Assembly (NCBI GenBank): GCA_002683135.1
Contig: NYSS01000045.1
Span: 21,863-59,038 of the forward strand
Source of the DNA: Planctomycetota bacterium
GTDB lineage: Bacteria; Planctomycetota; GCA-002687715
Direction: 5' to 3'
DNA: 37,176 nucleotides
Shown here: in pieces, positions 1 to 37,176 of the stretch
Position numbering within the stretch: the first letter of the stretch is position 1
Layout: each line of letters starts with the position of its first letter
Made by a program: the position numbers and the translations under genes
Notes under the pieces: model-generated
What the model saw: the letters and a program-made list of their open reading frames with translations, nothing else
Told to the model about the DNA's origin: nothing
The model's database searches: none

Positions 1-683
1 AGGAGCACCCTGATGCGCCCAACCTGCGGCTCGAGGCGGCGCGCTTCGGGGGCGTGGGGCCGGTCGAGAAGCCGGGGACCTCTTACAGCTATTCGAACCC
101 CGGGTTCAACACGCTCGGCGCGCTGATCGAGATTGCGTCAGGCATGTCGCTGGAGCGCTACCTCCAGGAGCGCATCTATCAGCCCCTCGGCATGACGGAC
201 AGCTGCAACTTCGAGCCGCGCGCCGACAACAGCCGCATGTCTTCCGTGTTTCGTCGCAAGGGGGATGCCTGGCGGGTCGGGTGGCGCCCCGGCGGGCGCC
301 CGACGGTCCCGTTCGTGCGCGCTTCGGGGGGGATGGTGTCGACGGCCATGGACTACGCGGCCTTCTGCCAGATGTTCCTCAATGGCGGCACCTACGGAGG
401 CACGCGTCTGCTCTCCGAGGCCAGCGTCCGTGAGGCCACGAAGGCGCAGACGAAGCACACCCATCCCGAGGCCGTTCGTGACGACCCCAGGCAGGCGTTC
501 TACGGGTTCGGCTGGCGGGTCACCAATGGTGTGCACGCACACGGTGGTTCCGACGGCACGTACGGGTGGGTTGATCCGCGGCGACAGATCATCGGGCTCG
601 TGTTCACCCAGAGCCCTGGAGGCGCGAACCCGCGGGGCCAGTTCCAACGCGTCGTGGACGCGGCGTGCGCGGGAGCACGATGA
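1..683 (+). CDS. Serine hydrolase / class C beta-lactamase-like, 5' truncated
   Basis: The frame is open from base 3 to the TGA at 681-683, so the gene begins upstream of the window. The visible part carries two of the three motifs of the beta-lactamase/D-Ala-D-Ala carboxypeptidase family (PF00144): Y-S-N at 90-98, and H-G-G at 540-548, the equivalent of the KTG/HxG box on the strand lining the active site. The SxxK nucleophile motif would lie in the missing N-terminal part. Text such as GALIEIASGMSLERYLQE after YSN is typical of the esterase/peptidase members of this family rather than resistance enzymes, so substrate is open. The stop overlaps the next start as ATGA (680-683), which indicates translational coupling to the sulfatase. 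Family assignment is firm; substrate is unknown. Confidence 0.9.
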   Translation, partial: EHPDAPNLRLEAARFGGVGPVEKPGTSYSYSNPGFNTLGALIEIASGMSLERYLQERIYQPLGMTDSCNFEPRADNSRMSSVFRRKGDAWRVGWRPGGRPTVPFVRASGGMVSTAMDYAAFCQMFLNGGTYGGTRLLSEASVREATKAQTKHTHPEAVRDDPRQAFYGFGWRVTNGVHAHGGSDGTYGWVDPRRQIIGLVFTQSPGGANPRGQFQRVVDAACAGAR

Positions 684-2287
684 GCCACGAGGGGATCAAG
701 CGCGGCCTCTTCCTCCTCTTGCCGTTTCTCGCCGGCTGCGCGTCTTCGCCTCACGCCTCCGACGCGCCACCTAACATCCTGGTGATCGTCGCGGACGACC
801 TCGGCTACACCGATCTCGGGTTCCTCGGGAGTGAGATCAAGACGCCCAACATCGACGCTCTGGCGCGGTCGGGGATCTTGTTGACCAACTTCCTCGTGGC
901 GCCAGCGTGCTCGCCTACGCGGGCCATGCTCCTGACCGGACGCGACACCCACGACGTGGGCTACGGCACGATGGCGGGGGAGCACGACGAGGCGCAGCGC
1001 GGGGCGCCTGGTTACGAGGGATATCTGACCGACCGGTTCGACACGGTGGCGACGCGTCTCGCGGGGCGGGGATACCTGACCAGCATGGCCGGTAAGTGGC
1101 ATCTCGGGATGCGGCCCGGTCAGGGTCCGGCGGCGCGCGGATTCCAGCGGTCGTTCGCGCTGCTGCCGGGTGGTGCGAGCCACTTCGGCGACGCGTACCG
1201 GCTTGCCTACCACCCCGATCCCGCGCCGTATCGCGAGGACGGCAATCCGGTCAGCGTGCCCGACGACTTCTTCTCGTCGGACTTCTACACCGACAAGCTG
1301 ATCGCCTACGCGCGCGAGGCGAAGAGCTCGGGGCGGCCGTTTTTCTCGTACGCGTCGTACACGGCACCGCACTGGCCGCTGCACGCGCCCGATGGGTGGA
1401 TCGACCGCTACGTGGGCATCTACGACGACGGCTGGGACGCGTTGCGGGAGCGGCGTTTCAACGCGGCGCGACGTCACGGCATCGCACGCGGGCCGAAGCC
1501 GCGTCGGAACTGGTTCGTGACGCCCTGGGAGCAGATGAACCCTGTCGAGCGCCGCCGCGAGGCGCGGAACATGGAGGTCTACGCGGCGATGGTCGAAAAC
1601 CTCGACCACAACATCGGCCGCCTCCTCGAGGCGCTGCGGGCCTCAGGGCAGCTCGACAACACCCTGGTGCTCTTCTTCTCGGACAACGGTCCCGAAGGGA
1701 ACGCCATCGGCAAGTTCGCCAAGGTGCGGACCTGGCCGGAGGGGCGCCTCGACCTCTCCTCCGAGCGTATCGGTCGGCGCGGGTCCTACGCGTGGTTGGG
1801 CCCTGGCTGGGCGGCGGCGTCGGTGGCCCCGTTCCGACTGTTCAAGGCCTACCCGACGCAGGGTGGCGTGCGCGTACCGGCCATCGTTTCGTGGCCCGGC
1901 CGCGTGCGCCCCGGCCGTTCGAACGCCATGATGACCGTGAAGGACGTGGCGCCGACGCTCACGGAGGTCGCGACGGGCGCGCCGTCACGGCGGTCCTTGC
2001 TCCGGCCGGCCCCGGACCCTGATCACGTCATGGGCTGGGAACTCTTCGGGCGTTGCGCGATCCAGAAGGGCCGCTGGAAGATCGTTCGGATGGCGGAGCC
2101 CTGGGGGAGCGGGGAGCGGTGGCAGCTCTTCGACCTGGAGGCGGACCCGGCCGAGGAACGGGACCTGGCGGCCGCGGCGCCCGAGAAGTTGGCCGAACTC
2201 CGACGGGCGTGGGATACCTACGCGAAGGACCACGGCGTGGTGATGCCGACCAGAGACATGGGATACGCCAACTGGCGTTATCCCTGA
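680..2287 (+). CDS. Lipoprotein sulfatase (Cys-type arylsulfatase family)
   Basis: 535 residues. The start at ATG 680 is chosen because it forms an ATGA overlap with the upstream stop and gives a clean lipoprotein signal (hydrophobic residues 10-17 then LAGC, Cys20). Sulfatases hydrolyse sulfate esters with a formylglycine made from Cys or Ser in C/S-x-P-x-R. Here the motif is C-S-P-T-R at 77-81, preceded by the metal-binding D-D (39-40, in VIVADDLGYTD) and followed by G-K-W-H (138-141) and a later S-D-N-G-P metal ligand region. The protein is somewhat long because of an insert between the SDNG region and the C-terminal domain. It is probably a periplasmic, membrane-anchored enzyme acting on sulfated polysaccharide or a small ester; the specific substrate cannot be read from sequence. 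It needs a formylglycine-generating enzyme encoded elsewhere. Confidence 0.93.
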   Translation: MSHEGIKRGLFLLLPFLAGCASSPHASDAPPNILVIVADDLGYTDLGFLGSEIKTPNIDALARSGILLTNFLVAPACSPTRAMLLTGRDTHDVGYGTMAGEHDEAQRGAPGYEGYLTDRFDTVATRLAGRGYLTSMAGKWHLGMRPGQGPAARGFQRSFALLPGGASHFGDAYRLAYHPDPAPYREDGNPVSVPDDFFSSDFYTDKLIAYAREAKSSGRPFFSYASYTAPHWPLHAPDGWIDRYVGIYDDGWDALRERRFNAARRHGIARGPKPRRNWFVTPWEQMNPVERRREARNMEVYAAMVENLDHNIGRLLEALRASGQLDNTLVLFFSDNGPEGNAIGKFAKVRTWPEGRLDLSSERIGRRGSYAWLGPGWAAASVAPFRLFKAYPTQGGVRVPAIVSWPGRVRPGRSNAMMTVKDVAPTLTEVATGAPSRRSLLRPAPDPDHVMGWELFGRCAIQKGRWKIVRMAEPWGSGERWQLFDLEADPAEERDLAAAAPEKLAELRRAWDTYAKDHGVVMPTRDMGYANWRYP

Positions 2288-2317
2288 TGCCCGCCGTCAC
2301 GCATCCGCGGGAGGGAG

Positions 2318-2346
2318 TGGACGCCGTCTGTCGTCGCTCCTACGCT
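2318..2346 (+). promoter_or_regulatory. Possible sigma70-like promoter for the small protein at 2382
   Basis: TGGACG (2318-2323) and TACGCT (2341-2346) are separated by 17 nt. The -35 match is weak. A GAGGAG ribosome-binding sequence follows (about 2367-2375) before ATG 2382. Confidence 0.35.
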
Positions 2347-2381
2347 GTTGCCCCTCGACACCGGTGAGGAGAGGACACGCG

Positions 2382-2606
2382 ATGGCACAGCAGCGGGCGG
2401 TGGTGGTCTCGGACGACGGAGCTTCGTGGTTTCTAGGTGGTGATCCCGAGGAGGGGCACCACCCGTACGAAGAGGACAGCGATGGGGACGAGTGCCGTCA
2501 GGCGCTGCCGCACTTGCTCGACGAGGGGTGGAGCGTCGTGAGCGTCACTCCCGGGTCAGGCGCGGATGACGAGAATTCGTTCTGGCTCGTCATCATTAAG
2601 AAGTGA
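2382..2606 (+). CDS. Small acidic hypothetical protein (74 aa)
   Basis: I do not recognise a named family. ATG 2382 is preferred over the in-frame GTG at 2364 because a GAGGAG-type ribosome-binding sequence lies just upstream of it. The protein has an acidic middle (EEDSDGDE) and ends in a pattern, LLDEGWSVVSVTP then a strand WLVIIKK, like small stand-alone domains of the DUF4177 kind in which a helix plus GW-x-V-x-S-V strand pairs with a final hydrophobic strand. No signal peptide or membrane segment, so probably cytoplasmic. It is convergent with the HTTM gene. Confidence 0.6.
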   Translation: MAQQRAVVVSDDGASWFLGGDPEEGHHPYEEDSDGDECRQALPHLLDEGWSVVSVTPGSGADDENSFWLVIIKK

Positions 2607-2707
2607 CGCCTCGATGCGAGGGGTCGTCCCAGGCCCCTGCTTGACTCGATGCAGGTCGCGCTCCCCTTGGTGACGCATGGGAAGAGCCGCGGCTCTCCGG
2701 GACGGGG

Positions 2708-3802
2708 TCAGCGCTGGCTCGCCCCCGGCGCCTCGCCTCCGGCGGGGTGTCCTCGGATCACATGGTGGATAGCCAGGACGCTCGCCACGGTGCCAGCTGC
2801 GATGAGCAGATAGCGCGTCACCGGCGGGTTGTCGCGGACCATGATCCCGATGCAGAGCGCCGCGAACCCGAGCAGGGCCATCCCTTGCACGGCGACGCGG
2901 ATGCGGCGTCCGTAGCGCCAGCTGGAACGCAGGGACTGGGGTACCCGGTCGACGTGAAAGAACGTGACGGTCGTGGTCAGCCACAGGGTGTAGTACGGGC
3001 CCGGGTCCATGGTGATCCACGCGCCGAGGTGGAACGCGACCGTCCCTGGGACGTAGATCCAGCGGAGATGCCGATGGATGAACACCAGCGGGAACGTCGC
3101 TTGTAACGCGATCACGGCGATCGACGCGGCCTGCGCGAGGGATACGTTGCTGGCGATCGCGCGGGATACCGGGTCGACCTCATGCGACATGATCGACTGC
3201 AGCGTGTACCCGTTCATCCACTCGAACCCGGAGATGAGGATCTTGCTCCCCCCCGCGAACAGGTAGGTCAACGCGATGGATACCTGCACGAGACGGATCG
3301 GCCATGTGGCGAAGACGCTCCGGTCGGGTGTGGACTGTCCACGCCATCGGCGGATGATCGCGTCCAGCGAGATGCGGGCGCCGCAGGGTGAGAGGGGGAG
3401 CGTGATTAACGCGAACGCGAGCGAGATTTTCTCGTGGTGTGCTTGCCCGAAGGAGTAGCCGAGGCCCCACCAGAAGACCCCGAGCACGGCGACGATGAGC
3501 GTCGCTGTGCGGGTAAAGAGGCCGAGGATGCCCATGACGTACGCGACGACGAGGAGCGTGATCATGGCGCGGGCGACGTGGAGATCCGGCGGCCCGATGC
3601 CGAGGGCCTCGACGAAGTACACGGGATTCCACAGGTGCCCGACCTCGTCTCCGGAGGACCCGGCGTAGCTGAGGATGATGCTGCTGGGGAACGCCGTGGC
3701 GTAGCCGGCGATGGTCAAGATCAGGACCCGCCAGACCCCGAGGGCGACGAGCGATCCCTCGGAGAACCACAGGCGGTTCCAGGTCGATGCGATGGACGTC
3801 AC
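2708..3802 (-). CDS. HTTM-type multi-pass membrane protein
   Basis: 364 residues from GTG 3802. That start is chosen because it overlaps the upstream stop as GTGA (3799-3802) and because residues encoded further upstream are low-complexity Arg/Pro shadow sequence. The protein has several hydrophobic helices and two hallmarks of the HTTM domain (related to vitamin K-dependent gamma-carboxylase, PF05090): L-S-P-C-G-A-R-I-S-L-D at 137-147, and WPIRLVQVSIALTYLFAGGSK at about 167-187 followed by W-x-x-G. Known relatives outside vertebrates are mostly of unknown activity; true gamma-carboxylation is not implied. It sits directly after the propeller/membrane protein and the two are probably co-translated and work in one membrane complex (inference). 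Confidence 0.8.
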   Translation of the reverse strand: MTSIASTWNRLWFSEGSLVALGVWRVLILTIAGYATAFPSSIILSYAGSSGDEVGHLWNPVYFVEALGIGPPDLHVARAMITLLVVAYVMGILGLFTRTATLIVAVLGVFWWGLGYSFGQAHHEKISLAFALITLPLSPCGARISLDAIIRRWRGQSTPDRSVFATWPIRLVQVSIALTYLFAGGSKILISGFEWMNGYTLQSIMSHEVDPVSRAIASNVSLAQAASIAVIALQATFPLVFIHRHLRWIYVPGTVAFHLGAWITMDPGPYYTLWLTTTVTFFHVDRVPQSLRSSWRYGRRIRVAVQGMALLGFAALCIGIMVRDNPPVTRYLLIAAGTVASVLAIHHVIRGHPAGGEAPGASQR

Positions 3803-5139
3803 CGCGGCGCCTCCACCGTACCCATCACAAGGGGAGCCACGGGGATCTTGCCGGCGCCGGTGAGCCGGGTTCGATACTGGACGACGCGGATCGCGCGGAC
3901 CTGTTCTCCGTCCTTCGCGCCGTTGTACAGATCGAGCATGTGACGTCGGAACGCTGGGTCTCCGTTGAGGAATGGGCGGATGACCTGCCACCGGGTGTCA
4001 AAGACGAACCCGAACCGGCGCAGATCGGCGCTACGCTCTTCCCCCTGTGCTGTCGCCACCGCCATCGTCACCGGGCCACCGATGTCGTTCTCGTGGCTCT
4101 TCCCCGTGTACATGGAGAAGCCGCAAAACGGCCAGCCGCGGGCGTGCGGGAACAAGCCCGCCGCCAGTTGCAGTACCAGCCACGTGAGGATGATCGTCGA
4201 CATGAGGGCCCGTGCGTAGCGCGGCCGGCCGCCGCCGTTGCGCCTGGCGAGGATCATCAGCGCGCCCAGGACCAGCGCTGCGAACGCGCCGCTGCCGCCG
4301 ACCAGCGCCTCGGGCCGCAGCCACCAGGGGTACGAACACCGCAGGCGGAGGGTCACCGGCTGGGATCGCCTGAGGTCTCTGTCGATCGCCACGATATCGA
4401 TCGTCCTGTCGCCGGGGTTCAGGCCGTCGATGCGGTGCCCGTCGCCAGAGAACGGGCGCCAGTTGTGGTGCCCGTCGATGACCCAGCGCAGCGTGGCTCC
4501 TCCGGCGCCCGCGGCGGCGGCGGCGACGTCCATGCTGATGGGCCACGTGCCCGTGAGCGTCTCGCCGTCCCAAGGGTCGCCGTCGGTGGCGATGTCCCCG
4601 ACCTCCGGGGGCGCGCCCTGGTCGGGGACGTATCGGAACGATGCTCGCGCGGTGAGCACTTCGAGGCCGCCGTTGGGGTGGCGGCGCAGTCCGGTGTACG
4701 GAGGTCCCGGGACCCCGGGGTATTTCCCCGATCTTCCGTAAAAGAACCCGGTGTTCACGACGCCGAACGCGCGGTCCGTCGCGATCCACAGGCGGCGCGC
4801 GTCGTCGAGGACGATCCCGACCGGCGACCCTTGGGGTGCGCCGTCGCGAAGCTCGATGCGATCGATGGTGTCGACCGACGGATGGACGAGAAAGAGGCCG
4901 TTTTCGGCGGCCACGAACGTGCCCCCGTGGGGGTCCGATTCAAACTGCCGAATCCGTCCGCTGGGGCGCCCGGGCAGCTCGCGGAGCACCGTCTCGACGC
5001 CGTCCTCGAGGCGGACGACGCGATCCCCGCGCGCCTCCAGGACAGAGCCATCGCCTTCATCGATGCGGGCGGGAGGTTGGGCGAGGCATGACGCGGCCAG
5101 TATCCCGACGAGCGCGGCGAGGGTCTTGTTGCGCTGCAC
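3799..5139 (-). CDS. Exported beta-propeller-like protein with two membrane helices and a C-terminal domain
   Basis: 446 residues from GTG 5139. A short export signal ends near A-A-S-C (Cys18), a weak lipobox. Residues 30-200 look like propeller blades of the two-component-regulator type (for example GGTFVAAENGLFLV, RRLWIATDRAFGVV). Residues about 205-268 resemble the Ig-like Y_Y_Y module. Two membrane helices follow at about 278-299 and 311-330, then a soluble C-terminal domain beginning with WPFCGFSMYTG. There is no kinase or DNA-binding domain, so this is not a complete hybrid sensor. Its stop overlaps the start of the HTTM gene by four bases. A TAGGAT hexamer ends 6 nt before the start codon, with no strong ribosome-binding site. 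Function unknown; a membrane partner of the HTTM protein is the simplest guess. Confidence 0.75.
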   Translation of the reverse strand: MQRNKTLAALVGILAASCLAQPPARIDEGDGSVLEARGDRVVRLEDGVETVLRELPGRPSGRIRQFESDPHGGTFVAAENGLFLVHPSVDTIDRIELRDGAPQGSPVGIVLDDARRLWIATDRAFGVVNTGFFYGRSGKYPGVPGPPYTGLRRHPNGGLEVLTARASFRYVPDQGAPPEVGDIATDGDPWDGETLTGTWPISMDVAAAAAGAGGATLRWVIDGHHNWRPFSGDGHRIDGLNPGDRTIDIVAIDRDLRRSQPVTLRLRCSYPWWLRPEALVGGSGAFAALVLGALMILARRNGGGRPRYARALMSTIILTWLVLQLAAGLFPHARGWPFCGFSMYTGKSHENDIGGPVTMAVATAQGEERSADLRRFGFVFDTRWQVIRPFLNGDPAFRRHMLDLYNGAKDGEQVRAIRVVQYRTRLTGAGKIPVAPLVMGTVEAPR

Positions 5140-5145
5140 TCCGAA

Positions 5146-5151
5146 ATCCTA
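5146..5151 (-). promoter_or_regulatory. TAGGAT -10-like box, leaderless candidate
   Basis: On the minus strand TAGGAT is followed by 6 nt and then the GTG start at 5139. See the finding on leaderless-type starts. Confidence 0.35.
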
Positions 5152-5185
5152 TCCTCGTTCGCTCGGGAGCGGCGATGAGGTGGTG

Positions 5186-5219
5186 GCGGGGAGCCCAGCC
5201 CTGCGGCTGCGCTCCCCGC
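5186..5219 (-). terminator. Strong stem-loop between minus-strand genes
   Basis: GCGGGGAGC (5186-5194) pairs perfectly with GCTCCCCGC (5211-5219). Inside, CAGCC (5196-5200) pairs with GGCTG (5205-5209) around a CTGC loop. It lies just after the VIT-VWA stop codon. There is no T-tract on either side, so it is a non-canonical terminator or an mRNA 3'-end stabiliser. Confidence 0.5.
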
Positions 5220-5226
5220 GCCGATG

Positions 5227-7407
5227 TCAGTCTGATTGCTTGAAGCGCAGCACCTTGCCCTCGACCTCGAGGGTGACGTCGCCGGTGCGGGCGATGCACT
5301 GATTGAGCCACGGGTTGCGCTCGAGGTAGCCGAAGAAGGACTCCGAAAAGTAGGGGACCTCCTCGGCGTTCTGCTGAGCCTCCGCGGTCACGGCGACGTC
5401 GAGCCACGTCTCCTTGCGCTTGAACAGGGTCCGGCCGTTCAGGTTCTGAACTCCGTGGATCGTGACCTTGCGCCCGTCGTGCCCGAGCCAGCTCTGCTCG
5501 TATTGTGCCTGGCCGCCGCGCTGCATCCGCTTGCTGTTCGCGGCCTGGGCGACGCCGTGTACGCCGCTGGTGACGCCGACGCTCTTGCGGACCTCTTCGA
5601 GCGCCCGCGTCCTGTTCACCTCGACGGTGGCGACGTCCGCGTCGGGGGCCGCGAGGAAGCTCGTGTATTCGGTGAGGATGCCGAACTGGGTTCCGAGCCG
5701 GACGATCTCGTCGACGAGCTCCTTGTCCTCACCATTCAGTCGGATCTCGTCGACCAGGTAGCCGATCTTCTTGGTCGCCCAGAGGCGCGCGACGAGCTGG
5801 GGACTGCCGGGCCGCGCTCCCTCACGCAGCCTCGCGTCGAAGCTCAACTGCTGGCGCTCTGATCCGCGACGCCCCGTGATGACCACCTTGATGTCCCCTG
5901 GTTGGGTGTAGCGGCCCGTGACGACGAGGTGGTGACCTCCGTAGATGTCGCCGGTCTCGCGGGGAAAGACGTCGTAGACCTTCGTGCCCCCGATGGTGAT
6001 CTCGGCGTCGAGCAGGAGCGGGCTCTGCATGCGGCTGTAGAACCCCGGGACCTTCTCCTCGATGTTGTCCGTGGGCAGCACGTACTCGGAGAGGCCATGG
6101 TTCTGGACCGCCAGACGATCCAGGAAGGCGCCGTTGACGTCGTGCCCCACGCCGAAGGCGATCACCCGGGCGCCCTTCAGGTTGGTCTTCTTGATGTGTG
6201 CCGAGATCTTGAGGTGGTTTCGTTCGCCGGCCGTCGGCAGCCCATCGGTGAGGAACACGATCTGATTCGTGCGCTCGGTGCCATCGAATTGTCCGAGGGC
6301 CTTTGTCAGGGCTGACTGGATGTCGGTCCCGCCACCCGCCTGAACGGCGTCGATAAACGTGATGACATCGGTTGCGTCGCCGCCCTTGGTCAGCTGTGGC
6401 GCATAGACGTCGACGTTTGATGAGTAGGTGACGAGGTTGAACCGATCGTCCGGACCGAGCCGCTCCACGAGGAACTTCAAAGCGGCTTTCGCCTGCTCGA
6501 TCTTCTTCCCTTGCATGCTGCCGGACCGGTCGAGCACGAACACCACGTCGCGAGGCTCGGGCTTCAGGTTCTTTTGCGGGAGGCCGCGAATGATGGTGAC
6601 GTAGTAGCCGGCCAGTTTCGGGTCGGGCCTCTCTGACAGGACGCTCACGTCGATGATCCCTGCTGACGGGTTCGCCTTGAAGTAGGTCACGAAGTCCAGG
6701 TCGGTGGTCACCCCTTTCGCTTCGGTGGAGAATGTGGCGACGAACCGACGGTCGCCGCTCGGCTGCTCCTTCAGGGACGCATCGAGTGCGTGGGTGGGGG
6801 AGTAGAGCGTCGTGATGGCGTGCTTGGATGCGATGGACCCGGTGATGTTCAGGTCGATGGGGCCGGCCACGCGGCGAAACGCCGTCAACGGGATGTGAAG
6901 TCGCCGCAGGTCACCCTCGGAGGGCAGCACGCGGTCGTACGAGAGGGTCAACTCGCTCGTCCCGCCCGCGGGGACGGGGAAGACCTGGGCCCGGAACAGG
7001 GCCTCGCCGTAATGCTCGAGCAGGGCCGGGTCACGGTGCTGCTGCGTGAGCTTGCGGTACCAGGCCGCTGCTTGCTTCCTGGTCATCACCGTGCCCTCGA
7101 GTGTCTTTCCTCCTTCTTTCAGGCTGATGCCGGAGATGATCGATCCGTCGCCGAGCGGGAACAGCAGATCGAAGGCCCCGGGGGCCTGGCCGGGGTTTCG
7201 AAGCGTCAGCTTCTGGAGGATGTGAGCCACCGGGCCTTCGACCGTGATGTCGATGTCCAGGCCGCTCACCACCACCGGGGGCTGGACCCTCGTGCAGGTC
7301 ATCAGCTCCGGGGTTATTGGGGGCCGCGATATCTTGGTGACCTGAGCTTGAGCCAGCGCCGCGAGGATGAAGAGGGCACCTGAGAGCAGAGCGAGATGAC
7401 GGGTCAT
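5227..7407 (-). CDS. Secreted VIT and von Willebrand A domain protein
   Basis: 726 residues from ATG 7407, preferred over ATG 7434 because a CCGGAG ribosome-binding sequence lies about 9 nt upstream of it and it puts a signal peptide (MTRHLALLSGALFILAALAQA) at the N-terminus. A VIT domain spans about 45-160, with the LTLRNPGQAPGAFDLLFPL and KQAAAWYRK segments typical of inter-alpha-trypsin-inhibitor heavy-chain-like proteins. A VWA domain spans about 287-465 with an intact metal-ion-dependent adhesion site (D-R-S-G-S, 293-297; later GGGTD and TDGLPTAGE). About 250 C-terminal residues are mostly beta and have no membrane anchor or sorting signal. The role is probably extracellular or periplasmic protein binding. 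It is transcribed divergently from the LamG protein. Confidence 0.92.
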   Translation of the reverse strand: MTRHLALLSGALFILAALAQAQVTKISRPPITPELMTCTRVQPPVVVSGLDIDITVEGPVAHILQKLTLRNPGQAPGAFDLLFPLGDGSIISGISLKEGGKTLEGTVMTRKQAAAWYRKLTQQHRDPALLEHYGEALFRAQVFPVPAGGTSELTLSYDRVLPSEGDLRRLHIPLTAFRRVAGPIDLNITGSIASKHAITTLYSPTHALDASLKEQPSGDRRFVATFSTEAKGVTTDLDFVTYFKANPSAGIIDVSVLSERPDPKLAGYYVTIIRGLPQKNLKPEPRDVVFVLDRSGSMQGKKIEQAKAALKFLVERLGPDDRFNLVTYSSNVDVYAPQLTKGGDATDVITFIDAVQAGGGTDIQSALTKALGQFDGTERTNQIVFLTDGLPTAGERNHLKISAHIKKTNLKGARVIAFGVGHDVNGAFLDRLAVQNHGLSEYVLPTDNIEEKVPGFYSRMQSPLLLDAEITIGGTKVYDVFPRETGDIYGGHHLVVTGRYTQPGDIKVVITGRRGSERQQLSFDARLREGARPGSPQLVARLWATKKIGYLVDEIRLNGEDKELVDEIVRLGTQFGILTEYTSFLAAPDADVATVEVNRTRALEEVRKSVGVTSGVHGVAQAANSKRMQRGGQAQYEQSWLGHDGRKVTIHGVQNLNGRTLFKRKETWLDVAVTAEAQQNAEEVPYFSESFFGYLERNPWLNQCIARTGDVTLEVEGKVLRFKQSD

Positions 7408-7563
7408 GGGGACGGTCTCCGGTTGTGGGTTCATGGTGGTCTACGGCTTCAAGACGCGTGGGTTGCGCAGGAGTTCCGGCTCGTGACGATGCCGTGACAT
7501 GCCGCCTTGAGGCTCGACCTGGTCCGGTGAGTGACCCCGCGCAGGCTGTTCAGCGCTGTCTGC

Positions 7564-7593
7564 TTGGCAGTCTGTGAGCAATCTCGGTAGTCT
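7564..7593 (+). promoter_or_regulatory. Sigma70-like promoter for the LamG/kinase operon
   Basis: TTGGCA (7564-7569) and TAGTCT (7588-7593) are 18 nt apart in the 277-nt divergent gap, leaving an mRNA leader of about 85 nt before ATG 7685. Nothing else is recognisable in the gap 7408-7684. Confidence 0.5.
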
Positions 7594-7684
7594 GGTCCGG
7601 TCGAATGGAGCAGGCCGCAGCGGGGGCGTTTCGACCCCGCGTCACCGGCTTGTCTCGCCGCCCCTTCCCCCCGGAGCCAGCCCG

Positions 7685-10378
7685 ATGTTGAGTTTCGCAA
7701 GACGGTTGCGCTGTGTTCGTGTGGCGACCGTCGTCGCCCTTTGCACCATTGCCCTCGCCGCCTCCCTGCCCGGTCAGGTCAGCGTGCTCTCCAGCCTCTC
7801 GTTTACCAATGAGACCGGAGGTGCTCGCGATGGATTGGTCATGTCGTTTAGCCAACCTCTCGCCGCGAATCAGCCCAGCCTGGTGCCGGGCGGCGGCAAC
7901 GTGATCCCGCCCTTCACCTTGCCGGCCGGTTATCCGGACGGGTCCACGGTGGTGCTCAACGGGCAGACGGTGGGTGCGGGAGATCGGGTGCCGACTAACG
8001 GCACCATGACGTTCGTCGGCACCGTGGGCGATGCCAATGTCACCCTGACCCAGGCAGCCTGGACCGTGGCTGGCGTGGCCACGAACACGGTGGCCCAGAT
8101 TGAATTCGTGAACATGACGCAGACCTTCGCCAACAGGATCTCCTTCACGGCTGTGGATGCGACAGGCGCCATCATTCCCATCCAGGACGTTCGCGCTGCC
8201 GAGACCTATGAGCCGTCAGTCTGTATGCCGACGAGCATCACCGGCGCGCCGGGCGGGACGGTGACCGTGGACGTGCCCTGCTGCGTCTCCGGATTCGGTG
8301 GCACCATCGGTCCTCTTCAGGTCACGTTTCAGACCGAGGCCCCCATCGGGGAGATCCGTTATCGGTTGCAACAGAACACCGCGAAGACCGGCAGCGCGTT
8401 GGAGAAGGTGGCGATGAACGAAGCTCAGGAGGAATCCGTCGGCTCCCAGTCGGCAGGCGCCGTGTCCATAGAGACCAATCTGGTCGTGGACGCGGTCTTC
8501 CCTCCCCACCTGGCCCCCTTCACGTTGATGTCGGGCCTCCGCAGCCGTGGCCTGTATGCGTGCGGCGGCTTCGTCGCACCTGGGACCACGTTGGTGGCCG
8601 GCCGCGTGGTCCTGACCAGCATGGACACGGGACCCCTCGACATCGGAACGGCCAACACCGGGGTGCTCTGGTACCCGGTCGCCCCGCGATTCGGGGCCGT
8701 TCCGGACGCCCTCTACTTCAACTTCGACGCGCTCATCGGCAACAGCGGGGTCGCCAACCTGGCGTCCCCCGGTGTGGGCGCCGACCCGGCTCCTCTGGTG
8801 GGGCATAGCCTCGTCGCCACCCAGGGACAGTTCGGCGGCGCCCTGCAGGGCGCCGGTATGACGACCGGCAGCTCGCTGGACACGGGGTGGGTACCCAACC
8901 TTGGCCTCGACGATTTCTCGGTGTCGTTCTGGCTCGACCGCAACGGCAACCAGGACAGCGTGGTGGCCGTATTTGGCGACTCCGGGTCCCTGCGCTGTCT
9001 TGTCCGGTCATCGGACCTCGAGCTACGGCTCAGCTCTCCGGCGGGTCCCCAGTTCGTGACCTTGCTCGGTGTGCTCCCGCCTTCCGGAGGCAAGACCTTC
9101 ACCTTCGTGCGCGACGGCGCCAACGCGGTCGTGAACGCCTACATGGACGGGAGCCTGGTCACGGCCCAAACGGTCACTCCTGTCTCCATCAACGGGCCCC
9201 AGAGCTTGACCATCGGAGCCGCCAGTAACCTGCCACCCTTCGGGGGAGGCATGCTGCTTGACGAGTTCCGCTTCTACCGTCGGATGCTGTCGGCGGGAGA
9301 GGTCTTCAGCACTCACAACAAGCAGCTCCCGTTGCCGCACTCGGGATCCATTGCCGTCGCCCAATGGCAATCCAATTCGTCCCTGGCCCGCTTCGAGGCG
9401 GACGGGGAGGGGGGGCGGCCGGGTCAGCCCGTGATCCTCACCCGCTGCGTCGGCGAGACGGTGATGATCTCGATGTCCAGCGAGAACCACGGGATGGGCT
9501 GGGAGCTCACCACCGCCTCAGGACTTCCCTCAGTGCAGCCTCGTTCGGTGCTCGGACTGGCGGTGGGCCATGAGCCCATCAACATCGACATTTTTGATCC
9601 CGCGACGGTGCCCATCAACGGCTACCTCTTCCAGTCGACGTTCAGCAATGCGGTGATCCCACTGTCCCCACCCGTAGCAACGGACATCCATGCCCAGCTG
9701 GCGATCGCCACGCCGACGCTGCCCCTGGGTATCGCGACGAGCGCGGCCGGGACGATCCAGTTCACCGACTCGGGCAGCCAGGAGGTGGTCTTGGGTCCGA
9801 ATTCGGATGACGGTTTCATCGAGATCTTCCCGGGGGTCCAGCCCTTGTGCGGGCCCGCGTTCGTGACGTTCGCCGGCACCGGGTACTCGTCGCTCTTCGT
9901 CAACGCCAACGGCTCGGTCAGCTTCGGCGCTCCGAGCACGGATGCGAGCCCTTCGCCTTCGGAGTTCGCCCTCGGCCCGCCACGTCTCGCGGGGCTCTGG
10001 ACCGACCTCAATCCGAGCGTGGGTGGGACTATCGTCACTCAGGTTCTCGGGGGCGCGGTGCGGGTGCGCTTCGACCATGTCTCCCACGGTGTGGCGGCGA
10101 TGGCCAGCAGCTTCGACCTCGTGCTGGGGCCCAACGGCGGCGCGTCCATCTTCGGATATCAGCCGGCGAGCGGCGGCGGCGCGAGTCTGGTCGGGCTCAC
10201 CCCGGGTGGAAACGCGACGGACCCAGGCAGCGTGACCTTCTCTTCGTTGGTCGGCGCGGGATTGCAAACCAGCGGTTCATCCGACATGGTGTACGAGTTC
10301 GTGGCTAGCGGTCCGCCGACCGGGTTCTATTCGATCCGGTTCCCCAACGCGGACGGCAGCGTCTTCATCGTGGAGTGA
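7685..10378 (+). CDS. Large secreted protein with LamG-like domain
   Basis: 897 residues. ATG 7685 is chosen over upstream in-frame starts because GGAG (7673-7676) lies 8 nt before it and a signal peptide (residues about 10-28, ending SLPGQ) follows. The N-terminal 200 residues form an all-beta region of unknown family. A concanavalin/LamG-like jelly roll lies at about 340-545, from DALYFNFDALIGNSG through DDFSVSFWLD to LLDEFRFYRRMLSAGE. A second beta-sandwich with some resemblance to nidogen-type (NIDO) domains is at about 710-870 (SSLFVNANGSVSFG, LAGLWTDLNPS, VRVRFDHVSHG). There is no enzyme motif and no obvious outer anchor. The kinase gene starts 21 nt downstream, so the two are likely one operon; a cell-surface or matrix role linked to kinase signalling is inference. 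Confidence 0.88.
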   Translation: MLSFARRLRCVRVATVVALCTIALAASLPGQVSVLSSLSFTNETGGARDGLVMSFSQPLAANQPSLVPGGGNVIPPFTLPAGYPDGSTVVLNGQTVGAGDRVPTNGTMTFVGTVGDANVTLTQAAWTVAGVATNTVAQIEFVNMTQTFANRISFTAVDATGAIIPIQDVRAAETYEPSVCMPTSITGAPGGTVTVDVPCCVSGFGGTIGPLQVTFQTEAPIGEIRYRLQQNTAKTGSALEKVAMNEAQEESVGSQSAGAVSIETNLVVDAVFPPHLAPFTLMSGLRSRGLYACGGFVAPGTTLVAGRVVLTSMDTGPLDIGTANTGVLWYPVAPRFGAVPDALYFNFDALIGNSGVANLASPGVGADPAPLVGHSLVATQGQFGGALQGAGMTTGSSLDTGWVPNLGLDDFSVSFWLDRNGNQDSVVAVFGDSGSLRCLVRSSDLELRLSSPAGPQFVTLLGVLPPSGGKTFTFVRDGANAVVNAYMDGSLVTAQTVTPVSINGPQSLTIGAASNLPPFGGGMLLDEFRFYRRMLSAGEVFSTHNKQLPLPHSGSIAVAQWQSNSSLARFEADGEGGRPGQPVILTRCVGETVMISMSSENHGMGWELTTASGLPSVQPRSVLGLAVGHEPINIDIFDPATVPINGYLFQSTFSNAVIPLSPPVATDIHAQLAIATPTLPLGIATSAAGTIQFTDSGSQEVVLGPNSDDGFIEIFPGVQPLCGPAFVTFAGTGYSSLFVNANGSVSFGAPSTDASPSPSEFALGPPRLAGLWTDLNPSVGGTIVTQVLGGAVRVRFDHVSHGVAAMASSFDLVLGPNGGASIFGYQPASGGGASLVGLTPGGNATDPGSVTFSSLVGAGLQTSGSSDMVYEFVASGPPTGFYSIRFPNADGSVFIVE

Positions 10379-10399
10379 TCCTGGGAGAGGCACCCCGGA

Positions 10400-13222
10400 G
10401 TGAGCGAGAGCGCGTCGGAACAGGACCCGCAAACCAAGCGCGACGACGGGAGCGCTTCGGATCTCCAGACGTTCCTCGAACGCTACGAGACCGAGCGCGG
10501 CACCGGCTCGGAGCGGCCCATGATGGCCTACATGGGCGAACTCCAGGAGCTCGCCCGCACCTGGGTCAGCCCTGGCGCCGAGACCGTCGTCAGCGGTGCA
10601 GACGGAGAGGGCGGGCTCTTTGGCCCCTACAAGGTCCTCAAGGAGCTCGGGCGCGGTGGCCAGGGCATCGTGTACCTGGCTGAAGATCAGCGCCTCGCCC
10701 GCAAGGTCGCCCTCAAGGTGCTCACGGATCTCGGCCCTGGCGCCGACTATCACCTGAAGCGGTTCCGCCGCGAGGCCGAGGTGGCTTCACGTCTCGAGCA
10801 TCCTGGGATCTGTTCCGTGCTCGACACCGGGTCATCCAAGCGCGGGCCCTACATCGTCATGCGATACGTCAAGGGCGAGTCCCTTTCCGAGCGCATCGCC
10901 TCGTCGCGCGCTCGCCTCGAGGAGGACGATGGTTCACAGACCTTCGTCAACTTCCTCTCCGAGGATGACGGGGGAGAGGCTCCCTCCATCGACACCCGTC
11001 CCGAGGCGACCGAGCTGCTGGCCTCCACCCGGCACTCCATGTCGCAGCAGCAGATCAACGATGTCCTGATCCTCATCGAAAAGACGGCGCTGGCGCTGCA
11101 CGCTGCCCACGAAGCCGGGATCGTGCATCGCGACATCAAGCCGGGGAACATCATGGTGACGCCCGCCGCCGAGCCGGTGATCCTCGACTTCGGGCTGGCC
11201 CGTGATGAGGAGAGCAATCAGCCGGATCTCACGCAAACCGGCGATGTGTTTGGGACTCCGGCGTACATGTCGCCGGAGCAGATCGCGGGCGTTCGCGGCA
11301 TCGACCGCAGGACCGACGTCTACTCGCTTGGCGTTTCCCTGTACGAGTGCTTGACCCTGGCCCGACCTTTCGCGGAGCCCACGCGCCAGCGCCTGTACGA
11401 CGCGATCGTCCATCAGAGGCCCCCGGACCCACGGCGGTTCAACGAGAGCATTCGAGGTGACCTGAGCATCGTCCTCGAGACGGCGATGGAGAAGGAGCTG
11501 GGCCGGCGCTACCAGACAGCGGCCGCCCTGGCCGAAGACTTGAGTCGGGTGCGGCGCCGGCAGCCGATCAATGCCCGCCCGGTGCCTCGAGCCGTGCGCG
11601 TCCTCCGGTGGGCGCAGCGAAATCCCGCGTTGGCGACGGCGGTGGTCGGCCTGTTCATCTCGCTGGCGGTCGGGCTCGCCACGTCTCTCTCGCTGCTCGG
11701 TGATACACGGGTTGCGCTCGGGAGGGAGAAGGACGCGGTTCATGAGGCGGTCATGCAGCGGGATCGGGCGGACCAGGGGCTCGTCGAGTATGAGCGGCTC
11801 GCCGATGTGAAACGCCTCGGCGCGCTGTTGTCGCGCGCCGACGAGTCGTGGCCGCCGGTGCCCTCCTCACTGCAGGGGGAGCAGGGGATGTCACGGTGGC
11901 TGGTAGGGGCGGACGCGTTGGTCGCCCGCCGTGCCCGTCACGTCGAGGCGCTGTGTGTGCTCCGCCGATTGGCCGAGCCAGAGCCCGATGCCGTTCTCAA
12001 TGAGACGCGGCGCGCTTCCCAGCGGCGCGTGGAGGCGGCCGTCGCCGCTGCCGTCGCCGACGAGGCGGAGGAGCTAGATAGAAGCGAGCTCGTCTCGGCG
12101 GAGTCAGCCCTCGTCGCCGCGCCGTTCGTCTGGAGCTTCCAGGACTCGAGGAAGGCATGGCGATACGACGTGCTCAGCGAGCTCGTGGCCGACCTCACCG
12201 CGTTCGAGGCGACCATCGAGCGGGTGCGCGCCCGCGCGGCGTTCGTCGAGACCGTCGAGGAGAGGACCCTGGTGCGTCCCCAGGACCGCTGGGAGGAGGT
12301 CATCGAGGCGATCGCCGACGAGGCGGACAATCCCAGGTACGGCGGCCTCCGGATCAAGCCGCAGCTCGGCCTGGTCCCCATCGGTATGGACCCGCGGTCA
12401 AAGCTCTTCGAGTTCGTACACGTGCAGACGGGACGGGCTCCCGTCCGCGACGCCAAGGGGGACATCGTGGTCACCGCGGAGACCGGGATCATCCTGGTCC
12501 TTATCCCCGCCGGGACATTCGTGGTGGGCGCGCAGAAGGACGACCCGCAGGCCGCCAACTTCGACGAACAGGCGCGGCCGATGGATGGGTGGGTCAAGCT
12601 CGGCGGCGTCCGCGAAGTGACGATCCACAAGCCGTTCTTCATCTCCAAGTACGAGGTCACTCAGGCGCAGTGGCTCCGGGCCACCGGGGCCAATCCCAGC
12701 GCCGTGCGTCCGGGGACCGCGACCCCGTTCAAGCGTGATGTGACCCTCGCCCACCCGGTCGAGTTTGTCAGCTGGAAGGCGTGCAAGCGGGTGTTGCCCT
12801 CCCTCGGCCTCGGGCTCCCTTCCGAGGTGCAGTGGGAATACGCGTGTCGCGCGGACACCGATACCCCGTGGTGGACGGGCCGCGCCTTCGAGTCGTTGCG
12901 CGGGGCCTGTAACGTGGCGGACGACTTCTACCACCGCAACAACGGAGTCCCGAGCCACCCCTATGAGTCCTGGCTCGATGACGGCCGCACCTACCACGCT
13001 CCGGTGGGTAGCTACCGCGCGAATGGCTTCGGTCTCCACGATGTCATCGGCAACGTGTGGGAGTGGTGCGAAGACGACTTCCACGGTCGCGGGAGGGCTG
13101 CCCGCGGTGGGAGCTACAGGACCATCGCTGCCATGGGGCGGTCGGGTAGTCGGAACCACGGTCCCGAGGACGCGGCCACCGAAGACTCAGGGGTGCGTCC
13201 CGTCCGCGCGGTGGACCGCTGA
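10400..13222 (+). CDS. Ser/Thr protein kinase with transmembrane helix and C-terminal FGE-like domain
   Basis: 940 residues from GTG 10400, with GGGAGAGG (10383-10390) 9 nt upstream. A Hanks-type kinase domain occupies about 77-385: glycine loop GRGGQG (84-89), Lys106 in VALKVL, HRDIKPGN (243-250, Asp245), DFG (263-265) and GTPAYMSPEQ. An acidic insert of about 50 residues (170-220) separates the N-lobe from the catalytic loop. One membrane helix is at about 411-433, then an Ala/Glu-rich, probably helical region to about 640. A sulfatase-modifying-factor fold (PF03781) fills about 698-938 with GNVWEWC (884-890) and RGGS (902-905). The two cysteines that true formylglycine-generating enzymes carry just after RGGS are absent, so this domain is probably a ligand-binding sensor outside the membrane with the kinase inside. 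Confidence 0.95.
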   Translation: MSESASEQDPQTKRDDGSASDLQTFLERYETERGTGSERPMMAYMGELQELARTWVSPGAETVVSGADGEGGLFGPYKVLKELGRGGQGIVYLAEDQRLARKVALKVLTDLGPGADYHLKRFRREAEVASRLEHPGICSVLDTGSSKRGPYIVMRYVKGESLSERIASSRARLEEDDGSQTFVNFLSEDDGGEAPSIDTRPEATELLASTRHSMSQQQINDVLILIEKTALALHAAHEAGIVHRDIKPGNIMVTPAAEPVILDFGLARDEESNQPDLTQTGDVFGTPAYMSPEQIAGVRGIDRRTDVYSLGVSLYECLTLARPFAEPTRQRLYDAIVHQRPPDPRRFNESIRGDLSIVLETAMEKELGRRYQTAAALAEDLSRVRRRQPINARPVPRAVRVLRWAQRNPALATAVVGLFISLAVGLATSLSLLGDTRVALGREKDAVHEAVMQRDRADQGLVEYERLADVKRLGALLSRADESWPPVPSSLQGEQGMSRWLVGADALVARRARHVEALCVLRRLAEPEPDAVLNETRRASQRRVEAAVAAAVADEAEELDRSELVSAESALVAAPFVWSFQDSRKAWRYDVLSELVADLTAFEATIERVRARAAFVETVEERTLVRPQDRWEEVIEAIADEADNPRYGGLRIKPQLGLVPIGMDPRSKLFEFVHVQTGRAPVRDAKGDIVVTAETGIILVLIPAGTFVVGAQKDDPQAANFDEQARPMDGWVKLGGVREVTIHKPFFISKYEVTQAQWLRATGANPSAVRPGTATPFKRDVTLAHPVEFVSWKACKRVLPSLGLGLPSEVQWEYACRADTDTPWWTGRAFESLRGACNVADDFYHRNNGVPSHPYESWLDDGRTYHAPVGSYRANGFGLHDVIGNVWEWCEDDFHGRGRAARGGSYRTIAAMGRSGSRNHGPEDAATEDSGVRPVRAVDR

Positions 13223-13297
13223 TCCCGCGCTGAGCATCGCCTCGGGGGTCGTGACCGCCGTTATGGGACGGGCCCGACCGCGGGTGCTCGGGGTCGT

Positions 13298-13303
13298 TAG
13301 GAT
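13298..13303 (+). promoter_or_regulatory. TAGGAT -10-like box, leaderless candidate
   Basis: TAGGAT is followed by 7 nt and ATG 13311, with no Shine-Dalgarno sequence between. Confidence 0.35.
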
Positions 13304-13310
13304 CGTGCCC

Positions 13311-13493
13311 ATGCTTGCCATCCTGGTCGCCGCGCTCGTGCTCACGGCGGGCTCGCTTCTGCTGGCCCTGCTCGTGTGGCTTGGGCTGCGGTTGGCTGGT
13401 CGCGGGCGCGCGGCAGGGGCGGCCGGGCTGGGCGCTCCGCCGGGGGGTTATGGGGATCGGCTCTCCGCGCTCCTCGAGCGCGCCGTTCGCTGA
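13311..13493 (+). CDS. Small single-span membrane protein (60 aa)
   Basis: ATG 13311 begins with a membrane helix (MLAILVAALVLTAGSLLLAL and on to residue about 28), then a short Gly/Ala/Arg linker and an amphipathic C-terminal end (DRLSALLERAVR). It sits between the kinase and the glycosyltransferase, ending 23 nt before the latter. There is no family I recognise. Support is the hydrophobic helix, the TAGGAT box 7 nt upstream and the otherwise empty 294-nt gap. It could be chance in GC-rich DNA. Confidence 0.45.
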   Translation: MLAILVAALVLTAGSLLLALLVWLGLRLAGRGRAAGAAGLGAPPGGYGDRLSALLERAVR

Positions 13494-13516
13494 CCCTGGT
13501 ATCGTTCCACCGACCG

Positions 13517-14752
13517 ATGAACGAGGTTCCCCTCTCTGTCCTGGCGTTCAGCCCGTACTTGCCGTACCCACCGGATCACGGCGGTCGTATCCGTACGTTC
13601 CTGCTGTTGCGGGAGCTGGTGAGGCGGGGGCACGATGTCGTCCTCGTCCCGTTGCTCGCAGATGATCGGGAGCTGGCCCAGGTCGCGGGTCTCGAGGAGG
13701 CGGGCGTGAGGGTTGAACCGATCGTTCATCCTCGACGCTTCGGGGTGCTCACGGCGGCGGATCGTCTGCGCAAGCTCGCGAACCTGGCGCGCGGACGCTC
13801 TGATGTCCTCGCTCGTTTCTGGTCCGACGCCGCCGTACGGACGGCGCGTTCCCTCGGTGGGGGCGTCGATGTCGTCCTCGCGGAGGTCCTGTGGGCCGCG
13901 CCCCTCGCGCTCGCGATCGACGGCGCGGCGCGGGTCCTGAACGCCCACAATGTGGAGTCGATCATCGCCGACCGCACGGCCGAGCAGACGGCGGGAACGC
14001 TGCGTCGCACCCTGGCCCGGCTCGAAGCGCGAGGTCTCAAAAAAGACGAGGCGCGCTTGCTGGATGGTTTCGATTCGGTGGTGTGCGTCTCCGACGTCGA
14101 TCGGGACGCGATGGCGTCGATGGCGCCGCACGTCGCGGTCGAGGTCATCGGCAACTGCGTCGACACCGAGCTGCTGCAGCCCCTCGAACCGGTCAGCGAC
14201 GGACCGCCCGTGTGCTTGTTCATCGGCAGCGCCAACTATCCGCCGAATCTCACGGCCGTCGAACACTTCGCGACGCGGGTCTTGCCCAAGGTGCGTGAGG
14301 AGCTCCCGGGCGCGCGCTTCGTCGTCGTGGGCGCGGATCCTCCCGAGCGTCTGAGACGTCTTGCTTCGGATGACGCCGGAGTCGAGATCCGCGGGTACGT
14401 GGACGACGTCGTCGATTCCTACCGGGGGTGCACCCAGTCCGTCGTGCCGATCCAGGTGGGCGGCGGTACGCGCACCAAGATCCTGGAGGCTCTGGCGCTC
14501 CAGCGGCCGGTCGTCTCGACGACGGTCGGCGCCGAGGGCCTGCCCGTGGAGCATGAGGAGCATTTGCTGATCGCGGACGGAGCCGCCGCCACGGCGGCGG
14601 CCGGGGTGCGGTTGCATACGGATACGGTCCTCAGGGACAGGCTGGTGCGTGACGGCCGCGCCTTGGTGGAGAATCGCGGGTCGGCGCGCGCCGCGGGAGA
14701 AGCGCTCGAGCGGGTTCTCATGGCGGCTCGGTCGCGCACAATGGGCACATGA
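13517..14752 (+). CDS. GT4-type glycosyltransferase
   Basis: 411 residues. ATG 13517 is chosen because the conserved N-terminal strand begins at once (LSVLAFSPYLPYPPDHGGRIR), the pattern of GT-B fold enzymes that build exopolysaccharide; residues upstream of it are Arg-rich shadow. The C-terminal nucleotide-sugar half has GGGTRTKILEALALQRPVVS followed by TTVGAEGL, the usual donor-binding loop. The N-terminal part resembles the transferases associated with exopolysaccharide/PEP-CTERM loci, though no sorting genes are visible here. The enzyme would transfer a sugar from an activated donor at the cytoplasmic face. Its stop overlaps the next start as ATGA (14749-14752), so the two transferases are coupled. 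A weak TATCGT box lies 11 nt upstream of the start. Confidence 0.9.
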   Translation: MNEVPLSVLAFSPYLPYPPDHGGRIRTFLLLRELVRRGHDVVLVPLLADDRELAQVAGLEEAGVRVEPIVHPRRFGVLTAADRLRKLANLARGRSDVLARFWSDAAVRTARSLGGGVDVVLAEVLWAAPLALAIDGAARVLNAHNVESIIADRTAEQTAGTLRRTLARLEARGLKKDEARLLDGFDSVVCVSDVDRDAMASMAPHVAVEVIGNCVDTELLQPLEPVSDGPPVCLFIGSANYPPNLTAVEHFATRVLPKVREELPGARFVVVGADPPERLRRLASDDAGVEIRGYVDDVVDSYRGCTQSVVPIQVGGGTRTKILEALALQRPVVSTTVGAEGLPVEHEEHLLIADGAAATAAAGVRLHTDTVLRDRLVRDGRALVENRGSARAAGEALERVLMAARSRTMGT

Positions 14753-16467
14753 GCGCGACCGAGCTCAGCGTGATCATCCCGACGTTCAACCGCCCGGAGG
14801 TCCTCGAACTCTGCCTGACGTCCCTCGCGGCGTCGGAGGGCGTCGACATGGGTACGATCGAGGTGATCGTGGTCGATGACGGATCGTCCGGTGAGGTGGT
14901 GCCGGCGGTGCTCGAGCGGATGAAGGAGGTGGTCCCCTTCGCGCTGGTGACCCTGCGCCAGGACAACGCGGGTCAGGCGAGCGCGCGCAACCGCGCCATG
15001 CAGCTCGCCCGTGGCGGCCTGTGGCTGTTCATCAACGACGACACCATCGCGACGCCGGGCATGGTGGCCGCGCACCTCGCCGGGCACGCGGCGCGTCCCG
15101 AGCCGGACGCGGGCATCCTCGGCCGCGTCGTCTTGAAGCCTGACATCCCGATGACGGCGCCGCATTCGCTGCACTTCGATCACATGTACGCGTCCATCGA
15201 GGGGCGTACCGAGCTTGAGTGGCATCACTTCTGGACGACCAGTCTGTCCGTCAAGGGCGCGTTCTTCCAGCAGCACGGGATCACGTTCGACGCGGAGATC
15301 CGGTACCTCCATGATGACGTGGAGGTGGGCCAGCGCTTGCAGGAGCATGGATTTCGCCTGTACTACGATCCGGATTGCCTCGGCTACCACGATCACGCGA
15401 TCACCGAGGCGGACCTCCTCAACAACGCGGACCGAGAAGCCCACAGCCTGGTCTACTGGGCGGAGAAGCGCCCGGACAAGGTCCGCGACCTGGCACGATT
15501 TGGATACACCCCCGTGAAGAAGCCCTGGGAGAGAGCCGTCAAGTACCCGTTGCTTGCCGTTGCGTTCAACGTCGTCACGATTCCCCTGTGGAGGGTCTTC
15601 GCGCGCCTCGCGTGGTCGGCGACCCCTGGCGCGTCGCGGTTCTTACTGTCCCAGTGCTATGCCGCGAGGAAGCGTCGCCGTGTGGCGTCGTTGCTCGCGA
15701 AGGCAGCGGCGGTGCTGATGCTGGTGTTGATGGCTGGTTGCTCGAGCGAGGCAGCCGCGGAGCCTGATCCGCCGCCCGCGAACTACACCGCGACCATCAA
15801 GGGGACGGACGTCACCTTCGAGATGATCTGGGTACCCGATGGGAACTTCTGGATCGGCGAGACCGAGGTGACGTGGAACGAGTACCTGCTGTACTGCGAT
15901 TTCGACGAGACAGGGAAGGTGCAGCCCGGCGTCGACGCGGTGACCAAGCCGTCCAAACCGCTTGAGGACGTGGCCCCTTTCGATCGGGACTGGGGGATCG
16001 GGAGACGCCCCGCCGTCGGCATGAGCTGGAACGGCGCCAAGAAGTACTGCCGGTGGCTATCCCTCAACACCGACACCACCTACCGCCTGCCCACGGAGGC
16101 GGAGTGGGCGCTGGCCTGTGGTCCGCTCCCGGACGACCTGGACGCCCACGCCTGGCACTTCAAGAACAGCGGCGGGATGACCCAGGAGGTGGGCACCAAG
16201 AAGCCCAACGCGCGTGGAATCCACGACATGTACGGCAATCTGTGGGAGCACGTGAGCGACCCGTGGTCGGCCGCGGAGCCCGAGCGGGCCTGTTATCGCG
16301 GCGGCGCCTGGAGGTCGAAGCCGCAGGACCTCGCGCTGGAGCTTCGGCTGGCCTTCGAGGAGGCCTGGACCATGCTCGACCCCAACGTCCCGCCGGGGGT
16401 ATGGTGGGTACCCGATGGCGACCATCTCGGGATGCGCGTCCTGCGCCCCGGGCCGAAGAGTCGCTGA
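14749..16467 (+). CDS. GT2 glycosyltransferase fused to a lipoprotein-like FGE-family domain
   Basis: 572 residues without interruption. Residues 1 to about 240 form a GT2 (GT-A fold) glycosyltransferase: LSVIIPTFNRPEVLELCL, VIVVDDGSS, and the metal-binding NDDT in LWLFINDDTIATPG. A basic linker (YAARKRRR) precedes a hydrophobic segment (about 319-328) ending in L-M-A-G-C (Cys331) and a Ser/Glu/Pro-rich stretch, exactly like a lipoprotein signal. Residues about 345-570 form a sulfatase-modifying-factor-type domain (FEMIWVPDGNFWIGETEVTW, RLPTEAEWALAC, MYGNLWEHV, YRGGAW). The catalytic cysteines of formylglycine-generating enzymes are absent. As one chain it would be a cytoplasmic transferase anchored by one helix with an outer sensing or binding domain. 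It may also be read as two products from an internal start (see 15682). Confidence 0.85.
   Translation: MSATELSVIIPTFNRPEVLELCLTSLAASEGVDMGTIEVIVVDDGSSGEVVPAVLERMKEVVPFALVTLRQDNAGQASARNRAMQLARGGLWLFINDDTIATPGMVAAHLAGHAARPEPDAGILGRVVLKPDIPMTAPHSLHFDHMYASIEGRTELEWHHFWTTSLSVKGAFFQQHGITFDAEIRYLHDDVEVGQRLQEHGFRLYYDPDCLGYHDHAITEADLLNNADREAHSLVYWAEKRPDKVRDLARFGYTPVKKPWERAVKYPLLAVAFNVVTIPLWRVFARLAWSATPGASRFLLSQCYAARKRRRVASLLAKAAAVLMLVLMAGCSSEAAAEPDPPPANYTATIKGTDVTFEMIWVPDGNFWIGETEVTWNEYLLYCDFDETGKVQPGVDAVTKPSKPLEDVAPFDRDWGIGRRPAVGMSWNGAKKYCRWLSLNTDTTYRLPTEAEWALACGPLPDDLDAHAWHFKNSGGMTQEVGTKKPNARGIHDMYGNLWEHVSDPWSAAEPERACYRGGAWRSKPQDLALELRLAFEEAWTMLDPNVPPGVWWVPDGDHLGMRVLRPGPKSR
15682..16467 (+). other. 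Possible internal start giving a separate FGE-like lipoprotein
   Basis: Within the GT2-FGE frame, GTG 15682 is preceded by AGGAAG (15667-15672) at 9 nt. Translation from here would begin VASLLAKAAAVLMLVLMAGC, a textbook-looking lipoprotein signal, and give a 261-residue FGE-like lipoprotein. Whether both the fusion and this shorter product are made cannot be told from sequence. Confidence 0.4.
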
Positions 16468-16493
16468 GTACGCCGACCCACCGGAGCACCGAG

Positions 16494-17927
16494 ATGACCC
16501 GTCGCACCCGTCGTGAGTTCCTCGAAGAGTCCCTCCTCGCCGCGGCTGCAGCCGCCACCGTCCCGTTGGTCCCGTCCCAGGCGTTCGGCCAGACGGGCCG
16601 CGTCGCTCCCAGCGATCAGGTGAACATCGCGGTGGTCGGTGTGCGTGGCCGCGGCGCCGGCCACGTCGGCACCTACGTTGGCAACAAGGCGGCGAACGTG
16701 GTGGCCATCGTGGACCCGGACTCGGCGGTGGTCGGTCGTTCCATGAAGGCGGCCAAGGGTGCCAAGTACTACAAGGACCTCCGCAAGATGCTGGAGGACG
16801 ACTCCATCGACGCGGTGTCCATTGCGACGCCGAACCACTGGCATTCGCTGGCGGCGATCTGGGCGATCCAGGCCGGCAAGCACGTCTACGTGGAGAAGCC
16901 GGTCAGTCACAACATCTTCGAGGGCCGCCGCGTCGTCGACGCGGCGCGCAAGTACGGCAAGCTGGTCCAGCACGGCACCCAGGCGCGCTCCCACAAGGCC
17001 TGCCAGGAGGCGATCGCGTTCCTCCACGGCGGCGGCCTCGGCAAGGTCAACATCGCGCGCGGTCTCTGCTACAAGCGCCGCGGCTCCATCGGCCAGGTGA
17101 AGGGCCCCAAGCAGGCGCCGAAGACGTGTGACTACGACCTGTGGACCGGCCCGGCGGACATGCAGCCGCTGATGCGCAAGAACCTCCACTACGACTGGCA
17201 CTGGGACTTCAACACGGGCAACGGCGACATCGGCAACCAGGGTGTCCACCAGATGGACCTCGCCCGCTGGGGCCTGGGTCGGGACACCTTGCCCACCAGC
17301 GTGCGCAGCGGCGGTTGCCGCCTCGGCTACGTCGACGACGCCAACACACCCAACACCCAGACCTCCATCTGTGACTACGGCGACCAGCAGCTGATCTTCG
17401 AGGTCCGCGGTCTGAAGACCCCGCAGTACAAGGGCGCCCACATCGGTGTCGTCTTTCACTGCGACGATGGCTACCTGGTGATCGGCAGCTACAGCAAGTG
17501 CCACGCCTTCGACCACGACGGGAAGATCATCAAGACCTTCCAGGGTGGGGGCGACAACTTCGGCAACTTCGTGAGCGCGGTTCAGAGCGGCAAGTCCGGG
17601 GACCTCAACGCGGAGATCCTCAAGGGGCACCTGTCGGCGGCGGTGTGCCACCTGGGCAACATCTCCTACCAGCTCGGCAGCCCGCAGCTGTTGAACGCCA
17701 CCGACGCGCCCTTCGGCGATGTCGAGTCGGCCAACGAGTCCTTCGTCCGTCTGCGCAAGCACCTCACGGACAACGGCATCGACGCGTCCAAGGAGTCCTA
17801 CAACATGGGCCCGGCGCTCACGTTCGATCCCAAGTCGGAGCGCTTCACCGGCGCGCACGCCGCGGCCGCGAACAAGCTGGTCACGCGTCCGTACCGCGGC
17901 GCCTTCGTGGTCCCGAACGAGATCTGA
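16494..17927 (+). CDS. Tat-exported Gfo/Idh/MocA family oxidoreductase
   Basis: 477 residues from ATG 16494, with GGAG (16483-16486) 7 nt upstream. The N-terminus has a twin-arginine signal (TRREFLEESLLAAAAAAT), so the protein folds with its cofactor in the cytoplasm and is exported. A Rossmann fold begins at about residue 43 (VNIAVVGVRGRGAGHVG), followed by ATPNHWHS and the family signature E-K-P (134-136 in HVYVEKPVSHN). The C-terminal domain holds GDIGNQGVHQMDLARWGLG, the region contributing the catalytic His. These enzymes use NAD(P) to oxidise or reduce sugars and inositols; exported versions are very common in Planctomycetota. It lies 26 nt after the GT2-FGE gene, probably in the same operon. 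Its substrate is unknown. Confidence 0.93.
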   Translation: MTRRTRREFLEESLLAAAAAATVPLVPSQAFGQTGRVAPSDQVNIAVVGVRGRGAGHVGTYVGNKAANVVAIVDPDSAVVGRSMKAAKGAKYYKDLRKMLEDDSIDAVSIATPNHWHSLAAIWAIQAGKHVYVEKPVSHNIFEGRRVVDAARKYGKLVQHGTQARSHKACQEAIAFLHGGGLGKVNIARGLCYKRRGSIGQVKGPKQAPKTCDYDLWTGPADMQPLMRKNLHYDWHWDFNTGNGDIGNQGVHQMDLARWGLGRDTLPTSVRSGGCRLGYVDDANTPNTQTSICDYGDQQLIFEVRGLKTPQYKGAHIGVVFHCDDGYLVIGSYSKCHAFDHDGKIIKTFQGGGDNFGNFVSAVQSGKSGDLNAEILKGHLSAAVCHLGNISYQLGSPQLLNATDAPFGDVESANESFVRLRKHLTDNGIDASKESYNMGPALTFDPKSERFTGAHAAAANKLVTRPYRGAFVVPNEI

Positions 17928-17936
17928 TCTCAGACG

Positions 17937-18977
17937 CTACCGGCGGAGCTCCGCGAGCGGCACCTTCGCCAGGTAGATCTGCGTCTTGCCTTCGTGGCTG
18001 GCGTAATACGTCATCCACAGCTCCTTGTTGTGGATGACGAAGCCCGGGTAGCTGGTGTCGCCGCCGCTGGGGAACTCGTAGAGCCGCTCGAATGTCCCGT
18101 TGGGGTGGACGCGGAGCAGCACGGTGGCGGTGCCCTTGCGGCCCTTGGGGCGCTCGAACGCGTACTCGCGGGTGCCCACGAGCCAGCTGCCGTCGCCGAG
18201 GTCGAGGAGGTTCGGGCCCCCCATGCCGTGCTTGATGGGCGCTGACCTGTAGGTGGTATATGGGGGCTTGCTTCGGATGATGGCGCCGGTGCGGTCGGAG
18301 CGGCCCGACATGCGGACGATGCCCCACATCTCCTCGCCGCGGAAGCGCAGGGTCACCTCGCAGGCTTCCCGCGGCAGGGGGAGGTCTTCGCTGGCGCGCC
18401 CGTAGTTCATGCCGTCCGTGGTGGTGAACAGGGCCACCGAACGGTTCGTGGTCCGCGCGCGCCCGGTCTTGGGATCGGCGTCGGTGATGTTGGGCATGCA
18501 GTAGCCGACGCCATCCTTCCAGGTGAGGCGGAAGAACCAGTTGTCCGCGGGGATGCCGCGCACCCGCCGCGGCGGCGTCCACGTCTTGCCGTCATCGGAG
18601 AACGCCACCCGGGTGTGCCAGCCCTGCAGCCCGTCGCTGTAGTCCGAGCCGCCGCAGTTCACCATCAGCGAGCCATCGGGCATGACGCACACCTTGGGGT
18701 CGCGCAGGTCGATGCCCGGCTCCGCCAGGAGCGCCCATGATTCCCACGTCACGCCGTCGGTGGACGCGATGATGCGCGCCTTTCCGTTGGTGCCTGGAAC
18801 GTGGCCCGATCCTTCGCGAAAGGTGCACACGAAGTGCCCCTTCCAGCGGACGATGTCGGTGAAGGCGGAGTGCGGGGCGGTTCCCCAGATGCGCGTCGCG
18901 GGCAGCATGGGCGGCGCGTCCTGGGCCGGACAGACAGCGCCCAGCACTGCCATGATGAAGAGGGTCCTCGGTGCCAT
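17937..18977 (-). CDS. Secreted sialidase-fold (BNR repeat) protein
   Basis: 346 residues with a signal peptide (about 1-18). Two clear Asp-boxes, S-T-D-G-V-T-W (72-78) and S-D-D-G-K-T-W (127-133), and evenly spaced blades (for example DGSWLVGTREYAFERP) indicate a six-bladed propeller of the sialidase/neuraminidase superfamily. A possible catalytic Arg lies in CTFREGSGH. Many such planctomycete proteins are annotated as exo-alpha-sialidase, but other glycan or glycoside-binding roles are as likely. The stop is 9 nt from the stop of the convergent oxidoreductase gene. On the minus strand TATACC ends 6 nt before the ATG, without a ribosome-binding sequence. Confidence 0.85.
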   Translation of the reverse strand: MAPRTLFIMAVLGAVCPAQDAPPMLPATRIWGTAPHSAFTDIVRWKGHFVCTFREGSGHVPGTNGKARIIASTDGVTWESWALLAEPGIDLRDPKVCVMPDGSLMVNCGGSDYSDGLQGWHTRVAFSDDGKTWTPPRRVRGIPADNWFFRLTWKDGVGYCMPNITDADPKTGRARTTNRSVALFTTTDGMNYGRASEDLPLPREACEVTLRFRGEEMWGIVRMSGRSDRTGAIIRSKPPYTTYRSAPIKHGMGGPNLLDLGDGSWLVGTREYAFERPKGRKGTATVLLRVHPNGTFERLYEFPSGGDTSYPGFVIHNKELWMTYYASHEGKTQIYLAKVPLAELRR

Positions 18978-18983
18978 GGCTTA

Positions 18984-18989
18984 GGTATA
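18984..18989 (-). promoter_or_regulatory. TATACC -10-like box, leaderless candidate
   Basis: On the minus strand TATACC is followed by 6 nt and ATG 18977. No Shine-Dalgarno sequence is present. Confidence 0.35.
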
Positions 18990-19153
18990 CCAGGAGCGTT
19001 CGTCCAGCCTGGGCGCTCGCCGTCGGACAGGGGTGCGGTGTCGGGCTGAGCCCCGCGCGGTGGGCAGAGAAATCGCCGGGTCACCGACCCCGTGCCCGTA
19101 TCATGCGGCCCTGGCCCCGCGCCATTGCGGGTGCATGAACCGAGGAGCTGAAC

Positions 19154-19693
19154 ATGAGCTCGATCCTGACCGTGGTCCTGTTGTCGCTCGCGTCCGGGCC
19201 CGTCCACGTCCCCAAGGAGCTGATCACCTTCGATGACGGGGACACCGTCGCGATCAAGTGGCCGGGCAAGGAGGTGGAGCACGTCCGCATCCTCGGCATC
19301 GATACCCCGGAGGTCCGGCACCTGGACCACGGCATCCCGTTCGCGCAGCCGTTCGGTGAGCTCGCGGCGGGGTTCTTGCACGGCGCGATCGCCTGCGCCG
19401 ACAAGGTCACGTTGCTCCGCTCCGGGCAGAAGGACCCGTACAAGCGCACCCTGGGCTACCTCTACCTGGACGGAAAGAACTACTCCGTCCTCGTGCTGCA
19501 GGCCCGCCTCGCTGTCGAGAGCGTCACGCGCTACGGGGACAACGGCATGGCCAAGCAAGCCAAGGAGTGCGTGGCCGCCGCGCGCGCGGCCGGGCCGGTT
19601 CCCTTTGAAGACCCCCATGACTACCGCCGTCGCATGCGCGATGTCACCAAGTGGATGAAGGAACAGGGCACCTACCCCAAGGGCGCCAAGTAG
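19154..19693 (+). CDS. Staphylococcal-nuclease-like (thermonuclease) protein
   Basis: 179 residues from ATG 19154, with GAGGAGC (19142-19148) just upstream. A short hydrophobic N-terminus (about 3-14) suggests export. The OB-fold nuclease domain is intact: D-G-D-T (28-31), V-R-I-L-G-I-D-T-P-E with Arg45, Asp50 and Glu53, and Y-K-R-T-L-G-Y with Arg98. These match the calcium ligands and catalytic Arg35, Glu43 and Arg87 of Staphylococcus nuclease, so it should be an active Ca-dependent phosphodiesterase cutting DNA and RNA. A TATCAT box lies near 19099-19104. Glycosylasparaginase follows after 28 nt. Exported nucleases commonly serve nutrient scavenging. Confidence 0.9.
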   Translation: MSSILTVVLLSLASGPVHVPKELITFDDGDTVAIKWPGKEVEHVRILGIDTPEVRHLDHGIPFAQPFGELAAGFLHGAIACADKVTLLRSGQKDPYKRTLGYLYLDGKNYSVLVLQARLAVESVTRYGDNGMAKQAKECVAAARAAGPVPFEDPHDYRRRMRDVTKWMKEQGTYPKGAK

Positions 19694-19721
19694 GACGCCG
19701 CGCGCGTCAGGGAGCACGATC

Positions 19722-20684
19722 ATGAGTCTCGATCGACGGACCTTTCTCGCCGGCACCGCGGCCACGACGGCGGCGGTCGCCACGTCCTGCGCCAGCGGTG
19801 GCGCTGGCGGCTCGGTGCCCGACCACCCGATCCTGATCGCCACCTGGCCGTTCGGGAAGTTCGCCACGGAGCGCGGCCGCGACGTGATCCTGGCCGGTGA
19901 TTCCGTGCTGGACGCGGTGGAGCAGGGCGTCCGCGATATCGAGCGGCGCGGCTCCGACGGGTCCGTCGGCGTCCGTGGCCGTCCCAACGCCGCCGGCTAC
20001 ACCCAGGTGGACGCGTGCATCATGAACGGCGACGACCACCGAGCGGGGAGCGTGGCGGGAGTGGAGGGGATCGTCCATCCGGTCAGCGCGGCGCGCCTGG
20101 TGATGGAGAAGACCAAACACGTGATGCTGGTGGGGGAGGGCGCGCGCTGGTTCGCTCTCGAGAACGGGCTCGAGTCGCTCGACGTCTCCGGCCACCGCGC
20201 CAAGAAGGCGGCCTGGCGTGTGCGGGACAGAGACCCGGTCAAGAAGCGGGAGGGCCATGACACCATCGCGTTGCTGGCCCTCGACGGCGGTGGTCACATC
20301 GCCGGGGCCTGCTCCACGAGCGGCGCGGCGACCAAGCTCCCCGGTCGGGTCGGGGATTCGCCCATCCTCGGCAGCGGTCTCTACGTGGACGGGGAGGTCG
20401 GTGCGGCCGGCGCCACGGGCATCGGAGAGAACGTGATGCGCTACTGCGCCACGTTCCACATCGTCGAGTTGATGCGGGCGGGCCGCTCGCCGACGGAGGC
20501 CTGCGAGGAGGTCATCCATCGCATCGCGCGCAAGGAGGGGACTTACGCGGTCGACATCTGCTTCGTCGCCGTGGACCGGGGGGGCAACGTGGGGGCAGCG
20601 GCGTCCAATCAGACGTTCCCGTTCGCCGTCGCGACGCGCGGCACGAGCGAGCTTCGCAAGGTCCCCCAGGTCACCCCGAGGTAG
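19722..20684 (+). CDS. N4-(beta-N-acetylglucosaminyl)-L-asparaginase (glycosylasparaginase)
   Basis: 320 residues from ATG 19722 with GGGAG upstream. A twin-arginine-type signal (LDRRTFLAGTAATTAAVATSC) indicates export. It is an Ntn-hydrolase of the asparaginase-2 family: the precursor cleaves itself before Thr181 in H-D-T-I, exposing the catalytic Thr. The following text, DGGGHIAGACSTSG then KLPGRVGDSPILGSG, is the family signature for the beta subunit. Members cleave the GlcNAc-Asn bond of N-glycosylated asparagine; HDT-I favours glycosylasparaginase over plant-type asparaginase. It sits 9 nt before a sulfatase, which fits a periplasmic glycoconjugate breakdown operon (inference). Confidence 0.93.
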   Translation: MSLDRRTFLAGTAATTAAVATSCASGGAGGSVPDHPILIATWPFGKFATERGRDVILAGDSVLDAVEQGVRDIERRGSDGSVGVRGRPNAAGYTQVDACIMNGDDHRAGSVAGVEGIVHPVSAARLVMEKTKHVMLVGEGARWFALENGLESLDVSGHRAKKAAWRVRDRDPVKKREGHDTIALLALDGGGHIAGACSTSGAATKLPGRVGDSPILGSGLYVDGEVGAAGATGIGENVMRYCATFHIVELMRAGRSPTEACEEVIHRIARKEGTYAVDICFVAVDRGGNVGAAASNQTFPFAVATRGTSELRKVPQVTPR

Positions 20685-20693
20685 CTCGAAGCC

Positions 20694-22073
20694 ATGTTCG
20701 GACGTGTGGTTCTCATCGTTGCCCTGTGCGGGGCCGCTGTGTGCGCGCAGCAGACGCGCCCGCCCAACATCGTCCTGGTGTTCGTCGACGACCTGGGAGG
20801 CCGTGACCTGGGTTGCTACGGGAACAAGGTCATCGAGACGCCGCACCTCGACCGGCTCGCGCGGCGCGGAGTCCGGTTCACCAACGCCTACGCGGCGGCG
20901 CCGGTGTGCTCGCCTACGCGGGCGAGCCTGATGTCGGGTAGGAGCCCCGCGCGCACCGGGATCACGGACTTCATCCCGGGGCACTGGCGTCCTTTCGCGC
21001 CATTGCGCGTCCCCACCAACCGCACCCAGCACCTGCCGCTCGAGGTCGTGACGCCGGCCGAGGTGCTCAAGGCGCGCGGCTACACGTCGGGGTACTTCGG
21101 CAAGTGGCACCTGGGCGGGCCGCAGTTCCACCCCGACAAGCAGGGCTTCGATCGCACGGTCATCAGGACCGGCGGTGGTCACTTCGGGACGCGCACGACG
21201 CCCGACCTGAAGCTCGGGAAGACGGACGAGTTCACCTCCGCGATCGTGGATCAGGCCGCGCGCTTCATGACCGAGAACAAGGATGGCCCGTTCTTCGCCA
21301 TGCTCTCGCCCTACATGGTTCACATTCCGCTTCAGGGGCCGAAGGATCTGGTGGAAAAGTACGGAGAGAGGACGCAGCCGGGGGAGGGGCGGCATCACCC
21401 GACGTACGCGGCCATGGTCGAGCACGTGGACCGCTGCGTGGGGCGGCTGCTCGAGCGGATCGACAAGCTCGGCATCGCGGACAACACCTGGGTCGTCGTG
21501 ACCTCGGACAACGGCGGATTGGTCCGCCGGTTCTCCGGCGACCGCACCTGGGTGTCCACCAACGCGCCGCTGCGTAGCGAGAAGGGATCCCTGTACGAGG
21601 GCGGCATCCGGGTGCCGCTGATCGTCGTCGGTCCGGGGGCGCGCGCGGGGGTGACCTGCGACGAGCCCGTCATCACCATGGACCTGCACCCGACGTTCGC
21701 GGCCCTCGGGGGCGCTCCTCGTTCCGAGGGCGATGGCAAGAGCCTCGTCCCGCTGCTGACGGGCAAGGGAGGACTCGAGCGCGACGCCCTGTTCTGGCAC
21801 TACCCCCACTATCACCACCACACGCCCGCCAGCGCGATCCGATACGGACGCTGGAGGCTGATCGTGACCTGGGAGGACGGGGCCGCCCAGCTCTTCGACC
21901 TCGGCGCCGATCCCTCCGAGTCGCGGGATCTCGCGCGGACCCGCGGGGAGCTCGTCTCCGAGCTTCGCAAGCGGCTCACCGCGCAGCTGGGCGACGCAGC
22001 CTTGCCGGTCAAGAACCCGGACCACGACCCGGAGAAGGCCGGCCGCTGGGGTCGGCACCCGTCTCGTCGCTGA
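20694..22073 (+). CDS. Secreted sulfatase (Cys-type)
   Basis: 459 residues with a signal peptide (about 1-18, ending AAVCA). Metal ligands D-D (32-33 in VFVDDLGGRDLGCYG), the formylglycine motif C-S-P-T-R (72-76), G-K-W-H (136-139) and SDNGG are all in place. The active site is therefore complete, provided that Cys72 is converted to formylglycine. The C-terminal subdomain (QLFDLGADPSESRDLA) is standard for arylsulfatase A/B-like enzymes. It follows the glycosylasparaginase gene by 9 nt, suggesting joint work on sulfated glycoproteins or polysaccharides. It differs clearly from the lipoprotein sulfatase at 680 and is not a recent duplicate. Confidence 0.95.
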   Translation: MFGRVVLIVALCGAAVCAQQTRPPNIVLVFVDDLGGRDLGCYGNKVIETPHLDRLARRGVRFTNAYAAAPVCSPTRASLMSGRSPARTGITDFIPGHWRPFAPLRVPTNRTQHLPLEVVTPAEVLKARGYTSGYFGKWHLGGPQFHPDKQGFDRTVIRTGGGHFGTRTTPDLKLGKTDEFTSAIVDQAARFMTENKDGPFFAMLSPYMVHIPLQGPKDLVEKYGERTQPGEGRHHPTYAAMVEHVDRCVGRLLERIDKLGIADNTWVVVTSDNGGLVRRFSGDRTWVSTNAPLRSEKGSLYEGGIRVPLIVVGPGARAGVTCDEPVITMDLHPTFAALGGAPRSEGDGKSLVPLLTGKGGLERDALFWHYPHYHHHTPASAIRYGRWRLIVTWEDGAAQLFDLGADPSESRDLARTRGELVSELRKRLTAQLGDAALPVKNPDHDPEKAGRWGRHPSRR

Positions 22074-22111
22074 CCGCGTTATCCTGTGTGTCCACGTTTG
22101 AGGAGTTCTTC

Positions 22112-22786
22112 ATGTCCAGGATGCTCGTCTTCGGTCTCGTCGTGGCAGGTATCTTCATGGTCGCGTGCGACGCCTCGCGTCCGGTCGCGGGCGTTCGGGA
22201 TGACCGGCCGGCGGCGGTCGCGGACGATCAACAGACAAAGGGAGAGACCATGACCGGCGCAGCGGAAGGCAACCTTGAACTCGCGACGTTCGGCGGCGGT
22301 TGCTTCTGGTGCGTCGAGGCGGTCCTGGAGCAGCTCGACGGCGTTTCGGACGCCACCTCCGGCTACATGGGGGGCCACGTGACGGATCCGACGTACGCGC
22401 AGATCTGCACCAAGACGACGGGGCATATCGAGGTCGTGCAGGTGACCTACGATCCGTCCAAGGTCGGTTACGGCACCTTGCTCAAGTGGTTCTTCAAGGC
22501 CCACGACCCGACGTCCCGCGACCGCCAGGGGGGAGACAAGGGGCCTCAGTACCGCTCGGCCATCTTCTGCCACTCCGAGGAGCAGAAGCAGGCGGCGCGC
22601 GACGCCATCGCCAAGATCGACGCGAGCGACGCGTTCGCGAACAAGATCGTCACCGACGTGCTCGATGCGCAGACGTTCTGGAAGGCGGAGAGCGAGCACC
22701 AGGACTTCTATCGGAACAACAAGGAGTACGGGTACTGTCAGGTGGTGATCACGCCCAAGCTCGACAAGCTCGGGCTCGACAAGTGA
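22112..22786 (+). CDS. msrA: Peptide methionine sulfoxide reductase MsrA, lipoprotein form
   Basis: 224 residues. ATG 22112 is chosen over GTG 22088 because GAGGAG (22100-22105) lies 6 nt before it and it gives a lipoprotein signal (LVFGLVVAGIFMVAC, Cys19). The MsrA domain starts at about 55 with the catalytic G-C-F-W-C (63-67, Cys64), then GYMGGHVTDPTYAQIC and TGHIEVVQVTYDP, all diagnostic. It reduces the S-epimer of methionine sulfoxide, here presumably in exported proteins. A TATCCT box at 22080-22085 may give it its own promoter. The stop TGA abuts the stop of the convergent gene: together they form the palindrome TGATCA (22784-22789). Confidence 0.97.
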   Translation: MSRMLVFGLVVAGIFMVACDASRPVAGVRDDRPAAVADDQQTKGETMTGAAEGNLELATFGGGCFWCVEAVLEQLDGVSDATSGYMGGHVTDPTYAQICTKTTGHIEVVQVTYDPSKVGYGTLLKWFFKAHDPTSRDRQGGDKGPQYRSAIFCHSEEQKQAARDAIAKIDASDAFANKIVTDVLDAQTFWKAESEHQDFYRNNKEYGYCQVVITPKLDKLGLDK

Positions 22787-23542
22787 TCAGTCGCGGGTGA
22801 ACTTCCACACGCCGTTCGCTGGGGTCCAGAACCACAGGATGGGCTCGACCGTCCAGGTCCGCGTGAACGGGCGACGGCAGCGGATGGACAGCTCGAACTC
22901 CTGGTCGACGAGGCGGAAGTATGTCTCGTCGCGCAGCATGCGCGGACGCCAGGTTGACGCGATGCCCTCGGCTTCGAGCCCTGGAGGCCAGTAGTTGTTC
23001 GTGGCGTGGAACGCGGTGATGCCGGGCACCAGTTCGTCGCACCACGCCTTCGCGGCCGCCACGTCATGCTGGCGCAGGACGTTGCTGCCGAGGGCGGCGA
23101 GGGCCTGGATGACACAGGCGAGGACCAGCGCCCCGAACCCCCGCATCAGGCGAGGCCGGTGCATCAGGGCGTAGATCCCGACGAGGAGGAGCGCCAACGG
23201 CAGCACGAAGATGCAGGCCGCGGCCGCGAAGAGATAATAGAGGCGTCCACCCGCTCCCAGGTACGCGCCCACGAGGCCCACGGCGGCGCTCGCGAGCACG
23301 ATGGCGAGCCCGTGCCGATCGCACTCGAACGCGCGCAAGATCCACGCGAGCAGACCGACGGTGGTGACGAGGATGCCGACGATGGCGACGGACTCGTAGA
23401 TGTACCAGGCGTCATAGAGGCGCGTATGCGACCCGATACCGAGCACGGTCAGGCCCGCGGCGACGAGGGCCCAGCGGGGAGGCCGGGCCTTCCTGCGGAA
23501 GCCGTCCGCGTGCTTCTCTCTCTTCTCCGTTGAGGCGTCCAA
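22787..23542 (-). CDS. Hypothetical multi-span membrane protein
   Basis: 251 residues from TTG 23542. An in-frame TAG four codons upstream rules out earlier starts, and no in-frame ATG comes before the membrane helices. A basic N-terminus leads to about four helices (near 24-38, 50-68, 79-96, 102-124), then a fifth at about 135-150. The C-terminal 100 residues are soluble; their pattern (AKAWCDELVPGITAFHATNNYWPPGLEA) resembles short pilin-like or substrate-like domains in which a helix is followed by NxxWPPGLEA. I do not recognise a named family. On the minus strand TAGGAT ends 9 nt before the TTG. Confidence 0.7.
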   Translation of the reverse strand: MDASTEKREKHADGFRRKARPPRWALVAAGLTVLGIGSHTRLYDAWYIYESVAIVGILVTTVGLLAWILRAFECDRHGLAIVLASAAVGLVGAYLGAGGRLYYLFAAAACIFVLPLALLLVGIYALMHRPRLMRGFGALVLACVIQALAALGSNVLRQHDVAAAKAWCDELVPGITAFHATNNYWPPGLEAEGIASTWRPRMLRDETYFRLVDQEFELSIRCRRPFTRTWTVEPILWFWTPANGVWKFTRD

Positions 23543-23551
23543 TGCGGCCCC

Positions 23552-23557
23552 ATCCTA
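23552..23557 (-). promoter_or_regulatory. TAGGAT -10-like box
   Basis: On the minus strand TAGGAT is followed by 9 nt and the TTG start at 23542. Confidence 0.3.
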
Positions 23558-23681
23558 TCCGGTGGTCGCCGGGGCTTCCTCCGATGTGGAGCGCGCGTCC
23601 CGGCGTGGGTCCATTCATTGGAGGAGGCGGGCGAGGCCCCGGACCCGCGCAGCGTCCCGTGAACGCTCCGGGCGGGTCGGG

Positions 23682-23687
23682 TAGGCT
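23682..23687 (+). promoter_or_regulatory. TAGGCT -10-like box, leaderless candidate
   Basis: TAGGCT is followed by 7 nt and ATG 23695, with no Shine-Dalgarno sequence. Confidence 0.35.
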
Positions 23688-23694
23688 CCCCGTC

Positions 23695-24192
23695 ATGGGT
23701 GATGACGTGCCGAGCTCGGACAAGAGCGCGATCGTGCGTGTGCTGCGCGAGATGTCCACGTTGCTCGAGATCGGTGGGGCGAGTCCCTTCGAGGTCATGG
23801 CGTTCCAGAACGGAGCTGAGAGCCTGGACGAGTGGCAGGGTGATGTGGGGGCCGCGGTCGGGGATGGCTCCCTGACCGACATCCCGGGCATCGGCAAGGG
23901 GCTCGCGCGCGTCATCGGCGAGCTGGTCGCGACGGGGAAATCCCAGGATCACCGCGAGCTGTGCGATCGGTTTCCGCCGGGGTTGCCGGCGATCTTGAAG
24001 GTGCCCGGCCTCGGCCCGAAGAAGATCAAGGCGCTCTACGACGAGCTCGAGATCGGCAGCCTGGATGACCTGGAGGACGCGGCCAACGGGCAGCGCATCC
24101 GTGCGCTCAAGGGATTCGGAGCCAAGACCGAGGAGACGATCCTCGCCGGCATCCCGGTCGCGAGGAAGCGCCTTGATCGGAGCGGCGGGCTG

Positions 24193-24204
<12 letters not shown>
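23695..24204 (+). CDS. Stand-alone N-terminal (8-kDa/HhH) part of a family X DNA polymerase
   Basis: 169 residues from ATG 23695. Residues about 10-65 match the polymerase beta N-terminal 8-kDa domain (SAIVRVLREMSTLLEI, PFEVMAFQNGAESL). Two helix-hairpin-helix motifs follow: LTDIPGIGKGLARVIGEL (about 60-77) and ILKVPGLGPKKIKALYDEL (about 100-118), then the GFGAKTEETIL segment (about 140-150) of the fingers. The palm (nucleotidyltransferase) and the C-terminal PHP exonuclease of bacterial PolX, usually about 570 residues, are absent. The frame ends in a normal stop and the next DNA is a convergent kinase gene that overlaps it by 12 bp, so the remainder is not hidden downstream. It should bind gapped or nicked DNA but cannot polymerise. 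Whether the 8-kDa lyase Lys is present is unclear. Confidence 0.85.
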
Positions 24205-26114
<1,910 letters not shown>

Positions 26115-26118
<4 letters not shown>

Positions 26119-26663
26119 GATCCGATCCGAAGGCGGAACACGTCGTGATCAGCGCCACCGGACTTCGCTTCTATGTGCTTCACGGTCAGCGACTCGGAGA
26201 AGTGTTCGCGGAGCCCGTCGAGGAGGCCCGTGACGAAGTCGGCTAGCCCGTTCCGTGTGCTCCGGTAGTGCAGCAACGCGGAACCATCGGCTTCGTGCTC
26301 GAGTTCGAAGGACGGCCCCTGGAGGTTGGTGAAGGAGATGGCCACCTGCTCGTGCATGCGGTCGAGGTTCTTCAGGAACGACTCCAGGTCGCTGCCCCCG
26401 AATTCCAGCAGCGGGCCGTACTCGACCTTGGCGGTATGCAGCACCCAGAAACGTCCGAATGCCCGCAGCAAGGTGCCGGTTTCCACCTCGAGTTCCTCGC
26501 AGGCGGCGGAGATGAGCCCGTAGGTCGTCTCGTCGGGGTAGGACTCCATGCTGAGGAACACCGATTCGTCGACGTTGGCACGGGTGGCGATGGCTTGCCA
26601 GGCGTCCTCGCCGTGGGCGTCCCTGACGCAGTCTCGTATGGCCTTGTGGATGAGTCCGTACAA
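26115..26663 (-). CDS. H-NOX heme nitric-oxide sensor
   Basis: 182 residues from TTG 26663. GGAGGGG about 9 nt upstream and the N-terminal sequence MYGLIHKAIRDCV, which resembles the start of animal guanylate cyclase beta subunits, support this rare start. The proximal heme ligand is His104 (in LDRMHEQVAISF) and the heme-propionate clamp Y-x-S-x-R is Tyr133, Ser135, Arg137. At the distal position equivalent to guanylate cyclase beta Ile145 the residue is Phe143, not Tyr. This suggests NO/CO rather than stable O2 binding (inference). The typical SYPDE and LLRAFGRFWV segments are present. Its stop overlaps the start of the HNOBA-like hybrid kinase, the classic H-NOX/kinase pairing; NO binding would be expected to switch kinase activity. 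Confidence 0.95.
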
Positions 26664-26834
26664 ACCGGCTTGCCCCTCCGCTGGGTTGGTTGCGTTCCGG
26701 TCGGCGTGTGCTGCCGATCCGACGCAATAGCGCCAGGAGGCTCGCCGTTCAAGCGAGCCGGGGCTAAACGCTTCCCTGCGGCTGATTTCGCCCCCACGTG
26801 GCGTGAGGGGGACAGCCGTGGCCCGACGGGCCGC

Positions 26835-29054
26835 CTACTGGGCTGCGTCCAGCGCGTTGGCGATGACGAGCAGGGCCATGGCCGTGCCGTAGCTGCGTCC
26901 GACCTCATGGCTATCCATGAACGTGCCGTCCATTTCGGGGTATCCGAGGACGTGGTCGAGCAGCCGTTCGTGGTGCTCGCCGCGCTGACCCGCTGGGAGC
27001 AGGGAGATGGCTTCGCTCGTGTGGTACAGGGCGTGGAAGAACATGAACCCGGCGATCTGCCCGTCCGAATGGAAGTCGGTGCGGCGGACCGCCTCGATCC
27101 TGTCGTAGAACTTCCAGAACGTGTCGAACGCGAACCGCATGCGCTTGTCGTCGCTGGCGCCGAGGGACAGCAGGGCTCCCTCGGCCATGGGCATACGTGT
27201 GCTCGCGTTCTTCAGCCCGTCGCCGCGAGACGCGCCGCGGGCGGCGCCGCCGTAGGAGAACGACCCGTCCTCGAAGCGCGCCGCCAAGAGCGCGGTCTTG
27301 GCGCTGTCCAGGACAGGCTGGGGGATCTTGACCCCGCAGCCCTTGGCCGCGACCAGGCCCTGGACCATCGCGGCTGTGCAGAACGCGTTGCCGTATTCGT
27401 GGGCCCAGAATCCGGTTTCTGCCTGGCGCGACTCGGCGTCCTTGACGATGCTGCGCATGTGGAGGCGCAGCTTGCGTCGGCGCGTCTCGTCTCCCGACGC
27501 CCGGTGCCTGGCGGCGAGGTACATCAAACGATACGCATCCGAGTACACGTCCTCGTTCTTGCCCCGGTTCATGTGCATGGGGTCCAAGAGGTACTTCTCG
27601 CCGCGGCGGATGGCGTCATCGATGGTCTCGTGCAGAGACTCCGGAGCGCGCGCCTTCTGGCGCAGCAGCGCCTGGCATGCGAGGGACGAGACGGCTACCC
27701 ACACGTTTGGGGTGATCCGCTTGTCGGGGCAGTAGGCGTAGCGCGCGTCGTTCCAGCCGCCGTCGTCGCGCTGCTGCTCCAGCAGGAAGCGGACGCTCCG
27801 ATCCACGACGTCGGTGATGGGGAGGCGGTCGCCCGGCCACGTGGTGTCGATGGGCAGGGTCTTGAAGGCCCCGTCGGGTAGCCACTGGAGCCGCGCGACA
27901 CCGGAAAAGGCCGCCCCGATGGGGCGTCCATCATCGATGCCGACGAGCACATTAGCCTTGGCACGACGCCCCCAGACCGTGTCCGGGTGGTCCTGGACGA
28001 TCTTCTGGAACCGGCGCACGGCGCCGACCTCGTCACCTGCCTGGGCGCGCAGGCGCGCGAGCAGGTACGCGGCCTCCGCCTGGCGCGGGCCCGCCGTGTC
28101 AGCCGCGGCCTGCAGCGGCTGGATCGCCTCGTCAAAGCGGCCCGAGCGTACGAGGATCAATCCGCGCTCCGCCTGGAACCCGCCGCCGAGGGGCGCGAGG
28201 CCCGGGACGCGTCCCCTCCGGGCCGAGCGCTCGAAGCTCCGCGCCTCGCGAGGAGACATGTCTTTGGTTTTTTCGTCGATGACCTGTTGCCGCGTCGCGA
28301 GCGCGTTGTCGAGCTGTTCGAGCGCGGTCTCGCCGTCACGGGCGCGTCGCAAGAGCGTGGCGCGCTGGTAGATCTTATTCGGCGTCGGCTTCTCAGCGCT
28401 CATGAGCGACGTCAGCGCGTGCGCCCATTCGCCGCGGTCCATGGCCGCGTCGAACGAGGCGCCATCGGCGAGCTTGCCGTGCGCCTTCTCGAGGACATCG
28501 CGCAGGACGCCGCACATCCACGGCGCGTTGATCGTGCGAATGTTGCGCACGATGTGTAGAGCGCTCCCATCTGGCGCGATGAAGATCACCGCGGGTTCCA
28601 GGAACGTGAGGGGGCGGACGTCGAATCGTTTGCACAGATCGTCGTCGCATACCATGCGGATCGGCGTGAAAGACGCCTTCACGATTCGCTCCACGTCCGG
28701 GTCACTCCAGACGACCTGGCGCATAGCGATGTCCAGCACGGGCGCCCGGATCATCTGGCGTCCGCGCTTGGTGGACTCGACCACCTTGTAGACGTACCAG
28801 AGCACCGGCTTCTTCGATTCCCTGGCCTGAGCGATGGCGGCGTCCAGCATGGCCACGCGATCGACGGCGGCCTCCTTCGAGGTCAGGGAGGTCTTGAAGC
28901 GCTGCTTGTCGAGGAACTCGGCCTCGTCGTCCACCCACTCGATGGTCTCCAGTTGGAGGCCCTGAGCTGGGTGGGCGCGGCTGGGGGCTTGGGGGCGCTG
29001 GGCGGGGAGGAGGGCGGCCAGGACGGCGAATAGGGTGAAGGTTTTGCGGTTCAT
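26835..29054 (-). CDS. Secreted thioredoxin-like, TPR and alpha/alpha-toroid (prenyltransferase-repeat) protein
   Basis: 739 residues with a signal peptide (MNRKTFTLFAVLAALLPAQ). Residues about 60-195 look like a thioredoxin fold of the exported type (AAIAQARESKKPVLWYVYK, DVRPLTFLEPAVIFIAPDGS) but lack a CxxC, so it is not a redox enzyme. Residues about 205-370 carry TPR-like helices (FQAERGLILVRSGRFDEAIQPL, AYLLARLRAQAGDEVGAVRRF). From about 400 to the end are repeats of the squalene-cyclase/prenyltransferase type (VDRSVRFLLEQQRDDGGW, ALLAARFEDGSFSYGG). It is divergent from, and 106 nt away from, another exported thioredoxin-like gene. On the minus strand TAGACT ends 9 nt before the ATG. Biochemical role unknown. 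Confidence 0.85.
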   Translation of the reverse strand: MNRKTFTLFAVLAALLPAQRPQAPSRAHPAQGLQLETIEWVDDEAEFLDKQRFKTSLTSKEAAVDRVAMLDAAIAQARESKKPVLWYVYKVVESTKRGRQMIRAPVLDIAMRQVVWSDPDVERIVKASFTPIRMVCDDDLCKRFDVRPLTFLEPAVIFIAPDGSALHIVRNIRTINAPWMCGVLRDVLEKAHGKLADGASFDAAMDRGEWAHALTSLMSAEKPTPNKIYQRATLLRRARDGETALEQLDNALATRQQVIDEKTKDMSPREARSFERSARRGRVPGLAPLGGGFQAERGLILVRSGRFDEAIQPLQAAADTAGPRQAEAAYLLARLRAQAGDEVGAVRRFQKIVQDHPDTVWGRRAKANVLVGIDDGRPIGAAFSGVARLQWLPDGAFKTLPIDTTWPGDRLPITDVVDRSVRFLLEQQRDDGGWNDARYAYCPDKRITPNVWVAVSSLACQALLRQKARAPESLHETIDDAIRRGEKYLLDPMHMNRGKNEDVYSDAYRLMYLAARHRASGDETRRRKLRLHMRSIVKDAESRQAETGFWAHEYGNAFCTAAMVQGLVAAKGCGVKIPQPVLDSAKTALLAARFEDGSFSYGGAARGASRGDGLKNASTRMPMAEGALLSLGASDDKRMRFAFDTFWKFYDRIEAVRRTDFHSDGQIAGFMFFHALYHTSEAISLLPAGQRGEHHERLLDHVLGYPEMDGTFMDSHEVGRSYGTAMALLVIANALDAAQ

Positions 29055-29063
29055 GGCCGTTTG

Positions 29064-29069
29064 AGTCTA
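29064..29069 (-). promoter_or_regulatory. TAGACT -10-like box, leaderless candidate
   Basis: On the minus strand TAGACT is followed by 9 nt and ATG 29054, with no Shine-Dalgarno sequence. Confidence 0.35.
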
Positions 29070-29087
29070 CGGGCGGAGCTTGGGACG

Positions 29088-29137
29088 TGTCGAGTCGCCG
29101 TCGGGTGCGTACACTGGGCACCGGCCATTTCTGGCCG
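29088..29137 (+). promoter_or_regulatory. Possible promoter and leader hairpin upstream of the selenoprotein candidate
   Basis: TGTCGA (29088-29093, weak -35) and TACACT (29110-29115) are 16 nt apart. In the leader, CGGCCA (29122-29127) pairs perfectly with TGGCCG (29132-29137) around a TTTC loop. GGAG at 29151-29154 is the ribosome-binding site, 6 nt before ATG 29161. Confidence 0.4.
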
Positions 29138-29160
29138 AAGTGGTCGTTTTGGAGAATGCT

Positions 29161-30132
29161 ATGAGAGTCATTGCGGGCGCCCTGGCCCTGTCGGTCGCCT
29201 TGAGTGCGGTCGCAGGAGCGCAGAGCAACGAAGAGAAATACAAGAAGAAGCTCGAGAAGGAGTTCGTCTCCAAGGTCGAGTGGGTGACAAGTCTGGAGAA
29301 GGCTCAAGAGGCCGCCGCTGCGCAGAACAAGCTGATCTTCGGCTACTTCACGCGCAGCTACTCCCCGTGACCTCCCTGCAACGCATTGGAGGGGGGTCCC
29401 CTCCTTGAAGAGTGGTGGGCAGAGGCCAGCAAAACTGTGATCCCGTATCTCAACGTGACCGCTCGCTTTGACGGCGCACCGGATCAGGATCTCTTGAAGG
29501 CAAAGGGCGGCCGCGGCTTCCCCTATTGCACGATCATGAACGCCAAGGGCGATGTGGTCTGGGAGGTCCGGCCGAGCGCTCAGGCGGCGTTCGCCAAGGG
29601 CGTCAAGGGCGCCACCGCGCTCGCGAAGTTCCAGGCCGAACTGGAGAAGGACAAGGAGAACAAGGCCCTTCAGGCCAACGTCGCCATCCTCGACTTCATG
29701 GGCCGCAACCAGCGCGAGAAGACGTCGACCGTCGCCGAGCTCGAAGAGCTCGCGAAGGCCGAGGGCGTCGACGCGGAGATCTTGAAGGAGTTCTCCACGA
29801 TCAAGAAGAGCGAGCAGATCATGGGCGCGCTTCGTAGTCAGCGCCGTGACGGCGGCAAAGCCTTGCTCGCATTGGCGAAGAAGGGCGTCGCGCCGGACGA
29901 CGACGATGACATGGCGACGCAGTACTGGGTCATGGTGACCCAGGCCGCGATCGGGGCCAAGGATACGGCGCTCGCCACCAAGGCGGTCGACAAGTTCGTG
30001 GCGTCCGCGAAGGGCAAGCCCTTCGAGAAGCGCGCCGAGGAGTTCGGGGCTGATCTCAAGAAGCAGATCGCTGAGATCTCCGCCGGCGGCGACAAGAAGG
30101 ACGGCGGCGACAAGAAGGACGGCGGAAAGTAG
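29161..30132 (+). CDS. Secreted thioredoxin-like selenoprotein candidate (UxxC), read through TGA at 29368
   Basis: ATG 29161 (GGAG 6 nt upstream) begins a signal peptide (about 1-20, ending AVAGA). The frame meets TGA at 29368-29370, codon 70, and is then open in the same frame to TAG 30130-30132, for 323 residues in all. Before TGA: QNKLIFGYFTRSYSP; after it: P-P-C-N-A-L-E-G-G-P-L. The TGA thus occupies the first redox position of a thioredoxin-type motif, giving U-P-P-C (Sec70, Cys73). Downstream the fold continues (TVIPYLNVTARFDG, GFPYCTIMNAKGDVVWEV), followed by an Ala/Lys-rich helical region and a GGDKKD repeat tail. A stem-loop with GGU loop follows the TGA at SECIS distance. The alternatives, a nonsense mutation or sequencing error of a Cys codon, would need to fall on exactly this codon. 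Role: exported thiol-selenol redox protein (inference). Confidence 0.85.
29388..29404 (+). promoter_or_regulatory. Candidate bacterial SECIS hairpin
   Basis: GGAGGGG (29388-29394) pairs perfectly with CCCCTCC (29398-29404) around the three-base loop GGT (29395-29397). The loop begins 24 nt after the TGA ends, inside the spacing usually allowed for bacterial SECIS elements, and has G at its first two positions as SelB recognition usually needs. The stem is built from codons such as TTG, GGG and CTT that are uncommon in this GC-rich gene, which suggests selection on the RNA. No bulged U is seen in the stem. Confidence 0.75.
30085..30120 (+). repeat. Two tandem 18-bp copies encoding GGDKKD
   Basis: GGCGGCGACAAGAAGGAC occurs at 30085-30102 and again, identical, at 30103-30120, at the 3' end of the selenoprotein candidate. 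It codes for a hydrophilic Gly/Asp/Lys tail; a site where copy number could vary by slippage. Confidence 0.9.
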
Positions 30133-30151
30133 GCCTGGGCCTTCTCACGCA

Positions 30152-30191
30152 ACGAAAAACGCCCCGGGGGAGACCCCGGGGCGTTTTTCGT
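30152..30191. terminator. Bidirectional intrinsic terminator
   Basis: An 18-bp perfect stem, ACGAAAAACGCCCCGGGG (30152-30169) with its reverse complement (30174-30191), closes a GAGA loop. The five A and five T flanking the GC core give a U-tract in both directions. It serves both convergent genes, the selenoprotein candidate and the M28 peptidase, and starts 19 nt after the former's stop. Confidence 0.95.
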
Positions 30192-30200
30192 GACAGGCGC

Positions 30201-31784
30201 TTAGTTGTCGCCGTCGCGTGCCGAGGGCTTGCGCGGGAGCATGGCGTCGCGCTGGGCGGCGTGCCACGCGAAGGACGCGATGATCGTCGACGCCTGCTTC
30301 AGGTCGTCGGCGGCCGCGTGATCCCAGTTGTCCATGTTGGAGTGGTGTGTCTGCGTCGAGTAGGCCACCGGATCCTGGATGAACTGGAAGCCCGGGAGGC
30401 CGACACCGTCGAACGACTGATGGTCCGTGCCGCCGGTGTTGTTGAGCGTCAGCGTGGACGCACCCAGGTCGTGGAAGGGCTTGAGCCACGCACGGAAGAT
30501 GGGGGCGATCACCTCGTTGCCCTGGAGGTAGACGCCGCGGAGCTTGCCGGTGCCGTTGTCCATGTTGAAGTAGCCGGACAGCTTGGCGTGCTCGGGGTGG
30601 ATGGTGGTAGGAGGCTGACCGCGGCCTGCTGACTCGGCGAAGTGCTTCTTGACGTAGGCCCGTGAGCCACGCAGCCCCTGCTCCTCTCCGGACCACAGGG
30701 CGATGCGGATGGTGCGGCGCGGCGCTCCCTTGCTCTCGACGAGCTTGGTGAGCAAACGCATGGCCTCCATCATGGTGGCGCTGCCGCATCCGTTGTCCGT
30801 CGCGCCGGTGCCCGAGTGCCACGAATCGAAGTGGGCGCCGAGCATGACCACTTGATCCTTCAGGTCGCTGCCCGGGATCTCGGCGACGACGTTGAACTCC
30901 CGCAGGTCGTCCTCGAAGTACTGGGTCTTCAGCGCCACCTCCATCTTGACCGGGATGCCCTTCTCGATGAGGCGCACCAGGCGGTTGTAGTGCTCGACGG
31001 CGAGGGTGAACTGGGGGACCACCTTGACGCCCTTGCTGGATGAGCTCTGACCCCCGCGCCGGCCGGCGCCCGGGGCGCGCGGAACGGACGCGCTCGACAC
31101 GAAGATCGTGCCGTACTGGCCCTTGGACCCACGGTCCATGATCGCGAGCGGCTGCTTGGAGAACACCAGGTTGTTGAGCTGACCTCCGCGCATGAAGGAC
31201 GAACGATTGCGGCGCGTTCCTCGACGGCCGCGGTCACCGCGGCTCGCCTGGTTCGCCATGTCCAGCAGGTCATCCGAGTTGAACCGCCGCGCGGGGCCGT
31301 CGAACGGTTCGAATGCGTCTCGCATCTCCTGCATCAGGACGATCTTGCCCTTGAGGTCCATGGCCTCGATCTGCTCCTTGGTCTTTCCGGAGAGCGACAC
31401 GACCTCGGCCGTCGTTTTCTCGAGCGTGGGTGTCCATGCCTTCGGGTAGCCGTGGACGGGCCACGGGTTCTCGCCGACCACACCCAGGGAGAAGCCATCA
31501 AGCTGCCACCCGCGTCCGAACTCGCCCCACTCCTCCATGGCGGCGTTCTTCAGGCCCCAGCCCTCGAGGGTCTTCACGGCCCACTTCTGGGCTCTCCGGA
31601 GGTTGGGCGAACCGGTCAGGCGCGGGCCGTAGACGTCGCACATCCAGCTCAGGTGGTCCATGACCTGGCTCTGTTCCAGGCCATGATCTCTCAGGATCTT
31701 GATGGCTTCGTCGTCGACGGGTTCCTGTGCCAGAACGCTGGCGGGCAAGGTGGCGAGGACGAGCAGAAGAATGAGGTGACGCAT
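30201..31784 (-). CDS. Secreted M28 family zinc aminopeptidase
   Basis: 527 residues from ATG 31784, chosen because GGAG lies 9 nt upstream and it gives a clean signal peptide (MRHLILLLVLATLPASVLAQ). A PA-type insert lies at about 120-290, with a Ser/Arg/Gly-rich stretch (RGDRGRRGTRRNRSS and GRRGGQSSSS). The M28 domain has the two-zinc ligands in place: His318 (LGAHFDSWH), bridging Asp330 (GATDNGCGSA), catalytic and metal Glu367-Glu368 (WSGEEQGLRGS), Asp409 (FNMDNG) and His480 or His481 (STQTHHSNMDN). It should remove N-terminal residues from peptides in the periplasm or outside. It ends 10 nt beyond the shared bidirectional terminator. Confidence 0.95.
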   Translation of the reverse strand: MRHLILLLVLATLPASVLAQEPVDDEAIKILRDHGLEQSQVMDHLSWMCDVYGPRLTGSPNLRRAQKWAVKTLEGWGLKNAAMEEWGEFGRGWQLDGFSLGVVGENPWPVHGYPKAWTPTLEKTTAEVVSLSGKTKEQIEAMDLKGKIVLMQEMRDAFEPFDGPARRFNSDDLLDMANQASRGDRGRRGTRRNRSSFMRGGQLNNLVFSKQPLAIMDRGSKGQYGTIFVSSASVPRAPGAGRRGGQSSSSKGVKVVPQFTLAVEHYNRLVRLIEKGIPVKMEVALKTQYFEDDLREFNVVAEIPGSDLKDQVVMLGAHFDSWHSGTGATDNGCGSATMMEAMRLLTKLVESKGAPRRTIRIALWSGEEQGLRGSRAYVKKHFAESAGRGQPPTTIHPEHAKLSGYFNMDNGTGKLRGVYLQGNEVIAPIFRAWLKPFHDLGASTLTLNNTGGTDHQSFDGVGLPGFQFIQDPVAYSTQTHHSNMDNWDHAAADDLKQASTIIASFAWHAAQRDAMLPRKPSARDGDN

Positions 31785-31911
31785 CGCATGAGACTCCAGG
31801 GTGATGGCGGAAGGGGGGGATCGTACCAGCCGCTGTCTGGTAGCGTGCGGCGGTGCCAGGTGCGCCGTGAGGCCCGCCATTTGGCATTTGATTCAAGGGA
31901 CAGGAGCGGTC

Positions 31912-32100
31912 ATGGGTGACCGGGGGAACAAGGCCATGGGTCCGATGATCTTGAAGCTGTTCGTGGTGGCGCTCGTCGCCGCGGGGATCGCGCACGGGGT
32001 TCAGTACCTGCTGATGGGCGAATCCCACGCGTCCATGAGCGGGGGCGTCGCGGGCGGCGTGGCGGCCGTCGCGTTGACCATGATGCGGCGCAAGGGCTGA
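31912..32100 (+). CDS. Small membrane protein (62 aa)
   Basis: ATG 31912 has CAGGAG about 6 nt upstream. One or two membrane helices are visible: MILKLFVVALVAAGIAHGVQ (about 12-31) and SGGVAGGVAAVALTMM (about 43-58), with a basic end (RRKG). No family recognised. It stands between the divergent M28 peptidase and the DUF1080 gene. Confidence 0.6.
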   Translation: MGDRGNKAMGPMILKLFVVALVAAGIAHGVQYLLMGESHASMSGGVAGGVAAVALTMMRRKG

Positions 32101-32158
32101 GCGCGCTGAATCCGCGCGCGGCCGTGAGCCGCGCCCCTCACGTTCTCTGGGAAGACGG

Positions 32159-32164
32159 TATCCT
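32159..32164 (+). promoter_or_regulatory. TATCCT -10-like box before the DUF1080 gene
   Basis: TATCCT is 24 nt before ATG 32189, with GGAG (32176-32179) between. The same hexamer lies at 22080-22085, 26 nt before msrA. Confidence 0.35.
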
Positions 32165-32188
32165 GGGCGGATCTTGGAGTCCCTCATC

Positions 32189-32977
32189 ATGCACACCCGT
32201 CTCGTCGCCACCCTGCTCATCCTCGTCACCGCCGCGTCCGCACAGGACAAGCCCCCAGCCGACGAGGGCTGGATCTCCCTCTTCAACGGCAAGGACCTCA
32301 CCGGCTGGACGCCCAAGATCAAGGGCTACCCCCTCGGCGAGAACTTCGGCAACACGTTCCGCGTCGCGGACGGTGTGCTGCAGGTCGGCTACGAGAAGTA
32401 CGAGAAGTTCAACCGGCGCTTCGGTCACATCTTCTACAAGACCGAGTACTCCCACTACCGACTCAAGCTCGAGTACCGGTTCACCGGTGAGCAGGTGCCC
32501 GGCGGCCCCGGATGGGCGTTTCGCAACAGCGGCATCATGGCCCACGGCCAGTCCGCCAAGAGCATGAAGAAGGACCAGGACTTCCCTGTCTCCATCGAGG
32601 TGCAGCTGCTCGGCGGCCCCGGCAAGGGCGAGCGCGCCACCGGGAACCTCTGCACTCCGGGCACCAACGTCGTCATGGCCGGCAAGCTGGTCCGCCGTCA
32701 CTGCACCAATTCCAAGTCCAAGACCTACCACGGAGATCAGTGGGTCACCTGCGAGCTTGAGGTCCGCGGCAACGACTTCGTTCGCCACACCATCAACGGC
32801 GAGGTCGTCCTCGAGTACAGCAAGCCCCAACTAGACGATCGGGACGGCGACGCCAAGCCGCTCATCGCCGCGCGCAACGGCGAAAAGATGCTCTCGTCGG
32901 GGACCATCTCCTTGCAGTCCGAGAGCCACCCCTGCGAGTTCCGGAACATCAAGCTGCTTCCCCTGAAGGCCAACTGA
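32189..32977 (+). CDS. Secreted DUF1080 (3-keto-disaccharide hydrolase-like) protein
   Basis: 262 residues. ATG 32189 is chosen over an in-frame TTG at 32174 because GGAG (32176-32179) lies 9 nt before it, and a signal peptide (MHTRLVATLLILVTAASAQ) follows. The family signature W-I-S-L-F-N-G-K-D-L-T-G-W begins at about residue 28, followed by the jelly-roll pattern (FYKTEYSHYRLKLEYRF, NSGIMAHG, SIEVQLLGG, EFRNIKLLPL). DUF1080 (PF06439) proteins bind or cleave glycans; the 3-keto-glucoside hydrolase activity is known for some members only. In Planctomycetota they are often exported and numerous. Confidence 0.93.
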   Translation: MHTRLVATLLILVTAASAQDKPPADEGWISLFNGKDLTGWTPKIKGYPLGENFGNTFRVADGVLQVGYEKYEKFNRRFGHIFYKTEYSHYRLKLEYRFTGEQVPGGPGWAFRNSGIMAHGQSAKSMKKDQDFPVSIEVQLLGGPGKGERATGNLCTPGTNVVMAGKLVRRHCTNSKSKTYHGDQWVTCELEVRGNDFVRHTINGEVVLEYSKPQLDDRDGDAKPLIAARNGEKMLSSGTISLQSESHPCEFRNIKLLPLKAN

Positions 32978-33041
32978 CGGCGCCCCCAGGAGGGTGACCG
33001 GATGTCTGAGGACGCCCCGCAAAGGCTAGGTCGCGGTGTGA

Positions 33042-34439
33042 TCAGGCGAGCAGTGGCTGGACCACGTGGCCGTGGACGTCGGTGAGGCGGTAGCGGCGAC
33101 CCTGGAACTTGTAGGTGAGGCGTTCGTGGTCGATGCCGAGCAGGTGGAGGATGGTCGCCTGCAGGTCGTGGACGTGGACCGGGTTGGTCGCGATGTTGTA
33201 GCCGAAGGGGTCGGTGCTGCCGTACACCGTTCCCGCGTTCACGCCGGCGCCCGCCATCCACATGGTGAAGCAACGGGGGTGGTGGTCGCGTCCGTAGTTG
33301 CCCTTGGTGAGCTTGCCTTGGCAGTAGGCGGTGCGGCCGAACTCACCACCCCAGATGACCAGGGTGTCGTCCAGGAGGCCGCGTCGATCGAGGTCGCGGA
33401 CCAGGGCCGCCGAGGCGCGGTCGGTCTCGCGGCACTGGTTGCGGATGGCCCCGGGGAGCCCGCCGTGCTGGTCCCAGCCCTGATGGAAGAGCTGGACGAA
33501 GCGGACGTCGCGCTCCAGGAGCCGCCGCGCCAGCAGGCAGTTGGCGGCGTAGGTGCCCGGTGTCTTGGAGTCCTTGCCGTAGAGTGCGAACACCTCGTCC
33601 GGCTCGTCCGACAGATCGGTGATTTCGGGGACCGACACTTGCATGCGGTACGCGAGCTCCGCCTGCGCCATGCGCGAGCGGATCTCGGGGTCGAGCTCGT
33701 GGGTCTCCTGGTCTTGGTGCAACGCGCGCAGGGCGTCGAGCATGCGACGGCGATCGGATCGGGCGAGGCCGTCCGGGTTGGTGAGATAGAGGACCGGGTC
33801 TCGCCCGGGCCTGAGCTGGGTGCCCTGGTGCTTGGACGGCAAGAAGCCCGCGCCCCACAGGCGCGCGTACAGGGGCTGGCCGCCCTTGTTCTTGGTGACC
33901 AGGATGACGGAGTCGGGGAGATCCCTGTTGAGGCTCCCGAGTCCGTAACTCAACCACGAGCCGATGGACGGTCGCCCCGCGATCTGGGAACCCGTCTGGA
34001 AGAAGGTGATGGCGGGGTCGTGGTTGATGGCTTCGGTGTGCATGGAGCGGACCACGCACAGCTTGTCCACTATCTTGGCCGTCTCGGGCAACAGCTCGCT
34101 CACCTCGGTGCCGCAGGCGCCGTGGCGGGCAAACTTGAATACGGTGCCGGCGAGGGGAAGGGTCGCCTGGTGTCCGGACATGGCGGTGAGCCGCTGACCC
34201 TGACGGATCGAGTCGGGCAGCTCCTCGCCCCAGCGCTCGTTCAAGACCGGCTTGTGGTCGAACAGGTCGTGCTGGGCGGGGCCGCCGGACTGGAACAGAT
34301 AAACGACGCGCTTGGCGCGCGGCGCATGGTGCGGCGCACCCGTGCCGTCGAGGAGGCTGTTCAAGCTCAACGCACCGAGTCCCAGGGCCGTCTGACCGAG
34401 GAAGGCGCGTCTTGTGAGGTCGAGGGGGTCCATGGTCAT
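33042..34439 (-). CDS. DUF1501 protein with twin-arginine signal
   Basis: 465 residues. ATG 34439 overlaps the upstream stop as ATGA; the ribosome-binding-like GGAG fits a second ATG two codons later (34433) better, so the start is uncertain by two residues. A Tat signal (LTRRAFLGQTALGLGALSL) is followed by the alkaline-phosphatase-superfamily DUF1501 domain (PF07394): KRVVYLFQSGGPAQHDLFDHKP, VVRSMHTEAINHDPA, FVQLFHQGWDQHGG, LVIWGGEFGRT and YGRDHHPRCF. The conserved Asp/His/Glu residues suggest a metal-dependent hydrolase, but no activity is established for the family. It is almost always paired with a DUF1549/DUF1553 partner, as here. Confidence 0.95.
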   Translation of the reverse strand: MTMDPLDLTRRAFLGQTALGLGALSLNSLLDGTGAPHHAPRAKRVVYLFQSGGPAQHDLFDHKPVLNERWGEELPDSIRQGQRLTAMSGHQATLPLAGTVFKFARHGACGTEVSELLPETAKIVDKLCVVRSMHTEAINHDPAITFFQTGSQIAGRPSIGSWLSYGLGSLNRDLPDSVILVTKNKGGQPLYARLWGAGFLPSKHQGTQLRPGRDPVLYLTNPDGLARSDRRRMLDALRALHQDQETHELDPEIRSRMAQAELAYRMQVSVPEITDLSDEPDEVFALYGKDSKTPGTYAANCLLARRLLERDVRFVQLFHQGWDQHGGLPGAIRNQCRETDRASAALVRDLDRRGLLDDTLVIWGGEFGRTAYCQGKLTKGNYGRDHHPRCFTMWMAGAGVNAGTVYGSTDPFGYNIATNPVHVHDLQATILHLLGIDHERLTYKFQGRRYRLTDVHGHVVQPLLA

Positions 34440-37176
34440 CTCCGCGTCACCGCGGCGTCCGAATTCATGATAGTCGAGCAGACCAGCCCCATGGCCGCCA
34501 GCTCGGTCTTGTCCGCGTCTTTGGGCAGCGCCGCGTCGCCGGTCTTGAGCAGGGCCTCGGCCGCCTTGGGGTCCTTCCCGTAGCGCTCGCGCTCCGCGGC
34601 GAGGAGGGCGTCGAGGGCGGCGCGTTCAGGCGCGCGCGGGTGCCGCGACGTCAGGGCGCGGAACGCGAACCCGACGGGGTCCTTCTCCTTGAGCGCCTGC
34701 GCTGCCAGCACTCGGGCCGCCTCCACGAATTGTGGGTCATTGAACAGCAGCAGGGACTGGAGCGGGGTGTTGGTCTCGTGGCGCTGAACGACGCAGATGT
34801 CTCGCTTCGCGGAGTCGAGGATCATCATGGACGGCGGCGGGGAGGTGCGCTTCCAGATCGTGTAGAGGCTGCGGCGATACAGACCCGCTCCCTTGTCTCG
34901 AGCGTAGGTCTTGCCGCTCTTCTCCTTCCACAGGCCGGGTGGCTGGTACGGCTTCACCGGGGGCCCGCCGATCTTTGTCGCCAGGAGTCCGCTTACGGCC
35001 AGAGCCTGGTCGCGCAGCATCTCGGCGGTCAGGCGCCGGGCCGGCGCACGCCATAGGTTCTCGTTCGCGGTGTCCTTTGTGATGCCGTCCGGTCGGCCAC
35101 GGGAGGTCTGGCGGTAAGTGGAGGAGGTGACGATGCGGCGGAGCATGGCCTTCACGTCCCAGCCGGAGTGGACGAGGTCGGTGGCGAGGCGATCGAGGAG
35201 CTTGGGGTGCGTCGGAGGCGTCCCCTGGGTGCCCATGTTCTCGGCGCTACCGACCAGGCCATGACCGAACGCGAGCTGCCACAGCCGGTTCACCGCCACG
35301 CGCGCGATCAGGGGGTTCTTGGGATCGGTGAGCCAGCGCGCGAGGCCGAGACGGTCCCGTGGCAGATCTTCGGCCATCGCCATGATGGCGGACGGCGTGG
35401 CGGGGGATGCCCGCTCTCCAGGCGCGTCATAGCGGCCGCGATCCAGGATGTGTGTCGGACGCGGATCCGCCATCTCCTCCATGGCCATGATCGTGCGGAT
35501 CGAATCGATGTGGCGCGCGCGTTGTTTGCGCAGCGCCGTCAGCTTCGCCGCCGCCTCGCGCCACTCCGGATTCGCGGCCGACAACACGCCTTCAGGGCTG
35601 AGGGCGTGCGCGCCGCCGTCGTGCAGGTGCGCCACCTCCGCGTCACACAGCGCGCGTGAGAACACCTGAAACTCGTCTACGGCGCCCCCCTTGAAGCCCT
35701 TGTCACGGAACCGCTGTCCGATGGTGAGCTGGGGGCCACCGCCCATGATGCTGCGGGTCAACTTGTCCTTGATGACGACCACGTCGGCGGGTTCGCCGTC
35801 CATCCACACGTGCAGGCCGGCGGCGCGCGCGGAGCCATCGTGGCTCACGGCGAGGTGCACCCAGCGCCCGACCGGCAACTCTTGCCTGGTGCGTATGGAG
35901 ACCGCGTCACCGGGCCAGAAGTGGATCAGCGACCACTGCAGGGCGCCGTCCATGATCAGCAGCTCGTAGCCCTGACTTCCTGCGTCTGTCCACGCGCGGG
36001 TCCGGTGGAGGATGACCGAGCGTCCCTTGCGGTCAGGCGTGCGCACCCACAACGAGAAGGTGAACGGGTCGTGACGCGTGAACGCGCCCAGCCCGGGGAA
36101 CCAGGCGTTGTTCTCGCCGGAGAGCAGCAGCCCGTTGCCCTTCGCGCCTTCGATGATCTTTGGCCCCTCGGAGGTCTTGCCCGGCTTCTTGGGGTCGGCG
36201 GCGTTGGCCACGGCGCCCCCCGTCTCGAACTTCTCGAAGGAGAACCAGCCGGCGCGGTCGGGGACATCCGAGGTCTCGGCCTTGGCGGACCCTCCGCGGA
36301 GCTTCTCCCGAAGCGCGTCGCGCGCCGTGGTCGCATCCGCGATCTTCTTGTCCAGGTCGGCCAGGGTCTTCTCCTGACCCTGGTTCGGCAGGCGCAGGGC
36401 GGGTGTCGGCGTCGCGTTCGTGAAGTGGGAGTACAGGCCGCTCTCGTCGATGTTGGCGAAGAACGCGGCCAGGCCGTAGTACTCGGCCTGGGAGATCGGG
36501 TCGAACTTGTGGTCGTGGCAGCGCGCGCATTCCAACGTCAGGCCGAGGAACGCCGTGCCCATGGTGTGCACGCGGTCGCCGATGTATTCCTGCCGGTACT
36601 CCTCCTCGACGCTGCCGCCCTCGTTGGTCTGGCGGTGCAGGCGGTTGAACGCCGTGGCGAGGCGCTGATCGCGGGTGGCGTCCGGCAACATGTCTCCGGC
36701 GATCTGCCAGGTGACGAACTTGTCGTAGGGGAGGTTCTCGTTGAATGCCCTGATGACCCAGTCACGCCACGGCCACACCTCGCGGTAGACGTCCGACTGG
36801 TAGCCGAACGTGTCCGCGTAGCGCGCGGCGTCGAGCCAGTTCGTCGCCATGCGCTCACCGTAATGGGGTGATTGCAGCAGGCGATCGACGAGGTGTTCGT
36901 AGGCATCGGGCCGTTGATCCGCTACGAACGCGTCGATCTCGTTCGCGGTCGGCGGCAAGCCGGTCAGGTCGAAGGTCACGCGGCGGATCAGCGTCTCCGC
37001 GTCCGCGTCCGGGGAAGGACGGAGGCCCGACTCCTCGAGGCGCCGCAGCACGAACGCGTCCATGGGATCGCGGGCCCACGTCCCGTCTGCGATGGATGGT
37101 GTGGGGTGCGCCTTCGGGGTGACGAAGGCCCAATGGCGTTCGTAGGGGGCGCCCGCGGCGATCCATCGCTCGAGGA
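34436..37176 (-). CDS. DUF1549-LamG-DUF1553 cytochrome-type planctomycete protein, 5' truncated
   Basis: The frame is open to the window edge: upstream of ATG 37063 the text LERWIAAGAPYERHWAFVTPK is the usual linker after the family's N-terminal cytochrome domain, so the gene starts outside. Counting from that Met, DUF1549 spans about 1-210 and contains one C-A-R-C-H motif (179-183, in LECARCHDHKFDP), a possible c-type heme site. A LamG-like jelly roll sits at about 265-480 (DPFTFSLWVRTPDRKGRS, AVDEFQVFSRALCDAEV). DUF1553 follows at about 560-870 (RLWQLAFGHGLVGSAENMG, RRSLYTIWKRTSPPPSMMILD). The family is probably a periplasmic electron-transfer or carbohydrate-processing protein; mechanism unknown. 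The stop overlaps the DUF1501 start by four bases. Confidence 0.95.
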   Translation of the reverse strand, partial: LERWIAAGAPYERHWAFVTPKAHPTPSIADGTWARDPMDAFVLRRLEESGLRPSPDADAETLIRRVTFDLTGLPPTANEIDAFVADQRPDAYEHLVDRLLQSPHYGERMATNWLDAARYADTFGYQSDVYREVWPWRDWVIRAFNENLPYDKFVTWQIAGDMLPDATRDQRLATAFNRLHRQTNEGGSVEEEYRQEYIGDRVHTMGTAFLGLTLECARCHDHKFDPISQAEYYGLAAFFANIDESGLYSHFTNATPTPALRLPNQGQEKTLADLDKKIADATTARDALREKLRGGSAKAETSDVPDRAGWFSFEKFETGGAVANAADPKKPGKTSEGPKIIEGAKGNGLLLSGENNAWFPGLGAFTRHDPFTFSLWVRTPDRKGRSVILHRTRAWTDAGSQGYELLIMDGALQWSLIHFWPGDAVSIRTRQELPVGRWVHLAVSHDGSARAAGLHVWMDGEPADVVVIKDKLTRSIMGGGPQLTIGQRFRDKGFKGGAVDEFQVFSRALCDAEVAHLHDGGAHALSPEGVLSAANPEWREAAAKLTALRKQRARHIDSIRTIMAMEEMADPRPTHILDRGRYDAPGERASPATPSAIMAMAEDLPRDRLGLARWLTDPKNPLIARVAVNRLWQLAFGHGLVGSAENMGTQGTPPTHPKLLDRLATDLVHSGWDVKAMLRRIVTSSTYRQTSRGRPDGITKDTANENLWRAPARRLTAEMLRDQALAVSGLLATKIGGPPVKPYQPPGLWKEKSGKTYARDKGAGLYRRSLYTIWKRTSPPPSMMILDSAKRDICVVQRHETNTPLQSLLLFNDPQFVEAARVLAAQALKEKDPVGFAFRALTSRHPRAPERAALDALLAAERERYGKDPKAAEALLKTGDAALPKDADKTELAAMGLVCSTIMNSDAAVTRR

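What the first reader, a model, noticed from the sequence alone, without database searches (positions are those of the whole stretch)
29161..30132. Hidden selenoprotein: one thioredoxin-like gene interrupted by an in-frame TGA at a U-P-P-C motif
Two open frames, 29161-29370 and 29371-30132, are in the same frame and separated only by TGA 29368-29370. The upstream part has a signal peptide and the first half of a thioredoxin-like fold; the downstream part has the rest and no start with a ribosome-binding site. The TGA is exactly where the first Cys of CxxC belongs (S-P-U-P-P-C-N), with the partner Cys73 in place. Standard gene calling would report a 69-residue fragment and an orphan. Exported UxxC thioredoxin-like selenoproteins are known in outline from bacteria, but I cannot name this family.
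Basis: partly seen in the sequence, partly recalled or inferred. Interest (0 to 1): 0.92.

Follow-up and report, generated by a model that had tools for sequence, protein, structure and literature searches.

The report
Overlooked exported selenocysteine thioredoxin-like protein family
A gene that looks broken by a stop codon in a planctomycete is almost certainly one intact gene whose UGA codon is read as selenocysteine, and it belongs to a family of exported thioredoxin-like proteins, widespread in that phylum, in which selenocysteine is the rule and cysteine the rare exception.

Summary
The frame 29161-30132 is open except for TGA 29368-29370 (residue 70, SPUPPC). Open frames of this size joined by a TGA are common by chance here (17 in the window), so the proof is comparative. 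Of 130 core homologues fetched from Planctomycetota, 122 carry TGA in exactly this column, 4 carry Cys and 4 another residue. The non-Sec rows are isolated tips of a quick tree. A hairpin after the UGA, usually 24-25 nt away, meets all five published bacterial-SECIS criteria in 122 of 128 Sec genes, against 35% of synonymous shuffles, 3 of 128 control windows and 1 of 10 non-Sec homologues. The genome encodes selA-selD-selC together, plus selB; both clear SelD genes carry a TGA themselves. Best reading: an exported UxxC thiol/selenol-disulfide oxidoreductase, a thioredoxin domain followed by a TPR-like helical domain. No NCBIfam or Pfam model scores the window protein above cut-off; no catalogued family is visibly this one, though the loosely defined 'Trx-like 3' of 2008 could not be compared. 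A new family of a known kind. Function is inferred.

The parts
29161..30132 (+). selenoprotein gene, 323 codons with UGA read as Sec, plus TAG stop; thioredoxin-fold protein with helical C-terminal domain, probably exported
   Evidence: frame read with TGA=U; homologues on both sides of the TGA
29161..29223 (+). putative signal peptide (MRVIAGALALSVALSAVAGAQ), signal-peptidase-I-like AxA end
   Evidence: read directly from the translation; no predictor was run
29151..29155 (+). GGAGA, likely Shine-Dalgarno sequence 5 nt before ATG
   Evidence: read directly
29368..29370 (+). Sec-UGA, residue 70; partner Cys73 at 29377-29379 (UPPC)
   Evidence: TGA in the same column in 122 of 130 core homologues
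29388..29404 (+). bacterial SECIS-like hairpin, 7-bp stem with apical loop GGU (29395-29397), 24 nt after the UGA
   Evidence: folds at -13.5 kcal/mol as 29383-29412; family tests with controls
29332..29649 (+). thioredoxin fold (strands 58-64, 93-99, 123-126, 132-136 and helices); P121, a cis-proline-like position, is invariant in alignment A1
   Evidence: AlphaFold2 model; alignment A1 of 67 sequences
29650..30090 (+). C-terminal all-helical, TPR-like domain
   Evidence: AlphaFold2 model, blocks of ten with pLDDT 87 or more except one of 77; best Foldseek match E. coli YbbN, E 4.5e-3
30160..30188 (+). perfect 10-bp G+C stem, 4-nt loop and T5: intrinsic terminator
   Evidence: read directly; the pattern scan did not list it on the + strand and listed only a shorter, overlapping minus-strand match

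Best explanation
29161-30132 is a single intact selenoprotein gene. The ribosome reads UGA 29368-29370 as selenocysteine because the hairpin at 29388-29404 (loop GGU, 24 nt downstream) recruits SelB with Sec-tRNA(Sec); the tRNA, SelA, SelB and SelD are encoded in the same genome. The product carries a signal peptide and is exported. Its U-P-P-C motif sits in a thioredoxin fold, where the selenolate of Sec70 attacks a disulfide, sulfenic acid or similar oxidised group on a client, and Cys73 resolves the intermediate through a selenenylsulfide that a periplasmic reductase must recycle. A TPR-like helical domain follows and most likely holds the client. The family is spread over Planctomycetota with up to five copies per genome. 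Sec is its normal and probably ancestral residue there. Shown: gene structure, column-wise conservation of TGA, SECIS-like structure, genes for the Sec machinery. Predicted only: fold. Inferred: SelB recruitment, export, chemistry, client binding.
For: Of 130 core homologues (profile score at least 130 bits; from the surveys plus one named record) 122 have TGA aligned to residue 70 (121 UxxC, 1 UxxA), 4 Cys, 4 another residue. bSECIS criteria as printed in PMC13188914: all five met in 122 of 128 distinct Sec genes, against 35% of synonymous shuffles of the same genes, 3 of 128 control windows 20 codons further on, and 1 of 10 non-Sec homologues; in the first set 81 of 85, the other 4 failing only on energy. 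Hairpin windows of the 128 Sec genes are more stable than synonymous shuffles (mean z -2.21; 80 of 128 at 5% or less), control windows are not (z -0.06), nor are 10 non-Sec homologues (z -0.13) (first set of 78 and 12: -2.00, -0.41). Several stem pairs change on both sides and stay paired. tRNA-Sec 73.8 bits, SelB 332 bits, SelA 523 bits, two SelD of 388 and 352 bits each with one TGA, selA-selD-selC contiguous. Over 199 genomes, a clear tRNA-Sec is present in 53 of 57 with a TGA homologue and 76 of 142 without (Fisher p 2.4e-8). Fold; nearest solved relatives by profile are Chlamydia DsbH (2ju5, 3.2e-10), then a putative isomerase (2kuc, 1.9e-4) and, at about 1e-3, DsbD-gamma.
Against: No expression, mass-spectrometric or selenium-labelling data. 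The window's own hairpin is only borderline against synonymous shuffles (z -1.83, 5%). Folded alone, the 45 nt after the UGA prefer another structure at -18.3 kcal/mol that uses the first nucleotides after the UGA, and that stretch is not unusually stable (z -0.91); those nucleotides should be covered by a ribosome stalled at the UGA, which is an argument and not a result. The active-site loop (66-81) is modelled with pLDDT under 50, and no Foldseek match reaches E 0.001. 4 of 57 genomes with a TGA homologue gave no clear tRNA-Sec (77-91% complete). Neighbouring genes gave no functional clue: the window's two neighbours have no relative in loci L018-L108 and the recurrent neighbours that I saw were mostly shared by close relatives.
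Confidence: 0.93

Rival explanations
1. The TGA is a true stop: a 69-residue exported peptide followed by a dead or separately translated remnant (pseudogene).
For: TGA-joined open frames of this size are frequent in this window by chance (17); standard gene finding would report it so.
Against: The same codon at the same column in 122 of 130 core homologues, with protein similarity on both sides and in many genera. With all stops read through, 138 of 155 aligned rows have TGA in the column and none has TAA or TAG (7 have a gap).
Confidence: 0.01
2. UGA is read as an ordinary amino acid (for example Trp or Gly) by a changed genetic code.
For: None found; a changed code would also keep TGA in frame.
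Against: The TGA replaces the first Cys of a CxxC motif; the aligned alternatives are Cys (4) and Tyr, Ser, Leu, Trp (1 each) of 130. tRNA-Sec, SelA, SelB, SelD are present; a SECIS-like hairpin follows. TGA is not scattered through the family: only 16 of 155 aligned rows hold a second TGA, each time at the far C-terminal end, probably the stop.
Confidence: 0.01
3. It is a selenoprotein, but of a family already in print under a loose name, such as 'Trx-like 3' of the Global Ocean Sampling study (212 Sec sequences and 183 Cys homologues, weak cd02950 match, commoner in the sea) or the broad 'thiol:disulfide interchange protein' PF13098 entry.
For: Table seen in passages of PMC2398784: UxxC, marine, about as many Sec as Cys forms. 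38 of 67 family members match PF13098 at E up to 0.1.
Against: The window protein matches no NCBIfam model at E up to 10 and no Pfam model above cut-off. Of ten relatives scanned singly (five core, five distant) none comes near the cut-offs of DsbH, TsoB, Trx7/PDZ or VPGUxxT. Within Planctomycetota the family is 122 Sec to 4 Cys, unlike 212 to 183; other phyla were not surveyed.
Confidence: 0.2
4. Exported selenium-using chaperedoxin: the TPR-like domain is a holdase that captures unfolding proteins and the UxxC domain protects or reduces their cysteines, as in E. coli CnoX/YbbN but outside the cytoplasm.
For: Best Foldseek match is YbbN, over 310 alignment columns covering both domains (E 4.5e-3).
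Against: TM-score only 0.24-0.27 and rmsd 21, so the domain arrangement is not matched; Trx-TPR proteins may arise more than once; YbbN is absent from the profile matches, where DsbH leads.
Confidence: 0.3

Closest known systems
DsbH (Chlamydia periplasmic disulfide reductase; NCBIfam NF043050, PDB 2ju5)
   Same: exported thioredoxin fold with CxxC (recalled), the closest solved sequence relative of the family profile (E 3.2e-10); 58 of 67 members match NF043050 at E up to 0.1, best 2.1e-11
   Different: 20-35 bits against a cut-off of 190 in the six of ten relatives scanned singly that matched it; the window protein itself does not match; DsbH uses Cys (recalled) and its model has 166 positions, with no room for the long helical C-terminal domain
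CnoX/YbbN chaperedoxin of E. coli (PDB 3qou)
   Same: thioredoxin domain followed by a TPR-like helical domain; first Foldseek match
   Different: cytoplasmic and without Sec (recalled); weak match, TM 0.24-0.27, no sequence match
TsoB rhodanese/DsbD-fusion-like selenoprotein (NF045694) and Trx7/PDZ selenoprotein (NF041199)
   Same: catalogued selenoproteins with a related thioredoxin-like domain; 42 and 34 of 67 members match at E up to 0.1
   Different: cut-offs 805 and 300 bits; scores of 20-74 and 20-25 in relatives scanned singly, the TsoB scores all from distant relatives; Trx7/PDZ is listed with CxxU, not UxxC
GOS_C / Omp28-like selenoprotein (NF045500)
   Same: UxxC, thioredoxin-like fold, marine (PMC2398784, passages)
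   Different: model does not match the gene: best hit in the whole genome is 9.3 bits at another place
AGR2/AGR3/ERp19 thioredoxin-like proteins
   Same: similar thioredoxin subfamily by fold (Foldseek ranks 3, 5, 6)
   Different: eukaryotic ER proteins, no Sec (recalled); chains of about 130 residues, so no second domain in these structures

Membership tests
bacterial selenoprotein | in-frame UGA at a position where homologues carry Sec or Cys | tested here: met
   126 of 130 core homologues have TGA or a Cys codon at residue 70
bacterial selenoprotein | SECIS hairpin: loop 3-9 nt, stem 4-16 bp, G in the first two loop positions, 16-37 nt from UGA, MFE at most -7.5 | tested here: met
   122 of 128 Sec genes meet all five, against 35% of synonymous shuffles, 3 of 128 control windows, 1 of 10 non-Sec homologues; the window gene is among the 81 of 85
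bacterial selenoprotein | Sec machinery (selA, selB, selC, selD) in the genome | tested here: met
bacterial selenoprotein | selenium actually present in the protein | not testable with these tools
   needs mass spectrometry or 75Se
thioredoxin-fold UxxC oxidoreductase | thioredoxin fold with UxxC after the first strand and a cis-Pro loop | tested here: met
   model (but the active-site loop has low confidence), invariant P121, Pfam Thioredoxin_7 in 63 of 67 members at E up to 0.1; the window protein itself only 12.7 bits against cut-off 27
thioredoxin-fold UxxC oxidoreductase | disulfide reductase or oxidase activity | not testable with these tools
   needs purified protein
DsbH (NF043050) | model score above 190 bits | tested here: not met
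   window protein no match; relatives scanned singly reach at most 34.7 bits
CnoX/YbbN chaperedoxin | sequence homology over thioredoxin and TPR domains | tested here: not met
   YbbN is absent from the profile search of solved structures at E up to 1; fold match weak
Trx-like 3 selenoprotein (Global Ocean Sampling) | similarity to the published sequences | not testable with these tools
   sequences are in a supplement that could not be opened; only table rows and passages were seen
GOS_C / NF045500 | model score above 200 bits | tested here: not met
   9.3 bits, elsewhere in the genome

The most novel reading that the evidence does not exclude
A family of exported 'selenochaperedoxins' of the Planctomycetota founded on selenocysteine: a thioredoxin-TPR protein whose common ancestor already used Sec, in which Sec is practically obligatory and Cys forms are rare, late replacements. 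That is the reverse of the pattern proposed for many bacterial selenoproteins, whose Sec forms arise within abundant Cys families, and it would explain why search methods that demand Cys homologues can pass the family over.
Probability: 0.3. Interest if true: 0.72.

Novelty: new member of a known kind. Interest (0 to 1): 0.58.

Why it matters
Ordinary annotation would report each Sec member as a fragment of about 70 residues and an orphan, so a whole family of redox proteins would be missed or split. It has matches better than E 1e-30 in 81 of 392 sampled planctomycete genomes (106 of 392 at E 1e-15, which includes more distant thioredoxins) and up to five genes per genome. The ratio of 122 Sec to 4 Cys is unusual. 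The review that I read says that many bacterial selenoproteins are thought to come from widespread Cys homologues and that Sec-to-Cys changes are rare, documented mainly for FdhA and SelD. deep-Sep, a current predictor, keeps a candidate only with a known Sec homologue or at least two Cys homologues among the top ten hits, a rule that such a family can fail. The eight core members with another residue in the same scaffold also let one ask what Sec is for in an exported protein.

Tried and rejected
Ruled out: pseudogene, sequencing error and changed code (column-wise TGA conservation). GOS_C as the name of the family. DsbH, TsoB, Trx7/PDZ and VPGUxxT as its family, by the window protein and ten relatives, five core and five distant; the remaining members were scanned only as a group, where cut-offs are not shown. 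Gene neighbourhood as a clue to function. A single consensus structure for the hairpin: the family uses two or three registers, so the consensus fold of 85 gives only five pairs with 5 to 20 broken cells each; I therefore split it by register, where the share of paired cells is high by construction because the register was taken from each fold. Literature searches that gave nothing on this family: 'selenoproteome' with 'Planctomycetota' (0 papers), 'UPPC' with 'selenoprotein' (0 papers), selenoprotein/Planctomycetes/UGA/thioredoxin-like, selenoprotein/SECIS/metagenomic (which led to the review), deep-Sep, groundwater MAGs, planctomycete selenoproteins, Haft/NCBIfam. The planctomycete selenoprotein paper PMC4807772 (passages only) reports Sec machinery and selenoproteins in two genomes; its candidate list is a supplement that I could not open, so a member may be listed there.

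Limits. The thresholds (130 bits for 'core'; E below 1e-10 for a true tRNA-Sec, because lower-scoring matches that I took for other tRNAs reach about 54 bits) were set by hand after seeing the scores. The co-occurrence test is not corrected for kinship, and its TGA label came from the tool's stop count, not from the aligned column. In one search, 7 of 155 aligned rows had a gap at the column and were not counted; loci L047 and L060 were left out as copies of L018 and L036; two of the 18 'distant' rows (L088, L166) look like core members cut by a contig end or a short stretch. Four weak matches, the weak matches and its unlisted tail were not fetched. The shuffle test used the first survey only (78 Sec, 12 non-Sec rows, among the 12 two neighbouring thioredoxins and two rows of one protein); one search repeated it on the full set, leaving out rows with fewer than 40 codons after the column and identical windows (138 kept). 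The tree is a quick one, with the Sec column removed and two low-scoring rows left out; of its nine changes, starred branches force at least five.

Full report
Observation. The frame 29161-30132 reads through 323 codons with one interruption, TGA at 29368-29370, residue 70, in S-P-U-P-P-C-N. Start, Shine-Dalgarno-like GGAGA and signal-peptide-like N-terminus are in place (read directly). By length alone this means little: 17 TGA-joined open pairs of at least 69 + 200 codons occur on the two strands of this window. The case therefore rests on comparison.

Relatives. A protein search of 199 planctomycete genomes found relatives in 62 (E 1e-3 or better, the window's genome included), most of them with one TGA inside. 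Two named records, both Planctomycetota MAGs, encode relatives at 55% and 47% identity, each with the TGA; the first seems to be the same contig as G003:C121. I fetched the loci, aligned the TGA-read frames and found the TGA at residue 70 in nearly all. A profile of 67 members (A1) then found matches at E 1e-15 or better in 106 of 392 planctomycete genomes, 81 of them better than 1e-30. After fetching further loci, 148 of 155 aligned rows had a residue at the column. Of 130 core rows, 121 are UxxC, 1 is UxxA, 3 CxxC, 1 CxxS, and 4 have Tyr, Ser, Leu or Trp. Of 18 distant rows, 16 are UxxC and 2 CxxC. Read with every stop passed over, the column holds TGA in 138 of 155 rows, TGC in 6, four other sense codons, a gap in 7, and never TAA or TAG; 16 rows have a second TGA, each at the far C-terminal end. 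The query carried Cys in place of Sec, so Cys relatives were not at a disadvantage.

Tree. In a quick maximum-likelihood tree of 146 rows, with the Sec column removed, all nine non-Sec rows are separate tips: nine changes, at least five of them forced by starred branches. The window gene sits with L018 (same family), L048 and a Cys member, L021, in an open fork (support 92) inside a starred clade of seven rows (six Sec, one Cys). Changes cannot be polarised by the method, but 137 Sec rows around scattered single exceptions make Sec the simplest ancestral state within the sampled phylum. Other phyla could not be surveyed.

SECIS. 85 distinct genes of the first set align after the UGA without gaps over 48 nt. 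The apical loop begins 24 or 25 nt after the UGA in most, as GGU, GGC, GUN or GGUC. The five criteria for bacterial SECIS elements given in PMC13188914 (read) are met by 81 of these 85, the other four failing only on energy. On the full set they are met by 122 of 128 Sec genes, by 35% of synonymous shuffles of the same genes, by 3 of 128 control windows and by 1 of 10 non-Sec homologues. Within the register with loop 28-30 (30 distinct sequences), pair 21-37 occurs as GC, TA, CG, AT and GT (one CA), pair 27-31 as CG and GC, pair 25-33 as GC, CG, GT and AT. Within the other register (31), pair 27-33 occurs as CG, TA and GC, and pair 28-32 as GC in 21, AT in 4, GT in 1 and unpaired CT or CC in 5. 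Shuffling synonymous codons within each gene keeps protein and codon usage: the hairpin window of 128 Sec genes is 2.2 standard deviations more stable than shuffles (80 of 128 at 5% or less), control windows of the same genes are not (-0.06), nor are 10 non-Sec homologues (-0.13) (first set -2.00, -0.09, -0.41). For the window gene alone the result is borderline (z -1.83, 5%), and a longer isolated stretch prefers a competing fold. The SelD gene of the same genome has a hairpin with loop GUC 33 nt after its TGA.

Machinery. The window's genome (G000, 209 contigs, 91% complete, 5.2% contamination) has tRNA-Sec, SelB, SelA and two clear SelD, each with one TGA; selA, selD and selC lie together on contig 184. 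Across 199 genomes a clear tRNA-Sec is found in 53 of 57 with a TGA homologue and in 76 of 142 without. The four exceptions are 77-91% complete.

What the protein is. The AlphaFold2 model from a three-row alignment has mean pLDDT 76.6: a thioredoxin fold to about residue 163 and a well-predicted helical domain after it, with the active-site loop itself poorly modelled. Foldseek finds no match at E 0.001; the first are YbbN (4.5e-3), a Xylella disulfide isomerase, ERp19, an archaeal domain, AGR3 and AGR2, with DsbH at rank 9. By profile the nearest solved sequence is Chlamydia DsbH (3.2e-10); a putative isomerase, other thioredoxin-family proteins and DsbD-gamma follow at 2e-4 to 2e-3. So it most likely works like an exported thiol-disulfide oxidoreductase of the DsbH/DsbD-gamma kind, with Sec as the attacking residue and a TPR-like domain that may hold clients. 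The window protein is not a member of DsbH, TsoB, Trx7/PDZ or GOS_C by their models (relatives).

Comparison with print. PMC13188914 (abstract, sections 5, 7 parts 1 and 2, and 10 read; passages of 6) lists 119 families and subfamilies; none visibly matches by name and motif, and the word Planctomycet- does not occur in it. PMC2398784 (passages) contains a loosely defined marine 'Trx-like 3' that I could not compare. PMC12013277 (passages and section 16) describes a filter that asks for known Sec or at least two Cys homologues. PMC4807772 (passages) shows that Sec use in planctomycetes is known as such. PMC1794560 was seen in one passage. Papers on CnoX were seen only as a search listing with abstract starts.

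Verdict. The new points are the breadth of the family, the dominance of Sec over Cys in this phylum, the conserved SECIS-like element, and the two-domain model. Sec at residue 70 is as firm as computation can make it; the function is inference.

Noticed in passing
L112 (G000 contig 184, about 7611-10199); G000 contig 12:6407-7327: Compact selA-selD-selC operon; its SelD and a second SelD elsewhere each carry an in-frame TGA, so the genome probably makes at least three selenoproteins.
   Followed up: partly
L036 / L060 (G120 contig 29): Three paralogues of the family in tandem, each with its own TGA and hairpin; other genomes hold up to five copies (G382).
   Followed up: no
L091-L108: More distant thioredoxin-like proteins of planctomycetes (UPPC, WUGPC and others) also carry TGA in the same column, 16 of 18 distant rows; they may be further selenoprotein families.
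   Followed up: partly
L079, L089, L090, L164: Family members in which the Sec position is Tyr, Ser, Leu or Trp while the profile still matches well; perhaps redox-dead paralogues. L079 also holds a Sec copy.
   Followed up: no
L067: A member that keeps the TGA but has Ala instead of the partner Cys (UAPA).
   Followed up: no
window 26835-29054, minus strand: Divergent neighbour: TPR-like and squalene-hopene-cyclase-like segments (weak matches) with a very weak Thioredoxin_7 stretch (E 0.18). No relative of it in loci L018-L108.
   Followed up: partly
window 22088-22786, plus strand: MsrA-like gene (named from memory by its GCFWC motif) with an ordinary Cys, although Sec forms of MsrA are catalogued.
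   Followed up: no
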